From: Desulfarculaceae bacterium
Lineage (GTDB): Bacteria > Desulfobacterota > Desulfarculia > Desulfarculales > Desulfarculaceae
DNA: 64,000 bases
Assembly (NCBI GenBank): GCA_020444545.1
Contig: JAHLKT010000001.1
Coordinates: 248,001 to 312,000 of the forward strand
Direction: 5' to 3'
Below, piece after piece: positions 1 to 64,000 of the stretch (its first letter is position 1; each line of letters opens with the position of its first letter). The notes under the pieces are model-generated. The model did not search any database and was not told the origin of the DNA. It was given only the letters and a program-made list of their open reading frames with translations. The position numbers and the translations under genes were made by a program.

Positions 1-526
1 AGTTCATCATCTCCGAAAGGCCGATGATCCGGGGGTGGCGGGCCAAGCGGCTCAGGTCGGCGGCCTCCAGATCGGCCCCGGAGTCCTCCATGCCCGTGGC
101 CGGCACGCAGGAGGGCGCGGTGAAATAAAAGGTCATGGGCAAACGGGCGCTGGCCGCGAGCATGGCCTCCACCCCGGGCAGGCCCATGACGTTGCCGATC
201 TCGTGGGGGTCGCCCACCAGGGCGCAGGTGCCGTGGGGGGCCATTAGCGAGGCCAGGCTGGCCGGGGCCAACAGCGAGGACTCCACGTGGATGTGGCCCT
301 CGATAAAGGCCGGGGCCAGGTAGGCCCCATGCAGCTTGACCTCGCGGCGTCCCGAGTAAGCGCCCAGGCCCACCACCCGGCCCCGGTGCACCGCCACGCC
401 CACGCGCTCCAGCTTGCCGGTGAACACGTTGACCACCCGGCCGCCGCTAAAGACCAACTCGGCGGGGATGTCTCCCCGGGCGGCGGCCAGGCGCTCCTGC
501 TGAAGGGCAGTCCAGCTCTTGCTCAT
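1..526 (-). CDS. ade: Adenine deaminase, N-terminal part (cut by window edge)
   Basis: Only the first ~175 residues are in the window; the rest lies beyond position 1. The protein begins MSKSWTALQQERLAAARG and carries the amidohydrolase start PAFIEGHIHVESS, in which the two His of HxH bind the catalytic metal. This matches the Ade family, which deaminates adenine to hypoxanthine in purine salvage. The ATG (526-524) overlaps the TGA of the upstream kinase-fusion gene in an ATGA, so the two are probably translationally coupled. Family assignment is strong; completeness cannot be judged here. Confidence 0.87.
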   Translation of the reverse strand, partial: MSKSWTALQQERLAAARGDIPAELVFSGGRVVNVFTGKLERVGVAVHRGRVVGLGAYSGRREVKLHGAYLAPAFIEGHIHVESSLLAPASLASLMAPHGTCALVGDPHEIGNVMGLPGVEAMLAASARLPMTFYFTAPSCVPATGMEDSGADLEAADLSRLARHPRIIGLSEMMN

Positions 527-2145
527 GCGCTTTGCTCCTCCTCGCTCTGGTAGCCCAGCCCGGCCAGACGCTCCCGCACCTGGGCCAGCTTGACCTCCCC
601 CTCTTCGCCGCCGTCCACCAAGAGCAGGTGCTCAGCCACCTCGGGCGAGGCGTCCTCCCAGCTGGCGGCCTGGGCGGCCATCAGCTCGCGGCGGCCGTCG
701 CTGGGCGAGATTCCCTTGGCTTCCCGCCGGGCCAGGCGGGCGCGCACCACCTCCTCGGAAGCATACACCTCCACGAAAAGAGGCGCGGCCCCTTGCTCCC
801 GGGCCAGCTCCAGAAAACGCCGCCGCCGGGCGTCCTCGCGGAAGGAGGCGTCCACGATGACGCTGTCGCCCATGGCCAGGCGCGAGGCGGCCCGGCGGTA
901 CATGGCCTCGTAGGTGTCCTCCGTGGCCGTGGGGCCGTAGAGTCCCTGGCCCCAGGCGTCGCTGCTCTTTTGCCGGGGGTTCATGCCCGCCCGCTGCTTG
1001 CGCACCACGTCGCTGCTCAGCCGGGCCCAGCCGGTGGCCTCGGCCAGGCGGCGGGCCAGCCAACTCTTGCCGGTGCCCATCTTGCCCAGGAGGCACACCA
1101 GGAAATAAGGCGACTCGCCTCCGGCGTATTGCGCGGCCTGGCGGAAATAGGCCCGCGCCCGGGCCAGATCGCGGAAGCGCTCGGCCAGCTCCACCCCGGG
1201 GTCGTCGTGCATGAAGCCAAAGACCTTGGCCCGCACCACCGCGCGGTAGCAGAGGTAGAAATTGAGCACCTCCTCCAGGCCCCGGTCTCCGCTGGCCGCC
1301 AGATACTCTTCAATGAGCGCGGCGCGCAGCTCCGGGCGCTGGTGGTGGTCCAGGTCCATGGCCAGAAAGGCCAGGTCGCAGGCCGCGTCCTGGTGGCGGA
1401 AGCGCTGGTTGAACTCGATGCAGTCGAAGACCACCGGCGGGCCTTCCAAGGGCAGGTTGATGTTGCCCGAGTGCAGATCGCCGTGGCCGTCCACGATGTG
1501 GCCGCCGGCCACCCGCTCCTGAAACAGGCTCCAGCCTTGGCGCAAAAAGCCCAGGCTGTAGCCGCGGATGGCCTCCCAGCGGGCGGGGGCCACGCTGATG
1601 CCCTGGTAGGCCTCGGTCTGGCGGAAGTTCTCCTCCACGTTGAGGCGCACCTGCTCGGGCTTGCCGGCAAAGTCCACCTCCGGGCCGCGCCCGGCCTCGG
1701 CGTAAAAATCGGCCAGCAGGCGGGCCAGGGCGCGCACCTGCTCCGGGCTCACCTCGCCTTGCTCCAGGAGGCGGTCCATCATGCGCGCCTGGTCCAGGCG
1801 GCGCATCTTCAGCACGTACTCCCGCGCCTGACCTCCCGCGTCCAGGGGCATGAGCGCCAGGCCTTCCGGCCCCTGGGCCACGGCCAGGACCTCCAAATAC
1901 ACCGTGGGGGCCAGGCGGCGGTTGAGCAGAAGCTCGCGCTCGCACATGGCCTTGCGGGCCTCCAGGCTGGTGAAGTCCAAAAAGCCCAGGTCCACCGGTT
2001 TCTTGAGCTTGTAGGCGAACTCGCCCGCCAAAAAGACGTGGCTGATGTGGGTCTGGATGTGCTCCACCCCGGCGGCCGGGTGGGGATAGAAATCCGGCCG
2101 GGCCAGGGCGGAAAGCACCTGGGGATCGGTTTGGCTCTGGCTCAT
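523..2145 (-). CDS. Aminoglycoside phosphotransferase-like / P-loop kinase fusion protein
   Basis: About 540 aa. The N-terminal two thirds resemble the APH/choline-kinase fold: HGDLHSGNI near residue 220 is the Brenner-type catalytic loop, and DCIEFN follows as the metal-binding segment. The C-terminal third is a separate P-loop kinase-like domain with Walker A GKMGTGKS near residue 355, resembling zeta-toxin or gluconate-kinase folds. Such APH-AAA fusions are known as conserved bacterial proteins of unknown substrate. I chose MSQSQTD (2145) because the family similarity begins there; an in-frame ATG at 2283 would run into the divergent tamA. It is coupled to ade by a 4-bp overlap. Substrate unknown; antibiotic resistance should not be assumed. 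Confidence 0.8.
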   Translation of the reverse strand: MSQSQTDPQVLSALARPDFYPHPAAGVEHIQTHISHVFLAGEFAYKLKKPVDLGFLDFTSLEARKAMCERELLLNRRLAPTVYLEVLAVAQGPEGLALMPLDAGGQAREYVLKMRRLDQARMMDRLLEQGEVSPEQVRALARLLADFYAEAGRGPEVDFAGKPEQVRLNVEENFRQTEAYQGISVAPARWEAIRGYSLGFLRQGWSLFQERVAGGHIVDGHGDLHSGNINLPLEGPPVVFDCIEFNQRFRHQDAACDLAFLAMDLDHHQRPELRAALIEEYLAASGDRGLEEVLNFYLCYRAVVRAKVFGFMHDDPGVELAERFRDLARARAYFRQAAQYAGGESPYFLVCLLGKMGTGKSWLARRLAEATGWARLSSDVVRKQRAGMNPRQKSSDAWGQGLYGPTATEDTYEAMYRRAASRLAMGDSVIVDASFREDARRRRFLELAREQGAAPLFVEVYASEEVVRARLARREAKGISPSDGRRELMAAQAASWEDASPEVAEHLLLVDGGEEGEVKLAQVRERLAGLGYQSEEEQSA

Positions 2146-2263
2146 GCTGCACCGTGTCGCGCGGACCGCCGCTGCCGGGGCCGGAAGTTGACCCCATGCA
2201 AAAGGGGGGTATTTTCGCGGCCCTGCTTGTTGCCCCGGCATTGATAGCATATCATCAAAGGTC

Positions 2264-4132
2264 ATGGGCAGGTTACTCGCCATGGCCCTTTGGGGGCTGG
2301 TTTTGCTGCTGGTCGCCGTTCCGGCCGTGGCCCAAGTAGAGGGTGGCCGCGACCCGATGGATAGCTATGGCCTGGACAGCCAGGGCCCGGACTCGCCCTG
2401 GCGGGTGGCCTCGGTGAACTTTGAGGGCTTTTCGGTCGTCAGCGACCGCGAGGCCCGCGAGGTGATCGAGAGCAAGCCCCCGCCCGGCCTGGCCCTCAAG
2501 CTGGGAGAGCCCTTCAGCCGCCTTTCCGCCGAGCGCGACATCCGCCGCCTGGAGCAGCTTTTCAAGGAGCAGGGCTACTTTTCGGCCCAGGTGAGCTTCA
2601 AGGAGCGCCGGGTGGAGGCCAACAAGGCGGTGCACCTGACCTTCGTGGCCAAGCAGGGGCCGCCCACCCTGGTGGACAAGACCGACCTGGTCTGGGAGGA
2701 CGACGACACCCGCCGCCTGTGGGAAGAGGACGTGGAAGAGCTCCTCAGACTCCAGCCCGGCGACCGCTTCATCCTGGACAAGTACGAGCAGACCAAGCGC
2801 GACATAAGCCGGTATTTCGCCAACCAGGCCCGGCCGGCCAACCAGGTGCTGGGACAGGTGCGGGTCTACCCCGAGCGCCAGCGGGCGGTGATCGTGTATA
2901 AGATCAAGCCCGGCCCGCGCTATCTCTTCGGCGAGAGCGTGGTGAAAGGCAACCAACGCATCAGCCGTCGCTTCATCCTGGAAGAGGCCACCTACACCCG
3001 GGGCCAGCCCTACTCCTACAAGGCCATGGAGGAGACCCAGCGCGCCCTGCTTTCCAGCGGCTTTTTCACCTCCGTGGCTTTGAGCCCCCTGTACAAACAG
3101 GCCAAGGGCAACATGGTGCCCATCGCCATCGAGGTGCACGAGCGCGATCCCCACAGCATCCAGCTGGGCGTGGGCTGGGGCACCGAGGACCACTTCCGGG
3201 TGCGCATCCAGCAGATCAACCGCAACATCCTGGGCTGGGACGAGACCCTTTCGGTGGAGGGCAAGCTGAGCTCCATCTACACCGGCCTGGTGGGCACCCT
3301 TAAAAAGCCCTACATCTTCAACCGGCGCTCCACCCTGGTGACCCGGGGCGGCATCGAGCAACGCGACACCGAGGCCTACATCAACAACCGCCTGTTCATC
3401 ACCCCGGCGGTGGAATACGCGATAAACAACGACTGGTCCTGGTACGTGAGCTACAACATGGAGCAGGACCGGATGCGCGAGCTCAAGACCCAGGTGCCGG
3501 ACCCTTCCTTCGAGAACCAGACCTTTTTCATATCCTCGGTGCCCATGGGCATCATCTACGACAGCCGCGATTCGCTCCTGGACGCCACCAAGGGCACCTA
3601 CGGCCGCCTGGAGGTGGAGACCGCCCTGCAGACCCTGGGCTCGGACCTGGGCTTCGTTCGGGCCGAGGCCGACCTGCGGCACGTTTTGCCCCTGCCCTGG
3701 GAGCGCTGGTACCTGGCCATGCGGGCGTCCGGAGGCATGGCCTGGGCCCTGCCCGGCACCGAGACGGTGCCCATCTTCCGGCGCTTTTTCCCCGGCGGCG
3801 CGGACTCGGTGCGCGGCTATCCCTACCAGCGCCTGGGCCCCCTGGACTCCCAGGGACGCCCCCTGGGCGGCGAGTCCATGGCCGTGGGCAGCGTGGAGGT
3901 GCGCTTCCCGCTGTACAAGGAGCTGGGGGGGGTGGTGTTCATGGACGCAGGCAACGCCTGGGAGCGGGTGGAGGACACCTTCGGCAGCCTGCGCTACACC
4001 GTGGGCGTGGGCCTGCGCTACAACACCCCGGTGGGGCCGCTTCGGGTGGACATCGGCTACCAGCTCAACCCGCCCTCCAACGAGCCTTATGACCGCTACG
4101 ACGCCTATCTGAGCGTGGGGCAGGCCTTCTGA
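2264..4132 (+). CDS. tamA: Outer-membrane translocation/assembly protein TamA (Omp85 family)
   Basis: 622 aa with an N-terminal signal peptide (hydrophobic LLAMALWGLVLLLVAVPAVAQ). POTRA-like repeats fill roughly residues 45-285, followed by a C-terminal 16-strand-type barrel. The Omp85 signature RGY occurs in ADSVRGYPYQRLGP, and the protein ends in Phe (SVGQAF), as outer-membrane barrels do for BAM recognition. The stop overlaps the tamB start by one base (TGATG), which favours TamA over BamA: TamA and TamB form a complex linking inner and outer membranes in autotransporter and lipid traffic. BamA proper usually has five POTRAs and neighbours skp/lpx genes, absent here. Confidence 0.88.
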   Translation: MGRLLAMALWGLVLLLVAVPAVAQVEGGRDPMDSYGLDSQGPDSPWRVASVNFEGFSVVSDREAREVIESKPPPGLALKLGEPFSRLSAERDIRRLEQLFKEQGYFSAQVSFKERRVEANKAVHLTFVAKQGPPTLVDKTDLVWEDDDTRRLWEEDVEELLRLQPGDRFILDKYEQTKRDISRYFANQARPANQVLGQVRVYPERQRAVIVYKIKPGPRYLFGESVVKGNQRISRRFILEEATYTRGQPYSYKAMEETQRALLSSGFFTSVALSPLYKQAKGNMVPIAIEVHERDPHSIQLGVGWGTEDHFRVRIQQINRNILGWDETLSVEGKLSSIYTGLVGTLKKPYIFNRRSTLVTRGGIEQRDTEAYINNRLFITPAVEYAINNDWSWYVSYNMEQDRMRELKTQVPDPSFENQTFFISSVPMGIIYDSRDSLLDATKGTYGRLEVETALQTLGSDLGFVRAEADLRHVLPLPWERWYLAMRASGGMAWALPGTETVPIFRRFFPGGADSVRGYPYQRLGPLDSQGRPLGGESMAVGSVEVRFPLYKELGGVVFMDAGNAWERVEDTFGSLRYTVGVGLRYNTPVGPLRVDIGYQLNPPSNEPYDRYDAYLSVGQAF

Positions 4133-7100
4133 TGGCGCGGCGCGGGAAATACCTCCTCTGGCTGATTCTGGGCCTGTTCGCGGCCCTGTTGTTGGCCCTG
4201 GGGGTGGGAGGCTGGGTGCTCAGCCGCTCCGACGCCTTCCGCGCTTGGGCGGTGACCCAGATTGAGAGCGGAGTCAAGGAGGCCACCGGGGCCGAGCTGA
4301 AGCTGGGCGCCCTGGAGGGCAACCTGCTCTTCCAGGCCACGGCCCGCGACCTGGCCCTGGTGCGCGGGGAGCACACCCTGCTCTCCGTGGAGCGCCTGGA
4401 GCTTTCCTACAACCTCCTGGCCCTCTTGGGCGGGCGGGTGAAGATACATTCCCTCACCGCGGTGCGCCCCCGGGTGAACCTACCCTGGGACCTGCCCTCG
4501 GGATCAGGCGGAGCCCCGGAGCTGGCCATCAGTTTGAGCCGCCTGAACATCACCGGCGGGGCCCTGAGCGCGCCCGAGGGGCTCTTGGGGCCGCTGCACC
4601 ATCTGGAAGGCCTGGAGCTGAGCGGCAGCCTGTCCCTGGATCAGCGGGGCCTTCGGGCCACGGCCAAGGTGTTGCGGGCCCGCCTGGGGCTCAAGGGCCT
4701 GAGCGAGCCTCTGTCGGTGCACCTCAGGGCAGGCCTGGACGAAAAGCAGCTACGGGTGGAGGAGCTGGAGCTGAAGCATGGCCAGAGCCGCGCCCTGCTC
4801 AAGGGGGTGCTGGGGGTCCAGGAGCCATACCTCCTGCGCGCCGAGCTGACCGCCGAACGCATCGATCCGGCCGCCCTGCCCTTTGCCTGGCCCCTGCCCG
4901 CGCCGACCGCCGGGCCCCTGTCCCTGACCCTCAACGCCAAGGGGCCCTGGAGCAAGCTGAAGGTCAGCGGCTCGCTCCGGCAGGACAAGCAGACGGTGAG
5001 CTTCCTGGGCGAGGTGGAGCCCGAAAGCGGGGCCATGAACCTGGGCGGCGAGATGGAGCGGGTGCGCCTGGATTCCTGGGGCCTGCCGGTCAAGGCCGAG
5101 CTGGCCGGTTCCTGGCGCCTGGGCAGCGCGGCCTGGCCCGGCCTGGAGGGCAGCAAGCCCCGCCTGGCCCTGGACCTGAGCCACGCCGCCTACCAGGGCA
5201 TAAGCGCCGGGCCCCTGAAGCTGGAGGCCGCCCTGGAGGGCGAGGCGGTGAGCATAAGCAGCCTGGCCCTGAGCGCGCCCTGGGGCCGCCTGGCCGGGCA
5301 GGGGCGGCTGGTGCTGCCCGCCAAGGACAAGCCCTTGACCCTGCAGGGCGACCTGGCCTTCCACGGGCTCAAGCCGCCCCAGGCCATCCTGGGCAAGCTG
5401 CCCGCCTGGGCGGGCGGGGCGCTGCTCAACGGCCGGGCCACGGTGCGGGGCGCTTGGCAAGACCTGGCCTGGGAGCTGAAGCTGGAAGGCTCGCGGGCGG
5501 GAGAGGGCCTGGAGATAAGCCGCCTGGAGGCGGCCGGGGCCCACGCGGGAGCGGCCTGGCGGGTGGAGCGCCTCAAGCTGGAGGCCCCCCTGCTGGACCT
5601 GGACGCCCGGGGCCAGGTCTCGACCGAAGAGCTGAGCCTGCGCTTCGGCCTCAAGACCCCGGACGTGCGCGGCCTGAACCACGCCCTGCGTGAAGCCAAG
5701 ATCGTGCCGCCCATAGTGATCAGCGGCAGCCTGGAGGCGCGGGGGGGCATCAGCGGCCCCTGGAAGAGCCCGGACCTCCGGGTGCGCCTCAACCTGAACC
5801 ACATGCTGACCCGCAACCTGCTGGCCCGCTCGGTGATGGTGAACGCCGAGCTGCAAAACCTGGGGCCCCGCCTCCTGGGCACGGCCAGCATTTTGGCCAC
5901 CGGGGTGATCTCGGGCGAGATCTTCCTGGAGGACCTGGCGCTCCGGGCCGAGTTCGGGGCCCAGTCGAGCAGCCTGGTGGTGCAGGCCAAGGGGCCGGAC
6001 ACCGGCCTGGCGCTGCGCCTGGACAGCAAGGACCTGCTCACCCTGCCCCTCCGGGCCACCCTGAGCAAGGGCTGGATCGAGCGCGGGCCCCTGGGGCGCT
6101 GGTCGCAAAAGGGCGAGGCCCGGGTGACCCTGGGCCGGGAGCAGGTGCGGGTGCGCGGCCTGGAGATCGGTCAGGGCCGGGAGAGCCTGAGCTTCCAGGG
6201 CGACATCTCCCCGGCCGACGGGGCGGTTAACGCCAAGGTCGCCTTCAAGGGCATCAAGCTCTCCCACGCCCTGGGCCACCAGCCCGGCCTGCCCGCCGCC
6301 GCCCGCCTGGACGGCCTGGCCAAGGTGGACGGCCTGCTCAACCAGCCCCGCCTGGAGCTGGAGGGCCGGGTGAGCAAGCTGGAGTGGCCGGGGATGCAGC
6401 CCACCATGGTGGAGTTCCGGGGGAACTACCGGGACGAACGACTCACCATCGCCGGGCGCGCCTCCTATGGCGGGCAAGAGGTAATGGAGCTGGAGGGCCG
6501 GGCCGGGTTGACCATCAGCCTGCGCCCGCCGGTGTGGGAGCCCGGCGGCGAGGGCATCCAGCTCAAGGCCTCGGCCCACGACCTGCCCCTGGGCCTGGCC
6601 GCGCCCTTCCTGCCCGGCCTGGAGCGGATAATGGGCCGGGCCCGCCTGGAACTCACCGTGGACGGCACCATTTACCAGCCCAGCCTGCACGGCGACTTCT
6701 CCCTGGAGGACGGCAGCTTCATCATAAGCTCCAGCGGCCAGATCGTGGAGGACATCGAGCTGGATCTGGGCCTGGAGGGCAGCCGCATCGCCATCCGCCG
6801 GGCCTCGGCCAACAGCGAGGGGGAGCTGAGCCTGGCGGGCTCGCTGAGCCTGCCCTTGGGAAACCCCGGCGCCCTGGACCTCAGCCTGAAGAGCCAGGAC
6901 CTCCTGGTGGTGCTGGGCACGGTGGGCCAGTTCGACGCCACCGCCCAGGTGAAGCTCAGCGGCGACTTCAAGCGCCCGGTGCTCACCGGGCGGGTGGGCA
7001 TCAGCGACATCATCGTGCGCTACGGCCTGGCCGAGCCCGCGGGCATGAGCGACGTGGTGATCCTCAAGCCCGGCCAGGAGCCGCCGCCCCTGGAGAAGAA

Positions 7101-7926
7101 GGACAAGCGCTTCGCGCTGCCCCCGGCCCTGGACGGGCTCAAGGTGGACCTCCGGGCCGAGCTGAGCAAGCCCGCCCGAGTGAGCCTGGACGACGGCTGG
7201 CTGGACGCGGGCGGCGGGCTGCACCTGACCAAGGAGCCGGGCCAACCCCTAATCTTCAACGGCGCGGTGGTCATCCAGAAGGGCCTGGTGATCATCGCGG
7301 GCAGGCGCTTCGAGGTGCTCGAGGGCAAGGCCGACTTCCAGGGCAAGACCCAGCCCGACCCGGCCCTGAGCGCCGAGGCCAGGCTGTTCATGGGCTCCAC
7401 CACGGTGTTCGTCAACGTGGCCGGCACGGCCATGGACCCGGTGGTCAACCTGGGCTCCCTGCCCCCCATGAGCCAGGCCGACATCCTGAGCACCATCATC
7501 TTCGGACGCCCGGCCGCGGACCTGAACAAGGGCCAGAGCAAGGAGCTCTCGGCCCAGGCCCTGGCCCTGCTGGGTCAGGTGGGGGCCAAGGAGATGAGCC
7601 GCATCTTCGGGCCCGACCTATCGCCCGACGTGGTCACGGTGCACAACACCCTCTCGGCCGGGCCCTCCCTGGAGGCGGGCAAGTACTTGAGCGAGGACCT
7701 CTACCTGCGCTACCGCCAGAACCTGGGGCCCTACGGCGGCCAGAACGTGGGCCTGGAGTACCGCCTGTCGCGCTACTTCTCGGTGGAAAGCACCGTGGGC
7801 ACCACCCGGGACAACGGGGTGGACCTGGTGTTCACCCGCGACTTCGACCTGGGCGACGAAGACAAAAAGCCCGCGGCCGCCAAGCCGAGCAAGCCTCAAT
7901 CCGAAACTCAGAAAAGCGCCGATTAA
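4132..7926 (+). CDS. tamB: Translocation and assembly module protein TamB (DUF490)
   Basis: 1264 aa. One N-terminal membrane anchor (LLWLILGLFAALLLALGVGGWVL, residues ~8-30) is followed by a very long, repetitive beta-rich region typical of AsmA/TamB bridge proteins. The C-terminal ~350 residues match DUF490, including the FGRPAADL segment and a barrel-like tail ending in LGPYGGQNVGLEYRLS. TamB spans the periplasm and docks to TamA; the family is implicated in phospholipid transport to the outer membrane and autotransporter assembly. The start is coupled to tamA by a one-base overlap. Length is normal for the family. Confidence 0.9.
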   Translation: MARRGKYLLWLILGLFAALLLALGVGGWVLSRSDAFRAWAVTQIESGVKEATGAELKLGALEGNLLFQATARDLALVRGEHTLLSVERLELSYNLLALLGGRVKIHSLTAVRPRVNLPWDLPSGSGGAPELAISLSRLNITGGALSAPEGLLGPLHHLEGLELSGSLSLDQRGLRATAKVLRARLGLKGLSEPLSVHLRAGLDEKQLRVEELELKHGQSRALLKGVLGVQEPYLLRAELTAERIDPAALPFAWPLPAPTAGPLSLTLNAKGPWSKLKVSGSLRQDKQTVSFLGEVEPESGAMNLGGEMERVRLDSWGLPVKAELAGSWRLGSAAWPGLEGSKPRLALDLSHAAYQGISAGPLKLEAALEGEAVSISSLALSAPWGRLAGQGRLVLPAKDKPLTLQGDLAFHGLKPPQAILGKLPAWAGGALLNGRATVRGAWQDLAWELKLEGSRAGEGLEISRLEAAGAHAGAAWRVERLKLEAPLLDLDARGQVSTEELSLRFGLKTPDVRGLNHALREAKIVPPIVISGSLEARGGISGPWKSPDLRVRLNLNHMLTRNLLARSVMVNAELQNLGPRLLGTASILATGVISGEIFLEDLALRAEFGAQSSSLVVQAKGPDTGLALRLDSKDLLTLPLRATLSKGWIERGPLGRWSQKGEARVTLGREQVRVRGLEIGQGRESLSFQGDISPADGAVNAKVAFKGIKLSHALGHQPGLPAAARLDGLAKVDGLLNQPRLELEGRVSKLEWPGMQPTMVEFRGNYRDERLTIAGRASYGGQEVMELEGRAGLTISLRPPVWEPGGEGIQLKASAHDLPLGLAAPFLPGLERIMGRARLELTVDGTIYQPSLHGDFSLEDGSFIISSSGQIVEDIELDLGLEGSRIAIRRASANSEGELSLAGSLSLPLGNPGALDLSLKSQDLLVVLGTVGQFDATAQVKLSGDFKRPVLTGRVGISDIIVRYGLAEPAGMSDVVILKPGQEPPPLEKKDKRFALPPALDGLKVDLRAELSKPARVSLDDGWLDAGGGLHLTKEPGQPLIFNGAVVIQKGLVIIAGRRFEVLEGKADFQGKTQPDPALSAEARLFMGSTTVFVNVAGTAMDPVVNLGSLPPMSQADILSTIIFGRPAADLNKGQSKELSAQALALLGQVGAKEMSRIFGPDLSPDVVTVHNTLSAGPSLEAGKYLSEDLYLRYRQNLGPYGGQNVGLEYRLSRYFSVESTVGTTRDNGVDLVFTRDFDLGDEDKKPAAAKPSKPQSETQKSAD

Positions 7927-7931
7927 CAAAA

Positions 7932-7965
7932 CCGCCTGGCCTCCGATCAAACGGAAACCAGGCGG
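7932..7965 (+). terminator. Hairpin just after tamB, possible terminator
   Basis: Arms CCGCCTGG (7932-7939) and CCAGGCGG (7958-7965) pair perfectly, with an inner TCCG/CGGA pair in the loop. It starts a few bases after the tamB stop. No run of T follows, so intrinsic termination is uncertain; it may be a 3'-end stabilising hairpin. Confidence 0.4.
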
Positions 7966-8038
7966 AATCAGATCTCTCATTATTTCCCAAGAAAACTCAG
8001 GCCTCGCGGAAGCGGCACAGCCAGCGGCCGGATAACAA

Positions 8039-8061
8039 GGCGGCCCAAGGCTTGGGCCGCC
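8039..8061. repeat. Perfect 10-bp inverted repeat in the tamB/8231 convergent gap
   Basis: GGCGGCCCAA and TTGGGCCGCC are exact reverse complements around a 3-base spacer. The gap between tamB and the convergent kinase-like gene (7927-8230) holds no plausible gene, but it holds this hairpin, the one at 7932 and the longer palindromic element at 8124. Transcript-end structure for either strand is possible. Confidence 0.5.
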
Positions 8062-8123
8062 AAATGGTCTCAACGGGAGCTAATGACGTTGGTGAAAGCA
8101 GGTCGCTTCACGACCCGCTATGC

Positions 8124-8194
8124 CGCCAGCGGCTCGCTGGCGAGCGCGGGCCGGAGGCGTAGCCAATGCTACGTCGAGGCCCGAGCGCCGCCAG
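8124..8194. repeat. Compound palindromic intergenic element (REP-like)
   Basis: CGCCAGC (8124-8130) pairs with GCTGGCG (8136-8142). From 8137 to 8194 a second, longer imperfect palindrome has a centre CGTAGC-CAAT-GCTACG and outer arms starting CTGGCG and ending CGCCAG. Nested GC-rich palindromes of this kind in a convergent intergenic gap resemble dispersed extragenic repeat elements. No second copy was noticed in this window, so the repeat status is inferred from form only. Confidence 0.45.
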
Positions 8195-8230
8195 CAACGC
8201 AGTTAACCGGTGGCTGGCGAAGCCGCCGGG

Positions 8231-9049
8231 CTAAGGCAAGAAGCGGCTCATGGTGGGCGAAACCTCCAGCCTGGAGGCCACCTCCATGACCCCATCCACC
8301 CCGCCGGCCAGGCGCAGGGCCTGGCGGGCGGCCTCGGCGTCGGCCACGTAGCCGTTCAGGGTCACCTGGCCCTCGGCGCAGGACACCTCCAGGGCGTGCA
8401 GGTCCATCTCGGCCACCAGCTCGCGCCTCACCCGCGAGGCCAGCACCATGTCGCCCAGCAGGCGCATCCCCTCGGCGGTGAGCTCGAACTCGCTGTGCGC
8501 GGCCAGGCCCAACACGGTGTTGGCCGCCTGCTCCAGGGAGAGCCGCCCCATGTTCAAGACCAGGTCGTAGCTCAGGGGAGAGGCCCAGTCGGCCCCGAAG
8601 ACATGGGCGATGTAGGCCCGCCGCTGCTGGTCCACCACCGTGGCCAGCTGGCGGGCCCGGTCCAGCTCCAGGCCCTCCCCCCGGGCCAGGCGCTGGGCCC
8701 TGAGTTCCAGGGGGGCCACGGTGCGCACCCGGAGCACCCCGGGCACCAGACGCAAGAGCAGGTTGGCCCCCCGGCCCACCAGCACCGCGTCGCCCTTTTG
8801 GGCGTATTGCAGTACCACGCTCTCCAGGAAGGAGGCGAAGACCCGCCGCTTGCGGTTGTTAAGGTCCAGCAAGGCCGGGCCTTGCTCGGCCAGGAGCTGG
8901 TGCTCGTCGCGGGAGAGGTCCACCAGCCCGGCCACCGCCTCCATGAGGGTGCGGCGGTCCACGCACTCCAGCCGTCCCAGCCGGCAAACCTCCTCGGCCA
9001 GCTCGTCGCGCCAGGAACCCATTTCTCCGGATATGGTGATGATGCTCAT
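8231..9049 (-). CDS. Cytidylate-kinase-like protein with C-terminal BON domain
   Basis: 272 aa. Residues 1-190 resemble the Cytidylate_kin2 family (MSIITISGEMGSW at the start, VLVGRGANLLL in the middle). Residues ~195-262 look like a BON domain (DLHALEVSCAEGQVTLNGYV), a fold seen in envelope and osmotic-stress proteins. The phosphate-binding loop is unusual: where the family has a GSGG-type segment followed by a small or basic residue, this protein has GEMGSWRDE and no lysine, so kinase activity is doubtful. A good ribosome site (GGAGGG) precedes the ATG. It does not replace the house-keeping cmk. Function unknown; a nucleotide-sensing role would be a guess. Confidence 0.72.
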   Translation of the reverse strand: MSIITISGEMGSWRDELAEEVCRLGRLECVDRRTLMEAVAGLVDLSRDEHQLLAEQGPALLDLNNRKRRVFASFLESVVLQYAQKGDAVLVGRGANLLLRLVPGVLRVRTVAPLELRAQRLARGEGLELDRARQLATVVDQQRRAYIAHVFGADWASPLSYDLVLNMGRLSLEQAANTVLGLAAHSEFELTAEGMRLLGDMVLASRVRRELVAEMDLHALEVSCAEGQVTLNGYVADAEAARQALRLAGGVDGVMEVASRLEVSPTMSRFLP

Positions 9050-9142
9050 GGCAGCCCTCCTTGCTCCCCTGGAGCAGTTGGCCCCCCATAACTAAAAGGG
9101 TAGCAGACCTGGGCGGCCGGGAGGAAGGGGGCTGAAGAGGGT

Positions 9143-10489
9143 TCAGCGAATCTGGAGGGCGGCCTCGCGGGCCTGGGCCTGCACTCGTTCCAGCTCGGGG
9201 CTGGGGATGTACTCCAGGGGCTGGGGATCCACCAGGCGCAGACAGGCCTCGGGCAGGGCGACGGCCTGGGCCTGGAAGCGCTCCTGGGCCGCGCGCCAGC
9301 CGGGCTCCGGGGCCAGGCGGTGGCCGTCGGCCATCACCTTTTCCAGCAGCGGCCGGCCGGGCTGCTGTTCATCGCGCAGGCCCAAGACATCGTGGGTCAT
9401 CAGGCCGTCAGGGCCGTGGTGGCGCCAGAGCTGCTTGGCCGAGGCCCAGGTCTCCTTGCCGGTGGAGAGCTTGAGGGTGGGGCGGCCGTCGTAGTTGACC
9501 AGCTTGTAGGCCAGGTCCAGATAGGGCGCGTCGGCCGAGGAAGCCATCTTGGTGCCCACTCCGAAGGTGTTCACCGCCGCCCCTTGGCTGACCAGCTCGT
9601 GGATGCGGGTCTCGTCCAGGCTGCCCGAAACCACCACCCGGGCGTCCTTTAGGCCCGCCTGGTCCAGAATCTCGCGGGCCTTCCGGCTCATGCCCACCAG
9701 ATCGCCCGAATCCAGGCGCACCCCCACCAGCTGGTGGCCCGCCGCCTTGAGCTCGGCGGCCACCCGCACCGCGCGGTGCAGGCCCTCCATGCTGTCGTAG
9801 GTGTCCACCAGGAGCACGGTGCCCTTGGGGAAGGTGTCGGCAAAGGCGCGGAAGGCGGCCAGCTCGTCGCCGAAGGCCTCCACAAAGGCGTGGGCCATGG
9901 TGCCGATGGGCATGGTGCCCAGGTCGCGGGAGGCCTCCACGTTGCTGGTGCCCGCGAACCCGGCGATGGCCGAGGAGCGGGCCGCGGCCCAGCCCGCCTC
10001 ACGCCCCTGGGTGCGCCTGAGGCCGAAGTCCACGCAGGCGCGGCCCTGGGCAGCTAGGGCGCAGCGGGCCGCCTTGCTGGCCAGGGTGGAGTGCAGGTTG
10101 AGGATCTGGATCAGCCTGGTCTCCACCAGCTGGGCCTCGATGAGCGGGGCGGTGATCTCGATGAGCGGCTCGCCCGCGAAGCAGACCGTGCCCTCGGGCA
10201 GGGCCCAGGCCTCGCCGCTGAAGCGCAGCCCGGCCAAAAAGTCGAGGAACCCGGGGGTGAAGCGGTCCAGGGAGCCAAGGTACTCGATCTCATCCGGGGT
10301 GAAGCGGAAGCGCTCCAGATAGTCCAGGGCGTCGGCCAGGCCGGCGGCCAGGATGTAGCCCCGCTGGGCGGGCAGGCCATGGGCGAAGAGGCTGAAGGTG
10401 GCCGTGCGGTTCATGCCGTGGCCGTGATAGGCCGCGGACATGGTCAGCTGATAAAAGTCGGTGTGCAGGGCCTGGTAGTTCTGGCTCAT
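9143..10489 (-). CDS. pncB: Nicotinate phosphoribosyltransferase
   Basis: 448 aa. This enzyme makes nicotinate mononucleotide from nicotinate and PRPP in the Preiss-Handler NAD salvage route. Seen in the sequence: the N-terminal LHTDFYQLTMSAAY typical of bacterial NAPRTases, the central DFGLRRTQG with GFAGTSNVEA, and the PRPP/phosphate-binding VRLDSGDL and FGVGT segments. Length is normal for the family. It stands divergent from the response regulator at 10633 and tandem with the gene at 8231 after a 93-bp gap. NAD kinase is encoded elsewhere in this window. Confidence 0.93.
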   Translation of the reverse strand: MSQNYQALHTDFYQLTMSAAYHGHGMNRTATFSLFAHGLPAQRGYILAAGLADALDYLERFRFTPDEIEYLGSLDRFTPGFLDFLAGLRFSGEAWALPEGTVCFAGEPLIEITAPLIEAQLVETRLIQILNLHSTLASKAARCALAAQGRACVDFGLRRTQGREAGWAAARSSAIAGFAGTSNVEASRDLGTMPIGTMAHAFVEAFGDELAAFRAFADTFPKGTVLLVDTYDSMEGLHRAVRVAAELKAAGHQLVGVRLDSGDLVGMSRKAREILDQAGLKDARVVVSGSLDETRIHELVSQGAAVNTFGVGTKMASSADAPYLDLAYKLVNYDGRPTLKLSTGKETWASAKQLWRHHGPDGLMTHDVLGLRDEQQPGRPLLEKVMADGHRLAPEPGWRAAQERFQAQAVALPEACLRLVDPQPLEYIPSPELERVQAQAREAALQIR

Positions 10490-10583
10490 GAGTCCCGCAA
10501 TTCTGGAGAAACCGGGTTTAAGGCTCGCACAAAACTACGGCCTGAGGCCCGGGCTGTCAACGAAAAGCAGGCCTCGCTCCGGG

Positions 10584-10612
10584 TTGACACCCGGGCGGAG
10601 CGCATGTAAAAA
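10584..10612 (+). promoter_or_regulatory. Sigma-70-like promoter for the sigma-54 activator gene
   Basis: TTGACA (10584-10589), a 17-bp spacer and TAAAAA (10607-10612). The -35 box lies inside a hyphenated inverted repeat (CGCTCC to the left, GGAGCG to the right, with GGGT/ACCC nearer the centre), which could be an operator. No experimental support. Confidence 0.5.
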
Positions 10613-10632
10613 AAGGAACAAACTGGGCTAGA

Positions 10633-12039
<1,407 letters not shown>

Positions 12040-12055
12040 GCCCCCCCAAAGAAAA

Positions 12056-12078
12056 GCGCCCCCCGTGCGGGGAGCGCC
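12056..12078. terminator. Hairpin between convergent genes, likely bidirectional terminator
   Basis: GCGC (12056-12059) and CCCC pair with GGGG and GCGC (12074-12077) around a GTGC loop with one internal mismatch. It sits in the 66-bp gap between the convergent response regulator and the NifX-like gene, with a TTTTT run a little downstream on the plus strand and a short A/T run before it for the minus strand. Confidence 0.45.
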
Positions 12079-12105
12079 TTCCGGATTCGATATTTTTACC
12101 GCCGG

Positions 12106-12501
12106 CTAGTGGGCGTGGCCCTCGCCGTGGCAATCGCCGTGGCCCTGGCACACCTGGGTGGGGGCGAAGCGGGCCGCCTTGCCATCCACCACCATGCGCA
12201 CCACATCCGCCAGGCTTTCCACGCCTTGGCTGTGGTACACCGCGATGCCCACCTCTTGCAGGCCGGACAGAGGGCGCGCCCCCAAGCCGCCCACCACCAC
12301 CGCGTCGGCGCCGGCGGCCTTGAGCTTGTTCACCGGGCCCATGCAGCCCTCGGGGCCGTGGCCCCCATTGGTGATGAATTGGGGCTCGCCGATATCCTGG
12401 CCCTCCACCGGGACCAAGGCAAAGGCGGCGCTATGACCGAAATGGGCCGACACCGGAGCGTCCAGGCCGTTCATACCCTCGACGGGAACTGCGATGATCA
12501 T
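12106..12501 (-). CDS. NifX/NifB-like dinitrogenase iron-molybdenum cofactor family protein
   Basis: 131 aa. The N-terminus MIIAVPVEGMNGLDAPVSAHFG and the glycine-rich GADAVVVGGLGARP match the small NifX/NifB-C-terminal/MTH1175 family, which binds or carries metal-cluster precursors. The C-terminus is rich in His and Cys (CQGHGDCHGEGHAH), a probable metal-binding tail. No nitrogenase genes are nearby, so a general iron-sulfur or metal-handling role, as often proposed for stand-alone members in anaerobes, is more likely than FeMo-cofactor assembly. It has its own promoter on the minus strand. Confidence 0.85.
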   Translation of the reverse strand: MIIAVPVEGMNGLDAPVSAHFGHSAAFALVPVEGQDIGEPQFITNGGHGPEGCMGPVNKLKAAGADAVVVGGLGARPLSGLQEVGIAVYHSQGVESLADVVRMVVDGKAARFAPTQVCQGHGDCHGEGHAH

Positions 12502-12579
12502 GATTTTATTACTCCGTGCTTATAGCTTAAGTCCCGGCGGCGAACAGGCCCGCCGGGCGAGTTATGTGCATATGCTCAG

Positions 12580-12607
12580 AAGATAACCACGGAGCGGGAC
12601 TTGTCAA
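12580..12607 (-). promoter_or_regulatory. Promoter of the NifX-like gene
   Basis: On the minus strand TTGACA (12607-12602) is followed by a 16-bp spacer and TATCTT (12585-12580), about 80 bp before the ATG at 12501. Confidence 0.5.
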
Positions 12608-12630
12608 GGCCCCTATGGAAGAAGTTTCGC

Positions 12631-13263
12631 TCAGGGGCGGCGGATGGCGTTGCGCAGCAGGATGGCCCACTGCACGAAGGCCTCGTCCACCTGGGCCCAG
12701 CGGGTCCAGACCTTGCCGATCTGGGCGATGCTGCCCTGGTTGCTGATCACCAGCTCGCTCAGCACGCGGCCGCTGACGCTGTCGCTAAACTTCACCTCCA
12801 CCGCCGCCTCGCCCACGTCCACCGGCACCATGAGCAGGGCCGCGGAGACCACGTTCACCGCCGGCTGCACCGGCTTGAGGTGCACCAGGGCCGCCGAGAG
12901 GCGCAGCACCCCCGGGGCCGCCCGCCTGGCCAGGGGATAGTTGCCCACCAAGGCCTTCATGGCGGTCTGGCGGAGCTTGTCGGCCATCATGCGGGCCTCG
13001 CCGGGCTCCAGGGAGTCCTTGAACGAGGATTTGGCCACCTTGACCTCCACCGGGTCGATCAACAGGGCGTGGTATTGGGCCCAGTCCACCCCCTTCTTGG
13101 CCCACCAGTACAGGCCCTCCACCTCGGGGTCGGGCTGGAGCGCGTCGTAGTTAGTCAGGAAACCGGAGGGCGGCACCTTGGGGGCGATGCCGCAGGCCGC
13201 GCCCAGGCCCAGGGCCAGGGCCAGCGCCGCAAGCAACAACAGCCGGGCGGTGGTTCGCATCAT
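12631..13263 (-). CDS. DUF3313-type probable lipoprotein
   Basis: About 210 aa. The N-terminus (two adjacent ATGs at 13263 and 13260) has a basic start, a Leu/Ala-rich hydrophobic stretch and GAAC with the candidate lipidated Cys24, a slightly non-standard lipobox. AAGGA lies six bases from the second ATG, which may be the true start. The body (FLTNYDALQPDP near the start of the mature part, then KVWTRWAQVDEAFVQWA near the end) matches DUF3313, a family of secreted lipoproteins of unknown function. It is divergent from the NUDIX gene. Membrane-anchored periplasmic location is inferred. Confidence 0.72.
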   Translation of the reverse strand: MMRTTARLLLLAALALALGLGAACGIAPKVPPSGFLTNYDALQPDPEVEGLYWWAKKGVDWAQYHALLIDPVEVKVAKSSFKDSLEPGEARMMADKLRQTAMKALVGNYPLARRAAPGVLRLSAALVHLKPVQPAVNVVSAALLMVPVDVGEAAVEVKFSDSVSGRVLSELVISNQGSIAQIGKVWTRWAQVDEAFVQWAILLRNAIRRP

Positions 13264-13405
13264 TTTCCTTGCCTCGCTTGGCGGGGTGGTTGGGATTTTG
13301 CCATGTTGCCATTGTCCGCCGAGGCCGGTCAAGCCGAGCGGCGGGGCAGGTTTTTTGGGCCAGGGGCTTTCCCCGCGCGCCGGGCTAAGGTATTTTTTTA
13401 ATTCT

Positions 13406-14029
13406 ATGGACACCCGATTCACCCCCAGACAGGCGGCGGTGAGCCAGGCCCTTTGCACGGCCCTGGCCAAGCACCGGCCCGCCCGCGAGCGCCTGGACGA
13501 GGTGCGCCCGGCTTCGGTGCTCATGCCCCTGTGGGACGACGGCGACCGGGTGCAGGTGGTGTTCACCAAGCGCACAGAGCATTTGCCCTCCCATGCGGGC
13601 CAGGTTTCCTTTCCGGGCGGGATGCGCGACCCCGAGGACCAGGACTCCAAGTCCACCGCCTTGCGCGAGACCCATGAGGAGGTGGGGGTGCCCCCGGACC
13701 AGGTGGAGCTGATCACCCGCCTGGACCAGGTGGTGACCATCACCGGCTTTCTGGTCACGCCCTTCGTGGGCCTGGTGGACCCGGCGGCGCGTTTCGAGCC
13801 CAATCCGGTGGAGGTGGATCACCTGGTAATAGTGCCCCTGGCGCGGATGCTGGACCGGGCTTCCTACCAGACCGTGGACATGATGTGGGAGGGCATGCCG
13901 CTTCGGCAGGTGGCCCTGTATCAGGACGGAGACATGATTTGGGGCGCCACCATGCGCATCCTGCTCAACTTTTTGGATGCGGTGGGCGGGGCCTCTCCGG
14001 AGATAGCCGCCCTGGCCGAAGGAAAATAG
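13406..14029 (+). CDS. NUDIX hydrolase, CoA pyrophosphatase type
   Basis: 207 aa from the ATG at 13406 (MDTRFTPRQ). The NUDIX box SFPGGMRDPEDQD followed by ALRETHEEVGV contains the RExxxEExG metal-binding core, and the surrounding VFTKRTEHLPSHAGQVSFPGG is characteristic of the NudL/PCD1 CoA-pyrophosphatase subgroup, which splits CoA or acyl-CoA into phosphopantetheine and 3',5'-ADP. The substrate is inferred from subgroup resemblance. A longer reading frame upstream would overlap the divergent lipoprotein gene and is unlikely. Confidence 0.85.
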   Translation: MDTRFTPRQAAVSQALCTALAKHRPARERLDEVRPASVLMPLWDDGDRVQVVFTKRTEHLPSHAGQVSFPGGMRDPEDQDSKSTALRETHEEVGVPPDQVELITRLDQVVTITGFLVTPFVGLVDPAARFEPNPVEVDHLVIVPLARMLDRASYQTVDMMWEGMPLRQVALYQDGDMIWGATMRILLNFLDAVGGASPEIAALAEGK

Positions 14030-14071
14030 GTGGACAAGCGCCTGCCCCTGCGGTAGATATTCTATCCCAGT

Positions 14072-14148
14072 CGGGACGTGGCTCAGCTTGGTAGAGCACT
14101 GCGTTCGGGACGCAGGGGTCGCTGGTTCAAATCCAGTCGTCCCGACCA
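14072..14148 (+). tRNA. tRNA-Pro (anticodon CGG)
   Basis: 77 nt. The acceptor arm CGGGACG pairs with CGTCCCG, followed by discriminator A and an encoded CCA (14146-14148). The D-arm contains TGGCTCAGCTTGG, the anticodon stem CTGCG/CGCAG encloses loop TTCGGGA (anticodon CGG, reading CCG), and the T-arm has GGTTCAAATCC. All arms pair as expected. A strong terminator follows 15 bases later. Confidence 0.97.
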
Positions 14149-14163
14149 ACCCCAAAAATGAAG

Positions 14164-14193
14164 ACGGCTCGCCCCATCGGGCGGGCCGTTTTT
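14164..14193 (+). terminator. Rho-independent terminator after tRNA-Pro
   Basis: An 11-bp stem (ACGGCTCGCCC with GGGCGGGCCGT, one G-U pair) with a CATC loop is followed directly by TTTTTATTT. Confidence 0.92.
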
Positions 14194-14231
14194 ATTTGCT
14201 CGGCGGCTTGCGGCGGCGGGGCGATGCGCTT

Positions 14232-14260
14232 TTGATCATTGCCGCCGGCATCAGTATACT
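14232..14260 (+). promoter_or_regulatory. Promoter for the enoyl-CoA hydratase gene
   Basis: TTGATC (14232-14237), a 17-bp spacer and TATACT (14255-14260), five of six matching the -10 consensus. It lies about 60 bp before the ATG at 14321. Confidence 0.65.
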
Positions 14261-14320
14261 AGGTGATCGAGCATCAGGGGTATCCGCTCCGGTAACACCA
14301 GGCAGCAAGGGGAGCTAGTC

Positions 14321-15097
14321 ATGGCCGGCCCACCGATCCTGTACCGCGTGGAGGACCAGATCGCCTGGATCTCCATCAACCAGCCCGAAAAGATGAACCG
14401 CCTCGACTTCGCCAACATGCGCGAGCTGGCCCGGTGCGTGGACAAGGCGGACCAGGACCCGGGGGTGCGGGTGATCGTCATCTCCGGCGAGGGGGGCAAG
14501 GCCTTCTGCGCCGGGGGCGACATCGGCGACTTCGGGGCCGAGTCGGTCTTGGCCGGCAAGGAGAACCTCCAGGGCTACGCGGACCTGTGCCTGGTGTTCA
14601 ACCGCATCACCACCCCCTCCATCGCCATGATCAGCGGCTACGCCCTGGCCGGGGGCTGCGGCCTGGCCATGCTGCCCCACCTCTCCATCGCCACCTACGA
14701 CTCGGTGTTCGGGGTGCCGGAGATAAAGATCGGGGTGTGGCCCATGATGGTCATGGCCATCCTCTTCCGCACCGTGGGGCGCAAGAAGGGCCTGGAGCTG
14801 ATCTGCACCGGCGAGCGCATCGACGCCCGCGAGGCCCTGCGCATCGGCATGATCAACCAGGTGACCTCCCGCGGTGAGCTCTTGGAGACCACCCTGGCCC
14901 TGGCCAACCAGCTCAAGGGCCTGAGCCGCTCCATCATGAGCCTGGGCCTGGAGGCCTTCAACCACATCGGCGACCTGGAGTACACCAAGGCCATCTCCTA
15001 TTTGCGCAACATGGTGGTGCTGCTCAGCGAGACCACCGACTCCATCGAGGGCCGCAAGGCATTCTTTGAAAAGCGTAAACCGGTCTGGAAGGACTAG
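14321..15097 (+). CDS. Enoyl-CoA hydratase/isomerase family protein
   Basis: 258 aa, normal length for a crotonase-fold subunit. The two oxyanion-hole segments are visible: AFCAGGDIGDFG near residue 63 and GYALAGGCGLAM near residue 106, the second carrying the Gly that stabilises the thioester enolate. Members hydrate enoyl-CoA in beta-oxidation or act as isomerases or hydrolases on other acyl-CoAs; the second catalytic Glu region reads VPEIKIGVWP, common in the family. GGGGAG precedes the ATG. It has its own promoter and appears monocistronic, so the exact substrate is open. Confidence 0.87.
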   Translation: MAGPPILYRVEDQIAWISINQPEKMNRLDFANMRELARCVDKADQDPGVRVIVISGEGGKAFCAGGDIGDFGAESVLAGKENLQGYADLCLVFNRITTPSIAMISGYALAGGCGLAMLPHLSIATYDSVFGVPEIKIGVWPMMVMAILFRTVGRKKGLELICTGERIDAREALRIGMINQVTSRGELLETTLALANQLKGLSRSIMSLGLEAFNHIGDLEYTKAISYLRNMVVLLSETTDSIEGRKAFFEKRKPVWKD

Positions 15098-15103
15098 GCG
15101 CGG

Positions 15104-15135
15104 AGAGCGGGAGAGGTCCCGGGCGGGCTCTTTTA
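15104..15135 (+). terminator. Possible terminator after enoyl-CoA hydratase
   Basis: AGAGC (15104-15108) pairs with GCTCT (15127-15131), with a small GGGA/TCCC hairpin inside, followed by TTTTAG. The shape is imperfect. Confidence 0.35.
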
Positions 15136-15143
15136 GTTTGGCG

Positions 15144-15202
15144 GTTATTGCTTATTTATTAATTTTATATTGTATATTTAATTTATACTTAAATTATATT
15201 AA
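15144..15202. other. Extreme AT-rich island
   Basis: Only 5 of 59 bases are G or C, in a segment otherwise about two-thirds G+C. It consists of runs such as TTATTTATTAATTTTATA and lies between the enoyl-CoA hydratase gene and the HesB-like selenoprotein gene, roughly 175 bp before the latter's ATG. No open reading frame crosses it. It could be an UP-like upstream element, a site for a nucleoid protein, or foreign DNA. Confidence 0.7.
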
Positions 15203-15294
15203 CCCACTTATGATAAGGGGATAGTGGCCTCCGATACCCGCCCAATTACCCAGTCGTTGTCCTAGGAATTTTTCCGAAAAATCGCTTTCGCCAC

Positions 15295-15323
15295 TTGCAC
15301 AAGCCCACTTTAGTTGCCATATT
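15295..15323 (+). promoter_or_regulatory. Candidate promoter of the HesB-like selenoprotein gene
   Basis: TTGCAC (15295-15300), a 17-bp spacer and CATATT (15318-15323), both weak matches; TATTCT at 15320 is an alternative -10. It lies between the AT-rich island and the ribosome site AAAGGA. Confidence 0.3.
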
Positions 15324-15376
15324 CTATGGGAACAGAGAAGATAAGCTTCCCGATTGCAGGGCAGAAAGGAATTATC

Positions 15377-15709
15377 ATGGTCGAAGTAACCCCCGCGGCC
15401 AGTGAGGCCATCCAGAGCTTTATGAAGGAAAAGGGGTTGGACCAGCCGCTCAGGGTCTTCTTGCAGTCCGGCGGCTGAGGCGGTCCTTCCCTGCGCTTGG
15501 TTCTGGACGAACCAAAAGACAATGACGACAAGTACGAGGTTGACGGCCTGACCTACCTCATCGATAAGGAACTGTCCCAGTCCAGCGGCAAAGTGACCGT
15601 GGACTTCGTGGACAACGGCTGGCAACAGGGCTTCTCCGTGAACGCGGAAAACCCCCTGGGCAGCGGCGCGAGCTGCTCCACCAGCGGATGCAGCGGCAGC
15701 TGCTCCTAG
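15377..15709 (+). CDS. HesB/IscA-like selenoprotein (UGA-encoded selenocysteine at residue 34)
   Basis: Read through one in-frame TGA (15476-15478), the frame gives 110 aa: MVEVTPAASEAIQSFMKEKG at the start, VFLQSGG-U-GGPSLRLVLDEP in the middle, and a tail with Cys100, Cys105 and Cys109 (the last stretch being CSTSGCSGSC). A-type Fe-S carriers of the HesB/IscA family have a metal-binding Cys exactly where the TGA falls, after the GG. A SECIS-like hairpin follows the TGA at the expected distance. AAGGA six bases before the ATG supports the start, and a strong terminator follows the TAG. HesB-like selenoproteins are a recognised bacterial family. The alternative, a nonsense-mutated pseudogene, is less likely because the rest of the frame is intact and the position is exact. 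Confidence 0.86.
15476..15515 (+). promoter_or_regulatory. UGA codon with bacterial SECIS-like hairpin
   Basis: TGA at 15476-15478 is followed by a perfect 7-bp stem, TTGGTTC (15497-15503) and GAACCAA (15509-15515), with a 5-base loop TGGAC. The loop lies about 26 bases after the UGA and has G as its second base, which fits the known bacterial SECIS rules (short stem, small apical loop with an early G, loop about 16-37 nt downstream). SelB would bind it to deliver Sec-tRNA. Confidence 0.8.
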
Positions 15710-15728
15710 GCCTCAATACAGCGTTAGG

Positions 15729-15761
15729 CGGGGACGGGCGCTTGCCCGTCCCCGTTTTTTT
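15729..15761 (+). terminator. Rho-independent terminator after the selenoprotein gene
   Basis: An 11-bp perfect stem (CGGGGACGGGC with GCCCGTCCCCG) with loop GCTT is followed by seven T. Confidence 0.95.
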
Positions 15762-15778
15762 GTGGCGATTGGTTTTTT

Positions 15779-16243
15779 CTAGGCGGGTTTGAGCGCGGCC
15801 AGCTGGGCGCGCAGCTTGGCCGCCGGGGGGCCCGCTTTTTCCAAGGCTCCGTCGATGGCCGCCAGGCAGGATTTGACCACCGGGTTCAGGGGGCGGCTGC
15901 GCCCCAGGGCGGCCTTGAGGGTGGCGATGTCCACTTTGAGGTCCGCGTTGGCCGCCGGGCCCAGGTCCAGCCCGGCCCCGAGGATGCGCTCCAGAAGCTG
16001 CTCCAGGTCCGGGGCCTTCTCCGCCCCCTCGGCCCCGGCCAGCTCCTCGCCGCCCTTGGCGGTCAGGCGCACCGCGCCGCTGAGGCTGGCCATCTCCAGA
16101 TAGCCCATCTCCATCAGCTCCACGGCCAGGTTTTCGGTGGGGGTGCGCTCCAGGCCCAGGCCCTCGCCCACGCTCCACATGTTGGCCTTGTCGCCGGCCG
16201 CGGCCACGGCCTTGAGGAATTCCAGCTTGGTATTGTCGTCCAT
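15779..16243 (-). CDS. Hypothetical protein with winged-helix-like N-terminus
   Basis: 154 aa from MDDNTKLEFLKAV (ATG at 16243, preceded by GGGAGG). Residues ~8-70 (AAAGDKANMWSVGEGLGLER, then a second helical segment ending VRLTAKGGEEL) look like a winged-helix DNA-binding module of the MarR/ArsR type. The rest is an Ala/Leu-rich helical region that could mediate dimerisation. I do not recognise a named family. It converges on the selenoprotein gene and is divergent from the radical SAM gene at 16384, so it could regulate that operon; this is a guess from position. An ATG further upstream (16297) has poorer context. Confidence 0.6.
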   Translation of the reverse strand: MDDNTKLEFLKAVAAAGDKANMWSVGEGLGLERTPTENLAVELMEMGYLEMASLSGAVRLTAKGGEELAGAEGAEKAPDLEQLLERILGAGLDLGPAANADLKVDIATLKAALGRSRPLNPVVKSCLAAIDGALEKAGPPAAKLRAQLAALKPA

Positions 16244-16383
16244 GGGCCCTCCCGGCCTGGGGCGCGCGGCAGGCGCGCTGGAAACCAATCCTGACACGCC
16301 GGGGCAGCCGGGTCAAGGGCGCGGGATTGTGCTATATTTGGCCCAACTCTGATTACTGGGCGTAACCAAAGGATAATTTTAGC

Positions 16384-18120
16384 TTGGCCTCATCCAACTG
16401 GCCCCTGGTGGAGCATCATCAACGCCTCCTGGCCCAGGAGACCGGATCGGTCTGCTCCGACCCCGGCGGCCGCCTGAACGTGGCCCTGATCTTCCCCAAC
16501 ACCTACCAGGTGGCCATGGCCAACCTGGGCCTGCACACCGTCTACCGCATCATCAATGCGCGGCCCGACGCCCTGTGCGAGCGGGCTTTCCTGCCCGGCC
16601 GGGCCGAGGAGCCGCTCTACGCCAAGACCGGGGCGCCGCTGCTCACCCTGGAGTCCTCGCGGCCGGTGGCCTCCTTCGACCTGGTGCTGGCCAGCCTGTG
16701 CTTTGAAAACGACGCGCCCAACTTCGTAAAAATGCTGGACCACGCCGGCCTGGGCACCCGGGCGGCGCATCGGCGCGGCCCCCTGGTCATCGCGGGCGGG
16801 GTGGCGGCCATGCTCAACCCCGAGCCCCTGGCCGAGGTGGTGGACGCCTTCTTGCTCGGCGAGGCCGAGGTGGTGCTCACGCCCTTCCTGGAGGCCCTGG
16901 AGCGCCTGCCCGGCGGCACCCGCGCCGAGACCCTGGCCTGGCTGAACCGCGAGGTGGTGGGCTTCTACGCGCCTTCGCTCTACGAAGTCGCCTACCTCCC
17001 CGACGGCACCCTGCAAGACGTGACCCCCGCGTCCGGCCTGCCCGCGCGCATCGCGGCCCCCAAGTACCTGGGCCCGGCCTCGGGTCTGGCCCGCAGCGTC
17101 ATCTCCGCGCCCGGGGTGGAGTTCGGCGACATGACCCTCATGGAGGTGGGGCGGGGCTGCGGCCATGGTTGCCGCTTCTGCGCCGCCGGGCACGTGTACC
17201 GCCCGCCCCGCTTGGGCGCGGGGCCGGAGTTCAGCCAGCGCGCCCTGGCCGTGGCCGCCGAGGGCGGCAAGCTGGGCCTGGTCTCGGCCGCGGTGAGCGA
17301 CATCGAGGGCGTGGAGGGCCTGGCCTCGGACATCGTGGCCGCGGGCGGCTCGCTGTCGGTGTCGAGCTTGCGCGCCGACCGCCTGACTCCGGGCCTGGCC
17401 GAGGCCCTGGCCGCCAGCCGCCACCAGACCGTGGCCCTGGCCCCGGAGGCGGGCAGCGAGCGCCTCAGGCGGGTGATAAACAAGCACCTCAACGAGGCCG
17501 AGTTGGCCCGCGCGGTGGAAACGCTCATCAACGCGGGGGTGCCCAATCTGCGCCTCTACTTCATGGTGGGCCTGCCCGGCGAGACCGACCAGGACATCGA
17601 GGAGCTCATCGCCCTGGTGGGGCGGGTGCGCTCCCAGGTGGTCAGCTTCTCACGGGCCAAGGGGCACCTGGGGCGGGTCACCGCCAGCCTCAGCGCCTTT
17701 GTGCCCAAGCCCTGGACCCCCTTCCAGTGGGAGGCCATGGCCCCGCTCAAGCTGATAGCCCAGCGCATGAAGCGCATCAAAAAGGCGCTTTCCCCCGGGG
17801 CCAACCTCAAGGTGACCAGCGACGTGCCCAAGTTCGCCCGCTTGCAGGCGGTGCTGGCCCGGGGCGACCGCCGCATCACCCCGCTCCTGGAGGTGCTGGC
17901 CCGGGGCGAGTCCCTGGAGCGGGCCTATGTGGAAGCCGGGGTGGACCCGGAGTTCTACGCCCACCGGGAGCGGGGCCGGGACGAGGCCTTCCCCTGGGAG
18001 ATTGTTGACCACCGGGTGAGCCGGGACTATCTTTGGGCCGAGGCGGCGCGGGCCCGCCGCGAAGCCCAGAGCCCGCCCTGCGCGCCCGAGACCTGCCGCC
18101 GTTGCGGCGCCTGCTCCTGA
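16384..18120 (+). CDS. TIGR03960-type B12-binding-like radical SAM protein
   Basis: 578 aa from a TTG start (AAAGGA ten bases upstream; no in-frame ATG nearby). The N-terminal ~200 residues resemble the B12-binding-like region of this family (LNVALIFPNTYQVAMANLGL). The radical SAM cluster motif is CGHGCRFC near residue 260, with GRGCGHGC coordinating the [4Fe-4S] and SAM. The tail CRRCGACS is a second Cys group typical of the family. Members are widespread in anaerobes, often with TIGR03936 partners, and their reaction is not established. It begins a run with DUF6178 and menG, with only 6 bp to the next gene. Confidence 0.85.
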   Translation: MASSNWPLVEHHQRLLAQETGSVCSDPGGRLNVALIFPNTYQVAMANLGLHTVYRIINARPDALCERAFLPGRAEEPLYAKTGAPLLTLESSRPVASFDLVLASLCFENDAPNFVKMLDHAGLGTRAAHRRGPLVIAGGVAAMLNPEPLAEVVDAFLLGEAEVVLTPFLEALERLPGGTRAETLAWLNREVVGFYAPSLYEVAYLPDGTLQDVTPASGLPARIAAPKYLGPASGLARSVISAPGVEFGDMTLMEVGRGCGHGCRFCAAGHVYRPPRLGAGPEFSQRALAVAAEGGKLGLVSAAVSDIEGVEGLASDIVAAGGSLSVSSLRADRLTPGLAEALAASRHQTVALAPEAGSERLRRVINKHLNEAELARAVETLINAGVPNLRLYFMVGLPGETDQDIEELIALVGRVRSQVVSFSRAKGHLGRVTASLSAFVPKPWTPFQWEAMAPLKLIAQRMKRIKKALSPGANLKVTSDVPKFARLQAVLARGDRRITPLLEVLARGESLERAYVEAGVDPEFYAHRERGRDEAFPWEIVDHRVSRDYLWAEAARARREAQSPPCAPETCRRCGACS

Positions 18121-18126
18121 GGAATC

Positions 18127-19872
18127 ATGGATAAGCACGAAATCAGCCGCATCATCGCCCAGCCCGGCGAAATCCTGGAGCTGGAGAAGCGCGACCCCCG
18201 CCAGGCCGAGGCCCTGTGGCACGGCCTGAGCGAAGAGGAGCGCCTGCGCACGGTGCTCAACACCCGGGGCCTGGAGCGCGAGAAGCTCATCATCCTGGCC
18301 CAGGACAGCGCCGCCCTGACTCAGGCCCTGCCGGTGGACGAGTTCGCGGCCACGGTGTTGGAGGTGGGGCCGGGCGACGCGGGCGAGCTGATCGAGCTGT
18401 GCGGCGACGAGCAGCTCGCCTACCTGCTGGACCTCACCGGCTGGTGGCAGGAGAGCTTCGACCCGGCCCGCTACCAGGTGTGGCTGCCCCTGATCATGGA
18501 CGCCGGGACCGAGCGCCTCAAGCGCTGGCTGGCCGCCGCCGATCTGGAGGTGCTGGCCCTGCTCCTTAACTCCTGGATCAAGGTGGTCAAGTTTTTGCCC
18601 AGCCAGGAGCAGCAGGAGCCGCCCGACGATTTGCCCGAGTTCACCCTGGACGGCCTGTACTTCATCGAATTCATCAACCCCAAGACCAAGGGTTTCGTGG
18701 CCCAGATATTGGTCTTGATGAAGAGCGAGCAGCCCGAGACCTACAGCAGCGCCCTGGAGGCGGTGCTCTGGGAGGGGCTCACCGAGCTGGACGAGTACGC
18801 CACCCGCTGGCGCAACGGGCGTATGGCCGACCACGGCTTCCCCTCGCGCCTGGAGGCCCTGGAGCTCTGGGCCGAGCCCGCCCCCGGCGAGGCGGTCTGG
18901 GACAAGCTCTCGCCCAAGGCGGGAGGCGGGGAGCCCGGCGCGCCCCGGGGCGACCGCATGGCCGGTCTGTTGCCCGAGGGCGAGTCCCTGCCCGTGGCCG
19001 CCAGCCGTCTGAGCGGCGAGGCGGCGGACCTGTTGCGCTCCGAGGTGGCCTACATCGCCTCCTGCGGGGTGGCCGCCCTGGAGGCCGACCCGGCCTCGCC
19101 CGAGGAGGTGGCCCGCGCGGCCAAGGAGAGCCTGGGCCTGGTCAACCTGGGCCTGGGAGTGCTCAGCGGTGGCGACGAGGCCAAGGCCTCGCAGATCGTG
19201 GCCCGCCTGGGCCTGGCCGCCCTGGCCCGCCAGGGCGCGGGCGCCATCCGCCGCCTGAACAAGCGGGCCTGGGAGCTGACCAGCGAGGGCTGGCTGAGCA
19301 AGACCCCCACGGGCCTGCATCTGCTGGAGCCGCCCCTGGACCGCTGGCTGGCCGGGATGCTTTACCCGCGCCCCCGCTGCTACGACCCCACCATGGACCA
19401 GGGCCGCGAGTACCGCGCCTTCCTTAGCCTGGCCGACCTGGAGGCCGCGGGGAGCGCCCTGGACCAGGCCGAGTTCTGGGGGGTGCTGCTGTTGGACCTG
19501 ATGGGCATCGAGCCCGAGGCGATCAAGCGGCTCATGGAGGAGGCGCTGTTCCCGGTGGACGTCACCGAGATCAAGCTGAGCCACCTCATCGGCACCTGGC
19601 TGGCCCGCCGCGAAATGGACCTGGAGGGCCTGGCTCCCATACCGCTGGATCGCCTGGGCGAGGCGGTGAGGGCCCTGCAAAAGGGCCTGGCCGGGGAGCT
19701 GGAAAAAGAGCTGGCCGCCTCGCTCAAGGCCCTGCCCGATCCGGGCCAGGCCGCCCTGGCCGGGCGGGCCCTGCGCGGTTTGCTCTCGCGCCTGCGGGAC
19801 GAGCTGGGCCGCCTGGACCCCAAGGCCGAGGTGGACCCGCGCTTCGTGGCCGGGCTGGTGCTGGCCCCATGA
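18127..19872 (+). CDS. DUF6178 family protein
   Basis: 581 aa, soluble, largely helical and Leu/Glu-rich, with no signal peptide or transmembrane segment. The N-terminus MDKHEISRIIAQPGEILELE and the segment FTLDGLYFIEFINPKTKGFV match the DUF6178 family, which I know mainly from deltaproteobacteria and has no assigned function. It is tightly placed: 6 bp after the radical SAM gene and overlapping the methyltransferase start by 4 bp (ATGA), so the three are one transcription unit and may act together. No catalytic motif is evident. Confidence 0.75.
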   Translation: MDKHEISRIIAQPGEILELEKRDPRQAEALWHGLSEEERLRTVLNTRGLEREKLIILAQDSAALTQALPVDEFAATVLEVGPGDAGELIELCGDEQLAYLLDLTGWWQESFDPARYQVWLPLIMDAGTERLKRWLAAADLEVLALLLNSWIKVVKFLPSQEQQEPPDDLPEFTLDGLYFIEFINPKTKGFVAQILVLMKSEQPETYSSALEAVLWEGLTELDEYATRWRNGRMADHGFPSRLEALELWAEPAPGEAVWDKLSPKAGGGEPGAPRGDRMAGLLPEGESLPVAASRLSGEAADLLRSEVAYIASCGVAALEADPASPEEVARAAKESLGLVNLGLGVLSGGDEAKASQIVARLGLAALARQGAGAIRRLNKRAWELTSEGWLSKTPTGLHLLEPPLDRWLAGMLYPRPRCYDPTMDQGREYRAFLSLADLEAAGSALDQAEFWGVLLLDLMGIEPEAIKRLMEEALFPVDVTEIKLSHLIGTWLARREMDLEGLAPIPLDRLGEAVRALQKGLAGELEKELAASLKALPDPGQAALAGRALRGLLSRLRDELGRLDPKAEVDPRFVAGLVLAP

Positions 19873-20579
19873 GGGACGAGGCCACCCAGATCGGGCAGGT
19901 GCGGCGCATCTTCAACCAGGTGGTGCCGGTCTACGATCTGCTTAACCATGTTTTGAGCGCGGGGCAGGATTTGCACTGGCGGCGCTTCACCGCCCTGGCC
20001 ATGCGCCTGCAGCCGGGCGACAAGGTGCTGGACGTGGCCACGGGAACCGGCGACCTGGCCCTGGCCGAGGCGGCCCTGCCCACCAATCCCCTGGTGGTGG
20101 GCCTGGATCTGGTGCCGGCCATGCTGGGGCCTGCGGTAAAAAAGGTCGCCAAGCGAGGGGCGCGGGTGCGCCTCTTGGCCGGCGACGGCACGGCCCTGCC
20201 CTTTGGCGACCAGACCTTCGCGGCGGTGAGCATCGCCTTCGGCATCCGCAACATCCCCCGCCGGGGCGCGGCCCTGGCCGAGATGCGCCGGGTGCTCAAA
20301 CCAGGCGGCCGCGTCTACGTGTTGGAGTTCACCACCCCCCAGAAGCCCTGGGTGCGGCGCATCTACACGCGCTACCTCATGCATCTGCTGCCCAAGGTGG
20401 GCGGGCTCATCAGCGGCGACGAGGAATCCTACCGCTACCTTGCCGAGACTATCCGGGAGTTTCCCACCCCGGCTGAGTTCCGGGGCGAGATGGAGGCCGC
20501 CGGGCTGCTAGGCGCGCGCAGCCATGCCCTGACCAAGGGCGTGGCCTGGCTGCACGTGGCCGAGCGGCCTTTGGCCTAG
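19869..20579 (+). CDS. menG: Ubiquinone/menaquinone biosynthesis C-methyltransferase
   Basis: 236 aa. The SAM-binding motif I is VLDVATGTGDLALA near residue 55, and the N-terminal IFNQVVPVYDLLNHVLSAGQ plus NIPRRGAALAEMRRVLKPGG and GLISGDEESYRYLAETI are hallmarks of UbiE/MenG, which methylates demethylmenaquinone (or the ubiquinone precursor). In an anaerobe menaquinone is the likely product. It overlaps the DUF6178 stop by 4 bp and converges on the small gene at 20576, the two stop codons overlapping. Confidence 0.92.
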   Translation: MRDEATQIGQVRRIFNQVVPVYDLLNHVLSAGQDLHWRRFTALAMRLQPGDKVLDVATGTGDLALAEAALPTNPLVVGLDLVPAMLGPAVKKVAKRGARVRLLAGDGTALPFGDQTFAAVSIAFGIRNIPRRGAALAEMRRVLKPGGRVYVLEFTTPQKPWVRRIYTRYLMHLLPKVGGLISGDEESYRYLAETIREFPTPAEFRGEMEAAGLLGARSHALTKGVAWLHVAERPLA

Positions 20580-20776
20580 AGCGGCCGGGGCACCACCGAG
20601 ACCTTCTTGTCCAGCACCTTGCCGTAGAGGCGCACCGCCTTTTCCAGATACCTGGAAAAGCTCATCTCGTGCTCCACGGCCTTGGCCCGGGCCCGCTCCA
20701 GGGTGGCGGCGTCCACCACCACGGTGGCCGAGACCCTGAGCGGGGCGGGACGTTTGGTTGCTTGCTCCGGGGGCAT
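20576..20776 (-). CDS. Small ribbon-helix-helix-like protein
   Basis: 66 aa. After a basic N-terminus, VSATVVVDAATLERARAKAV and HEMSFSRYLEKAV resemble one ribbon-helix-helix unit: a beta strand, then two helices, as in small antitoxins and MetJ/Arc-type repressors. There is no toxin-like partner beside it; its 3' end overlaps the menG stop (TAG/TAG on opposite strands). It could be an orphan regulator. Family assignment is by fold resemblance only. Confidence 0.6.
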   Translation of the reverse strand: MPPEQATKRPAPLRVSATVVVDAATLERARAKAVEHEMSFSRYLEKAVRLYGKVLDKKVSVVPRPL

Positions 20777-20846
20777 GGTTTCCTCGCGATTAGCGGGATG
20801 CTAAAGTGGGCCTTTCGGGGACGAGCCCCGTGCAAGGGAGTATAGC

Positions 20847-21773
20847 ATGGAGCTGATTTTTCTGGGCACCGGCGGGGCCTGGGGCCTGCCCGAGCACCAG
20901 TGCCCCTGCGCCACTTGCCGCCATCTCAGGGCTATCGGCCAGAGCCGCACCCGCACCAGCCTGTGGCTGGAAGGCCCGGCCCGGCTGCTCATCGACCCCG
21001 GCCCGGACCTGCGCGCCCAGCTGGTGCGCGAGGACCTGCCCCGGCCCGACGCGGTGCTCATCACCCATGAGCACGGCGACCACTACCTGGGCCTGGACGA
21101 GCTGCTCTGCTACCGCCGCAACCTGCCGCCCGATGATTGGTCGCCCATTCCGGTCTATGCCAGCCCCACGGCCTGGGAGCAGATCGAGATTCGCTTCGGC
21201 TACCTCCTGGGCAGCCTGCTGGAAAAGCGCCTGGCCGAGCCGGGCACGGAGCTGGCAGGCGCGCCCTTTGGCCTGGAGCTGGGCTGCGCGCCGGTCAAGA
21301 CCGACCACGGCCCCATCCCCAAAGGCTCGGTGGGCTACGTGATCACCCTGGCCACCCCGCGAGGCCCATTCCGCCTGGGCTACACCAGCGACATGGTGCG
21401 CCCGATGGATCCAGACGCCTTCGCGGACCTGGACCTGTTGGTGTGCCAGAGCCATTTCGTGCACGAGCCCAAGGTGAACCGGGCCAACCACCTGAGCCTG
21501 CAAAACGCCCTGCCCCAGCTCAAGCGCTGGCAGCCGGGGCGGGTGTACCTGGCGCATCTCTCCTGCCAGGACCACATACCGGGCGACGACCCGGCCAACG
21601 CCATGCTCAAGAAGTACGCGCCAGCCGAGCCCCTTTGCGGCGCGGACGGCGCGCCCTACCCCATCCCCCACGACCACGCCGCCTGGCAGGCCCTGGCCGA
21701 GCGGGCCTTCGCGGAGCACGGCCTGGCCATGCCGGTGACCGTGGCCCACGACGGCCTGCGGGTGAGCCTGTAG
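20847..21773 (+). CDS. PhnP-like metallo-beta-lactamase fold hydrolase
   Basis: 308 aa. The binuclear metal site HxHxDH is read as THEHGDHYLGLDEL near residue 73, and the early CPCATC (cysteines near residues 15-20) is the extra zinc ribbon seen in PhnP-type cyclic phosphodiesterases. PhnP opens 5-phosphoribosyl 1,2-cyclic phosphate in phosphonate breakdown, but no other phn genes are present, so the substrate is uncertain; related enzymes act on other cyclic phosphates. The ribosome site is GGGAG. The thermonuclease-like gene starts 2 bp after its stop. Confidence 0.83.
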   Translation: MELIFLGTGGAWGLPEHQCPCATCRHLRAIGQSRTRTSLWLEGPARLLIDPGPDLRAQLVREDLPRPDAVLITHEHGDHYLGLDELLCYRRNLPPDDWSPIPVYASPTAWEQIEIRFGYLLGSLLEKRLAEPGTELAGAPFGLELGCAPVKTDHGPIPKGSVGYVITLATPRGPFRLGYTSDMVRPMDPDAFADLDLLVCQSHFVHEPKVNRANHLSLQNALPQLKRWQPGRVYLAHLSCQDHIPGDDPANAMLKKYAPAEPLCGADGAPYPIPHDHAAWQALAERAFAEHGLAMPVTVAHDGLRVSL

Positions 21774-21775
21774 CC

Positions 21776-22303
21776 ATGCGCCCGGCACGCCTTCTGGCCG
21801 CGCTGGGCCTGGTTCTCTGCCTGGCGCTGAGCGCCCAGGCAGGGAGCCGCACGGCCCAGGTGGTCTACATTAACGACGGGGACACCATCCTGGTTAGCAT
21901 CAAGGGCCGCGAGGAGCTGGTGCGCTTGTTGGGAGTGGACGCGCCCGAGACCGGCCACAGCAAGGGCCTGGCCCGCCGGGCTCGGCGGCACCACCGCACG
22001 CCGGAACAGGAGGCGGCCGCGGGCCAGGCGGCACGCCAGGCCGCGCGGGCGCTCGTAAAGGTGGGGGACATGGTCAAGCTGGTGGACGGCCGGCCCCTAA
22101 GCGACTACCGCGACCGCTACGGGCGGCTGCTGGCCTTCGTGTATCTGCCCGATGGCCGTATGCTCAACCAAGAGATGATCGCGGGCGGCTGGGCGCGGGT
22201 GTACCGGCGCTTCAACTACCGCCACAAGGCCGATTTTCGGCGAGCGGAGAGAGAGGCACGCAAAGCCAAACGGGGGCTGTGGGCCGAAAAAGGCGGGCCT
22301 TAG
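21776..22303 (+). CDS. Secreted thermonuclease-like protein (SNase domain)
   Basis: 175 aa. The N-terminus (LLAALGLVLCLALSAQAG, residues ~5-22) is a typical signal peptide. The SNase-fold segments are DGDT (near residue 39), RLLGVDAPETG with the catalytic-type Arg, and DRYGRLLAFVYL, with GWARVYRR at the end matching the usual C-terminal helix. It would cut DNA or RNA outside the cytoplasm. It probably shares a transcript with the hydrolase 2 bp upstream and overlaps the convergent gene at 22300 by a few bases. Confidence 0.85.
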   Translation: MRPARLLAALGLVLCLALSAQAGSRTAQVVYINDGDTILVSIKGREELVRLLGVDAPETGHSKGLARRARRHHRTPEQEAAAGQAARQAARALVKVGDMVKLVDGRPLSDYRDRYGRLLAFVYLPDGRMLNQEMIAGGWARVYRRFNYRHKADFRRAEREARKAKRGLWAEKGGP

Positions 22304-23154
22304 GCTTTTCGGCGCAGAATCGGCTGATCGTTTTCCAAGGCCACTTCCAGGCCGTAGTTGGCCGCGACCTCAAGGGCGGGCCGTCCCAGGATCAGAGGCA
22401 GCGTTTCGGGCGCATAGCCGAACTTGGCGCTGATGCCCGCGCGCAGGCGGTGATCCAGCTCCAGCAAGGCCAGGGCTTGCTCGGCACCCTCGGTGTCGCC
22501 TTCGGCGGCGGCGGCCAAGGCGGCGTGCAGCTGTGCCGCCGGGACCTTGGCCTCGTACTCGCGGGCAAGGGCTCGGGCGGTGTGGTCATCGGCCAGCAGC
22601 TCGGCGCGGCCCAGGCGGGGACGCTCCGTCAGTTGCCCCGCGTTGCGGCCGGACCAGCACTCCAGCCAGCGGCATTGCAAGGGCCGTTGCTCATAAATTC
22701 CGCAGCCGCGCGGCGTAAGGCGGGAGCAGGCCCCGCCCTCTTCGCGTAGCTTTATCAGTTCCTCAGCCAAGACCTGGAAGCGGCCCAAACGGGCCGAGTA
22801 GACCCGCTCGCCAGGCCGCAGGGTGATCAGCGCCTCATGGCCCAGCCCGGCTTCTTGCAGACGGGGCAAATCCTCGGCGTAAAGGGTGGGGCTGCTTACC
22901 CGGCAGCAGGAGCCGCAGCCCAGGCAGCGGTCGGCCCCGGCCAGGACCGCAATGCGCGCGGCCAGCTCCGAGGCGGGGGCTTGGCGCGCGGCCAGACGGC
23001 CCAGCTCGGCGTCCTTGGCCACGGCCCGGGCCGCGCCGGGATCATCAATGCCCCGGCGGGTGCTCAGCTCCGCCGCGCACACGGCCAGCAGGGCGGCGGG
23101 GCCTTGGGCCAGGGCCGCTTGCAGGCGCATGATCAGTGGGGAATCCTCAGGCAT
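22300..23154 (-). CDS. YkgJ-family cysteine cluster protein
   Basis: 284 aa. The cysteine pattern CLGCGSCCR (near residue 77), GACSRL, CGIYEQRPLQCR matches the YkgJ family, presumed metal- or zinc/iron-sulfur-binding small proteins of unknown role; this one has an extended helical C-terminus. Only one such cluster is present. It is 12 bp downstream of the PHP gene on the same strand. Confidence 0.8.
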   Translation of the reverse strand: MPEDSPLIMRLQAALAQGPAALLAVCAAELSTRRGIDDPGAARAVAKDAELGRLAARQAPASELAARIAVLAGADRCLGCGSCCRVSSPTLYAEDLPRLQEAGLGHEALITLRPGERVYSARLGRFQVLAEELIKLREEGGACSRLTPRGCGIYEQRPLQCRWLECWSGRNAGQLTERPRLGRAELLADDHTARALAREYEAKVPAAQLHAALAAAAEGDTEGAEQALALLELDHRLRAGISAKFGYAPETLPLILGRPALEVAANYGLEVALENDQPILRRKA

Positions 23155-23166
23155 GGCCTCGCGGAA

Positions 23167-23826
23167 TCAGACCGCCGCTCCCTGGGCCCGGTCCAGCAGG
23201 CGCCGCGCGTTGGTGAAGCACTGCTCCACCTGCTCCGGCTCCAGCCCGGCGTTGAGGCCGACCTTGAGAGCGAAGGCGTGATCAATGAGGTCGCGGGGGG
23301 CATGGGCGTCGGTGTTGATGACCAGCGAGGCCCCGGCGGCCAGGCCCAGACGGGCCACCCGGCCGTTGCCCAGGCTGTGCCCGCCCCGGGCGCTTATCTC
23401 CAGCATGACGCCTTTTTCGGCGGCCAGGGCGCATTCCTCCGGGGTGATGAGCCCAGGGTGGGCCAGCACGTCCACCCCGGCCTCGAGCGCCGCGCGGTTG
23501 GTGCCCGGCGCCACCGGCTCCACCGGGCTCTCGCCATGCACCACCACGATCTGGGCCCCCAGGGCGCGGGCCCTCTGGGTCCAGGGCCCGATGAGCGCGG
23601 GCGGCAAATGGGTCAGCTCCACCCCGGCGATTATGCGCATGGCGTGCTGCTCGTCCAGAGCGCGGGCGGCGGCCAGGAGCGCGGGCAGGGCGGTCTCCAA
23701 ATTGCTCATGTCCGCGTGGTCGGTGAAGGCCAGGCCCTCCAGGCCCAGGACCGAAGCCCGCTGGGCCAGCTCCGAGGGCAAGAGCTCGCCGTCGCTGAAC
23801 AGGGTGTGGGTGTGCAGATCGATCAC
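23167..23826 (-). CDS. PHP-domain phosphoesterase
   Basis: 219 aa. The metal motif MIDLHTHTLFSDGE (residues 1-14) with LAFTDHADMSN and GVELTH are the signature histidines of the PHP fold, used by histidinol-phosphate phosphatases and nucleic-acid exonucleases. NTDAHAPRD near the C-terminus supplies the last metal ligands. Length and the DAH motif fit small stand-alone PHP phosphoesterases; the substrate is unknown. It lies with the genes at 22300 and 23854 on the minus strand, separated by short gaps, likely one transcript. Confidence 0.83.
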   Translation of the reverse strand: MIDLHTHTLFSDGELLPSELAQRASVLGLEGLAFTDHADMSNLETALPALLAAARALDEQHAMRIIAGVELTHLPPALIGPWTQRARALGAQIVVVHGESPVEPVAPGTNRAALEAGVDVLAHPGLITPEECALAAEKGVMLEISARGGHSLGNGRVARLGLAAGASLVINTDAHAPRDLIDHAFALKVGLNAGLEPEQVEQCFTNARRLLDRAQGAAV

Positions 23827-23853
23827 AGTTTTCTCTCCCGGCGCTAGCCAGCC

Positions 23854-24846
23854 TCAGGCGGCGATTTCCACCCTCCCCAGGCTCACTTGGTTGCGGCCCG
23901 CCTGCTTGGCCGCATAGAGGGCCTGGTCGGCGGCGGCGCACACCGCCTCCGGGGCCAGTTCCGCGTTGGGCAGGCAAGCCGCCGCGCCCACGCTTACCGT
24001 CACTATGCCGGTGGACGCTCCGGCATGATCCAGGCCCAGCTTCTCCACCGCCCGGCGCAGGGCCTCGGCCACCACCATGGCCCCCTGGTCGTCGGTGTAG
24101 GGCAATATGGCCACGAACTCCTCGCCGCCGTAGCGGGCCAAAAGGTCCACCGGCCGATTGAGGCCCGCCTCCAACGCCTGGGCCACCCGGCGCAGACAGT
24201 CGTCCCCGGCCAGATGGCCGTAGCGGTCGTTGTAGCCCTTGAAGTGGTCGATGTCGATCATCAGCATACCCAAGGGGGTTTGCTCCCGCTGACAATGGGC
24301 CCACTGCCGGGCGAGCTGCTCCTCGTAGAAGCGGCGGTTGGCCACTCCGGTGAGGCCGTCGCGGCCCGAGAGCAGGCGCAGTTCCTGGTTGGCCTTGGCC
24401 AGCTGGCGGGTGAGCCTTTGCAGTTCCTTTTCGCGGGCCTTGCGCTGGTCCATCTCCAGCTTGAGCGCCAGGGCCGAGCGCACCCGGGCGGTGAGCTCAA
24501 CTTCCTTGATGGGCTTGGTGATGTAGTCCATGGCCCCGGCCTTGAAAGCATCCTTGAGGCTTTCCTGGTCGTCCTGGGCGGTGGCCATGATCACCGGGAT
24601 GCCCTTTAGCTCTTTGCTCTGTTTGATGCGGGCGCAGACGGTTATGCCGTCGGCATCGGGCAGCACGATGTCCAACAGCACCAGGTCCACCCCCGGGCCG
24701 CCATCCTCCAGGAGGGCCATGGCCTCCTCGGCGCTGCCCGCCTCCAGGATTTCCTGGTAGCCCGCCGCCCGCAGGCTGGCGGAGGTGGCGGCGCGGGCCA
24801 GACGGCTGTCGTCGACGATCAGTATAATGGGTCCGTTCTCCAGCAT
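23854..24846 (-). CDS. Response regulator with GGDEF diguanylate cyclase domain
   Basis: 330 aa from MLENGPIILIVDDSR (GGAGAG before the ATG). Receiver domain at residues 5-125 with acidic D12-D13, phospho-acceptor D59 and K111. A short helical linker with coiled-coil features (135-160) precedes a GGDEF domain whose active site reads GGEEF at 240-244, an active variant. The inhibitory I-site RxxD (RPVD, 231-234) is five residues upstream, so product feedback is expected. It should make c-di-GMP when phosphorylated. No kinase adjoins it. Confidence 0.9.
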   Translation of the reverse strand: MLENGPIILIVDDSRLARAATSASLRAAGYQEILEAGSAEEAMALLEDGGPGVDLVLLDIVLPDADGITVCARIKQSKELKGIPVIMATAQDDQESLKDAFKAGAMDYITKPIKEVELTARVRSALALKLEMDQRKAREKELQRLTRQLAKANQELRLLSGRDGLTGVANRRFYEEQLARQWAHCQREQTPLGMLMIDIDHFKGYNDRYGHLAGDDCLRRVAQALEAGLNRPVDLLARYGGEEFVAILPYTDDQGAMVVAEALRRAVEKLGLDHAGASTGIVTVSVGAAACLPNAELAPEAVCAAADQALYAAKQAGRNQVSLGRVEIAA

Positions 24847-25110
24847 GTCTCTCCGCGGGGCAGGCGGTTGAGGGCGATTCCTCTGACCAGACCTCCCGGC
24901 TGGGCCGACGGCCGGGCTCCGGGAGGGCAAAGAACCTGATTGTTGCGGGGCGTGGCGAGGCAGCCGAAGGCTGAAATTTCCCCCGCCCGCCGGCCGGCGA
25001 GCTTGTCCGGGCCCTGTTGCCCGGTCGCTCAGTATACCCCAGAGCGGGCCGGGCAGGAACTGCCCAGCCCTCTTGCCGTCCGGCCGCTGGGGCGGCGCGG
25101 ACCAGGGGCC

Positions 25111-25605
25111 TCACATCTTGTACTTGCCGAAATCCTCGGGGTCCATGCCTTCCAGGACATCTTTCCAGTCCTTGCCCTGGCGGACCCGGCCCTTGTCCGG
25201 CGAGGCGGCCGCGGCGATGAGCACCTCCTCGGCCACCAGGATGGGCGCCTCGGCCCGAAGGGCCAGGGCGATGGCGTCCGAGGGGCGCGAGTCGATGGCG
25301 CTGGTCCCCTGGGGGCCTTCGAGATGGATCAAGGCGTAGAAGGTGTTTTCCTTGAGCTGGGTGACCTCGATCTTGCGGATGGCGCAGCCCAGGTGCCCCA
25401 GCAGGCTCATGGTCAGGTCGTGGGTCATGGGCCGGGAGAAGGAGACCTTCTCCAGCTCGCTGGCGATGGCCGTGGCCTCCAGGAGCCCGATCCAGATGGG
25501 CAGGGTCCGCTCGCCGGTCATCTCCTGGAGGATCAGGATGGGGCTGTTGGACGCGGGGTCTATGGTCAGCCCTTGCACTGTCATGGGGATCATGGCTTCG
25601 CTCAC
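25111..25605 (-). CDS. Bifunctional nuclease family protein (DUF151)
   Basis: 164 aa. The core TVQGLTIDPASNSPILILQE, RTLPIWIGLLEATAIA and RPSDAIALALRAEAPI match the DUF151/BFN family of small nucleases reported to have DNase and RNase activity. The start is a GTG at 25605 overlapping the miaB stop (GTGA); an internal ATG (25593) is the alternative. Translation is thus coupled to miaB upstream. An Asp/Glu-rich tail (VLEGMDPEDFGKYKM) is unremarkable. Confidence 0.83.
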   Translation of the reverse strand: MSEAMIPMTVQGLTIDPASNSPILILQEMTGERTLPIWIGLLEATAIASELEKVSFSRPMTHDLTMSLLGHLGCAIRKIEVTQLKENTFYALIHLEGPQGTSAIDSRPSDAIALALRAEAPILVAEEVLIAAAASPDKGRVRQGKDWKDVLEGMDPEDFGKYKM

Positions 25606-26918
25606 TCTCCGGCCTCGGCCAGCTCGCCCACCAGCGAGTTCTCCCGCCCCTGGGTTATGCGCACCGAGACCAGCCGCCCGGCCAGCTCCGGGCCGCCCGG
25701 GAAGTTCACCGCCCTTCCGGCCCGGCAACGCCCGCTCATCAGGCCTTCGCCTTTTTTGGCCGGCCCCTCCACCAGCACTTCCACCACCCGGCCCTCCTGG
25801 GCCCGGTGCTCCTCCAGGCCGATCTCCCGCTGCAAGGCCTGCAAGCGCACCAAACGCTCGCTCTTGGCCGCTTCGCTCAGCTTGCGGCCCATCTTGCCCG
25901 CCCGGGTGAAAGGCCGGTCGGAATACTTGAAGCTATATAGAAAATCGTAGCGGACCTCGGCCAGCAGGCTCAAGGTCTCATTGAATTCTTCTTCGCTTTC
26001 CCCGGGGAAGCCCGCGATGATGTCCCCGCCCAGGGCCAGGCCGGGCACCAGAGCCCGTTGCTCGGCGACCCGCTCCAAATACTGCGCCCGGTTGTATCCC
26101 CGGTTCATGGCCTTGAGCACGCGGTCGCTGCCCGATTGGGCCGGCAGGTGGAGCTGCTCCATCACCTTGTCGATACCGGCCAAGGCCTCCATGAGCGGGC
26201 GGCCCAGGTCCTTGGGGTGACTGGTGGTAAAGCGAATCCGCCACAGGGCGGGCACCTCGGCCACCCGGGCCAAGAGGCCCGCGAAGTCCAGGCCCTCGCC
26301 GGGGTCGCGGTAGGAGTTCACGTTCTGGCCCAACAGCTGCACCTCGCGCACCCCGGCTTCGGTCAGGGCGCTCACCTCTTCCACGATCTCCCCGGCGGGG
26401 CGCGATTTCTCGCGGCCGCGCACGTGGGGCACCACGCAGTAGGAGCAGAAGTTGTCGCAGCCGGTCATCACCGTGACCAGGGCCTTGAGGCCGGGGTCGG
26501 CGGGCACGATGAGCTGGGACGGGGGAACTACCTTAAGGTCGGTGAGGGCCAGGCGGCGGCCCCGGGCGGCCTGGTCCACCAGCTCGGGCAGGCGCTCCAG
26601 GGCGCCGGGGCCGAACACGAAGTCCAGATGGGCCAGGCGCTTGAGCAGCTTGTCGCCTTCCTGCTGGGCCACGCAGCCGCCCACTCCGATGATCAACTCG
26701 GGGTTGGCCGCCTTGAGCCGCTTTAGCTCGCCCACGTAGGAGTAGACCTTTTGCTCGGCCCGCTGGCGCACCGAGCAGGTGTTGATCACGATGAGATCCG
26801 CCGCCTCGGGGCTTTCGGCCCGGCCGTATCCCAGCTTGGCCAGCATCCCGGCCATGCGCTCGGAATCGTAGGCGTTCATCTGGCACCCGAAGGTGGCGAT
26901 ATGGGCGTTCTTGCTCAA
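25602..26918 (-). CDS. miaB: tRNA-2-methylthio-N6-dimethylallyladenosine synthase
   Basis: 438 aa. The N-terminal methylthiotransferase domain has conserved cysteines in TFGCQMN (C12), INTCSVR (C48) and GVGGCVAQ (C82). The radical SAM motif CDNFCSYC follows near residue 155, with GxNVNSY (LLGQNVNSY) and the C-terminal TRAM-like region (GRVVEVLVEG). It places the 2-methylthio group on i6A37 of tRNA. The sequence is full length for the family. Confidence 0.93.
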   Translation of the reverse strand: MSKNAHIATFGCQMNAYDSERMAGMLAKLGYGRAESPEAADLIVINTCSVRQRAEQKVYSYVGELKRLKAANPELIIGVGGCVAQQEGDKLLKRLAHLDFVFGPGALERLPELVDQAARGRRLALTDLKVVPPSQLIVPADPGLKALVTVMTGCDNFCSYCVVPHVRGREKSRPAGEIVEEVSALTEAGVREVQLLGQNVNSYRDPGEGLDFAGLLARVAEVPALWRIRFTTSHPKDLGRPLMEALAGIDKVMEQLHLPAQSGSDRVLKAMNRGYNRAQYLERVAEQRALVPGLALGGDIIAGFPGESEEEFNETLSLLAEVRYDFLYSFKYSDRPFTRAGKMGRKLSEAAKSERLVRLQALQREIGLEEHRAQEGRVVEVLVEGPAKKGEGLMSGRCRAGRAVNFPGGPELAGRLVSVRITQGRENSLVGELAEAGE

Positions 26919-27020
26919 GGCCGTGCCCTGTCCTGTCCCCCTGGTTGACGCTTATGCTAAAACCTATACCCAGGTCCGCCCAACGCGCAAGGGCGGCCCG
27001 GCCCACCCGGAGGATGCGGC

Positions 27021-27686
27021 TTGCTGCCCCTGAAGGACGAAAACCCCACCCAGGGCATCCCCTACCTGACCCTGGGCATCATCGGGCTCAATGTCCTGGT
27101 CTACCTGTACCAGCTGAGCCTGGCCCCTCGGGCGGAGTACGTATTCCTATACCAGTACGGGGTGGTGCCCGCCTGGCTCACCGGCGAGCAGCCCACGCCC
27201 CAGATGCTGGCCTGGCTGCCCCAGCCGCTCACCCTGCTCACCTGCATGTTCCTGCACGGCGGATTTTTCCACCTGGCGGGCAACATGCTCTATCTGTGGA
27301 TTTTCGGCAACAACATCGAGGACCGCCTGGGGCCGGTGCGTTTCGGGCTGTTCTACCTGCTGGGCGGGGTGTTGGCCAACCTGGCCCACGTCATCGCCTC
27401 GCCGGGCTCCCAGCTGCCCATGGTGGGGGCTTCCGGAGCCATCGCGGCGGTGCTGGGGGCCTATTTCCTGCTCTACCCCCGGGCCAACGTGGTGGTCTTG
27501 TTGTGGCTATTGTTCTACGTGCAGCTGATCCGCGTGCCCGCGGTGGTGGTGCTGGGGGTTTGGTTCCTGTTGCAGGTGGTGGGTCGCGGAGGGCCGGGGG
27601 TGGCCTGGATGGCCCACATCGGCGGCTTCGTCATCGGCCTGGTGCTGGTGCGCCTGTTTTTGCCCCGGCGGCCGCCCTCCGGCTGA
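27021..27686 (+). CDS. Rhomboid-family intramembrane serine protease
   Basis: 221 aa, about six transmembrane helices. The catalytic Ser is in GASGAIAAVLG (near residue 139), the His in WMAHIGG, and an early HGGFFHLAGNMLYLWIFG segment is the family hallmark. It cleaves membrane proteins within their transmembrane helix; targets are unknown. The start is TTG with GGAGG seven bases before; the next ATG would remove the first helix. Confidence 0.88.
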   Translation: MLPLKDENPTQGIPYLTLGIIGLNVLVYLYQLSLAPRAEYVFLYQYGVVPAWLTGEQPTPQMLAWLPQPLTLLTCMFLHGGFFHLAGNMLYLWIFGNNIEDRLGPVRFGLFYLLGGVLANLAHVIASPGSQLPMVGASGAIAAVLGAYFLLYPRANVVVLLWLLFYVQLIRVPAVVVLGVWFLLQVVGRGGPGVAWMAHIGGFVIGLVLVRLFLPRRPPSG

Positions 27687-27697
27687 GGGGGAAGGCC

Positions 27698-28126
27698 CTA
27701 GCGGCCGATGCCCTTGATGACGATGGAGCTGACCTCGTCCAGGGGGATGCGGTAGTTGCCGAAAGCGGTCTTGCCGGTGGCCTTGAGGTCGCCCTTGAGG
27801 ATCACCTTCACCGTCTTGCCGTCGGCCATGCCCAGGGTGGCCTTGGTCTCGCCGTCCAGGCGGCGGATCTGGACCGATTTCACCTTGTCCAGGGGCACGG
27901 CCAGATCGCCCCGGCCCATCTCGCCGGTCACGAAACCCACGCCCTCGATGGAGAAGTGGCTCAGCTCGACCGTGGTGCCGCCCTGATCGGTCAGGGTTAC
28001 CAGGTAGTTGACCTTGGGCTCGGGAATCCGGGTGGGGGCCTCGCTGCCGCCGAAGCCCATGGCCATGATGAGGGGCAGGGTGACGACGAGGGCCGTGAGG
28101 GCCAAAACGCGGTGTAGGCGCACCAT
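27698..28126 (-). CDS. Hypothetical secreted protein
   Basis: 142 aa from MVRLHRVLALTAL (AGGAG eight bases upstream). A signal peptide (hydrophobic to about residue 23, MAMGFGG at its end) precedes a beta-rich body with VTLTDQGGTTVELSHFSIEG and repeated Lys/Val segments (KVKSVQIRRLDG, KVILKGDLKATGK). I do not recognise the family. It converges tail to tail on the rhomboid gene with an 11-bp gap, and its N-terminus is divergent from the histidine kinase. Confidence 0.65.
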   Translation of the reverse strand: MVRLHRVLALTALVVTLPLIMAMGFGGSEAPTRIPEPKVNYLVTLTDQGGTTVELSHFSIEGVGFVTGEMGRGDLAVPLDKVKSVQIRRLDGETKATLGMADGKTVKVILKGDLKATGKTAFGNYRIPLDEVSSIVIKGIGR

Positions 28127-28330
28127 GGATGAGTCTCCTTGCAGGGCTCGCAACATAGACCTCCGCGCTTTGGGCGCGGCAAAAGTTCGCTAATGAATTT
28201 GGTAGCACGCCCCGGCCCCAACCGCCAAGTAAAAAGAATTCCCGGCAGCTTGGTTGGGCCGAGGCCAGGTGATATGCTGAGGGCAATTTCGCGCCATTGC
28301 CCCTCCGATCCGCAAGGAGAAGCCGGCCCC

Positions 28331-29365
28331 TTGTTCAACGAAATGCGCCGCCGTTGGAGCATCATCCCCACCTGGCTCAAGGTGGCCCCGGTGGTGCTGT
28401 TGCTGGCGGGCTTAAGCCTGGCCAACCACTACCTGGCCCCCACCCGGCCCGAGCTGGCCGCCCTGGTGCAGCGCCTGTTGTTCCTGCCCCTGTTCATGTC
28501 CAGCCTGCTCTTCGGCCTCACCGGCGGGCTCATCTGCGCGGCGTTGGTCTCCCTGAACTACCTGGACCTGTGGTGGGGAGCCGGGGCTGGCGCCGACCAC
28601 ATGCTCCTGGGCGCGGCGGAGATGGCCCTGTATTTCATCACCGGCGGGCTCACCGGCTTTTTGGTGGACCGGGAGCGGCGCGAGGCCCGGCGGGTCAAGG
28701 AGGCCGAGAACCTGGCCTTGTTGGGCCAGGCGGCGGCGGCGGTGGCCCACGAGCTAAAGACCCCGCTCATCGCCATCGGCGGCTTCGCCCAGCGCATCCA
28801 GCGCGACCTGGAGCCCAGCCACCCCTACCGGGGCCAGCTCAACATCATCGTGGACCAGGTGCGCCACATGGAGAACCTGCTGCGCCAGATGCTGGACTAT
28901 TCCCGGTCCCTGGACCTGCAACGGCGGCCCCTGGCCCTGGAGGAGCTCCTGGCCGAGGTCTTCACCCTCACCGGCTCCAGCGCCAGCGAGCAGGGGGTGG
29001 GCCTGGCCTCCAAGCTGCCCGAGGGCGGCCTGGGCCTGGCCGGGGACGCGGGGCGGCTAAAGCAGGTACTTATCAACCTGATCAACAACGCGGTGCAGGC
29101 CTCGCCCCAGGGCGGCGAGGTGCTGGTGGAGGCCCGCCGGGATAGAGACCACGTGATCGTGGAGGTGCGCGATCATGGGATGGGCATCCCCGACGGTGAG
29201 CTGGAGAAGATATTCTTCCCCTTTTTCACCACCAAGAGCGGCGGCACCGGCCTGGGCCTGGCCATCGCCCGCAAGATCGTCCTGGCCCACGGCGGCCATG
29301 TCCAGGTGGAAAGCACGCCCGGCGAGGGCAGCACCTTCCGCCTGATCCTGCCCCAGGAAGACTAG
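28331..29365 (+). CDS. Membrane sensor histidine kinase
   Basis: About 344 aa if the TTG at 28331 (AAGGAG upstream) is used; an ATG at 28274 would add 19 residues. Three or four hydrophobic helices fill the first ~125 residues with no large periplasmic domain, followed by a HisKA dimerisation helix with phospho-His in VAHELKTP and a HATPase with N-box INLINNAVQA, G1 DHGMGIP and G2 GGTGLGLAIA. No response regulator adjoins it; the next gene on the other strand is NAD kinase, 2 bp away. Confidence 0.87.
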   Translation: MFNEMRRRWSIIPTWLKVAPVVLLLAGLSLANHYLAPTRPELAALVQRLLFLPLFMSSLLFGLTGGLICAALVSLNYLDLWWGAGAGADHMLLGAAEMALYFITGGLTGFLVDRERREARRVKEAENLALLGQAAAAVAHELKTPLIAIGGFAQRIQRDLEPSHPYRGQLNIIVDQVRHMENLLRQMLDYSRSLDLQRRPLALEELLAEVFTLTGSSASEQGVGLASKLPEGGLGLAGDAGRLKQVLINLINNAVQASPQGGEVLVEARRDRDHVIVEVRDHGMGIPDGELEKIFFPFFTTKSGGTGLGLAIARKIVLAHGGHVQVESTPGEGSTFRLILPQED

Positions 29366-29367
29366 GG

Positions 29368-30222
29368 CTACCCCCAGCGCAGTTTGGTTCTGAGAATCTC
29401 GAAGTAGTCGCGGAAAGGCGATTCCACCAGGCGCACCGAATGGGCCGAGCGCTTGATGCGGATCTCGTCGCCGGGCTCCAGTTCCAGGCCCACCTGGCCG
29501 TCGCAGGTCAGGGTGGTGTCCCCGGAGCGCTCGCCCAGGGTGACGCACAGCTCCATGGAGGGGCCCAGCAGAAGGGGCCGGTTGGTAAGGGCGAAGGAGC
29601 AGATGGGGCTGAGTACGATGCAGTTAAGGGCCGGATGGCAGATGGGGCCCCCGGCCGAGAGGTTGTAGGCCGTGGAGCCGGTGGGGGTGGAGATGATCAG
29701 GCCGTCGGCCTTGAAGGTGGTCAGGCCGTGGCCGTCCACCGCCGCCTTCATCTCCACGATGCGGGCCAGGGCCGCCTTGTTGATCACCAGGTCATTGAGC
29801 GCGGTGAAGCCGTCGAGTGTCTCGCCTCCCCGGCGCACCTCGGCGTCGAGCATCAGGCGGGGCGGGGCGGCGTAGTGTCCCTGGAGCACCTTTTCCATGG
29901 CCGGCAAAAGCTCCTCCGGCCCCAGGGCGGTGAGGAAGCCCAGGCCGCCCAGGTTCACCCCCAGGACCGGCACCTGCTCCAGGCCGCTGGCCACCACCTG
30001 GCGCACCGCGCCCAGCATGGTGCCGTCGCCGCCCAGGACCACCACCAGCCCGGTTTCGGGCGGCAGGGGGCTCTCCGGGCCGTTGCCCGCGCCCGGCTCT
30101 CCGCCCCGCGCCTCCAGGACCAGGGAGCTGGAGCCGCGCTCGCTCAGCCAGGCGGCGAGGCGCTCGGCCTGCTGCCGGGCGGCCGGAGTCTTGGCCTTGC
30201 AGATTATGCTTACGTGGGGCAT
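29368..30222 (-). CDS. nadK: NAD kinase
   Basis: 284 aa from MPHVSIICKAK; GGAG six bases before this ATG beats the in-frame ATG 12 bases upstream. The diagnostic GGDGTMLGAVR (near residue 67), LGVNLGGLGFLT and the NE/D-loop TALNDLVI, with TGSTAYNLSAGG, define the ATP-NAD kinase fold that phosphorylates NAD(H) to NADP(H). Length is normal. Confidence 0.93.
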   Translation of the reverse strand: MPHVSIICKAKTPAARQQAERLAAWLSERGSSSLVLEARGGEPGAGNGPESPLPPETGLVVVLGGDGTMLGAVRQVVASGLEQVPVLGVNLGGLGFLTALGPEELLPAMEKVLQGHYAAPPRLMLDAEVRRGGETLDGFTALNDLVINKAALARIVEMKAAVDGHGLTTFKADGLIISTPTGSTAYNLSAGGPICHPALNCIVLSPICSFALTNRPLLLGPSMELCVTLGERSGDTTLTCDGQVGLELEPGDEIRIKRSAHSVRLVESPFRDYFEILRTKLRWG

Positions 30223-30298
30223 GGTGTACTCCATGAGGGAAAGCTACCAAAAGGCGCCCCGCCTAACAAGCTAATAGGCCCCAACCCCCGGCGAAGCC

Positions 30299-31006
30299 AT
30301 GCCTGACGAACAATACATCCAAGCTCTGCAACAAGCGGTCAAGCAAGAGGTCATCCAGAACTACTTCCGCGAGCGGCGCATCGTGGAGGAGGAGATTCTC
30401 CTGGTCACCGAGGCGGCCAGCGCCTGGCTGGGGGGCATCAGCCTGTGGGAGCGCCACCGCGCCCTATTGGGCCGGGCCCTGGGAGCCCAGGCGGCGTGGG
30501 AGGAGTTCTTCGCCATCGCCGGGGTGGACCCGCCCTCCCCCCGGGGAGTGGGCCAGGCGGCCCCGGCGGTGGGGCTGGCCCGCATCCGGGGCCTGACCAA
30601 GAGCGCCCGCTACGCCAGCCTGATCAAGGGGCTCTACCAGGGCCTGGTGGCCGAAGCCGAGGCCCTGGAGGCGGAGCGCCAAAAGGCCCTGGAGCTCATG
30701 GAAGAGGTCAACCGCGACATCCTGACCTTCGAGGCCAACCACGACCTGATGATGCTGGCCTCGTATCTGCGCTCCCTGGACCCGGTGGAGCTGCAACGGC
30801 GCAAGATCCTGGGAGTGAACTTCACGGCCAAGGAAAAGATGCTCAGCGCCGAGGCCCTGACCTTCAAGCCCCTCAAGGCGGCCAAGATGGGCCTGGACCA
30901 GCCCGGGCCCCGGCCCCGGCCGGTGGGCACGGTGCTGAAAGAGGCCGCGCCGCTCATGAAAAAAATCGTGCGCAAGAAGCCCGAGGCGGGGCGGGAGTTC
31001 CTCTAA
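30299..31006 (+). CDS. Conserved hypothetical helical protein
   Basis: 235 aa, soluble, mostly helical. Segments such as EQYIQALQQAVKQEVIQNYF, a long EAEALEAERQKALELMEEV helix with coiled-coil pattern, and a Lys/Arg-rich C-terminus (MKKIVRKKPEAGREFL) are visible, but no named family is recognised. It stands between nadK (divergent) and the CoA-transferase pair 64 bp downstream; co-transcription is possible. No catalytic residues are apparent. Confidence 0.6.
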   Translation: MPDEQYIQALQQAVKQEVIQNYFRERRIVEEEILLVTEAASAWLGGISLWERHRALLGRALGAQAAWEEFFAIAGVDPPSPRGVGQAAPAVGLARIRGLTKSARYASLIKGLYQGLVAEAEALEAERQKALELMEEVNRDILTFEANHDLMMLASYLRSLDPVELQRRKILGVNFTAKEKMLSAEALTFKPLKAAKMGLDQPGPRPRPVGTVLKEAAPLMKKIVRKKPEAGREFL

Positions 31007-31069
31007 AGCGCCTTGTGGCCGGCCGCGCCGGTCTGCTATTGAATTCGGAGCACAGCGGAGCGGGAGGGC

Positions 31070-31996
31070 ATGGCCAAACCGGCGGACAAGGTATGCGGCC
31101 TGGACCAGGCCATCGAGCGCCTGGCGCGCCCCGGCGACAGCGTGGCCCTGTCCTGCGGCCTGGAGGGCATGATCCCCTATGCCGCGGCCCACGAGCTGAT
31201 CCGCCAGCGTATCGGTAACCTCACCCTCATCGCGCCCATATCCAACATCAGCTTCGACCAAATCATCGCCGCCGGGTTGGCCCGGAGGGTGGTGGCCGCC
31301 TGGGTGGGCAACGTGTCCACCGGCATCGGCTACAACTTTCGCCGCGCGGTGGAAAAGGGCCTGCCCCGGCCGCTGGAGGTGATCGACCACAGCAACTTCT
31401 CCATCACCCTGGCCCTGGAGGCCGGGGCGCGGGGCCTGCCCATGGCCGTGGGGCGCTCGCCCTTGGGCAGCGACATGGTGAAGGACAGCCCCCATTTCAA
31501 GAAAATGACCTGCCCCCACAGCGGGCAGGAGCTCTTGGCCATCAAGGCGCTCAACCCCGACCTGGCCCTGATCCACGTGCAGCGAGCCGATGCCCAGGGC
31601 AACGGCCAGGCGTGGGGGGCCAGCGGCTTCACCCGCCAGGCGGCCATGGCCAGCAAGAAGGTGCTTCTGACCTGCGAGGAGCTGGTGGACACGGAGGTGA
31701 TCCGCCGCGACCCGGACCGCACCTTGGTGCCGGGCATTTTGGTGGATCACGTTTGCGAGGTGCCCTGGGGGGCCCACCCCGCCCCGGTGCAGGGCTACTA
31801 CGACCTGGACAACCCCTTTTATCTTGATTACGCGGCCGCTACCCGCGATCCCGACCAGGCCCAGGCCTGGCTGGAGGAGTGGGTCTTCGGCCTGAACGGC
31901 CGGGAGGACTATCTGGCCAAGCTGGGCAGCGCCCGTTTGCGGGGGCTCATGACCCAACACAGCCTGCCTTCCGCGCCGGTGGAGTACGGCTGGTGA
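31070..31996 (+). CDS. CoA-transferase alpha subunit (GctA-like, class I)
   Basis: 308 aa. The opening DQAIERLARPGDSVALSCG with the family segment HELIRQRIGNLTLIAPIS, plus GSGKD-like spacing and QRADAQGNGQAWGASG, fits the alpha subunit of class I CoA-transferases, closest in layout to glutaconate CoA-transferase. The start follows GGGAGG. The beta subunit overlaps its stop by 4 bp (GTGA), as expected for a heteromer. The acyl substrate is unknown. Confidence 0.83.
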   Translation: MAKPADKVCGLDQAIERLARPGDSVALSCGLEGMIPYAAAHELIRQRIGNLTLIAPISNISFDQIIAAGLARRVVAAWVGNVSTGIGYNFRRAVEKGLPRPLEVIDHSNFSITLALEAGARGLPMAVGRSPLGSDMVKDSPHFKKMTCPHSGQELLAIKALNPDLALIHVQRADAQGNGQAWGASGFTRQAAMASKKVLLTCEELVDTEVIRRDPDRTLVPGILVDHVCEVPWGAHPAPVQGYYDLDNPFYLDYAAATRDPDQAQAWLEEWVFGLNGREDYLAKLGSARLRGLMTQHSLPSAPVEYGW

Positions 31997-32745
31997 GCGG
32001 CTACACCCCCGGCGAGATCATGGTCTGTGCCGCAGCCCGGCGCATCGCCGACCGCGAGGTGGTCTTCGTGGGCATGCGTTTGCCGCTGTTGGCCTTCATG
32101 CTGGCCAAACAGACCCACGCCCCCAATGCGGTGGGCCTGTTCGAAAACGGCGTGCTCCGCGACCAGCCGGCCCAGGGCCCCATCATCACCATGGGCGACA
32201 CGCCCAACCAGGCCCGGGCGCTCAAGGTCTGCGGCCTGGACGAGGTGATGAGCCTCTTGTCCGGGGGGCGGGTGGACCTGGGCTTCATCGGCGGGGCCCA
32301 GGTGGACCAGTTCGGCAACGTGAACACCCACCGGGTGGACACGCCGGGGGGCATGGTGCGCCTGCCCGGCTCCGGAGGCGGGGCGGACATCGCCTGCCTG
32401 GCCGGACGCCTGCTGATCATCATGAACCACGAGCGCCGCCGCCTGGTGCCCCGGGTGGATTACATCACCTCGCCGGGCTGGGGCGACGGCCCCGGCTGGC
32501 GCGGCGGCCAGGGGCTCACCCAAGGCGGGCCCGACGCGCTCATCACCTCTCTGGGGGTGTTCAGCTTCGAGCAGGGCCGCGCGGTGCTGGCCAGCCTGCA
32601 CCCCGGGGTGAGCCGGGCGCAGGTGGCCGACCAGACCGGCTGGGAGCTGGCTGTGGCTGCGGAGCTGGAAACCACGCCGGAACCCACGACGGAAGAGCTC
32701 GAAATAATTAGGCGTTTCGACCCCCATCGCTTCTGGACCGCTTGA
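31993..32745 (+). CDS. CoA-transferase beta subunit (GctB-like, class I)
   Basis: About 250 aa from a GTG (31993) coupled to the alpha subunit. The segment VGLFENGVLRDQP carries the Glu of the family's ENG motif, which forms the covalent acyl/CoA intermediate; LGFIGGAQVDQFGNVNTH matches the beta-subunit core. Together with the alpha subunit it would move CoA between carboxylic acids such as glutaconate-type substrates. Confidence 0.83.
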   Translation: MSGYTPGEIMVCAAARRIADREVVFVGMRLPLLAFMLAKQTHAPNAVGLFENGVLRDQPAQGPIITMGDTPNQARALKVCGLDEVMSLLSGGRVDLGFIGGAQVDQFGNVNTHRVDTPGGMVRLPGSGGGADIACLAGRLLIIMNHERRRLVPRVDYITSPGWGDGPGWRGGQGLTQGGPDALITSLGVFSFEQGRAVLASLHPGVSRAQVADQTGWELAVAAELETTPEPTTEELEIIRRFDPHRFWTA

Positions 32746-32753
32746 TAATTTCC

Positions 32754-32783
32754 TTGACAAGGCGTCGAGCCGTGGCCTAGAGT
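32754..32783 (+). promoter_or_regulatory. Promoter of the first DUF2080-like gene
   Basis: TTGACA (32754-32759, full consensus), an 18-bp spacer and TAGAGT (32778-32783). The downstream palindrome at 32787-32800 would cover the expected start of transcription. Confidence 0.7.
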
Positions 32784-32786
32784 CAC

Positions 32787-32800
32787 AATGTAGCTACATT
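32787..32800. promoter_or_regulatory. Perfect 14-bp palindrome, candidate operator
   Basis: AATGTAGCTACATT is a perfect palindrome starting 4 bp after the -10 box, over the predicted transcription start of the first DUF2080-like gene. The paralogous gene at 36141 has an equally placed AT-rich inverted repeat that also contains AATGT, which suggests autorepression by these proteins. Confidence 0.6.
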
Positions 32801-32880
32801 TTAAGTACCGACAAGCACGGCCCCGGGGACGCCAAGGACCCGCACCGTGCCGGTCTATACCAACCTTGAGGGCCTCTCTA

Positions 32881-33081
32881 ATGAGTCAGAGCGACAAAAG
32901 CAGCCCCAGGGGCAAGCCCGAACCCGGCGATATCGCCCCCGACAGCCGCCACAAGGCCAAGTTCGAAGTCTTCGGCGAGGAGATGATCGAAAAGGAGGTC
33001 AAGCAGAGCGGCAACTCCGGCCGGGTGTACCTGCCGCCGGAGTGGGTGGGCAAGAACGTCAAGATCATCCGCATCGATTAA
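32881..33081 (+). CDS. DUF2080-like small DNA-binding-type protein (copy 1)
   Basis: 66 aa from ATG 32881 (GAGGG upstream). The C-terminal EEMIEKEVKQSGNSGRVYLP and EWVGKNVKIIRID match DUF2080, called a putative transposon-encoded protein, common in archaea and some bacteria and probably AbrB/SpoVT-like in fold. The N-terminus is charged and probably flexible. It precedes a GNAT acetyltransferase by 21 bp. A paralog (36141) has the same core, with EVKRSSNSGRVYLPSEWVGK. No transposase is near, so the transposon label is not supported here. Confidence 0.78.
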   Translation: MSQSDKSSPRGKPEPGDIAPDSRHKAKFEVFGEEMIEKEVKQSGNSGRVYLPPEWVGKNVKIIRID

Positions 33082-33102
33082 CGGCAAGGCGAGGGAGAAC
33101 CC

Positions 33103-33528
33103 GTGAATCTGCGCGCCATGAAATCCGAGGACCTGGCCGAGGTCAAGCGCATCCAAGGTCATGTGACCCGGCATGAGGTCCCCCAACCCTGGATGGACAT
33201 GCTGGCCAAGCATGTGGACAACGAGTACCGCCTGGGCTTTGTGGCCGAAAAGAACGGCTCGGTGGTGGGCTTCATCCTGGGCGAGATCAAGATAGGCCAT
33301 TTCGGCACCGACCTCTCGGGCTGGCTGGAGCTGGTGGGAGTGGAGCCGGGCGAGATGGGCGCCGGAGTGGGCGCCGCCCTGGCCGAGAAGCTCTTCGCCA
33401 CCCTGGCCGAGCGCGGCGTGGCCAATATCTACACCACCGTGCGCTGGGACTCCGGCGACATGCTGGCCTTTTTCAAGAAGCTCGGCTTCGACCGCAGCAA
33501 CTTCATCAACCTGCGCATGATGAAATAG
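33103..33528 (+). CDS. GNAT-family N-acetyltransferase
   Basis: 141 aa from GTG (GAGGGAG upstream). The fold elements are FVAEKNGSVVGFILGE (strand 4 region), LELVGVEPGEMGAGVGAAL (acetyl-CoA loop) and the C-terminal LAFFKKLGFDR typical of RimI-type GNATs. The usual Arg/Gln at the start of the pyrophosphate loop (R/QxxGxG) is Met here (MGAGVG), so cofactor binding may differ. It is in the same transcript as the DUF2080-like protein, 21 bp upstream, and ends at a strong hairpin. The pairing resembles GNAT-toxin operons, but that is a hypothesis only. Confidence 0.85.
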   Translation: MNLRAMKSEDLAEVKRIQGHVTRHEVPQPWMDMLAKHVDNEYRLGFVAEKNGSVVGFILGEIKIGHFGTDLSGWLELVGVEPGEMGAGVGAALAEKLFATLAERGVANIYTTVRWDSGDMLAFFKKLGFDRSNFINLRMMK

Positions 33529-33590
33529 ACCCGTCTTCGGCCAAGGGCCCCTGCCCGGCCCTTGCGCGATCCAGGCAAAACCCCTGAATT

Positions 33591-33632
33591 ATCCGTGGCG
33601 TCCCCAAGGGGCGGCCACGGATGGTTTGTTTT
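33591..33632 (+). terminator. Terminator after the GNAT gene
   Basis: A 9-bp stem ATCCGTGGC/GCCACGGAT encloses a second CCCC/GGGG pairing and is followed by GGTTTGTTTT. The other parts of the gap 33529-33795 hold the short palindrome GGCAATTGCC and no visible gene. Confidence 0.65.
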
Positions 33633-33795
33633 GGGGCCAGGCCCGCCGCCTCTGCCCCCTCGGGCAGGCATGGCAATTGCCGCCCAAGCTTGGTTACAAT
33701 TAAAACAGTATGGCCATAGGGGTTTCAGCCCGGCAAGCCAAAGCACCCACCCGGAGAAAAGGCACAAGAACCCTTCAAGCCCCCAGGGGGGTTTC

Positions 33796-35862
33796 ATGAA
33801 AAAAATCCACCTCACCCATCCGCAAGACCAGGCGACCCTTTCCGCCACCTCTCGCCGCCTGCAATGGGAGCCGGTGCGCGGCTCCGACGGGACCCGGCCC
33901 CTGCGCTACGTCTTGCAGGTGTTGGCCACCCGCCCCGGCCCCCGGCCCGGCCGCCGCGGCAAGCCCCTGCCCCTGTTCACCAGCAAGGAACTGACGCGCG
34001 GCTACTTCGACCTGCCTATCCGCGAAAAAGGCCTCAAGCCCGGCCGGACCTACTGGTGGCAGGTGAAGGCCCTGGACCAAAGCGGCCAGGTGGCGGCCAT
34101 GAGCGAAAAGCGCCGCTTCAAGGTGCGAAAAATCTCCACCCCGGTCCATGAGATCGGCGGCGAGTTTCGCCTGCCCGAAGGCGGCCTGGTGACCGCCGAG
34201 ATCGGCACCGCCCTGGCCGCGCCCCTTTGGGCCACCCTGCGGGAGAACATGGTCCCTCCCGCGCCAGTGGCCTGGGGCAAGCCGGTGAAGATCCGCCTGC
34301 GTGGGGAGGCAAGCTCCGGGGACAGCGAGGCTCCTCCCGAGGTCCCCGGCGCCACCGAACCCCTGGCCATGGTGTGGGGCCATGAGGCAGGCGAGGTGTA
34401 CCTTCCTTTTTTCCTTGCGCGCAACGCCTGCCTTCATTGGGACTTGAGCTACATCGACGGCTGCCAATGGGTTCTTCTGCAGGTCAGCGGGCCGGATGGC
34501 TTCAGCGAACCCAATGGCGGCAACGTTTTGGAGGACGCCGGGGTCATCAATTACTATTGGGGGCCTCCCCGCGTGTCCTGCGGCTACGATGAGATTGAAA
34601 CCAGTTACGGCCCTCCGCCCGCGGGCACGCTCATATCCGCCCAAAATATCGATTTATTAAGGGGTGTGGATGCCTCCGAGACCATACAGCCGCCCAGCGG
34701 GTTGAATCCGGAGATAGTGCGCCGGATCAGGACCGTTCCCTGCGATGAAAGCCGGCAGCCGGTGGATATGGCCTCGGACCCGGTGACCATACGATGCGTG
34801 CGTTATCCGGTGGTGGATATCGGCGCCCTGAGAGTGGAGTGGACCTGGGGCGAGCATCCGGGGCGGGCGCTGGAATTCTCGCTTATGTTCGAGGAGCCTT
34901 TCCCTAACGTCCTCGCCGTGCGCCTGGACGAGGAAACCGGGATCATGGTGCCGGTAACCGCCCCGTCAACCTTGCTTATTTACACCCCGCCCCGCCCTTC
35001 CATGCTGCATGAGAGCTCCTGCGCCAACCTGAGCCTGACCATGAACGGCGAGCCGGTGGAGCGGCGCAACCGCGTCTGCCTGGCCTCGGGCCACCCCACC
35101 TGCGATTGCTTTGTCATACCCCTGGACCCCTGGCCCCACGCCGCGGGCTATGACTTCCGCCTGACCCAGGAGTGGCGCGGCGGCATCAGCTACAACACCT
35201 TGTGGGACTTCCTGGACCCCGGCTTGGTCGCCGCGATTATCCCCGGGGTGCACCCTTCCTGGAATTATTGCGGGGGGGTGTATCAAGATTACGACTCGCT
35301 CTACGGCAGGGAGGATCTGCCCGAAGAGGGCACCAACTCGCCGTTCTACCGGTACCACTCGCTTACCGGGAACTGCCTTCCAAGGGGCATGGTGGGCACC
35401 TGGAGCCTGCCGATCGTGTACGGGATATCCCAATTCAACGATTTCCTGGGCAGCACCTTCCGGGGAACCCGCACCGTGACCCACGATGCTTCCGGGGGTG
35501 CGGTTGACGAGTTCTATCTGGACGAGCCGGTTGGCGAGCGGGAGGTGGTGGTCCGTTTCGAGACCGACAACCCCAACGATCTCAAGTTCATCCTGCCCAA
35601 CACTCATTACCCGGTCATTATGCGCGAAACCAGGGGCTCCCGCGATGTGCGTTGGGAGGTCAAGTATTTGGACGGCGTTGCCGCCGGCTTGTACACCACC
35701 GGCCGCTCGGTGAACATTTTATACGGCGGACGCCGGGGCACCGCGGCGGGCCGGTCGCGCTTCACGCCGCCCCGGCTGGAAATATGGCTCTCGGTCCTGG
35801 TGGGCAGCACCCGGGGAGGGGAAATATGGGCCGATATCTACTACGATCTCAGGGCTGATTGA
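33796..35862 (+). CDS. Large orphan protein with fibronectin-III-like N-terminus
   Basis: 688 aa from ATG 33796 (MKKIHLTHPQDQATL), preceded by GGGGGG. Residues ~1-105 resemble a fibronectin type-III-like module (LSATSRRLQWEPVRGSDGTR, then GLKPGRTYWWQVKALDQSG), a fold common in surface proteins. The rest has several Cys residues (for example VCLASGHPTCDCF) and no hydrophobic signal or transmembrane segment that I can see. I do not recognise it. Base and codon use seem somewhat less GC-rich than in neighbouring genes, which would fit recent acquisition. An upstream ATG (33562) would add a low-complexity leader without a ribosome site. Confidence 0.7.
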   Translation: MKKIHLTHPQDQATLSATSRRLQWEPVRGSDGTRPLRYVLQVLATRPGPRPGRRGKPLPLFTSKELTRGYFDLPIREKGLKPGRTYWWQVKALDQSGQVAAMSEKRRFKVRKISTPVHEIGGEFRLPEGGLVTAEIGTALAAPLWATLRENMVPPAPVAWGKPVKIRLRGEASSGDSEAPPEVPGATEPLAMVWGHEAGEVYLPFFLARNACLHWDLSYIDGCQWVLLQVSGPDGFSEPNGGNVLEDAGVINYYWGPPRVSCGYDEIETSYGPPPAGTLISAQNIDLLRGVDASETIQPPSGLNPEIVRRIRTVPCDESRQPVDMASDPVTIRCVRYPVVDIGALRVEWTWGEHPGRALEFSLMFEEPFPNVLAVRLDEETGIMVPVTAPSTLLIYTPPRPSMLHESSCANLSLTMNGEPVERRNRVCLASGHPTCDCFVIPLDPWPHAAGYDFRLTQEWRGGISYNTLWDFLDPGLVAAIIPGVHPSWNYCGGVYQDYDSLYGREDLPEEGTNSPFYRYHSLTGNCLPRGMVGTWSLPIVYGISQFNDFLGSTFRGTRTVTHDASGGAVDEFYLDEPVGEREVVVRFETDNPNDLKFILPNTHYPVIMRETRGSRDVRWEVKYLDGVAAGLYTTGRSVNILYGGRRGTAAGRSRFTPPRLEIWLSVLVGSTRGGEIWADIYYDLRAD

Positions 35863-36017
35863 CAACTCAGCCGTCCCGGCCCGGCCCCTCGCCGCCTCCA
35901 GCCGCAAGCAGCCAATCGTTCCCGGCTCCCGGCCAGGGCGGTCGGGATTGGTCTCCCCGGCCCCTATGCTAAAAAAAACATAATTGCCCTTGGCGCCGCC
36001 CAGGGGCCGGATTAATC

Positions 36018-36046
36018 TTGACGGCCACCCGGCAGGGCCGTATGGT
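36018..36046 (+). promoter_or_regulatory. Promoter of the second DUF2080-like gene
   Basis: TTGACG (36018-36023), a 17-bp spacer and TATGGT (36041-36046). It repeats the layout of the promoter at 32754. The upstream gap 35863-36017 holds an imperfect hairpin (CCAATC at 35912, GATTGG ending 35951) and no gene. Confidence 0.6.
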
Positions 36047-36058
36047 GGATATTATATA

Positions 36059-36082
36059 GCTATAATGTATTCACATTATAGC
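36059..36082. promoter_or_regulatory. 10-bp inverted repeat, candidate operator of the second DUF2080-like gene
   Basis: GCTATAATGT (36059-36068) and ACATTATAGC (36073-36082) are perfect inverted repeats with a 4-base spacer, 12 bp after the -10 box. The AATGT core and position match the palindrome at 32787. Confidence 0.6.
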
Positions 36083-36140
36083 CTGTTCACCGGGCCCATG
36101 CATCGGGCCCCCCGATCAACGGCAGGGAACGTCAGCACCC

Positions 36141-36341
36141 ATGAATCAGCTCAAAAGAAAACCAGCCAGCCTCGAGCCCCGTCCCCTGAAGACGGGCCTA
36201 CCCGACCAGGTCCATGTGAAGTTCGAAGTGTTCGGACAAGAGATGATCGAAAAAGAAGTCAAGCGCAGCTCCAACTCCGGGCGGGTGTATCTGCCCTCGG
36301 AGTGGGTGGGCAAAAGCGTGAAGATCATCCGCGTGGACTGA
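36141..36341 (+). CDS. DUF2080-like small DNA-binding-type protein (copy 2)
   Basis: 66 aa, paralog of the protein at 32881. The shared core is KFEVFG-EMIEKEVK followed by NSGRVYLP-EWVGK-VKIIR, with only scattered substitutions; the N-termini differ (MNQLKRKPASLEPRPL here). It has its own promoter and inverted repeat and is followed 188 bp later by a small Cys-containing gene that may have another promoter. Two copies only ~3.2 kb apart suggest a duplication bounding the orphan gene at 33796. Function presumably DNA binding, unproven. Confidence 0.77.
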   Translation: MNQLKRKPASLEPRPLKTGLPDQVHVKFEVFGQEMIEKEVKRSSNSGRVYLPSEWVGKSVKIIRVD

Positions 36342-36529
36342 GCCGCCGCCGGGGCCGCCCCCCTGCCCCCACCCGGGGCGCGGCCGGGCGCGCCTCGGGG
36401 GCCATATCCGCAACCCCGTATAAGTCCTAGACCTTCACCACCAGGCAACGTTATATTAGGGTGGTTCGTCCGGACCGGGTTATCTTGCGCCCGGCCGAGA
36501 CCACAGCGAGCCGGAGGCGCGGGAGGGCC

Positions 36530-36790
36530 ATGATCTGCCATGCCCAAAGAGAGGCCGAACTGAAGGCCCAGGGCTGGACCAGGCAGTTCACCGCCGACGA
36601 GCCGCGCCTGAGCGAGGCGGTGGAGAGCTACCGCGCCCTGGGCTTTGAGGTGCTCCTGGAGCCGGTGGACCCGGCGGCCTGCGCGGCCGAAGGAGGCTGC
36701 ACCGCCTGCTTCGGCTCGCCGGAGGCAGCCGCCAGGCTAAAGATCATCTTCACCCGGGCCAAGACCGGGGACGCGCGGACGCGAGCCTAA
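36530..36790 (+). CDS. Small cysteine-containing hypothetical protein
   Basis: 86 aa from ATG 36530 (GGGAGG five bases before). It has Cys3, then CAAEGGCTACF near residue 60 with three spaced cysteines, and otherwise a helical, charged sequence (AELKAQGWTRQFTADEPRLS). Possible metal or disulfide protein; no family recognised. It sits between the second DUF2080-like gene and the chemoreceptor, with 42 bp to the latter. Confidence 0.65.
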   Translation: MICHAQREAELKAQGWTRQFTADEPRLSEAVESYRALGFEVLLEPVDPAACAAEGGCTACFGSPEAAARLKIIFTRAKTGDARTRA

Positions 36791-36832
36791 TCACCCGCCG
36801 GGGCCGGGCCCCGGGCATACCGAGGGTTAGTC

Positions 36833-38968
36833 ATGGGATGGATCAACCGAATGGGCCTCAAAGGCAAGCTGGCCACCATCTTCGTGGGAGTGACCCTGTT
36901 GATCGCCTTCTGCGGCATGGCCGGGGCCACCATCATCTTTTTTAATATTCGCACCACGGCCACCGACCTGCGCAACCATGAGCTGCCTCTTTTGGAGGCG
37001 GCCAGCCGCGCGGTGGTGGACCTCTACCGCCTGCGGGTGCGCACCCTGCGCTACCTGGGAGGCTGGCACGAGGACGGCGCCGAGCAAAACACCGTGGCGG
37101 TGAGCCGCTACTGGGAAAGCGTGGACCAGGCCCTCAGGCATATGGGCCACGAGCTGGCTGCCCTGCGGGAAGGCCGCGAAGCCCCCCATGCTCAGGAGCT
37201 CAAGAACCTTTTGGACCGGGCCGACCGCGAGGCCGAGCAACTCAAGCAGCAGCAGCGCCAGTTTTTCGCCCTGCAATCGGCCCGGAACCGCCTGATGGTC
37301 CGGCCGGAGCCGGGCGAGCCGCCCCTGCCGGTGGGGCAGTTCCTGCAAGGGGCGATGCTCAACCATTTGATCTGGACCGGTCAGCTCAAGCAGGCGGTGG
37401 AGAACCGCACCCCCTTCCGGGGGGAGCTGGACCCCCGCAAATGCGCCTACGGTAAATGGTATTACAACGCTTCCATCGCCGCCCCCAAGCTCAAGGATAT
37501 CCTGGGCCGGGCCGAGGGAGTGCACCAGGAGACCCACCAGGTCGCGGCGCGCATCAACGCCCTGCTCGCCAAGGGTGGGGACAGCCTGGGGCTGGCCGAG
37601 CAGATGCACCAGGCCCAGGCCCTCTCCAGCCAGCTCATTCAGGTGCTGCGCGAGGCCCAGACCTATGCCGAGCTGCGCTACAACTCGCTTAGCGGTGAGC
37701 GGGTCAAGCTGGAAAAGACCATCTCCATCACCTCGGAGGCCTTCGCCGGCACGGTGCGCGCCTTGAAAAAAGGCACCATGGCCCTCATCGACTCGGCCAG
37801 CCTGCGCTCGGTGCACACGGTCAACTCGGCCACCATGAGCTTCGGAATCATCATTCTGGGCGCGGTGCTATTATCCCTGTGGCTGGGGCGCTGGTTCTCC
37901 ATGAACCTGCTCAAGGTGGTGCGCTCCACCAACCAGGCCCTGGAAAGCGCGGCCCAAAAGGACCTCACCGGCCATATACCGCCAGAGATTCTGGCCCGGG
38001 GCGACGAGCTGGGCCACATGGCCATGAACGCCCAGCAGATGACCGACATCCTGGCCGTGACCGCGAACGAGGTGGCCGCCGCCTCTCACACCGTGGCCAG
38101 CAGCGCGGCCCAGATAAGCCAGGGCAACCAGGATCTGAGCGAGCGCACCCAGCAACAGGCCAGTGCCATCGAGGAGACGGCCAGCGCCCTGGAGGAGATG
38201 ACCAGCGCGGTCAAGCTGAACGCGGCCAACGGCCAGCAGGCCAACCACCTGGCCCACCAGGCGGCCGAGCGGGCCCAAGAGGGCGGCCAGGTGGTGCAGC
38301 ACACCATCAAGGCCATGGACGAGGTGAGCCAGGCCAGCGCCAAGATCGCCGACATCATCAGCGTGGTCAACGACATCGCCTTCCAGACCAACCTGTTGGC
38401 CCTCAACGCGGCGGTGGAGGCGGCCCGAGCCGGCGAGGCGGGGCGCGGCTTCGCGGTGGTGGCCGGCGAGGTGCGCAACCTGGCCCAGCGCAGCGCTCAG
38501 GCGGCCAAGGAGATTCAGGGCCTCATCGGCGACAGCACGAGCAAGGTGGAGCAAGGCGAGGAGCTGGTGCAGCAGAGCGGCAAGCTCCTGGAAGAGATCA
38601 TCGCCAAGGTGCAGGAGGTGGCCGACACCATGGCCGAGATCTCGGCGGCCAGCAGCGAGCAGGCCCAGGGCATCGACGAGATCAACCGGGCCGTGGCCCA
38701 GATGGACCAGTCGGTGCAGCAGAACGCGGCCCTGGTGGAAGAGGCGGCCAGCGCCTCGGAGAGCATGGCCGCCGTGGCCGAGGAGCTGCGCCTCCAGATG
38801 GCCCAGTTCAAGGTGCAAGGCGCCGAGGCGGCCCCGGCCCCCACCCCGGCTCCGCGTCCGGCCAATCCCCAGCCCGACGCGGCCCAGCGCCCGGCCAAAG
38901 GCAACCGCCCGGCCAAGGGCGAGGATTTCTTCGGCGACGACGATTTGAAGGGCTTCGAGGAATTTTAA
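36833..38968 (+). CDS. Methyl-accepting chemotaxis protein with CZB-type zinc-binding region
   Basis: 711 aa. TM1 (residues ~13-38) and TM2 (~350-372) bound a sensory region. Within it, NHLIW (His178) and CAYGKWYY (Cys204) with further His (HQETH, 231-235) follow the CZB zinc-binding pattern, a domain usually cytoplasmic but here predicted on the periplasmic side. After TM2 come a HAMP-like linker and a long coiled-coil signalling domain with the hairpin tip [20 protein letters not shown]. The tail ends GFEEF, resembling CheR/CheB-docking pentapeptides. No che genes adjoin it. Confidence 0.85.
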
Positions 38969-39020
38969 GCTAAACGTTTGATGAGCTTGTCATCGCGCTC
39001 GAGTAGGGCTAAGATTCTTC

Positions 39021-39854
39021 ATGCTTCGCATCGTTTCCATGGCCCTGGTTCCCCTGCTGGCCGGGCTGCTGGCCGGCTCCGGGGCTCTTTGGGCTGCCGA
39101 GCCCGCCAAGCCACCGGCCCTAGAGTGGCGGACCCTGGCCCCGGGCCTGGAGTTCGCCCTTAGCGAGGAGCTGGCCCCGGCCCGCAGCGGCAGCTCCCTG
39201 TTGGCCCTTTTGCGGGTGGACCCCGGCCGCTACGCCTTCCGCGTCCTGGCCGCCCCGGAGGGCGAGGACGGACAGACCGCCGAGCAGTGGCTGGAGCAAA
39301 GCAAGGCCCTGGCCGTATTCAACGCCGGGCTCTACACCCCCGACGGCAAGCACCTGGGCTATCTCATGGCCGACGGCAAGTGCCTGAGCCCCATGGTGCC
39401 CCAACAGGACGGCCTGTTCCTGGCCGGCCCCCGCGACCAGGAGCATCTCCCGGCCCGCATCATCGACCTGCGCTACACCTCCTTTGACCCCAAGTTCAGC
39501 CCCTACACCCAGGCGGCCCAGTCCCTGATGCTCCTGGACCGTTTCGGCCAGGTGCGGGTGCGCCGCTCGCCCAAGGTGGCCAGCCGCACCGCCTTGGCCA
39601 GCGACAACGAGGGGCGCATCCTGGTGGTGGTCAGCGAAGGGGGCCACACCCTCTGGGAGCTGGCCCAGGCGCTGAAGAACAGCGGCCTGGGGCTCCGCGA
39701 GGTGATGACCATGGACGGCGGGGCCGAGTCCCAGCTGGAGGTGCGCTGGGGCGACTTCTCCTACGCCCACTACGGGCGGCCCATACCGGGCGGCGACCTG
39801 CCCTGGCTCAGGCGCTCCTTGCCCGCGGCCCTGGCCGTGTTCCCCAAAAAATAG
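39021..39854 (+). CDS. Phosphodiester glycosidase family protein (NAGPA-like)
   Basis: 277 aa with a signal peptide (LVPLLAGLLAGSGALWAAEP). The family segments AVFNAGLYTPDGKHLGYLMADGK and EVMTMDGGAESQLEV match NAGPA/DUF2233 phosphodiester glycosidases, which cleave sugar phosphodiesters, here in the periplasm. It is 52 bp after the chemoreceptor gene on the same strand; co-transcription is possible but the roles look unrelated. Confidence 0.83.
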   Translation: MLRIVSMALVPLLAGLLAGSGALWAAEPAKPPALEWRTLAPGLEFALSEELAPARSGSSLLALLRVDPGRYAFRVLAAPEGEDGQTAEQWLEQSKALAVFNAGLYTPDGKHLGYLMADGKCLSPMVPQQDGLFLAGPRDQEHLPARIIDLRYTSFDPKFSPYTQAAQSLMLLDRFGQVRVRRSPKVASRTALASDNEGRILVVVSEGGHTLWELAQALKNSGLGLREVMTMDGGAESQLEVRWGDFSYAHYGRPIPGGDLPWLRRSLPAALAVFPKK

Positions 39855-39872
39855 CTTGCTTCGGAAGGTGGG

Positions 39873-39906
39873 GGCCGCCGGAGCCGAGGGTGCGGCCCCG
39901 GCGGCC
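39873..39906. repeat. GC-rich hairpin in the 39855-39988 gap
   Basis: GGCCGCCGG and CCGGCGGCC are perfect inverted repeats, shortly after the NAGPA-like stop. Together with the hairpin at 39931 it separates that gene from convergent ftsZ. A transcript-end function is likely but there is no T run. Confidence 0.45.
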
Positions 39907-39930
39907 ATGGGCATGGTGTCCCGGCCCCCT

Positions 39931-39947
39931 CCGCGCCGAAGGCGCGG
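39931..39947 (-). terminator. Hairpin beyond ftsZ with C(UUCG)G tetraloop
   Basis: On the minus strand this is CCGCGCCTTCGGCGCGG: a GC stem capped by the very stable CTTCGG tetraloop, 42 bases after the ftsZ stop. It probably protects or ends the dcw transcript. Confidence 0.5.
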
Positions 39948-39988
39948 GGCTGGGGACCGGTGGTTGGGGTGCTTAGGTAAAGTCCGTG

Positions 39989-41164
39989 CTAGTCGGCCTG
40001 CCTTCTAAGGAAGGCGGGCCAATCCAGGTCGTTGCTGTCGCGGCCCGCGCTCCCCTGCCGGGGTCCGGGGGAGGAAGCTCCCCGCGAGGAAACGCTGCCG
40101 CGCCTGAATTTGCGCACGTTGTTCTCGTCGATCTCGCTGATGTCCAGCTCGGCCGAGCCGCCGCCCACGGCGACGCGCTGGACCTTGCAGGTCTCTTCCA
40201 TCTGGCCGATGCCCGTGGCGATGACCGTCACGCGCATGCTCTCGTTCAGGCTCTTGTCGATGACCGTGCCCCAGATGATGTTGGCGTCCTCGTGGGCCGC
40301 CTCCTGGATGAAGGTGCTGGCCTCGCTCACCTCGTCAATGGTGATCTCGTCGCTGGCGGTGATGTTGACCAACACCCCGCGGGCCCCGTCGATGGTGATG
40401 TCCTCCAACAGGGGGTTGTTGATGGCCCGGGTGGCCGCTTGCAGGGCGCGGTCGTCGCCGCTGGCCTCGCCGGTGCCCATCAGGGCCACGCCCATCTCGC
40501 TCATCACGGTGCGCACGTCGGCGAAGTCCAGGTTGATCAACCCCGGAGTGATGATCAAATCGCTGATGCCCCGGACCGCGTATAGCAAGACCTCGTCGGC
40601 CTTTTGCAGCATGTCCGCGAAGCGGGCGTTCTTGGGGGCCAGGGAGCGCAGGCGGATGTTGGGGATCACGATCAAGGTGTCCACCACCTTTTTGAGCTCC
40701 TCCACCCCGTTCTCGGCCTGTACCAGCCGCCGCTTGCCTTCAAAGTCGAAGGGCTTGGTGACCACGGCCACGGTGAGCGCGCCAACTTCCTTGGCCACCT
40801 CGGCGATCACCGGCGCGCCGCCGGTGCCCGTGCCGCCGCCCAGGCCCGCGGTGACGAAGACCATGTCGCTGCCCGATAGCAGCTCCTTGATCTTGTCGCG
40901 GTCCTCCAAGGCGGCCTGACGGCCCACCTCGGGGTCGGCGCCGGCGCCCAGACCTCGGGTGAGGTTTTGGCCCAGCTGGAGATGGACCCTGGCTTTGGAA
41001 TGCTCCAGGGCCTGCAGGTCGGTGTTGGCGGCGATGAACTCGACGCCCTTGAGACCCGCGGTGATCATGTTGTTCAAGGCGTTGTTGCCGCCGCCTCCGA
41101 TACCCACCACACGCAGCTTGGCGCTGCCGTCGAGGTTATCGATCATTTGGATTTCCATGCTCAT
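39989..41164 (-). CDS. ftsZ: Cell division protein FtsZ
   Basis: 391 aa from MSMEIQMIDN; GGGAGG six bases upstream supports this ATG. The tubulin/GTPase signature GGGTGTGGAP is at residues 109-118, with GIGGGGNNAL early, and the C-terminal peptide DLDWPAFLRRQAD that binds FtsA and other anchors is present after a short linker. It forms the division ring. It is the last gene of the dcw cluster and 23 bp from ftsA. Confidence 0.97.
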   Translation of the reverse strand: MSMEIQMIDNLDGSAKLRVVGIGGGGNNALNNMITAGLKGVEFIAANTDLQALEHSKARVHLQLGQNLTRGLGAGADPEVGRQAALEDRDKIKELLSGSDMVFVTAGLGGGTGTGGAPVIAEVAKEVGALTVAVVTKPFDFEGKRRLVQAENGVEELKKVVDTLIVIPNIRLRSLAPKNARFADMLQKADEVLLYAVRGISDLIITPGLINLDFADVRTVMSEMGVALMGTGEASGDDRALQAATRAINNPLLEDITIDGARGVLVNITASDEITIDEVSEASTFIQEAAHEDANIIWGTVIDKSLNESMRVTVIATGIGQMEETCKVQRVAVGGGSAELDISEIDENNVRKFRRGSVSSRGASSPGPRQGSAGRDSNDLDWPAFLRRQAD

Positions 41165-41187
41165 AACAACCTCCCCCGTGAGGTTTC

Positions 41188-42414
41188 CTAGATGACTTCC
41201 TTGAACCATTTGCGCATACGCTTGGTGACCCGATTGAAGATCTTCTGGTCGCGTATGCGGAACTTTTCCTCGTCGCGGTTGTGCGCGCCGTAGAGCAGCA
41301 GGCCCACCGCAGTTGCGTACATCGGATTGTTGACCACGTCACTGAGGCCCCCCACGCCCAGGGGGAAGCCCAGGCGGGAAGGCATGTTGAAAATCTGCTC
41401 GGCCATCTCCTCCATGCCCTCGATGAGCGAGGAGCCGCCGGTGATGACCACGCCGCCGGCCAGGGCCGGGGCGTCCACCACCTGCTCCAGCTCCACCTGG
41501 GCCAGGGAGAGGATCTCCTCCACCCGCGCCTCCAGGATCTCGGCGATGATGGCCCGGCTCACCTTTTGCGGCGGCCGCCCGCCCACGCCCTCCACGGTCA
41601 CCGCCTCGTCGCGGCCCACCAGGGAGATCAGGCAGGAGCCGAAGTTGCGCTTGAGCTTTTCGGCCGAGGCCACCGGGGTGCGAAGCCCCATGGCCAAATC
41701 GGTGGTGAGGTTGTTGCCCCCCAAGGCCACCCCGGCGGTGTGCTTGATGGCCTGGCCCGCGAACAGGGCCAGGTCGGTGGTGCCGCCGCCGAAGTCCACC
41801 AGAATCACCCCCAGGTCGCGTTCCTCGGGGGTCAGCACCGCCTCGGCGCTGGCCAGGGATTGCAGGACGATGTCGCCCACGTCCAGCCCGGCGCTGTTGC
41901 AGCACTTGATCAGATTGTGCACGCTGGCCACCGCGCCGGTGACCAAGTGCACGTCGGCCTCCAGGCGCAGGCCGCTCATGCCCACCGGGTCGGTGATGCC
42001 GCTGCGGCCGTCCAGGGTGAACTGCTGGGGCAGGATGTGGATCACCTCGCGGTCGGTGGGGATGGCCACCGCCCGGGCGTTGTCCACCACCCGCTCCTTG
42101 TCCTTGGCACTCACCTCGTCGCCCTTGACCGCCACCACGCCGTGGGAGTTGAAGCCCTTGACGTGGCCCCCGGCGATGCCGGTGCTCACGGTGGTTATCT
42201 CCACCCCGGACATCAGCTCGGCCTCTTCCACCGCCTTTTTGATGCTGCCTACCGTGGTCTCGATGTTGACCACCACCCCCTTGCGCAGGCCCTCGGAGGG
42301 ATGGCTGCCCATGCCCAGGACCTCGACGCCTTCGGCGGTGACCTCGCCCACCACGGCGCAGATCTTGGTGGTGCCTATGTCCAGGCCCACGATTATTTCG
42401 CCGCCCTTTTTCAT
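41188..42414 (-). CDS. ftsA: Cell division protein FtsA
   Basis: 408 aa from MKKGGEIIVGLDIGTTK. The actin-like ATPase motifs are DIGTTK (phosphate 1), DFGGGTTDLAL (phosphate 2) and VVITGGSSLIEGM (adenosine). The C-terminal KRMRKWFKEVI is the amphipathic membrane-targeting helix. It tethers FtsZ to the membrane. The start overlaps ftsQ by 4 bp (ATGA). Confidence 0.95.
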   Translation of the reverse strand: MKKGGEIIVGLDIGTTKICAVVGEVTAEGVEVLGMGSHPSEGLRKGVVVNIETTVGSIKKAVEEAELMSGVEITTVSTGIAGGHVKGFNSHGVVAVKGDEVSAKDKERVVDNARAVAIPTDREVIHILPQQFTLDGRSGITDPVGMSGLRLEADVHLVTGAVASVHNLIKCCNSAGLDVGDIVLQSLASAEAVLTPEERDLGVILVDFGGGTTDLALFAGQAIKHTAGVALGGNNLTTDLAMGLRTPVASAEKLKRNFGSCLISLVGRDEAVTVEGVGGRPPQKVSRAIIAEILEARVEEILSLAQVELEQVVDAPALAGGVVITGGSSLIEGMEEMAEQIFNMPSRLGFPLGVGGLSDVVNNPMYATAVGLLLYGAHNRDEEKFRIRDQKIFNRVTKRMRKWFKEVI

Positions 42415-43304
42415 GCTTTCTCCCGCCCCAGGCGCACCACCACCCGGCCCCGGGGCTCCATATCGATCAAGCGGGCCCGGCCCAGTTCGCCCCGCCGGGC
42501 CAGGTCCGCCTTGACCCGGCCCAGGCGCATGAGCCGCCGGGGGAAATTCTTGAAGCCCAAACGCACCACCGGGGGCAGGCCGTTGAACACCAGGCTCACC
42601 CCCCACACCCGGTCCAGGTGCATCTCGCTTAGGCCGCCGCCGGGGCGCAGGTCCTGCGGCGGCAGGGCGGCCAAAGCGGCGCGGCCCGCCGCGATGAGGC
42701 CCAAGGCCTCGTCGTCGGGCGCGGCCAGGTCGGCCCGGCTCAGGCCGGTGATCACCGGCAGGTCGGGCAGGGCGCGCTTGTCGTGGGCCGCGATGGGCCT
42801 CAGCTCGCGGTCCAGGTATACGATCCGGCCTTCCACCAGGGCCAGCAGGGCGGGCCGCCGCTCGCTGACCTCGATGATCACCGTGCCCGGGAACTGGCGG
42901 CGCACCGAGGCGTCGCTGACCCAGGGCAGGGCCTTGACCCGCTGGGCGATCTCACCCACCGGCAGGGCCAACAGATTGCTGTGCGAGCCCACCTCGGCGG
43001 CCTGCAAAACGTCCAGGCGGCTCAGGTGGTCGGTGCCTTTTACGTCGGCCCGCTGCACGGCCAGGGCCCGGCTGGTGGACAACAGCCCCCAGCCGGTGAG
43101 CAGGGCCGCGCTGACCAGCAACACGATGCCCAGGCCCCAGGCCAGAGTGCGGGCCAGGGAGCGGGCCGCCGTGTTCAGCGGCTTGTCGGTCTTCACGGCC
43201 GGACGCCGCCGGGCCACCCGCTGGGCATCCAGACTGCCCTTGCAGGCTTGGCCGCGCTTGGGCCGCGCCGTGGCGGCGCGCTTATTGACCCGCCGCTTAA
43301 ACAC
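42411..43304 (-). CDS. ftsQ: Cell division protein FtsQ
   Basis: 297 aa from a GTG overlapping the murB stop by 8 bp. A basic cytoplasmic tail (MFKRRVNKRAATARPKRG), one transmembrane helix (~50-75), a POTRA domain (LAVQRADVKGTDHLSRLDVL) and the FtsQ beta domain follow. It links FtsB/FtsL to the divisome. Gene order murB-ftsQ-ftsA-ftsZ supports the name; ddl, which commonly sits between murB or murC and ftsQ, is missing. Confidence 0.9.
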   Translation of the reverse strand: MFKRRVNKRAATARPKRGQACKGSLDAQRVARRRPAVKTDKPLNTAARSLARTLAWGLGIVLLVSAALLTGWGLLSTSRALAVQRADVKGTDHLSRLDVLQAAEVGSHSNLLALPVGEIAQRVKALPWVSDASVRRQFPGTVIIEVSERRPALLALVEGRIVYLDRELRPIAAHDKRALPDLPVITGLSRADLAAPDDEALGLIAAGRAALAALPPQDLRPGGGLSEMHLDRVWGVSLVFNGLPPVVRLGFKNFPRRLMRLGRVKADLARRGELGRARLIDMEPRGRVVVRLGREKA

Positions 43305-44199
43305 CCAACACCTCCACCTCGGGCTCCAGGCGCACCCCGAAGGCCTCCATGACCTTGATGGCCACGGTGTTGATCAGGCTGAGGATATCGCCCGCGCTGG
43401 CCCGGCCCCGGTTCTCGATGAAATTGGCGTGCACCCGGCTGACCACCGCGTCGCCCACGGCCAGGCCCTTCAAGCCCGCCGCCTCGATGAGCCGCCCGGC
43501 GTGGTCGCCCGGCGGGTTCTTGAACACGCTGCCCGCGGTGCGCGCCCGGATGGGCTGGCGGGTGCTGCGCAGGGCCAACAGCGCCTTGCGGCGGCGCTCC
43601 ACCTCGGAGGCGGTGGAAGGCTTGAGCCGAAGCTCCGCGCCCAGCACCATGCTGCCCGGAGGCAGGCCGCGCCGGCGGTAACCAGCGGGCAGCTCGTTGC
43701 CAGGCTTAACCACCACCTCGCCGCTGGGCAGCAGGAGGCTCACCGTGCTGGTCAGCTCGGCCATGTCCCCGCCGTGAGCCCCGGCGTTGGTGGCCACCGC
43801 GCCGCCCAGGCTGGCCGGAATGCCCGCCGCCCATTCCAGGCCGGCCAGGCCCTGGCGCGCGGCCAGGCGCACCGCGCCGGGCAGGGGCGCGCCGCCCCCG
43901 GCCCGCATCACCGGGCCCTCCAGGATCAGCTTGCCCAGCTCGCCGCCCAGGCGGATCATCACGCCGGGATAGCCTTGGTCGCCCACCAGCAGGTTGGAGC
44001 CGCGCCCCAGGGGCTTGCAGGCCACGCCCGCCGCGTCGCAGGCGGTGACCAGCCAGGCGGCCTCGTCCGCGCCGCGCACCCGGGCCAGGCACCAGGCCGG
44101 GCCGCCCACGCCCCAGGTGGTGTGGCGGCTCATGGGTTCGCCGAAGCGGGCCCTCGCCCCCAGGCGGGCGATGATCTGCTCTTTGAGCTCAGGCGTCAT
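43297..44199 (-). CDS. murB: UDP-N-acetylenolpyruvoylglucosamine reductase MurB
   Basis: 300 aa. FAD-binding segments PLGRGSNLLVGDQGYPG and GLAGLEWAAGIPASLGGAVATNAG are characteristic. AGSVFKNPPG carries the catalytic Ser, and the C-terminal SRVHANFIENRG with Glu near the end completes type II-like architecture. It reduces the enolpyruvyl group to make UDP-MurNAc. It starts within murC (11-bp overlap). Confidence 0.94.
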   Translation of the reverse strand: MTPELKEQIIARLGARARFGEPMSRHTTWGVGGPAWCLARVRGADEAAWLVTACDAAGVACKPLGRGSNLLVGDQGYPGVMIRLGGELGKLILEGPVMRAGGGAPLPGAVRLAARQGLAGLEWAAGIPASLGGAVATNAGAHGGDMAELTSTVSLLLPSGEVVVKPGNELPAGYRRRGLPPGSMVLGAELRLKPSTASEVERRRKALLALRSTRQPIRARTAGSVFKNPPGDHAGRLIEAAGLKGLAVGDAVVSRVHANFIENRGRASAGDILSLINTVAIKVMEAFGVRLEPEVEVLGV

Positions 44200-45565
44200 G
44201 GCCCGTCACCATCTCCTCGCCCAGGCGCCAAACGTCGCCCGCGCCCATGGTAAGCAATACGTCGCCCTCTCCCAGCAGCTTGCCCAGGCGCTGGGCCGCC
44301 TTTTCCTTGCCGCCCACGTACTCCACCGAGCGGTGGCCGTGGGCCCGGATGGCCTCGGCCATGGCCTCGGCGCTCACCGAGGGGTCCTCGGCCTCGCCGG
44401 CGGCGTAGATGTCCAGCACCAAGAGCTCGTCCGCGCCGTAGAAGGCGGTGGTGAACTCGTCGAACAAATCGCGCGAGCGGCTGTAGCGGTGGGGTTGGAA
44501 GGCCACCACCAGGCGCTTGTCCGGCCAGCACTCGCGGGCCGCGGCCAGGGTGGCCTTGATCTCGCTGGGGTGATGGCCGTAGTCATCCACCACCAGGGTC
44601 CCGCTTGGCGTGGTGCCCTTGGCCTCGAAGCGGCGCCCCACCCCCTCGAACTCGCCCAGGGCGGGCATGGCCTTGGCCAGGTCCACCCCCAGCTCGCGGG
44701 CCACGGCCAGAGCGGCCAGGGCGTTCTGCACGTTGTGGCGGCCGGGCAGGGGCAGGCTCACCCGCCCGGCGGCCTCGCCGCGCAAATAGAGCGCAAAGGA
44801 GCAGCCCAGGCCATCGGGCTTCAGGTCCCGCGCCTGCACGTCGGCCTGGGAGGAGAGCCCGTAGGTAACGGTGCGCTTGTTCACCCGGGGGATGAGCCCG
44901 GCCAGGCGGTTGTCGTCCAGGCACAGGATGGCCGCGCCGTAGAAGGGCACCTTGTTCATGAACTCCACGAAGGCTTCGTCCAGGACATCGTCCGCCCCGT
45001 AATGCTCCATGTGCTCGCGGTCCACGTTGGTGACCACCACCACCACCGGGGTTAGCCGGGTGAAGGAGCCGTCGCTCTCGTCGGCCTCGGCCACCAAAAA
45101 CTCGCCCGAGCCCAGGCGGGCGTTGGAGCCCAGGGCGGCCAGCTTGCCGCCCACCACCACCGTGGGGTCCAGGCCGCCGGCGGCCAGGAGCGTGGCCACC
45201 AGGGAGGTGCAGGTGGTCTTGCCGTGGGCCCCGGCCACCGCGATGCCGTACTTCAGGCGCATCAGCTCGGAGAGCATCTCCGCCCGAGGGATCACCGGGA
45301 TGAGGCGCTCGCGGGCCCCGATCACCTCGGGGTTGTCCTCGTGCACCGCCGAGGAAACCACCACCACGTCGGCCCCTTCCACCTGGTCGCCGTGGTGGCC
45401 CAGGCTGATCTTGGCCCCCAGCTCGGCCAGACGGCGGGTGGTGTCGCTTTCCTTGAGGTCGCTGCCGCTCACCCGGTGGCCCAGGTTGATCAGCACCTCG
45501 GCGATGCCGCTCATGCCGATGCCGCCGATGCCCACGAAATGGATGCGCTGGTGCCGTTGATACAT
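44189..45565 (-). CDS. murC: UDP-N-acetylmuramate-L-alanine ligase MurC
   Basis: 458 aa. The start HFVGIGGIGMSGIAEVL binds the UDP substrate, and AVAGAHGKTTCTSLVATLL is the Mur-ligase ATP loop, with NVDREHMEHYG and FQPHRYSR typical of MurC. It adds the first amino acid (L-Ala). Its ATG overlaps the murG stop by 1 bp. Confidence 0.96.
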   Translation of the reverse strand: MYQRHQRIHFVGIGGIGMSGIAEVLINLGHRVSGSDLKESDTTRRLAELGAKISLGHHGDQVEGADVVVVSSAVHEDNPEVIGARERLIPVIPRAEMLSELMRLKYGIAVAGAHGKTTCTSLVATLLAAGGLDPTVVVGGKLAALGSNARLGSGEFLVAEADESDGSFTRLTPVVVVVTNVDREHMEHYGADDVLDEAFVEFMNKVPFYGAAILCLDDNRLAGLIPRVNKRTVTYGLSSQADVQARDLKPDGLGCSFALYLRGEAAGRVSLPLPGRHNVQNALAALAVARELGVDLAKAMPALGEFEGVGRRFEAKGTTPSGTLVVDDYGHHPSEIKATLAAARECWPDKRLVVAFQPHRYSRSRDLFDEFTTAFYGADELLVLDIYAAGEAEDPSVSAEAMAEAIRAHGHRSVEYVGGKEKAAQRLGKLLGEGDVLLTMGAGDVWRLGEEMVTGHDA

Positions 45566-46662
45566 CAGGCCGCCTCCTCCATGAGCGCCAGGCAGGCCGT
45601 GGCGATGTCCTGGGCCGCGTCGGGCCGGGCCAGCTCGCGGGCCTTGGATTCCATGGCCGCCAGGGCCGAGGGGTCGTCCATGAGCCCGGCGATCTCGCTG
45701 GCGGCGCGTTCGGGGGTCAGTTCGGCGTCGGGGATGAGCCGCGCCGCGCCTTGCTCCACCAGGGCCAGGGCGTTGAGCATCTGGTGATCGCCCGCCGCGA
45801 AGGGGTACGGCACGCAGAGCATGGCCCGGCCGGTGGCCAGCCCCTCGCTCACCGCGCCCGCCCCGGAGCGGCAGAGCACCAGGTGGGCTTGGCCGTAGCA
45901 GCGCCCCACCTCGGGGAAGAAGGGAGCCACCTCGGCGGCCACGCCCGCCTTGGCGTAGGCGTCGCGCACTTCTTCGGCTTGTCTTTCGCCGGTCTGGTGG
46001 ATGAAAAACATGCGCTTGGTGCGCTCTCCCAAAATTTCCAGCGCGCCCATAACGGCGCGGTTCAGGCTGGCCGCGCCCTGGCTGCCCCCGATCACCAGCA
46101 CCGTGAAGCGCTCTCCCGTTGCCGCACGCTCTTGGGCCTCGGCCTGGGCAATGAGCTCGGGGCGCACCGGGTTGCCGGTGAACACCGAGCGCCCGGCCGG
46201 GAAGTGCTTGGCCGCCGCCTCGAAGGCCACGAAGATCTTCTTGGCCGCCTTGCCCAAGACCTGGTTGGTCAGGCCGGGCACCGCGTTTTGTTCCTGCACC
46301 GCCAGGGGCACGCCCTTGAGGCGCGCGGCCAGGCCCAGGGGCAGGGCCGCGTAGCCCCCCACCGCCAGCACCAGGCCTGGCTTGCGCCGGGAGATGAGCC
46401 CCATGGCCCGGAGCACCGAGCCCGGCACCACGGCCAGGGCGGACAGGCGGCTCATGAGCCCCTTGCCCCTGAAGGCCTTGGCGGGCAGCACCTCCTGCTC
46501 GTAGCCCGCCGCGGCCAGGGCCTTGCTCTCCAGGGGCCGCCCGGCGTTCACGAAGGCCAGCTCCAGGCCGGGGCGTTGGGCCAGCATCCGGCCGGCCACG
46601 GCCATGCCCGGGAACAGATGCCCGCCGGTGCCTCCCCCGGCTATGAGCACCGTGGCGCTCAA
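45565..46662 (-). CDS. murG: UDP-GlcNAc transferase MurG
   Basis: About 365 aa. GGGTGGHLFPGMAVA binds the lipid-linked donor side, and GGSQGAASLNRAV and CRSGAGAVSEGLATGRA are the MurG glycosyltransferase motifs. It adds GlcNAc to lipid I, making lipid II. The start is either the TTG at 46662 (GGAGG spaced 5) or the GTG three bases upstream, both within the ftsW stop region. Confidence 0.95.
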   Translation of the reverse strand: MSATVLIAGGGTGGHLFPGMAVAGRMLAQRPGLELAFVNAGRPLESKALAAAGYEQEVLPAKAFRGKGLMSRLSALAVVPGSVLRAMGLISRRKPGLVLAVGGYAALPLGLAARLKGVPLAVQEQNAVPGLTNQVLGKAAKKIFVAFEAAAKHFPAGRSVFTGNPVRPELIAQAEAQERAATGERFTVLVIGGSQGAASLNRAVMGALEILGERTKRMFFIHQTGERQAEEVRDAYAKAGVAAEVAPFFPEVGRCYGQAHLVLCRSGAGAVSEGLATGRAMLCVPYPFAAGDHQMLNALALVEQGAARLIPDAELTPERAASEIAGLMDDPSALAAMESKARELARPDAAQDIATACLALMEEAA

Positions 46663-47801
46663 CACTTCCTCCGGCTTCCCGCGGCCACGCTGAGGAGCAG
46701 GCCCACGCAGGAGAAGTTGACCAACAGCGAGGAGCCGCCGTAGCTGATGAAGGGCATGGTAAGGCCCTTGGTGGGCAGCAGGCCCATCACCACCCCGGCG
46801 TTGATGAACGCCTGCAACCCGATGATCAGGGTGGCGCCCATGGCCAGGTAGGTGCCGAAAAGCTCCCGCGCCTCCAGGGCGATCTTCACGCCCCGCACGA
46901 TGATCAATAGGAACAGGCCCACCACCAGCAGCACGCCCCACAGGCCCAACTCCTCGCCCAGCACGCTGAAGATGAAGTCGGTCTGGGGCTCGGGCAGATA
47001 GAAGAGCTTTTGCTTGCTGGCCCCCAGGCCCACGCCCCACAGCCCGCCCGAACCCAGGGCGTAGAAGCTGTGGATGATCTGGAAGCCCGCGCCGCCCGCG
47101 TCGCTCCAGGGGTCCAGGAAGGCCAGGATGCGCTTGAAGCGCCAGGCGTAGTGGGAAACCATGAACCAGCCCAGGGGGGCGGCCAGGGCCAACAGGCCCA
47201 GGAGGTAGCTGAGCCGCACCCCGGCCACGAAGAGCATCAGGCAGGCCAGGGTGAACAGGATCACGCTCATGCCCAGATCCGGCTCCAGGAGCACCGGCAG
47301 GATGAGCAGCGCGGTGACCCCCAGATGGGGCAGCAGCCCGTGGGACAAGCTCTTGACCTGGTCGCTGTGGCGCGAGAGCGAGTAGGCCAGGTAGATCACC
47401 AGGGCCGGCTTGGCCAGCTCGGCCGGTTGCAGGGAGAAGCCGCCGAACCGGAGCCAGCGCACCGCGCCGCCCGCCTCGTGGCCCACTCCGGGCACCAGCA
47501 CCAGGAACAACAGACCCAGCACCGCGAACAAGATGGGATAGGCCAGGCGCTCCAGACGGCGGTAGTTGAACAAGGCCAGAGCGATCATGATCGCCACGCC
47601 CACGGTCATGTGCAGGCCCTGGGCCTTGAGGAAATAGTGGCCGTCCAGATAGCGCCGCGCGGCCAAGGCGCTGCCGGCGGAGTAGACCATGAGCAGGCCC
47701 ACCCCGGCCAAGGCCAGGGCCGCCAGGAGCACCCAGGGATCGCCCACCCGCGAGACCGGGGCCTCGGGGGCGTTGGAGCCGCTGAGCACGGCCTCACTCA
47801 T
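46659..47801 (-). CDS. ftsW: Peptidoglycan glycosyltransferase FtsW (SEDS)
   Basis: About 380 aa with ~10 transmembrane segments. The SEDS signatures are WLRFGGFSLQPAELAKPALV, PDLGMSVILF and FISYGGSSLLVNF. It polymerises septal glycan strands together with FtsI. Its ATG overlaps the murD stop by 8 bp. Confidence 0.95.
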   Translation of the reverse strand: MSEAVLSGSNAPEAPVSRVGDPWVLLAALALAGVGLLMVYSAGSALAARRYLDGHYFLKAQGLHMTVGVAIMIALALFNYRRLERLAYPILFAVLGLLFLVLVPGVGHEAGGAVRWLRFGGFSLQPAELAKPALVIYLAYSLSRHSDQVKSLSHGLLPHLGVTALLILPVLLEPDLGMSVILFTLACLMLFVAGVRLSYLLGLLALAAPLGWFMVSHYAWRFKRILAFLDPWSDAGGAGFQIIHSFYALGSGGLWGVGLGASKQKLFYLPEPQTDFIFSVLGEELGLWGVLLVVGLFLLIIVRGVKIALEARELFGTYLAMGATLIIGLQAFINAGVVMGLLPTKGLTMPFISYGGSSLLVNFSCVGLLLSVAAGSRRKC

Positions 47802-49137
47802 GGCACACCCCCTTGACCAGGCTCTGGAAGTGGTCGCCCCGCTGGGCATAGCCGGTGTAGGCGTCGAAGCTGGCGCAGCCCGGCGAGAGCAGCACCGCCT
47901 CGCCCGTCTGGGCCCGCTCCAGGGCCAGGCGGAAGGCCGAGGCCAGGTCCGGGGCCACCTCGGCCGGGGCATAGCCCACCACCTGCTGATAGATGCTGGG
48001 CCCGGCCTCGCCGAAGCACACCACCCGCGCGGCCCGGCGGCCCAGCAGGGGCCCCAGCTCGGCGAAGCGGCCTTCCTTGTCCTGGCCGCCCAACAAGAGC
48101 ACCACCCGGCGCTCCATGGCGGCCAAGGCGGCGGCCACCGCGCCCACGTTGGTGCCCTTGCTGTCGTCGAAGAAGATCACCCCGTCGCGCTCGCCCACCC
48201 GCGCCAGGCGGTGGGCCAGCCCCGAGAAGGCGTCCAGGGCCCGCTGCATGGCCTCGAAGTCCGCCCCGCAGGCGGTGGCGGCCAGGCAGGCGGCCAGGGC
48301 GTTGAGCCGGTTGAAGCCGCTGGCCAGGGGGCCTTCGCCCAGGCTCAGGGCGGCTTGCCCCGCCGGGGTCTCCAGGACCAGGGCCTCGCCGTCCAGCCAG
48401 CCGCCGGGGTGGTAAGGCCCCACCGCGCCGTAGCCCCACACATTGGCCGGGGCCAGCTTGCGGCGTTGCCAGGTGGCCTCGTCGTCGGCGCAGAGCACGG
48501 CCACGTCGTCCTCGGCCTGGTTGGAGAGCAAACGGAACTTGCTGGCCGCGTAGGAGTCGAAGTCCGGGTAGCGGTTCAGATGGTCCGGCGAGATGTTGAG
48601 GATCGCCGCCACCCGGGGCCGCATCCGGTCCATGGTGTCGGTCTGGAAGGAGCTTACCTCCACCACCGCCCAGTCGACTTGGTCGCTCTCGGCGGCCATG
48701 TCACACAGGGGGCGGCCCAGGTTGCCGCCCACCAGGGTGCGTAAGCCTGCCTGCTCCAGAATCTCGCCCACCAGGGTGGTGACGGTGCTCTTGCCGTTGG
48801 TGCCGGTGATCATCACCGAGGGGCAACGGGTGAGGCGCCAGCCCAGCTCCAGCTCGCCGATCACCGGGGTGCCGGCCTGCACGGCCTTTTGCACCTCGGG
48901 CAAACGGTGGTCCACCCCCGGGCTGAGCACGATTAGCTCGGCCCAGGCGAAATCCGCCTCCTGGTGGCCGCCCAGGGAAAGCTCGGCCCCGGCCTCGGCC
49001 AGCTCGGGCGCGGTGGCCGGTGAGGGATGGTTGTCAGTGGCCCGCACCAGGGCGCCCTGGCGCAGGCAGAGCAGGGACGCCGCCCTGCCGCTGGCCCCCA
49101 GACCCACCACCAAAACCTTTTTGCCCTTCAGCTCCAC
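47794..49137 (-). CDS. murD: UDP-MurNAc-L-alanine-D-glutamate ligase MurD
   Basis: 447 aa. VLVVGLGASGRAASLL binds UDP-MurNAc, MITGTNGKSTVTTLVGEIL is the ATP loop, and DDSKGTNVGAV and LLSPGCASFD are standard. It adds D-Glu. Spaced 2 bp from mraY. Confidence 0.96.
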   Translation of the reverse strand: MELKGKKVLVVGLGASGRAASLLCLRQGALVRATDNHPSPATAPELAEAGAELSLGGHQEADFAWAELIVLSPGVDHRLPEVQKAVQAGTPVIGELELGWRLTRCPSVMITGTNGKSTVTTLVGEILEQAGLRTLVGGNLGRPLCDMAAESDQVDWAVVEVSSFQTDTMDRMRPRVAAILNISPDHLNRYPDFDSYAASKFRLLSNQAEDDVAVLCADDEATWQRRKLAPANVWGYGAVGPYHPGGWLDGEALVLETPAGQAALSLGEGPLASGFNRLNALAACLAATACGADFEAMQRALDAFSGLAHRLARVGERDGVIFFDDSKGTNVGAVAAALAAMERRVVLLLGGQDKEGRFAELGPLLGRRAARVVCFGEAGPSIYQQVVGYAPAEVAPDLASAFRLALERAQTGEAVLLSPGCASFDAYTGYAQRGDHFQSLVKGVCHE

Positions 49138-49139
49138 GG

Positions 49140-50222
49140 CTACCTCAGCTTCAGGGTGCTGAAAGCCACCAGGGCCAGCAGCACGGCTATGATCCAGAAA
49201 CGCACGATCACCTTGGGCTCGGCCCAGCCCTTGAGCTCGAAGTGATGGTGCAGGGGAGCCATGCGGAAGATGCGCTTGCCGTGGGTCATCTTAAAGAAGC
49301 CCACCTGGAGGATGACACTGATGGTCTCCACCACGAATATGCCGCCCACCAGCACCAGCAATATTTCGTGCTTGGTGCTCACCGCGGTAATGCCCAAGGC
49401 GCCGCCCAGGGCCAGGGACCCGGTGTCGCCCATGAAGACCTGGGCGGGGTAGGTGTTGTACCAAAGGAAGCCCATTACCGCGCCGGCCACCGCGCCGCAG
49501 AACACGGCCAGCTCGCCCGCGCCGGGCACGTAGAGGATCTGCAGATAGCTGGCCGCCTTGAAGTTGCCGGTGAGGTAGCTCAAGACCAGATAGGCCCCGG
49601 CCGCGATCAAGACCGGACCGGCGGCCAGGCCGTCCAGGCCGTCGGTGAGGTTAACCGCGTTGGCCGTGCCCACCAGGATGAACATGGCCAGGGGCACGTA
49701 CCCCCAGCCCAGGTCCGGCACCACGAACTTGAAGAACGGCACGGAGAGCTTGGTGCTGTAGCCGGGGTGCAGGTACAACGCCGTGCCCGCCGCCAAGGCC
49801 ACCAGAGCCAGGGCCAGGAACTTGCTCCGGGCGCTCAGGCCGCCCTCGTTGGCCTTCTTCACCTTCTTTAGATAGTCGTCCGCGAATCCGATCAGGCCGT
49901 AGCATAAGGTCACCCCCAATGCCAGCCAGAGGTAGAAGTTCCCCAGGTCGCCCCACAAGAGCACCGAGACGCCCATGGCGAACAGAATGAGCACCCCGCC
50001 CATGGTGGGAGTGCCCGCCTTGGCCTTGTGGCTTTCGGGCCCCAGCTCCCGGATGTATTGCCCCGCGTGCAGCTCTTGCAGCTTGCGGATCATCCAGGGG
50101 CCCATGACCCAGGCGATGGCCAGGGCGGTCACCGCCGCGTAGATGGTGCGGAAGGTGATGTAGCGGAATACGTTGAAGCCGCCGAAGAGGTCTGCCAGGG
50201 GGTACAGGAGGTGATACAGCAT
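49140..50222 (-). CDS. mraY: Phospho-MurNAc-pentapeptide transferase MraY
   Basis: 360 aa, ten-helix membrane enzyme. [22 protein letters not shown] and [10 protein letters not shown] contain the Asp cluster and Mg-binding residues; PLHHHFEL is the family's late HHH motif. It makes lipid I. The start overlaps the murF stop by 1 bp. Confidence 0.96.
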
Positions 50223-51616
50223 CAGGCCGCCTCCTCTCCCCGCCCGGACAAGGCCGCCACCACCCGCTCCATGGCCATGGAGCGCGAGCCCTTGACCAGC
50301 ACCAGGTCGTCGTCCTTGAGCAGGCCGGCCATCGAGGCCAGCAGCTCGTCCATGGCCGCGTAGGCCAGGGCCGCGTCCTTGGCCAGGCCGCCCTCGCGGG
50401 CCCCGGCGATAACGTCTTCGGAGCGCTCGCCCACGGCCAGCACCAGGCGGCAGCCCAGCTCGGCGGCCAGGCGTCCGGTCTCGCGGTGCAGGCGGGGGGC
50501 GTACTCGCCCAGCTCCTTCATGTCGCCCAGCACCAGCACCAGGGCGCGGCCTTGGGCCAGGGCGGTGGCCGCGCTCAGGCCGCTGGCCACCGAGGCGGGG
50601 TTGGCGTTGTAGGTGTCGTCCACCACCGCCGGGCCCCCTGCCCCGCCCAGCAGATTCAGGCGGCCGGGCACCGGCGCGAAGCTTTCCAGCCCGGCCCGGA
50701 CCGCCTCGGCCCCCTGCCCCAGGGCGTGGGCCGTGGCTGCCGCGGCCAGGGCGTTCATCACGTTGTGGCGGCCCGGCGCGGCTAGGCGCACCTTGACCTG
50801 CTCCCCGGCCAGGTCCAGAACGAAGCTCTGGGCATTGCCCAGGGAGGTGACGCCCCCGGCGCGCACGTCGGCGGCGCTGTCTATCCCGAAGCTCACCACC
50901 CGGCAGGGCAGGCTGGCCGCGTAGGGCGCCAGGAATGGATCGTCCAGGTTGACCACCGCCGTGGCCGCCGGGCTCAGGCCCTCGAAGAGCTCGCCCTTGG
51001 CGGCCGCGATGGCCTCCAGGGAGCCCAGCATTCCGATGTGGGCCGGGCCCACGTTGGTGATGACCCCGGCCTCGGGCGCGGCGATCTCGGCCAGGCGGGC
51101 GATCTCGCCCGGGGCGTTCATGCCCATCTCCACCACGCAGGCGGTATGGGAGGCATTGAGTTGCAGCAAGGTCAGGGGCAGTCCGATGAGATTGTTGAGG
51201 TTGCCCTTGGTGGCCAATACCTGATGGCGCTGGCCCAGGATGGCGGCCAGCATCTCCTTGGTGCTGGTCTTGCCGTTGGAGCCGGTAATGGCCGCCACCA
51301 GGGCGCTGTGCTCTTGCCGCCAGGCCGAAGCCAGGTCGCCCAAGGCGGCCAGGGTGTCCGGCACCGGGAAGAGGCAGGCGTCGCCTTCGGGCAGGGAGAA
51401 ACCCCGGCGCACCACCGCGCCCGCCGCGCCGCTCTTTAGGGCGGCGGCCACGTAGTCGTGCCCGTCGAAGTTGGGGCCGCTCAGGGCCACGAAGAGCTGG
51501 CCCTGGCCCACGTTGCGCGAGTCGGTGCTCACGCCCGCGAAAGGCGCTTCCGGGCAGGCGGGCGGCAGGGGCGCGCCCACGGCCGAGGCCACGAAGGAGG
51601 CGTCAAGCACTGGCAT
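50222..51616 (-). CDS. murF: UDP-MurNAc-tripeptide-D-alanyl-D-alanine ligase MurF
   Basis: 464 aa. ATP loop [19 protein letters not shown] and [15 protein letters not shown] match MurF, which adds D-Ala-D-Ala. A D-Ala-D-Ala ligase gene, its supplier, is not in this cluster. It starts inside the murE end (14-bp overlap). Confidence 0.95.
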
Positions 51617-53141
51617 GGCCCGCCTCCCTTCCCGCGCCCAAGGCCCGCGCGGCCTGCTCGCGGTCGTCGAAGTGCCGCCGCTCGCTGCCCACGATCTGAT
51701 AGTCCTCGTGCCCCTTGCCCGCGATGAGCACCACGTCCTCCGGCCCGGCCGCGTCTATGGCCAGCTCGATGGCCTCTGCCCGGTCGGGCGAGCGCACATA
51801 GGCCGGACCCTTGGCGGCCGGGTCGCCGGTCTTTTGGGCCCCGGCCGCGATGAGGCCGGGCTCCACCATGGCCATGATGGCCAGGGGGTCCTCGGAGCGG
51901 GGGTTGTCGCTGGTGAGGACCGCCAGGTCCGCGCCCGCGCCCACGGCCTGGCCCATGAGGGGCCGCTTGCCCTGGTCGCGGTCGCCGCCCGCCCCGAACA
52001 CGCAGATCAGCCGGCCGGGGGTCAGGGGCCGGAGCGCCTCCAGCACGGTGGCCAAGGCGCGGTCACTGTGGGCGTAATCCACCAGCACGGTGGGGCCGCC
52101 TTCCGGCCCGGCCACCCGCTCCAAACGGCCCGGCACCCCGGGCAGCGAGGCGATGGCCTGCTTGATCTCCCGGGGCTCGAAGTCCAGGGCCAGGCCCACC
52201 GTGGCGGCGGCCAGGGCGTTGAGCAGGTTGAAGCCGCCCACCAGGGGGGTGCTCAGCTCGAAGGCTCCGGTGGGGGTCTGCACGGTGCAGCGCCCGCCGC
52301 TCAGGTCGAACTGGGGCTCCACCCCGCGCACCCGGGCCTGGGGGCCGAAGCCGTAGCTCAGGGTGCGCAGATGATCCCCGGCCACGGCGGCGGCCAGGTT
52401 GACCCCCTTGGGGTCATCGGCGCAGATCACCGCCGCCGGGTCCTTGCCCGCCCGCCGGGACTTGGGCAGCAGGTCGTCGAACAGGCGGCGCTTGGCCAGG
52501 AAGTAGGAGTCCATGTCGCCGTGATAGTCCAGGTGGTCCCGCGACAGGTTGGTGAACACCCCCACGTCGAACAGGCTGCCCGCCACCCGATCCTGCTCCA
52601 GGGCGTGACTGGAAACCTCCATGGCCGCGCCCTTGACCCCGGCGGCGCGCATGGCGGCCAGGGTGGCCTGCAAATCCACCGACTCGGGGGTGGTCATGGC
52701 CGAGGGCCAGGCGTGGCCCGCGAAGCGCGTTTCCACGGTGCCCAGGAGCCCGGCCGGGCCGCGCAGGGCCAAGAGCGCCTCCACCAGATAGCTCACTGTG
52801 GTCTTGCCGTTGGTGCCGGTGATGCCCACCAGGCACATGCCCCGGCTGGGGGTGCGGAAAAACTCGTTGGCCAGGGCGGCCAGGGCCGGGCGCGCGGCGG
52901 GCACCACGATCTGGGGCAGCTCGGCCTCCACCGAGCGCTCCACCAAGGCGGCCACTGCGCCGCCGGCGGCGGCCATCTTCACGTAGGCGTGGCCATCGGC
53001 CTTTACCCCGGGCAGGGCCGCGAAGACGAAGCCCGGCTCCACCCGGCGCGAATCGTAGGCCAGGCCCTTGACCTCGGCATCGGGCAGCGCGCCGCGCACT
53101 TCGCTGGGCTGCAAGGCTCTGAGCAGGCGCTCCAGCTTCAT
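51603..53141 (-). CDS. murE: UDP-MurNAc-dipeptide-diaminopimelate ligase MurE
   Basis: 512 aa from MKLERLLRALQ. The ATP loop is VGITGTNGKTTVSYLVEALL; DNPR in LTSDNPRSEDP is the signature of meso-DAP-specific MurE, indicating a Gram-negative-type peptide. The start overlaps the ftsI stop by 1 bp. Confidence 0.96.
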   Translation of the reverse strand: MKLERLLRALQPSEVRGALPDAEVKGLAYDSRRVEPGFVFAALPGVKADGHAYVKMAAAGGAVAALVERSVEAELPQIVVPAARPALAALANEFFRTPSRGMCLVGITGTNGKTTVSYLVEALLALRGPAGLLGTVETRFAGHAWPSAMTTPESVDLQATLAAMRAAGVKGAAMEVSSHALEQDRVAGSLFDVGVFTNLSRDHLDYHGDMDSYFLAKRRLFDDLLPKSRRAGKDPAAVICADDPKGVNLAAAVAGDHLRTLSYGFGPQARVRGVEPQFDLSGGRCTVQTPTGAFELSTPLVGGFNLLNALAAATVGLALDFEPREIKQAIASLPGVPGRLERVAGPEGGPTVLVDYAHSDRALATVLEALRPLTPGRLICVFGAGGDRDQGKRPLMGQAVGAGADLAVLTSDNPRSEDPLAIMAMVEPGLIAAGAQKTGDPAAKGPAYVRSPDRAEAIELAIDAAGPEDVVLIAGKGHEDYQIVGSERRHFDDREQAARALGAGREAGHASA

Positions 53142-55123
53142 CACGCGCCTCCCGTGGGCGGGGCCAGGCGCACCTTGAGCGCCTCGGCTCCCTTGAGGGA
53201 AGCGCCGGGCGGGGGGCTCTGGGAGGCCACTCGGCCCCAGCCGGAGGCCTCGACCTTTAGCCCCGCGCGGCCGGCCAGGGCCAGCACTTGCCTGAGGGTG
53301 AGCCCGCTCAAATCCGGGGCCTTGCCTTGGGCCAGGGCCTTGGCGGTCTCCGCGCCGGGCGCGGCGGGCGCGGCCGGGGCGGGGGCCTCGCGGCGCACCT
53401 GAATCAGCTCGGGCTGCTCCGGGGCGCGGTGCACCCCCAGGGTCTTGAGCGCGGCCTTGGCAATGGCCGCCCAGGCCGGACCGGCCACGGTGCCGCCGTA
53501 GTGGCGGCCCTTGGGCGTGTCGATCACCACCAGGATCACCGCCCGGGGGTCGTCGGCGGGCACAAAGCCCACGAAGCTGGACATGTACTCGCTGTGGCTG
53601 TAGCCGCCCTCGGGCTTGAGTTTCTGGGCGGTGCCGGTCTTGCCGGCCACCTTGAAGGGCGGCACCTTGATGCGCTCGCCGGTGCCGCCGGGCTCGGTGA
53701 CCCCGACCATCATCCGGGTGAGCAGGCGGGCCTCGGTGGGGGCCAGGGCGCGGCCCCGCACCTGGGGCTGGGTCTCGGCCACCAGGTGCCCCGAGCCGTC
53801 CACCATGGCCTTGACCACGAAGGGGCGCATCAACACGCCGTTGTTGGCGATGGCCCCCACCGCGGCGGTGAGCTGCAAGGGCGTCACCGCCACGCCCTGG
53901 CCAAAGGCGATGTTGGCCATCTCCACCGGCTTCCAGGTGCGGGCCGGGCGCAGGATGCCCCGCGACTCGCCGGGCAGGTCCACCCCGGAGGACCGGCCGA
54001 AGCCGAAGCCCTTGAGGGTGGCGTAGAACCCCTCCGGCCCCACTGCCTCGGCCACCTTGGCCACGCCGATGTTGGAGGAGAACTTGACGATCTCGCCGAG
54101 GTTCAGCTTGCCGTGGGGGTGGGTGTCGTGGATGACCCGGCCGCCCACGCTCCAGGCCCCGTTCTCGCAGTCGAAGCGCTGGTCCAGGGTCACCTTGCCC
54201 GAGGCCAGGGCGGCGGCGGCCATGAACAGCTTGAAGGTGCTGCCCGGCTCGTAGGGGTCGGTGACCACCCGGTTGCGGTAGTTCTCGCGGGGGTAGTCCT
54301 GGTACACGTTGGGATTGAAGGTGGGCACCGAGGCCAGGGCCAAAATTTCGCCCGTGGCCGGGGCCATGACCACCGCCTGGCCGCCCGCCGCCTTCCAGCG
54401 GCTCACCGTCGCGGCCAGTATCTTCTCCACCTGGTATTGCAGCGACTTGTCGATGGTCAGGATGAGGTCCACGCCCTGGGGCGAGGCGGTCAGGGGCTGG
54501 CCCGCCAGCCAGAAGGGGCGGCCCAGAGCGTCGCGGGCCTTGGTGATGCGGCGTCCCTGGCCGGTGAGGGCCTTGTCGTACTGGCGCTCCAGGCCCTCCA
54601 GGCCCTTGGCCTCGGTTCCAGCGAAGCCGATGATATGGCTGGCCAGGCTGGTGTAGGGGTAGAAGCGGCGGGGCTCGCCCACCAGGCCCACGGACTTGTA
54701 ACCCAGCGCCTTGACCGCCTCGGCTTGGGCCGGGTCCACCTGGCGCTCGATCCACACGAAGTGGCGCTTGCCCTTCAGGCGCTTGATCACCCCTTTGGGG
54801 GGCAGGCCCAAGGCCTTGGCCAGTTGGCGGCCCTCGCTGACCGGGTCTTTCACGTCCACCGGCCGGGCGTACACGCTATCGGTCTCCAGGCTCAGGGCCA
54901 GCTCCACCTGGTTGCGGTCGTAGATGATCCCCCGGTTGGGAGCCACCTCCACCTCGCGCATGATCTCCTTCTGGGCCTTGGCGCTCAGGAAGCTGCTTTG
55001 GAAAACTTGCAAATCCACCGCCCGCCCGGCCAGCACCGCGCCGGCCAGGACAAAGCAGCCGCCCACCATCCACAGACGCAGGCGCATCCAGCGGCGGGGG
55101 TCTTTTTGCTTGCGCGGGGTCAT
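53141..55123 (-). CDS. ftsI: Penicillin-binding protein FtsI/PBP3 with C-terminal PASTA-like domain
   Basis: 660 aa. An N-terminal membrane helix (residues ~14-35) precedes a dimerisation domain, and the transpeptidase has its active Ser in GSTFK (SxxK-type), SSN in KFSSNIGVA and KTGTAQK. A final ~60 residues (PDLSGLTLRQVLALAGRAGL and onward) resemble one PASTA domain, common in Gram-positive PBPs and found in some deltaproteobacterial FtsI. It crosslinks septal peptidoglycan. Overlaps ftsL by 4 bp. Confidence 0.94.
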   Translation of the reverse strand: MTPRKQKDPRRWMRLRLWMVGGCFVLAGAVLAGRAVDLQVFQSSFLSAKAQKEIMREVEVAPNRGIIYDRNQVELALSLETDSVYARPVDVKDPVSEGRQLAKALGLPPKGVIKRLKGKRHFVWIERQVDPAQAEAVKALGYKSVGLVGEPRRFYPYTSLASHIIGFAGTEAKGLEGLERQYDKALTGQGRRITKARDALGRPFWLAGQPLTASPQGVDLILTIDKSLQYQVEKILAATVSRWKAAGGQAVVMAPATGEILALASVPTFNPNVYQDYPRENYRNRVVTDPYEPGSTFKLFMAAAALASGKVTLDQRFDCENGAWSVGGRVIHDTHPHGKLNLGEIVKFSSNIGVAKVAEAVGPEGFYATLKGFGFGRSSGVDLPGESRGILRPARTWKPVEMANIAFGQGVAVTPLQLTAAVGAIANNGVLMRPFVVKAMVDGSGHLVAETQPQVRGRALAPTEARLLTRMMVGVTEPGGTGERIKVPPFKVAGKTGTAQKLKPEGGYSHSEYMSSFVGFVPADDPRAVILVVIDTPKGRHYGGTVAGPAWAAIAKAALKTLGVHRAPEQPELIQVRREAPAPAAPAAPGAETAKALAQGKAPDLSGLTLRQVLALAGRAGLKVEASGWGRVASQSPPPGASLKGAEALKVRLAPPTGGA

Positions 55124-55437
55124 GGCAGCACCCTGGTGCGCGCGGCGGGCGCCGGCGCCAGGCCCAGGCGGGCCCCGGCCTGCTCCAGCCGCTCGGGGGA
55201 GCGCAGGTTGTTCAGCTCCACCCTGAGGCGGCGGCCGGTCTCCACCAGCTCCTCCTGGGTGGAGCGCGCCTGGCTGAGCTGGTAGCTGATGCTCATGCCG
55301 CGCACCCCGGTGTAGAGATAAAACAGGGCGCTGATGGTGACCAGCCCCAGGATGACCAGGCCCTGGCGCAGGTTGACCACCGCCGCCCGCTCTTGGCCCA
55401 TGGGGCGGCGGTTGGCGGCGCGCACGCTGACGTTCAT
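55120..55437 (-). CDS. ftsL: Cell division protein FtsL
   Basis: 105 aa: a basic N-terminus, one transmembrane helix (GLVILGLVTISALFYLY) and a short coiled-coil (STQEELVETGRRLRVELNNL). Position between rsmH and ftsI identifies it, since FtsL sequences are poorly conserved. It overlaps both neighbours by 4 bp. Confidence 0.85.
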   Translation of the reverse strand: MNVSVRAANRRPMGQERAAVVNLRQGLVILGLVTISALFYLYTGVRGMSISYQLSQARSTQEELVETGRRLRVELNNLRSPERLEQAGARLGLAPAPAARTRVLP

Positions 55438-56378
55438 GCCGTGGCCTCCGTGCGAACCGCCGCGCGCAGACGAGCCGAGCGGGCCCGGGGGTTGGAGGCC
55501 ACCTCTTCCTCGCCGGGGCGGCCCAGCTTGCCCAGGGGCTTAAAAAGAGGCTTCTTGCCGCAGAGGCACACCGCGATCTCGGGCGGACAGGTGCAGGGGT
55601 CGGCCCAGGCGCTGATGGCCCGTTTCACCCGGCGGTCCTCCAAGCTGTGGTAACTCAGCACCGCCAAGCGGCCTCCCGGGTTGAACAGGCGCGGGGCCTG
55701 GTCCAAAAATCGATCCAACATGCCCAGCTCGTCGTTGACCGCCAGGCGCAAAGCCTGGAAGACCTTGGTGGCCGGGTGGGTCTTGCGCTTCCTGCGCTCG
55801 GCCATGGGCATGGCCTCTTCAACCAGCGAAGCCAGGCGGCCGGTGGTGGCGATGGGCTCGGCGGCGCGGGCCCGCACCAAAGCGGTGGCGATGCGCCCGG
55901 CCAGGCTCTCCTCGCCCAGGCGCTTGAACAGCGAGGCCAGCTCGCCATGGTCCAGGGAGGCCAAAAGGTCCGCGGCGGTGGGGCCGTCCTGGCCCATGCG
56001 CATGTCCAGGGCCTCGTCGCGGCGGAAGGAGAAGCCGCGGCCCTGGTCGTCAAGCTGCATGGAGCTGACCCCCAAGTCCAACAGCGCGCCGTCGGCCGAT
56101 CCCCGGCCCCAGCGCTGAAGCTCCTCGCCCATGTGATCGAAGGTCGCCTGCACCAAACGCACCCGGTCGCCGTATCCGGCCAGCCGCTCCCGGGCCAAGG
56201 AGAGGGCTCGGGGGTCGCGGTCCAGGCCCAGCAGAAGCCCGTCGGGGCTGCTGGCGGCCAGGACCGCCTCGGCGTGTCCGGCCGCGCCCAGCGTGCCGTC
56301 CACATAGAGGCAGCCGGGGCGGGGGTTCAGGACCCTCACCACCTCGGCCAGCATCACCGGCCGGTGGCTCTGGTCCAT
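55434..56378 (-). CDS. rsmH: 16S rRNA m4C1402 methyltransferase RsmH
   Basis: 314 aa. HRPVMLAEVVRVL, YVDGTLGAAGHAEAVL (SAM site), LLLGLDRDPRA and LLDLGVSSMQLD are the MraW/RsmH hallmarks. It methylates C1402 in 16S rRNA. It follows mraZ by 3 bp in the dcw cluster. Confidence 0.96.
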   Translation of the reverse strand: MDQSHRPVMLAEVVRVLNPRPGCLYVDGTLGAAGHAEAVLAASSPDGLLLGLDRDPRALSLARERLAGYGDRVRLVQATFDHMGEELQRWGRGSADGALLDLGVSSMQLDDQGRGFSFRRDEALDMRMGQDGPTAADLLASLDHGELASLFKRLGEESLAGRIATALVRARAAEPIATTGRLASLVEEAMPMAERRKRKTHPATKVFQALRLAVNDELGMLDRFLDQAPRLFNPGGRLAVLSYHSLEDRRVKRAISAWADPCTCPPEIAVCLCGKKPLFKPLGKLGRPGEEEVASNPRARSARLRAAVRTEATA

Positions 56379-56381
56379 TGC

Positions 56382-56822
56382 CTAGATCCCCAGCTCGGCC
56401 ATGAACGAGCTGAGGTCGCTGAAATTCTCTTGGATGCGGTCCCGTTCCTCGAACCAGCGGTCCTTGTCCCAGAGCTCGAAGGTGCTCTGCATGCCGACCA
56501 GCATTACCTGCCCCTCCAGCCCGGCGAGCTCGCGCAGGGGCTGGGGGATGAGGATACGGCCCTGCTTGTCCAGGGTGCATTCGGTGGCGCCGCTGATAAA
56601 GTAGCGGCGGAAGGCCAACACGCGGGGGTCGACCTGAGACTGCCGCCCGATCTTATCGGCGATGGCTCGCCATTCCTCCACGGGGTAGGCCACAAGGCAG
56701 CGGTGCGAGGTGGTGATGACCACCCGCTCGTCGCGCTTGGCTTTTAGCACATCGCGAAACAAGGCGGGCACAGCCACCCGTCCCTTGGCATCGAGATTGT
56801 GCACCGACCAACCCGTGAACAC
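56382..56822 (-). CDS. mraZ: Transcriptional regulator MraZ
   Basis: 146 aa, two AbrB-like MraZ modules. NLDAKGRVAVPALFRDVL (first) and LDKQGRILIPQPLRELAGL (second) are the DNA-contacting motifs with the DxxGR consensus. It represses the dcw cluster by binding GTGG repeats, which are present just upstream. Confidence 0.95.
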   Translation of the reverse strand: MFTGWSVHNLDAKGRVAVPALFRDVLKAKRDERVVITTSHRCLVAYPVEEWRAIADKIGRQSQVDPRVLAFRRYFISGATECTLDKQGRILIPQPLRELAGLEGQVMLVGMQSTFELWDKDRWFEERDRIQENFSDLSSFMAELGI

Positions 56823-56845
56823 CTGGACTCCTTTCGGGGGGGTTC

Positions 56846-56881
56846 ACCCACGATTCCCCACCATTACCCACTGGACACCAC
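56846..56881 (-). promoter_or_regulatory. MraZ-binding repeats (MraZ box)
   Basis: On the minus strand four direct repeats start at 56881, 56871, 56861 and 56851: GTGGTG, GTGGGT, GTGGGG, GTGGGT. The exact 10-bp period matches known MraZ operators (GTGGG-type units with 5-bp spacers). They begin right after the -10 box, over the transcription start and 24 bp before the mraZ ATG. Confidence 0.88.
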
Positions 56882-56909
56882 ATTAACGAAGTGGCATGGC
56901 GCATGTCAA
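56882..56909 (-). promoter_or_regulatory. dcw cluster promoter (Pmra)
   Basis: Minus-strand TTGACA (56909-56904), a 16-bp spacer and GTTAAT (56887-56882). The MraZ repeats abut its downstream edge. Confidence 0.65.
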
Positions 56910-56939
56910 GAAAGAAACAAGAAAAAAACGGGTTTACCC

Positions 56940-57284
56940 GCTGAGATAGGCCATCTCGCCCCACCCCTTTTCAAGGCCAGGGACAGGCCCCTATTTTTAT
57001 GAGCCGCTCTCATTTCGGCCTTTATTCATGCCTACCGCGGGGCGGCGCGCCCCAGGGACGGCTTCGAGGACCCTCCCGGGTCCCTTTCGCGGCCCTCCCG
57101 GTGGGTGGCGGTGGGGGAGGCGGATCGGTGGTGGGGAGTGGGGAACAGGCCCGGCCGGGGGCGGGAAACACTTGCCGGTCCAAGGCCGGCGCGTCACCGG
57201 ATCGGCACCCAAAACGCGCGGCCGCCTTCCGGGAGAGCCCCTAACCATGGGCGTGAAGATAAAGCATTTTTCGCGCAATGCATA
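56940..57284. other. Noncoding spacer between divergent mraZ and HU
   Basis: The 675-bp gap 56823-57497 separates the divergent dcw and HU units. Apart from the mraZ promoter and HU promoter, this part holds a short hairpin GGACCC/GGGTCC at 57068-57083 and GC-rich low-complexity sequence. Short frames here lack ribosome sites and convincing protein sequence. Confidence 0.6.
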
Positions 57285-57314
57285 TTGACTGGCGCGTTTG
57301 CGTGGTGCTATCCT
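57285..57314 (+). promoter_or_regulatory. Promoter of the HU gene
   Basis: TTGACT (57285-57290), an 18-bp spacer and TATCCT (57309-57314), about 180 bp before the HU start, implying a long leader. Confidence 0.5.
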
Positions 57315-57497
57315 GCCCCTAATTTGTTGCACGTTGGCGCGCGTGTAACCGGCGGCTAAGTCAGTTGACTCGTCCCCCACCCGCCAAATCAAAGCTGCGA
57401 GCGGTTATAGCGCCAGCTTAGAAAAGGCAAGGTTGCTTCCCCAAGGTGGGGGGGCGAAAATGCATAGGTTAGAAACTATTGAGACCGAGGAGTAGGC

Positions 57498-57797
57498 ATG
57501 GCTAAGAAACCTGCCACTAAGGCGGACATGATCGACAAGATCGCAAAGGACGCCGGAATTTCCAAAGTCGCCGCCAAGCAAGCCCTGGAGTCCTTCGTCG
57601 ACTTCGCCACGAAAGAGGTGAAGGTGGGAAGGCCCTTCCGGGTGGCCGGCCTTGGCACTTTCCAGCAGAAGAAGAGCAAGGCGCGCAAGGGCGTGAACCC
57701 CGCCACGGGTGAGCCCATCAAGATCAAGGCCAGCAAGCGCATGGTCTTCAAGCCCAGCTCGGCGGTGAAGGATCTTCTGAACCCCAAGAAGAAGTAA
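57498..57797 (+). CDS. HU-family DNA-binding protein
   Basis: 99 aa. MAKKPATKADMIDKIAKDAG at the start, then the DNA-arm segment GRPFRVAGLGTFQ and RKGVNPATGEPIKI (with the Pro tip), typical of HU/IHF. A nucleoid-associated protein binding DNA non-specifically. GAGGAG precedes the ATG. IHF-like members are close; single HU assignment preferred. Confidence 0.92.
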   Translation: MAKKPATKADMIDKIAKDAGISKVAAKQALESFVDFATKEVKVGRPFRVAGLGTFQQKKSKARKGVNPATGEPIKIKASKRMVFKPSSAVKDLLNPKKK

Positions 57798-57876
57798 TCC
57801 TCGCCTAGCTAGCTCTCTTCGGCTCTCCGGCCGGGACGCCCCTCGGCGCCGGGACCGGAGCAGCCAACACAATTCG

Positions 57877-57914
57877 CATCCCCGGGACCAGTTCGGCTGG
57901 CCACGGGGATGTTT
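57877..57914 (+). terminator. Terminator after the HU gene
   Basis: CATCCCCG (57877-57884) and CGGGGATG (57904-57911) pair around an inner CCAG/CTGG hairpin, with TTT following. Another GC hairpin (CTCCGG/CCGGAG) lies just before it. Confidence 0.5.
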
Positions 57915-58066
57915 CCTCCCGGAGCTCTCTGCCCGGCCCGACGGCGAGGGTGTGGGATCAGTGCCTCTTGACGGCCTGTTCGCCGGCGCGCGAACGGGCT
58001 ATATTTATTCTTAGCGGCACCTATTTTTTGCCCCCACGCCGGGGCCACACTGCTTGGGCATCGGCC

Positions 58067-58579
58067 ATGAGCGCACCCCTGGACCTTATAACCGGGCTCC
58101 CCCTTACATCCAGCGAAGACGAACCGGTGCGCCAGAAGGTGGAGGCCCTGCTCCTGGAGCTGGGCTACACCCGCGAGGAGATCGCGGTGGACGCCAGCCG
58201 GGGCCTGGGCCCGGACTACGATCATTTGCTGGTGGTGGCCGATTTGCTGGTGAGCCGGGAGGGCCGCGCGGCCATGGTTCTGCGCTGCGCCCGGGGCTCC
58301 ATCGTCACCCGCGAAAAAGAGACCATCGCCTGCGCCCGCCTCATCGCGCCGCGCTGGGCCCCCTTGGCCGTAGCGGTCAACGGACACGATGCCGAGCTCA
58401 TGGACACGGCCAGCGGCGAGGTGATGGCCACCGGCCTGGCGGCCATCCCCTCCCCCGAGTCCCTGGACCGGCTCTTGGCCAGCCGCCCGCCCACCAGCCC
58501 CAGCGCCAAGCAGGCGGCCCAGGCGGCCAGGGTCTACACGGCCTACAGCCAGTTCCACTGCGAAAACTTCTGCCGCTGA
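58067..58579 (+). CDS. Stand-alone HsdR N-terminal-like protein
   Basis: 170 aa from ATG 58067. The layout ADLLVSREGRAAMVLRCARG and SIVTREKETIACARLI resembles the N-terminal nuclease-like domain of type I restriction HsdR (HSDR_N_2), but the acidic E-x-K position reads VLRCAR, so nuclease activity is unlikely. Stand-alone copies of this kind occur in deltaproteobacteria. There is no hsdM or hsdS in the window. The GNAT gene downstream overlaps its stop by 1 bp, so they are co-translated. Confidence 0.7.
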   Translation: MSAPLDLITGLPLTSSEDEPVRQKVEALLLELGYTREEIAVDASRGLGPDYDHLLVVADLLVSREGRAAMVLRCARGSIVTREKETIACARLIAPRWAPLAVAVNGHDAELMDTASGEVMATGLAAIPSPESLDRLLASRPPTSPSAKQAAQAARVYTAYSQFHCENFCR

Positions 58580-59022
58580 TGCCCCGGATCGTAACCGCCG
58601 GGCCAGAACGCCACCCCGAGCTGCTCGCGCTCTGGGAGGCCTCGGTGCGCACCACCCACCACTTCCTGGGCGAGGAGGACATCGTCCGCCTGAAGCCCCT
58701 GATCCTGGAAAGCTACTTCAACGCGGTGGAGCTATGTTGCCTGGTGGATGAACAAGACCGGGCCCTGGGCTTTTTGGGCACCGCCCAGGGCAAGATCGAA
58801 ATGCTCTTCATCGCCCCCGAGCAGCTGGGCCGGGGACTGGGCAGGCTGCTGGCGGCCCACGCCACCGAAGAGCTGGGCGCCGTCCGGGTGGACGTAAATG
58901 AGCAGAACCCCCAGGCGCTGGGCTTTTACGAGCACCTGGGTTTCCGGGTGGTGGGGCGCTCGCCCCTGGACGGCGAGGGACGGCCCTTTCCCTTGCTGCA
59001 CCTGGAGCTGCGGCGGGTTTAG
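58579..59022 (+). CDS. GNAT-family N-acetyltransferase
   Basis: 147 aa from ATG 58579, overlapping the HsdR-N-like stop by 1 bp. It has FLGTAQGKIEMLFIAPEQ, GLGRLLAAHA (acetyl-CoA loop) and NEQNPQALGFYEHLGFRVVGRS, a classical GNAT C-terminal pattern. An aminoglycoside- or YjaB-like substrate cannot be decided. It converges on the gene at 59019 by 4 bp. Confidence 0.85.
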   Translation: MPRIVTAGPERHPELLALWEASVRTTHHFLGEEDIVRLKPLILESYFNAVELCCLVDEQDRALGFLGTAQGKIEMLFIAPEQLGRGLGRLLAAHATEELGAVRVDVNEQNPQALGFYEHLGFRVVGRSPLDGEGRPFPLLHLELRRV

Positions 59023-59717
59023 GCGCGGCGCAGGGTCTTTTGCCCCCAGGGGCAGGCACTGGTGCAGATGCCGCAATTGTGGCCTTGGTGAAAAGCCATG
59101 AAGTGCTCTTTCTTGTAAGCGTCGCACACCGCCGGGGCCAGGATCGCGGCCCGCTCCAGGCCGGGGGTCCAGGCCGCGCCGGCGAGAGCCCCGGCCGGGC
59201 AGACCTCCACGCAGGCGGCGCACTCGCCGCAAAAGCTCTTCTCCATGGGCGCGTCGGACTCAAGCGGCGCGTCGGTGAGCACCGTGCCCAGGCGCAGCCA
59301 GGGGCCCAGCTGGCGGGTGACGAGCTGGCAGTTCTTGCCGATCCAGCCTAGGCCCGCGCGGGTGGCCGCGGTCTTGTGGGGAAAGTCGCCCCGGATGTTC
59401 ACCGGGTCCGAGCGCACCGAGGCGGGCACCAAGCGGGCGGTGTGGCCCGCCCCGCTGATGGCCGAGGCCAGCGCGGCGCTCAGGCCGTTGATGCGCCGGT
59501 TCACCTCGTCGTAAAGGTCGCAGTAGACCTGGGTGGGGCCCTGGGCGATACCGGCCATGATCTCCGGGTCCATGGCCAGGCCGAAGGACACGGCGCGGTC
59601 AAAGGCCCCCAGCTCGGGCGGCACCAGGCCTTCCAGGCCGGCCACGCCCCAAAGGGCGGCCCCGCCTTGCCTCAGGATGCTCTCCAGTTCGGCGCGCAGC
59701 TCGTGCTCCGGACTCAT
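59019..59717 (-). CDS. Epoxyqueuosine reductase-like 4Fe-4S protein
   Basis: 232 aa. RAGLGWIGKNCQLVT and two [4Fe-4S] motifs, CGECAACVEVCPAGAL (near residue 165) and CGICTSACPWGQ (near 218), match the QueG family reductase fold; the usual cobalamin-binding and HEAT parts are short or missing, so it may be a QueG-related reductase rather than QueG itself. Cytoplasmic. Substrate undetermined. Confidence 0.78.
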   Translation of the reverse strand: MSPEHELRAELESILRQGGAALWGVAGLEGLVPPELGAFDRAVSFGLAMDPEIMAGIAQGPTQVYCDLYDEVNRRINGLSAALASAISGAGHTARLVPASVRSDPVNIRGDFPHKTAATRAGLGWIGKNCQLVTRQLGPWLRLGTVLTDAPLESDAPMEKSFCGECAACVEVCPAGALAGAAWTPGLERAAILAPAVCDAYKKEHFMAFHQGHNCGICTSACPWGQKTLRRA

Positions 59718-59820
59718 GGTGGCTCCTTGTGGTGTGCGCCCTTATTGTAGCAAGGCTCGCCCCGCCTTGCTTGACCGCCCTCAAGCACTGGGGTAGATTA
59801 GCCTTTTCGCAAGGAGCCGC

Positions 59821-60753
59821 ATGGCCATGCCCATCATCGCCCTGAGCGGGGAACAAGCCGCCGCCCGGCCCGAAGGGGCCTCGCTGGCCGCCGCCGCGAC
59901 CCGGGGCGGGCAGTGGCCGCCGCGCCCGGGCGACCGGGTGCTGGCCCTGGAAGAAAACGGCGCCTGGACCTGGCTGGCCGCCTGGCGCGAGCTGGCCTTT
60001 GACAGCGAGGTCTTCGGCCTGCCCCTGGGGCAAGCCGGGCTGCTGCACGCCGAGGCCTGGCCCCGGGACGAGGCCCGCGCCCAGGGCGCGCAATTGATCG
60101 GCCGCCTGCTCCGGGAGGCCCGCAATGAAGGCCTGGCCGGGCTGAGCTGCCGGGTGGGCGACGACGACTTTTTGGCCGCCCAGGCCCTGGAAACGGCCGG
60201 AGGCATCCTGGCCGACGTAAGCGTGGCCTGGGAGGCGAGCCTGGCCGGGCTGGCCGCGCCGCCCGCGTTGCCCGGCGGCTTGGTGCTGCGCCCCTGGCAG
60301 GAGGCCGACCGCGCCGGGCTGAAGGCCCTGGCGGCCTCGGCCTTTTGCGACCGGGAGGCCTATGCCGACCGCTTCGCCCTGGACCCGCGCCTGAGCCCCG
60401 GCTGCCCGGAGCTCTACGCCCGCTGGATGGCCAACAGCCTCGGCGGCGAGCAGGCAGACCAGGTGCTGGTTTTGGTTGGTGACGATCTGGCCGGTTTCAT
60501 CACCCTAAAGCGCCCCGGCGACGACGGGGCCGGTTGGGTGGTGCTAAACGCCGTGGCCCCGGAAAAACGGGGCCAGGGCCTGTATAATTTGCTTTTGGCC
60601 CACGGCCTGGCCTGGCTGGCTCAAGAGGGCGCCTCGGTTGCCCGGGTGCGCACCAAGACCAGCCAGCGGGCGGTGATAAGGGCCTGGAGCCGCCTGGGGG
60701 CCCGGCCCCTGGCTGGTGATTTAACCTTCCACCTCTGGTTGGACGAGGTTTAG
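59821..60753 (+). CDS. GNAT-family acetyltransferase, WecD-like layout
   Basis: 310 aa. An N-terminal ~150-residue region with AFDSEVFGLPLGQAGLLHAE is followed by a GNAT module LNAVAPEKRGQGLYNLLLAHGLAWL and a final ARVRTKTSQRAVIRAWSRLG. This order (extended N-domain, then GNAT) resembles sugar N-acetyltransferases such as WecD. The epimerase gene starts 9 bp downstream, fitting a nucleotide-sugar pathway. A WecD-like role is inferred, not shown. Confidence 0.78.
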   Translation: MAMPIIALSGEQAAARPEGASLAAAATRGGQWPPRPGDRVLALEENGAWTWLAAWRELAFDSEVFGLPLGQAGLLHAEAWPRDEARAQGAQLIGRLLREARNEGLAGLSCRVGDDDFLAAQALETAGGILADVSVAWEASLAGLAAPPALPGGLVLRPWQEADRAGLKALAASAFCDREAYADRFALDPRLSPGCPELYARWMANSLGGEQADQVLVLVGDDLAGFITLKRPGDDGAGWVVLNAVAPEKRGQGLYNLLLAHGLAWLAQEGASVARVRTKTSQRAVIRAWSRLGARPLAGDLTFHLWLDEV

Positions 60754-60762
60754 GAGAGAAGC

Positions 60763-61725
60763 ATGTCGCGCGTATTGGTGACTGGCGGTGCCGGCTCCAT
60801 CGGATCCTATATCTGCGAGGTCATGGTCCAGCGGGGCCACGAGGTCATCGCCCTGGACAACGGACCCTCCCGCAAGGTGGAGCACCTGTTCGACTCGGGC
60901 CGCTTCAAGTTCGTGCAGGACTCGGTGCTCTCCAAGGAGGTGGTGGACCATCTGGTGGACCGGGTGGACATCGTGGTGCACCTGGCGGCCATCGCCGACC
61001 CCAAGCGCTACGTCACCGAGCCCCTGAACGTGCTCAACGTGAACCTCAAGGGCTCGCTGGGCCTCTTGGAGGCCGCGGCGCGCGGCGGCAAGAAGTTCGT
61101 CTTCGCCTCCACCAGCGAGGTGTTGGGCCGCAACCCCAACGTGCCCTGGAACGAGGAGGCCGACCGCGTCTTGGGCCCGCCCTCCATCAACCGCTGGTGC
61201 TACTCCACGGGCAAGGCCCTGGTGGAGCACTACCTCTACGCCTACGGCCAGCAGGAGGGCCTGCCCTTCGTCATCATGCGCTTCTTCAACGTCTACGGCC
61301 CGCGCTGCGACGACCTGGGCCAGGGGCGCGTGATCCCCATCTTCCTGGAGCGCTTCCTCTCCGGCGAGCCGGTGGTCATCCACGGCGACGGCAAGCAGAC
61401 CCGCTGCTTCACCTTCATCGAGGACACCGCCCAGGCCGTGGTGGAGCTTTCGCTCAACGACGCGGCGGTGGGCTCGTGCTTCAACATCGGCTCGGACGTG
61501 GAGACCAGCATCCTTGAGCTGGCCGAGGCCATGAAACGGGTAGGCGGCTTCGACAACGAGCTGGTGTTCAAACCCCACCTGGAGGTCTTCGGCCCGTCCT
61601 ACGAGGACATCCCCCGGCGCATTCCGGACGTGAGCCGCATCGAGAAGGTGATCGGCTGGAAGGCCACCACTCCCCTGGACGAGGGCCTGAGCCGCACCAT
61701 CGAGTTCTACCGCAAGCCCTGCTAG
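60763..61725 (+). CDS. NAD-dependent epimerase/dehydratase (extended SDR)
   Basis: 320 aa. Rossmann motif VTGGAGSIGSYICE (residues 6-19), active-site YSTGK (Tyr-x3-Lys) and RFFNVYGPR are those of nucleotide-sugar epimerases and dehydratases. The downstream DVSRIEKVIGWKATTPLDEG is family-typical. GAGAG precedes the ATG; linked to the GNAT upstream, suggesting surface-sugar synthesis. Confidence 0.88.
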   Translation: MSRVLVTGGAGSIGSYICEVMVQRGHEVIALDNGPSRKVEHLFDSGRFKFVQDSVLSKEVVDHLVDRVDIVVHLAAIADPKRYVTEPLNVLNVNLKGSLGLLEAAARGGKKFVFASTSEVLGRNPNVPWNEEADRVLGPPSINRWCYSTGKALVEHYLYAYGQQEGLPFVIMRFFNVYGPRCDDLGQGRVIPIFLERFLSGEPVVIHGDGKQTRCFTFIEDTAQAVVELSLNDAAVGSCFNIGSDVETSILELAEAMKRVGGFDNELVFKPHLEVFGPSYEDIPRRIPDVSRIEKVIGWKATTPLDEGLSRTIEFYRKPC

Positions 61726-61755
61726 GGGCTTGCTCCGCACAAGCAAGGAGGCCCC

Positions 61756-62352
61756 ATGCTCGATTGCAAGGGATTGGCTTGTCCGCAGCCAGTGATACGG
61801 ACCAAGGAGCTTATCGAGAGCGAGGCTCCGGACAGCATCGAGGTGCTGGTGGACAACGAAGCGGCCAGCCAGAACGTGAGCCGCTTCATGGGCACCCAGG
61901 GCTATGAGGCCACGGTGAGCCGCCAGGGGGCCGAATGGCTGATCAGCGGCCAGCGCGACCCCGACAAGGCCGCCCAGGACATACCGCCCGAGGTGTTCAC
62001 CTGCTCCCCCGAGGACGCCCGCCAGCTGGTGTTCATCCGCTCCAACACCATGGGGCGCGGCGACGACAAGCTGGGCACCGGCCTGATGAAGAACTTCATC
62101 CTCACCCTCAAGGAGATGGGCCCGGCCCTGTGGCGGATTTTGTTCGTCAACTCCGGGGTGAAGCTCTGCTGCGAAGGCTCCGAGAGCCTCGAGGCGCTCA
62201 AGGAGCTGCAAGAGTCCGGCGTGAGCATCCTGGTCTGCGGCACCTGCCTGGATTTCTTCGGCCTGCTGGAGAAGAAACAGGTGGGCGAGACCACCAACAT
62301 GCTCGACATCGTGACCTCGCTCCAGGTGGCCGGCAAGGTCATCACGATCTAG
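61756..62352 (+). CDS. yedF: Sulfurtransferase-like selenium metabolism protein YedF
   Basis: 198 aa. A TusA/SirA-like N-terminal domain begins MLDCKGLACPQPVIRTKELI with the persulfide/selenide Cys9, followed by a linker and a DsrE-like domain (MGPALWRILFVNSGVKLCCE, CGTCLDFFGLLE). This fusion matches YedF (TIGR03527), found in genomes with SelD and linked to selenium traffic. It fits with the UGA-containing HesB-like gene in this window. GGAGG precedes the ATG. Confidence 0.87.
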   Translation: MLDCKGLACPQPVIRTKELIESEAPDSIEVLVDNEAASQNVSRFMGTQGYEATVSRQGAEWLISGQRDPDKAAQDIPPEVFTCSPEDARQLVFIRSNTMGRGDDKLGTGLMKNFILTLKEMGPALWRILFVNSGVKLCCEGSESLEALKELQESGVSILVCGTCLDFFGLLEKKQVGETTNMLDIVTSLQVAGKVITI

Positions 62353-62413
62353 GCCCGCTCCGCTCCCCTCCCCTTCTCAAGCTTCACTTTTGCTTGTCCA
62401 AGATATCGGCAAA

Positions 62414-62429
62414 TACGATTTAAATCGTA
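62414..62429. repeat. 16-bp perfect AT-rich palindrome
   Basis: TACGATTTAAATCGTA is a perfect palindrome in the convergent gap 62353-62674, unusual in this GC-rich region. No gene lies beside it on the correct side to make it an obvious operator. Confidence 0.6.
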
Positions 62430-62510
62430 CTTGTGGATTGACTTGTCCTATCATCAAGCAGCCCGCCAAACGCGCCTCAGTGCCGGGGCATGGCTTCTCC
62501 TGGCGCACAG

Positions 62511-62559
62511 AGATTGCCGCGTCGCGCCCAGAGGGCGCTCCTCGCAATGACAATGACGG
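62511..62559. repeat. Dispersed intergenic repeat of the GCAATGACGG/CGGCAATCT type
   Basis: AGATTGCCGCGTCGCGCCC followed by GGGCGCTCCTCGCAATGACA is the widespread intergenic palindromic repeat whose false translation is CHCEERPLGATRQS; that peptide appears in short frames here and is not a protein. The two halves are near mirror images. Mobile origin is suspected but not shown. Confidence 0.7.
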
Positions 62560-62569
62560 CTGTTGCTGA

Positions 62570-62601
62570 ACAAAGAAAAGGCGGGAATGAACCCCGCCTT
62601 T
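62570..62601 (-). terminator. Terminator of the O-methyltransferase-like gene
   Basis: Minus strand: AAAGGCGGG (62601-62593) and CCCGCCTTT (62585-62577) pair around a 7-base loop, followed by TTCTTT. Confidence 0.7.
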
Positions 62602-62674
62602 ACATTTGGCCCTTGATTTTTCCGCCTCACGACCATTCCCGGCATAGCCGCGTCTGGCTATGCCGGCCATTGCT

Positions 62675-63682
62675 TTAGGGCTTGATGCCTTTGACCAGCG
62701 CCGCCGGGCTCCCCTCCTTGGTGGGGCCGGCGTACTCGCAGGCAATGAGGCCCGCCTGTTCCATGAAGCCGCAGACCTCGGCCACGGTGTAGCTGCGGCC
62801 CTCGGGGGTGTTGAGGAGCATGTTCAGGCTGAACAGAGCAGGCCAGGGGTGCTTGGGGCCCTCGGGGCCCACGTAGAACTCCTGCACCCAAAGCACGCCG
62901 CCGGACTTTAGCGCCGCCGCCGCTTTGTCGATCAGCGCCTGGCAGTTGTCGTAGCCGTCGCCGTGCAGCACCTGGCTGATCCAGATCACGTCGTAGGGCC
63001 CGCCCAGGGGGTCCTGGCGGTAGTCGCCGGTGATGAAGCCCACCTCGCCGCCATGAGGGTGGCGGGAAGCCTCCTCATCGAAGGCCTGCCGGGCGCCGGG
63101 CAGGTCGAACACCGCCGCCTGGAGGCCCGGGGTCTCCTCGGCAAAGGTGTGGGCATAGACTCCCGGCCCGCCGCCGAGGTCCAGGAGGCTCTGGCCCGCT
63201 TTAAGGCCAAGGCGCTCAGCCAGGCCCGGCGCCTGTCCCCGCGCGATGTCGCGCATGGCCAGGTAGAAGTGAGTGCGGCCGGGCGACTCCTTGGAATCGG
63301 GCAGCTCCTCGCGCTCCACCGGCTTGCCGGTCCGCACGCAATCGGCCAGCTGGGCCCAGGTGGCCATCATGTCGGCCATGTGGTGGGCGTAGTTGACCAG
63401 GCTGCGGGGCCCGTCCGGGTCCAGGAAGGGAACCAGGTCCGGGTGCAGGCGAAAGGTGTCGCCCTCGGCCGAGAGCACCCCCAGGGCCGCCAGGGACCCG
63501 GCCAGGCGCTGGGTTGCGTCGGCATCCAGGCCCAGGCGGGCGGCCAGCTCCTCGGCCGTGGCCGGTCCCCGGCTCAGTTCGGGCAGCAGCCCGGTTTGCA
63601 CCCCGGCGTGCAGGGCCGCGGTGGGCCAATAGCCGCTGGCCAGGCGCATGAAATCCTCGGCCTTCCATTCCCGTTTGCTCAT
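62675..63682 (-). CDS. O-methyltransferase-like SAM-dependent methyltransferase
   Basis: 335 aa. The N-terminal ~100 residues form a winged-helix dimerisation domain (GPATAEELAARLGLDADATQ). The SAM-binding DLGGGPGVYAHTFAEE and the late WVQEFYVGPEG match class I acetylserotonin O-methyltransferase-like enzymes. In anaerobes some members act as C- or O-methylases in unknown pathways. The ribosome site GGAGAGCC precedes the ATG; it is 10 bp from the DUF401 gene and probably co-transcribed with it. Confidence 0.82.
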   Translation of the reverse strand: MSKREWKAEDFMRLASGYWPTAALHAGVQTGLLPELSRGPATAEELAARLGLDADATQRLAGSLAALGVLSAEGDTFRLHPDLVPFLDPDGPRSLVNYAHHMADMMATWAQLADCVRTGKPVEREELPDSKESPGRTHFYLAMRDIARGQAPGLAERLGLKAGQSLLDLGGGPGVYAHTFAEETPGLQAAVFDLPGARQAFDEEASRHPHGGEVGFITGDYRQDPLGGPYDVIWISQVLHGDGYDNCQALIDKAAAALKSGGVLWVQEFYVGPEGPKHPWPALFSLNMLLNTPEGRSYTVAEVCGFMEQAGLIACEYAGPTKEGSPAALVKGIKP

Positions 63683-63692
63683 CCGGCTCTCC

Positions 63693-64000
63693 TTAGCGAA
63701 GGATCAGAAACCACACCACCATGAACCCGGCGGTCACCGCAATGGGACCATACAGATAAGGGTAGCAGGCGCTGAGGGTGCATTTGAAGTAGTCGCGGGA
63801 AAGCAGGAAGCACAAGTGCAGGGGCGAGAGCATCATGCCGAAGAAGCCCGAGGCGAAGGCCAACATGCCGTGGGCCAAATAGTGGGTGCCGGTGTAGTGG
63901 CTGATCAGGGGCACCACCACCGGCAGGCTGGCGGCCACATAGCCCACCCCCACCCCAATGACCAGGCCGCTGATAAAGGGCAAAAGGGCCACCATGACCA
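63693..64000 (-). CDS. DUF401 family membrane protein, C-terminal part
   Basis: The last ~102 residues; the start lies beyond 64000. Three to four hydrophobic segments are visible (FISGLVIGVGVGYVAASLPV, MLAFASGFFGMMLSPLHLCF, GPIAVTAGFMVVWFLIL), matching the end of DUF401 integral membrane proteins, whose function is unknown. The reading frame stays open to the edge. Confidence 0.75.
   Translation of the reverse strand, partial: VMVALLPFISGLVIGVGVGYVAASLPVVVPLISHYTGTHYLAHGMLAFASGFFGMMLSPLHLCFLLSRDYFKCTLSACYPYLYGPIAVTAGFMVVWFLILR

Follow-up and report, generated by a model that had tools for sequence, protein, structure and literature searches.

Computational evidence for a HesB/IscA-like selenoprotein gene of the NF038090 subfamily in a Desulfarculaceae genome

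HesB-like selenoproteins constitute a catalogued family with members in several deltaproteobacteria, Desulfovibrio and Syntrophobacter among them, and a Cys homologue from Desulfitobacterium retains what may be the remnant of a SECIS-like structure (PMC1794560). The proteins, with the motif UxGP, are included in a 2026 review (PMC13188914), and mutagenesis together with 75Se labelling identified a HesB-like selenoprotein in Methanococcus maripaludis; nitrogen fixation was unimpaired in its disruption mutant and the function was called unclear (PMC11097638). Here, we describe a gene of this type from a Desulfarculaceae bacterium, located in a 64,000-nucleotide stretch of DNA (the window), with its features collected in Table 1. 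The gene belongs to this already described family, which is common in the phylum; it is ordinary rather than new, and was rightly recognized in an earlier note on the same DNA.

Table 1. Features of the selenoprotein locus, in window coordinates.
Feature	Position	Strand	Basis
Shine-Dalgarno-like AAGGA, 6 nt 5' of the ATG	15366..15370	+	sequence
HesB/IscA-like selenoprotein gene, 110 aa with Sec34	15377..15709	+	translation, family profiles, relatives, alignment, dN/dS, structure comparison
UGA within the frame, decoded as selenocysteine; corresponds to the first cluster-ligand Cys of IscA	15476..15478	+	sequence, relatives, alignment
Putative bacterial SECIS hairpin, 7 bp, loop UGGAC, inside the coding sequence	15497..15515	+	folding, comparative conservation
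Cys-rich C-terminal tail SCSTSGCSGSCS, where A-type carriers have C-terminal Cys ligands; low model confidence	15671..15706	+	translation, alignment, structure model
Intrinsic-terminator-like inverted repeat and T run	15730..15761	+	sequence, by eye

Reading frame, hairpin and selenocysteine machinery

The frame opens at the ATG at 15377 and extends over 110 codons to the TAG at 15707-15709, with the TGA at codon 34 as its sole interruption (context LQSGG-U-GGPSLRL), yielding the read-through product MVEVTPAASEAIQSFMKEKGLDQPLRVFLQSGG-U-GGPSLRLVLDEPKD...GSGASCSTSGCSGSCS. AGGA-type sites are present 5' of the ATG in most relatives as well, and just 3' of the gene a GC-rich inverted repeat, GGGGACGGGC/GCCCGTCCCC (15730-15753, by eye), is followed by a T run. 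The earlier note had outlined this arrangement of start, ribosome site, terminator and lone TGA at residue 34, and every coordinate checked was accurate. Indeed, a plain ORF search of the locus returned only a TTG-initiated fragment of 70 aa (15497-15709), the product that the note had anticipated from an ordinary gene caller, and naive annotation would truncate the gene. The gene can hence be called hidden as far as naive gene callers are concerned, but not otherwise, as a dedicated NCBI model, NF038090, exists and proteins of this kind are established (PMC1794560, PMC13188914). A codon-usage scan of the window for further recoded TGA codons highlighted two places only, at 23169 and 23856 on the minus strand, both of which look like adjacent same-frame genes.

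The hairpin reported after the UGA, with 7 bp, the loop TGGAC and a spacing of about 18 bases, is present and folds as claimed (TTGGTTC-TGGAC-GAACCAA); its stem begins 18 nt past the UGA and its loop 25 nt past it. In single-sequence folding its energy is unexceptional relative to shuffles (z about -0.6 to +0.8), and a synonymous recoding test of the folding energy was flat, with no signal. For the peptide LVLDEPK under the local codon usage, the probability of a 7-bp stem at this site with Watson-Crick pairs throughout is 1.9e-5, a figure that reflects a window codon usage disfavouring GTT, CCA and TTG; some stem of 7 bp or more, with wobble allowed and roughly bacterial SECIS geometry, occurs somewhere in the region in 5% of recodings. 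It is comparative conservation, not folding energy, that settles the reality of this putative SECIS element. Of 23 Sec genes, 22 have all five inner pairs of the stem intact, as opposed to 0 of 9 Cys homologues, so that the SECIS-like feature is kept with Sec and lost with Cys. The loop reads UGGAY, congruent with a bacterial SECIS-type stem-loop with an early G in the loop. Furthermore, at one pair a compensatory exchange of T-A for C-G has taken place on both sides of the stem in 5 sequences, with a Val/Ala change on one side and a synonymous change of a Glu codon on the other, and the covariation cell count for this pair was reached by 0 of 500 shuffles; most of the other pairs are held fixed by coding constraint, which limits covariation to this one. 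An Rfam scan placed no RNA family over the hairpin, and its sub-threshold ylbH match in the terminator region, on the opposite strand, was taken as chance. Separately, a Cys copy adjoining a Sec copy at L056:5582-5890 retains 6 of the 7 SECIS stem pairs, and looks like a SECIS remnant following a recent Sec-to-Cys change.

The source genome (4.38 Mb, estimated 100% complete) harbors the entire selA/selB/selC/selD set: SelA (610 bits), SelB (398 bits), SelD (379 bits) and a tRNA-Sec with the anticodon TCA (73 bits). A lack of selA, selB and tRNA-Sec would, according to the earlier note, have spoken against a selenoprotein. The SelD gene (L048; G000:C1:335187-336113) itself encodes a selenoprotein, the U of its UxxK motif (UAAK) being specified by an in-frame TGA, and thus provides independent support for UGA decoding in this genome.

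Relatives, fold and genomic surroundings

Among 60 genomes, ranging from genus to class, a match to the family model was recovered in 57 and exceeded the cut-off in 24, with exactly one TGA in most of the above-cut-off matches. The TGA occupies the equivalent of codon 34 in 20 relatives besides the window gene, with Cys in the remaining members, and wherever an extracted relative contains a TGA it is at this codon. Such alternation of Sec and Cys among homologues is as expected where a bacterial selenoprotein has its UGA codon, and the alignment called for by the earlier note, in which a lack of both residues would count against the proposal, revealed Sec or Cys here in the close homologues. 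In a sample of the phylum, NF038090 is above cut-off in 130 of 297 genomes, and most of the matches listed from it possess one TGA, the codon position having been examined within the class only. The nearest named records in a single-protein scan are metagenome-assembled genomes of Desulfarculaceae and Desulfarculus as well as the cultured Dethiosulfatarculus sandiegensis, which likewise has the gene. Strong purifying selection acts on the sequence 3' of the UGA: against the nearest relative, dN/dS is 0.047 on the 5' side of the UGA and 0.016 on the 3' side, where comparison with other relatives gives 0.13-0.25, and with such low values the downstream half is therefore translated. As side observations, one genome of the same class carries a tandem pair of Sec-type HesB genes (L055:984-1301 and 1792-2109; G053:C443), and a family member from a distant genus of the phylum has two in-frame TGA codons (G258:C66:233-529).

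With U34 read as Cys for family scoring, the protein reaches 120.1 bits against NF038090 (IscA_HesB_Se, NCBIfam 'IscA/HesB family protein', curated cut-off 85), spanning positions 1-100 of the 101 of the model, and the read-through protein is also above the cut-off of PF01521. Scores fall below the cut-offs for TIGR01911 (HesB_rel_seleno; 40.7 vs 66.35 bits) and for the TIGR02011, TIGR01997 and ErpA models (44.2 vs 150.6, 40.2 vs 136.2 and 33.5 vs 117 bits, respectively). An AlphaFold2 model generated from nine relatives (mean pLDDT 82) has its best structural matches in the crystal structures of IscA and SufA (1r94, E 2.9e-8, Foldseek). In sequence alignment, the E. coli IscA counterpart of residue 34 is the conserved Cys in the 'GCSG' motif, so the TGA is indeed located where the earlier note had placed it, at the first cluster-binding Cys of A-type carriers. 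At the other end of the protein, a looser Cys-rich tail stands in place of the canonical C-terminal Cys-Gly-Cys. This tail, the site of two further would-be ligands, is modelled with pLDDT <50; several of the C-terminal Cys are retained in nearly all relatives. Relative to the three-ligand HesB fold, then, the fold is present, the first ligand position is Sec, and the C-terminal Cys are in a low-confidence tail.

The gene stands alone, flanked by an enoyl-CoA hydratase gene (14321-15097) on one side and a convergent gene (15779-16297, minus strand) on the other, with a radical SAM gene (16384-18120) beyond the latter, and at this locus no Fe-S assembly genes are in operon with it. The genus and other genera of the family share the order HesB, 15779-16297-type gene, radical SAM. 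The middle gene, without a Pfam match, sits between the HesB and radical SAM genes across the family. Several relatives have a Cys copy in tandem 3' of the Sec gene; this tandem copy is absent from the present genome, which has a more distant Cys paralogue at C1:851883-852197. A whole-genome search with PF01521 gave no match, yet missed the window gene itself, hence this absence is uninformative and TIGR00049 was used instead, identifying as A-type carriers the window Sec gene and one Cys paralogue, none further. NifU/IscU-type scaffolds are present in the genome. The SufBD core was not detected there, a result to be taken with caution as the same search format with PF01521 missed a known gene.

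Decoding, possible function and comparison with described carriers

On the computed evidence, the window almost certainly holds a genuine selenoprotein gene of the NF038090 subfamily, with Sec inserted at the UGA via SelB and the local hairpin. That the TGA is instead a real stop, in a pseudogene, through a sequencing error or between two short genes, is what the in-frame TGA alone and the 70-aa fragment from an ordinary ORF finder would suggest; this is effectively refuted by the same-codon TGA in 20 other genomes, the strong purifying selection past it, the retained hairpin and the complete Sec machinery. Decoding of the UGA as a different amino acid, through an altered code or a suppressor, is without specific support and is rejected as well, considering the TCA anticodon of the tRNA-Sec, the complete SelA/SelB/SelD, and the TGA/Cys alternation among homologues that is the usual signature of selenocysteine. 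Recoding and an IscA-like fold are strongly supported by computation, while a ligand role of Sec34 and a carrier function are what we infer from homology. In the proposed mechanism, judging from the conserved parts, SelB with Sec-tRNA(UCA) would recognize the stem-loop just past the UGA and insert Sec at residue 34. The product would fold like IscA and most likely serve as an A-type carrier: Sec34 and the C-terminal cysteines would bind an Fe-S cluster or iron between them, to be passed on to anaerobic Fe-S enzymes, with the Cys paralogue elsewhere in the genome alongside this protein.

Our best guess for this protein is an A-type Fe-S carrier in which Sec is a ligand, and the Sec-ligated Fe-S or metal carrier put forward in the earlier note is plausible; taking recoding and role jointly, we consider a functional NF038090 selenoprotein acting as a Sec-ligand A-type carrier probable. 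The main rival is a real IscA-fold selenoprotein without Fe-S carrier function, where Sec34 and the Cys tail would act in thiol/selenol redox chemistry, or as a binding site for a different metal or a selenium species. Sec is generally a redox residue, mostly used for redox chemistry. Moreover, the C-terminus departs from the CGC motif, the gene is not embedded in an Fe-S assembly operon, and the role of HesB-like selenoproteins is called unclear (PMC11097638, PMC13188914). We nevertheless regard such a non-carrier role as unlikely: Sec occupies the cluster-ligand position, with the C-terminal Cys preserved as described, and the Cys paralogue is the only other A-type carrier detected in the genome. 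Returning to the carrier, it is conceivable, albeit only tentatively proposed, that the general A-type carrier of the lineage has split into Sec and Cys forms, without conventional IscA/ErpA/SufA; if so, a selenium-ligated Fe-S cluster carrier would serve central anaerobic metabolism. The locus adds a well-supported example to the HesB-like selenoproteins, and raises the question of why Sec replaces the cluster-ligand Cys in so many genomes of the phylum.

The window protein matches NF038090 over its full length and above the cut-off, and shares the motif GG-U-[GS]GPSL with the other TGA-containing members found; compared with most relatives, its C-terminal tail is slightly longer, with nothing else notable. 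The catalogued HesB-like selenoprotein (TIGR01911, UxGP; PMC1794560, PMC13188914), known from deltaproteobacteria, is of the same superfamily and has the same motif, here UGGP, and the window protein is assigned to the sister model NF038090 because it scores under the TIGR01911 cut-off. Finally, while it deviates from the IscA/ErpA/SufA carriers (PDB 1r94, 1s98, 1x0g, 2d2a) in having Sec for Cys, an altered C-terminal CGC and scores under the TIGR02011, TIGR01997 and ErpA cut-offs, it shares with them the fold and the position of the first ligand Cys.
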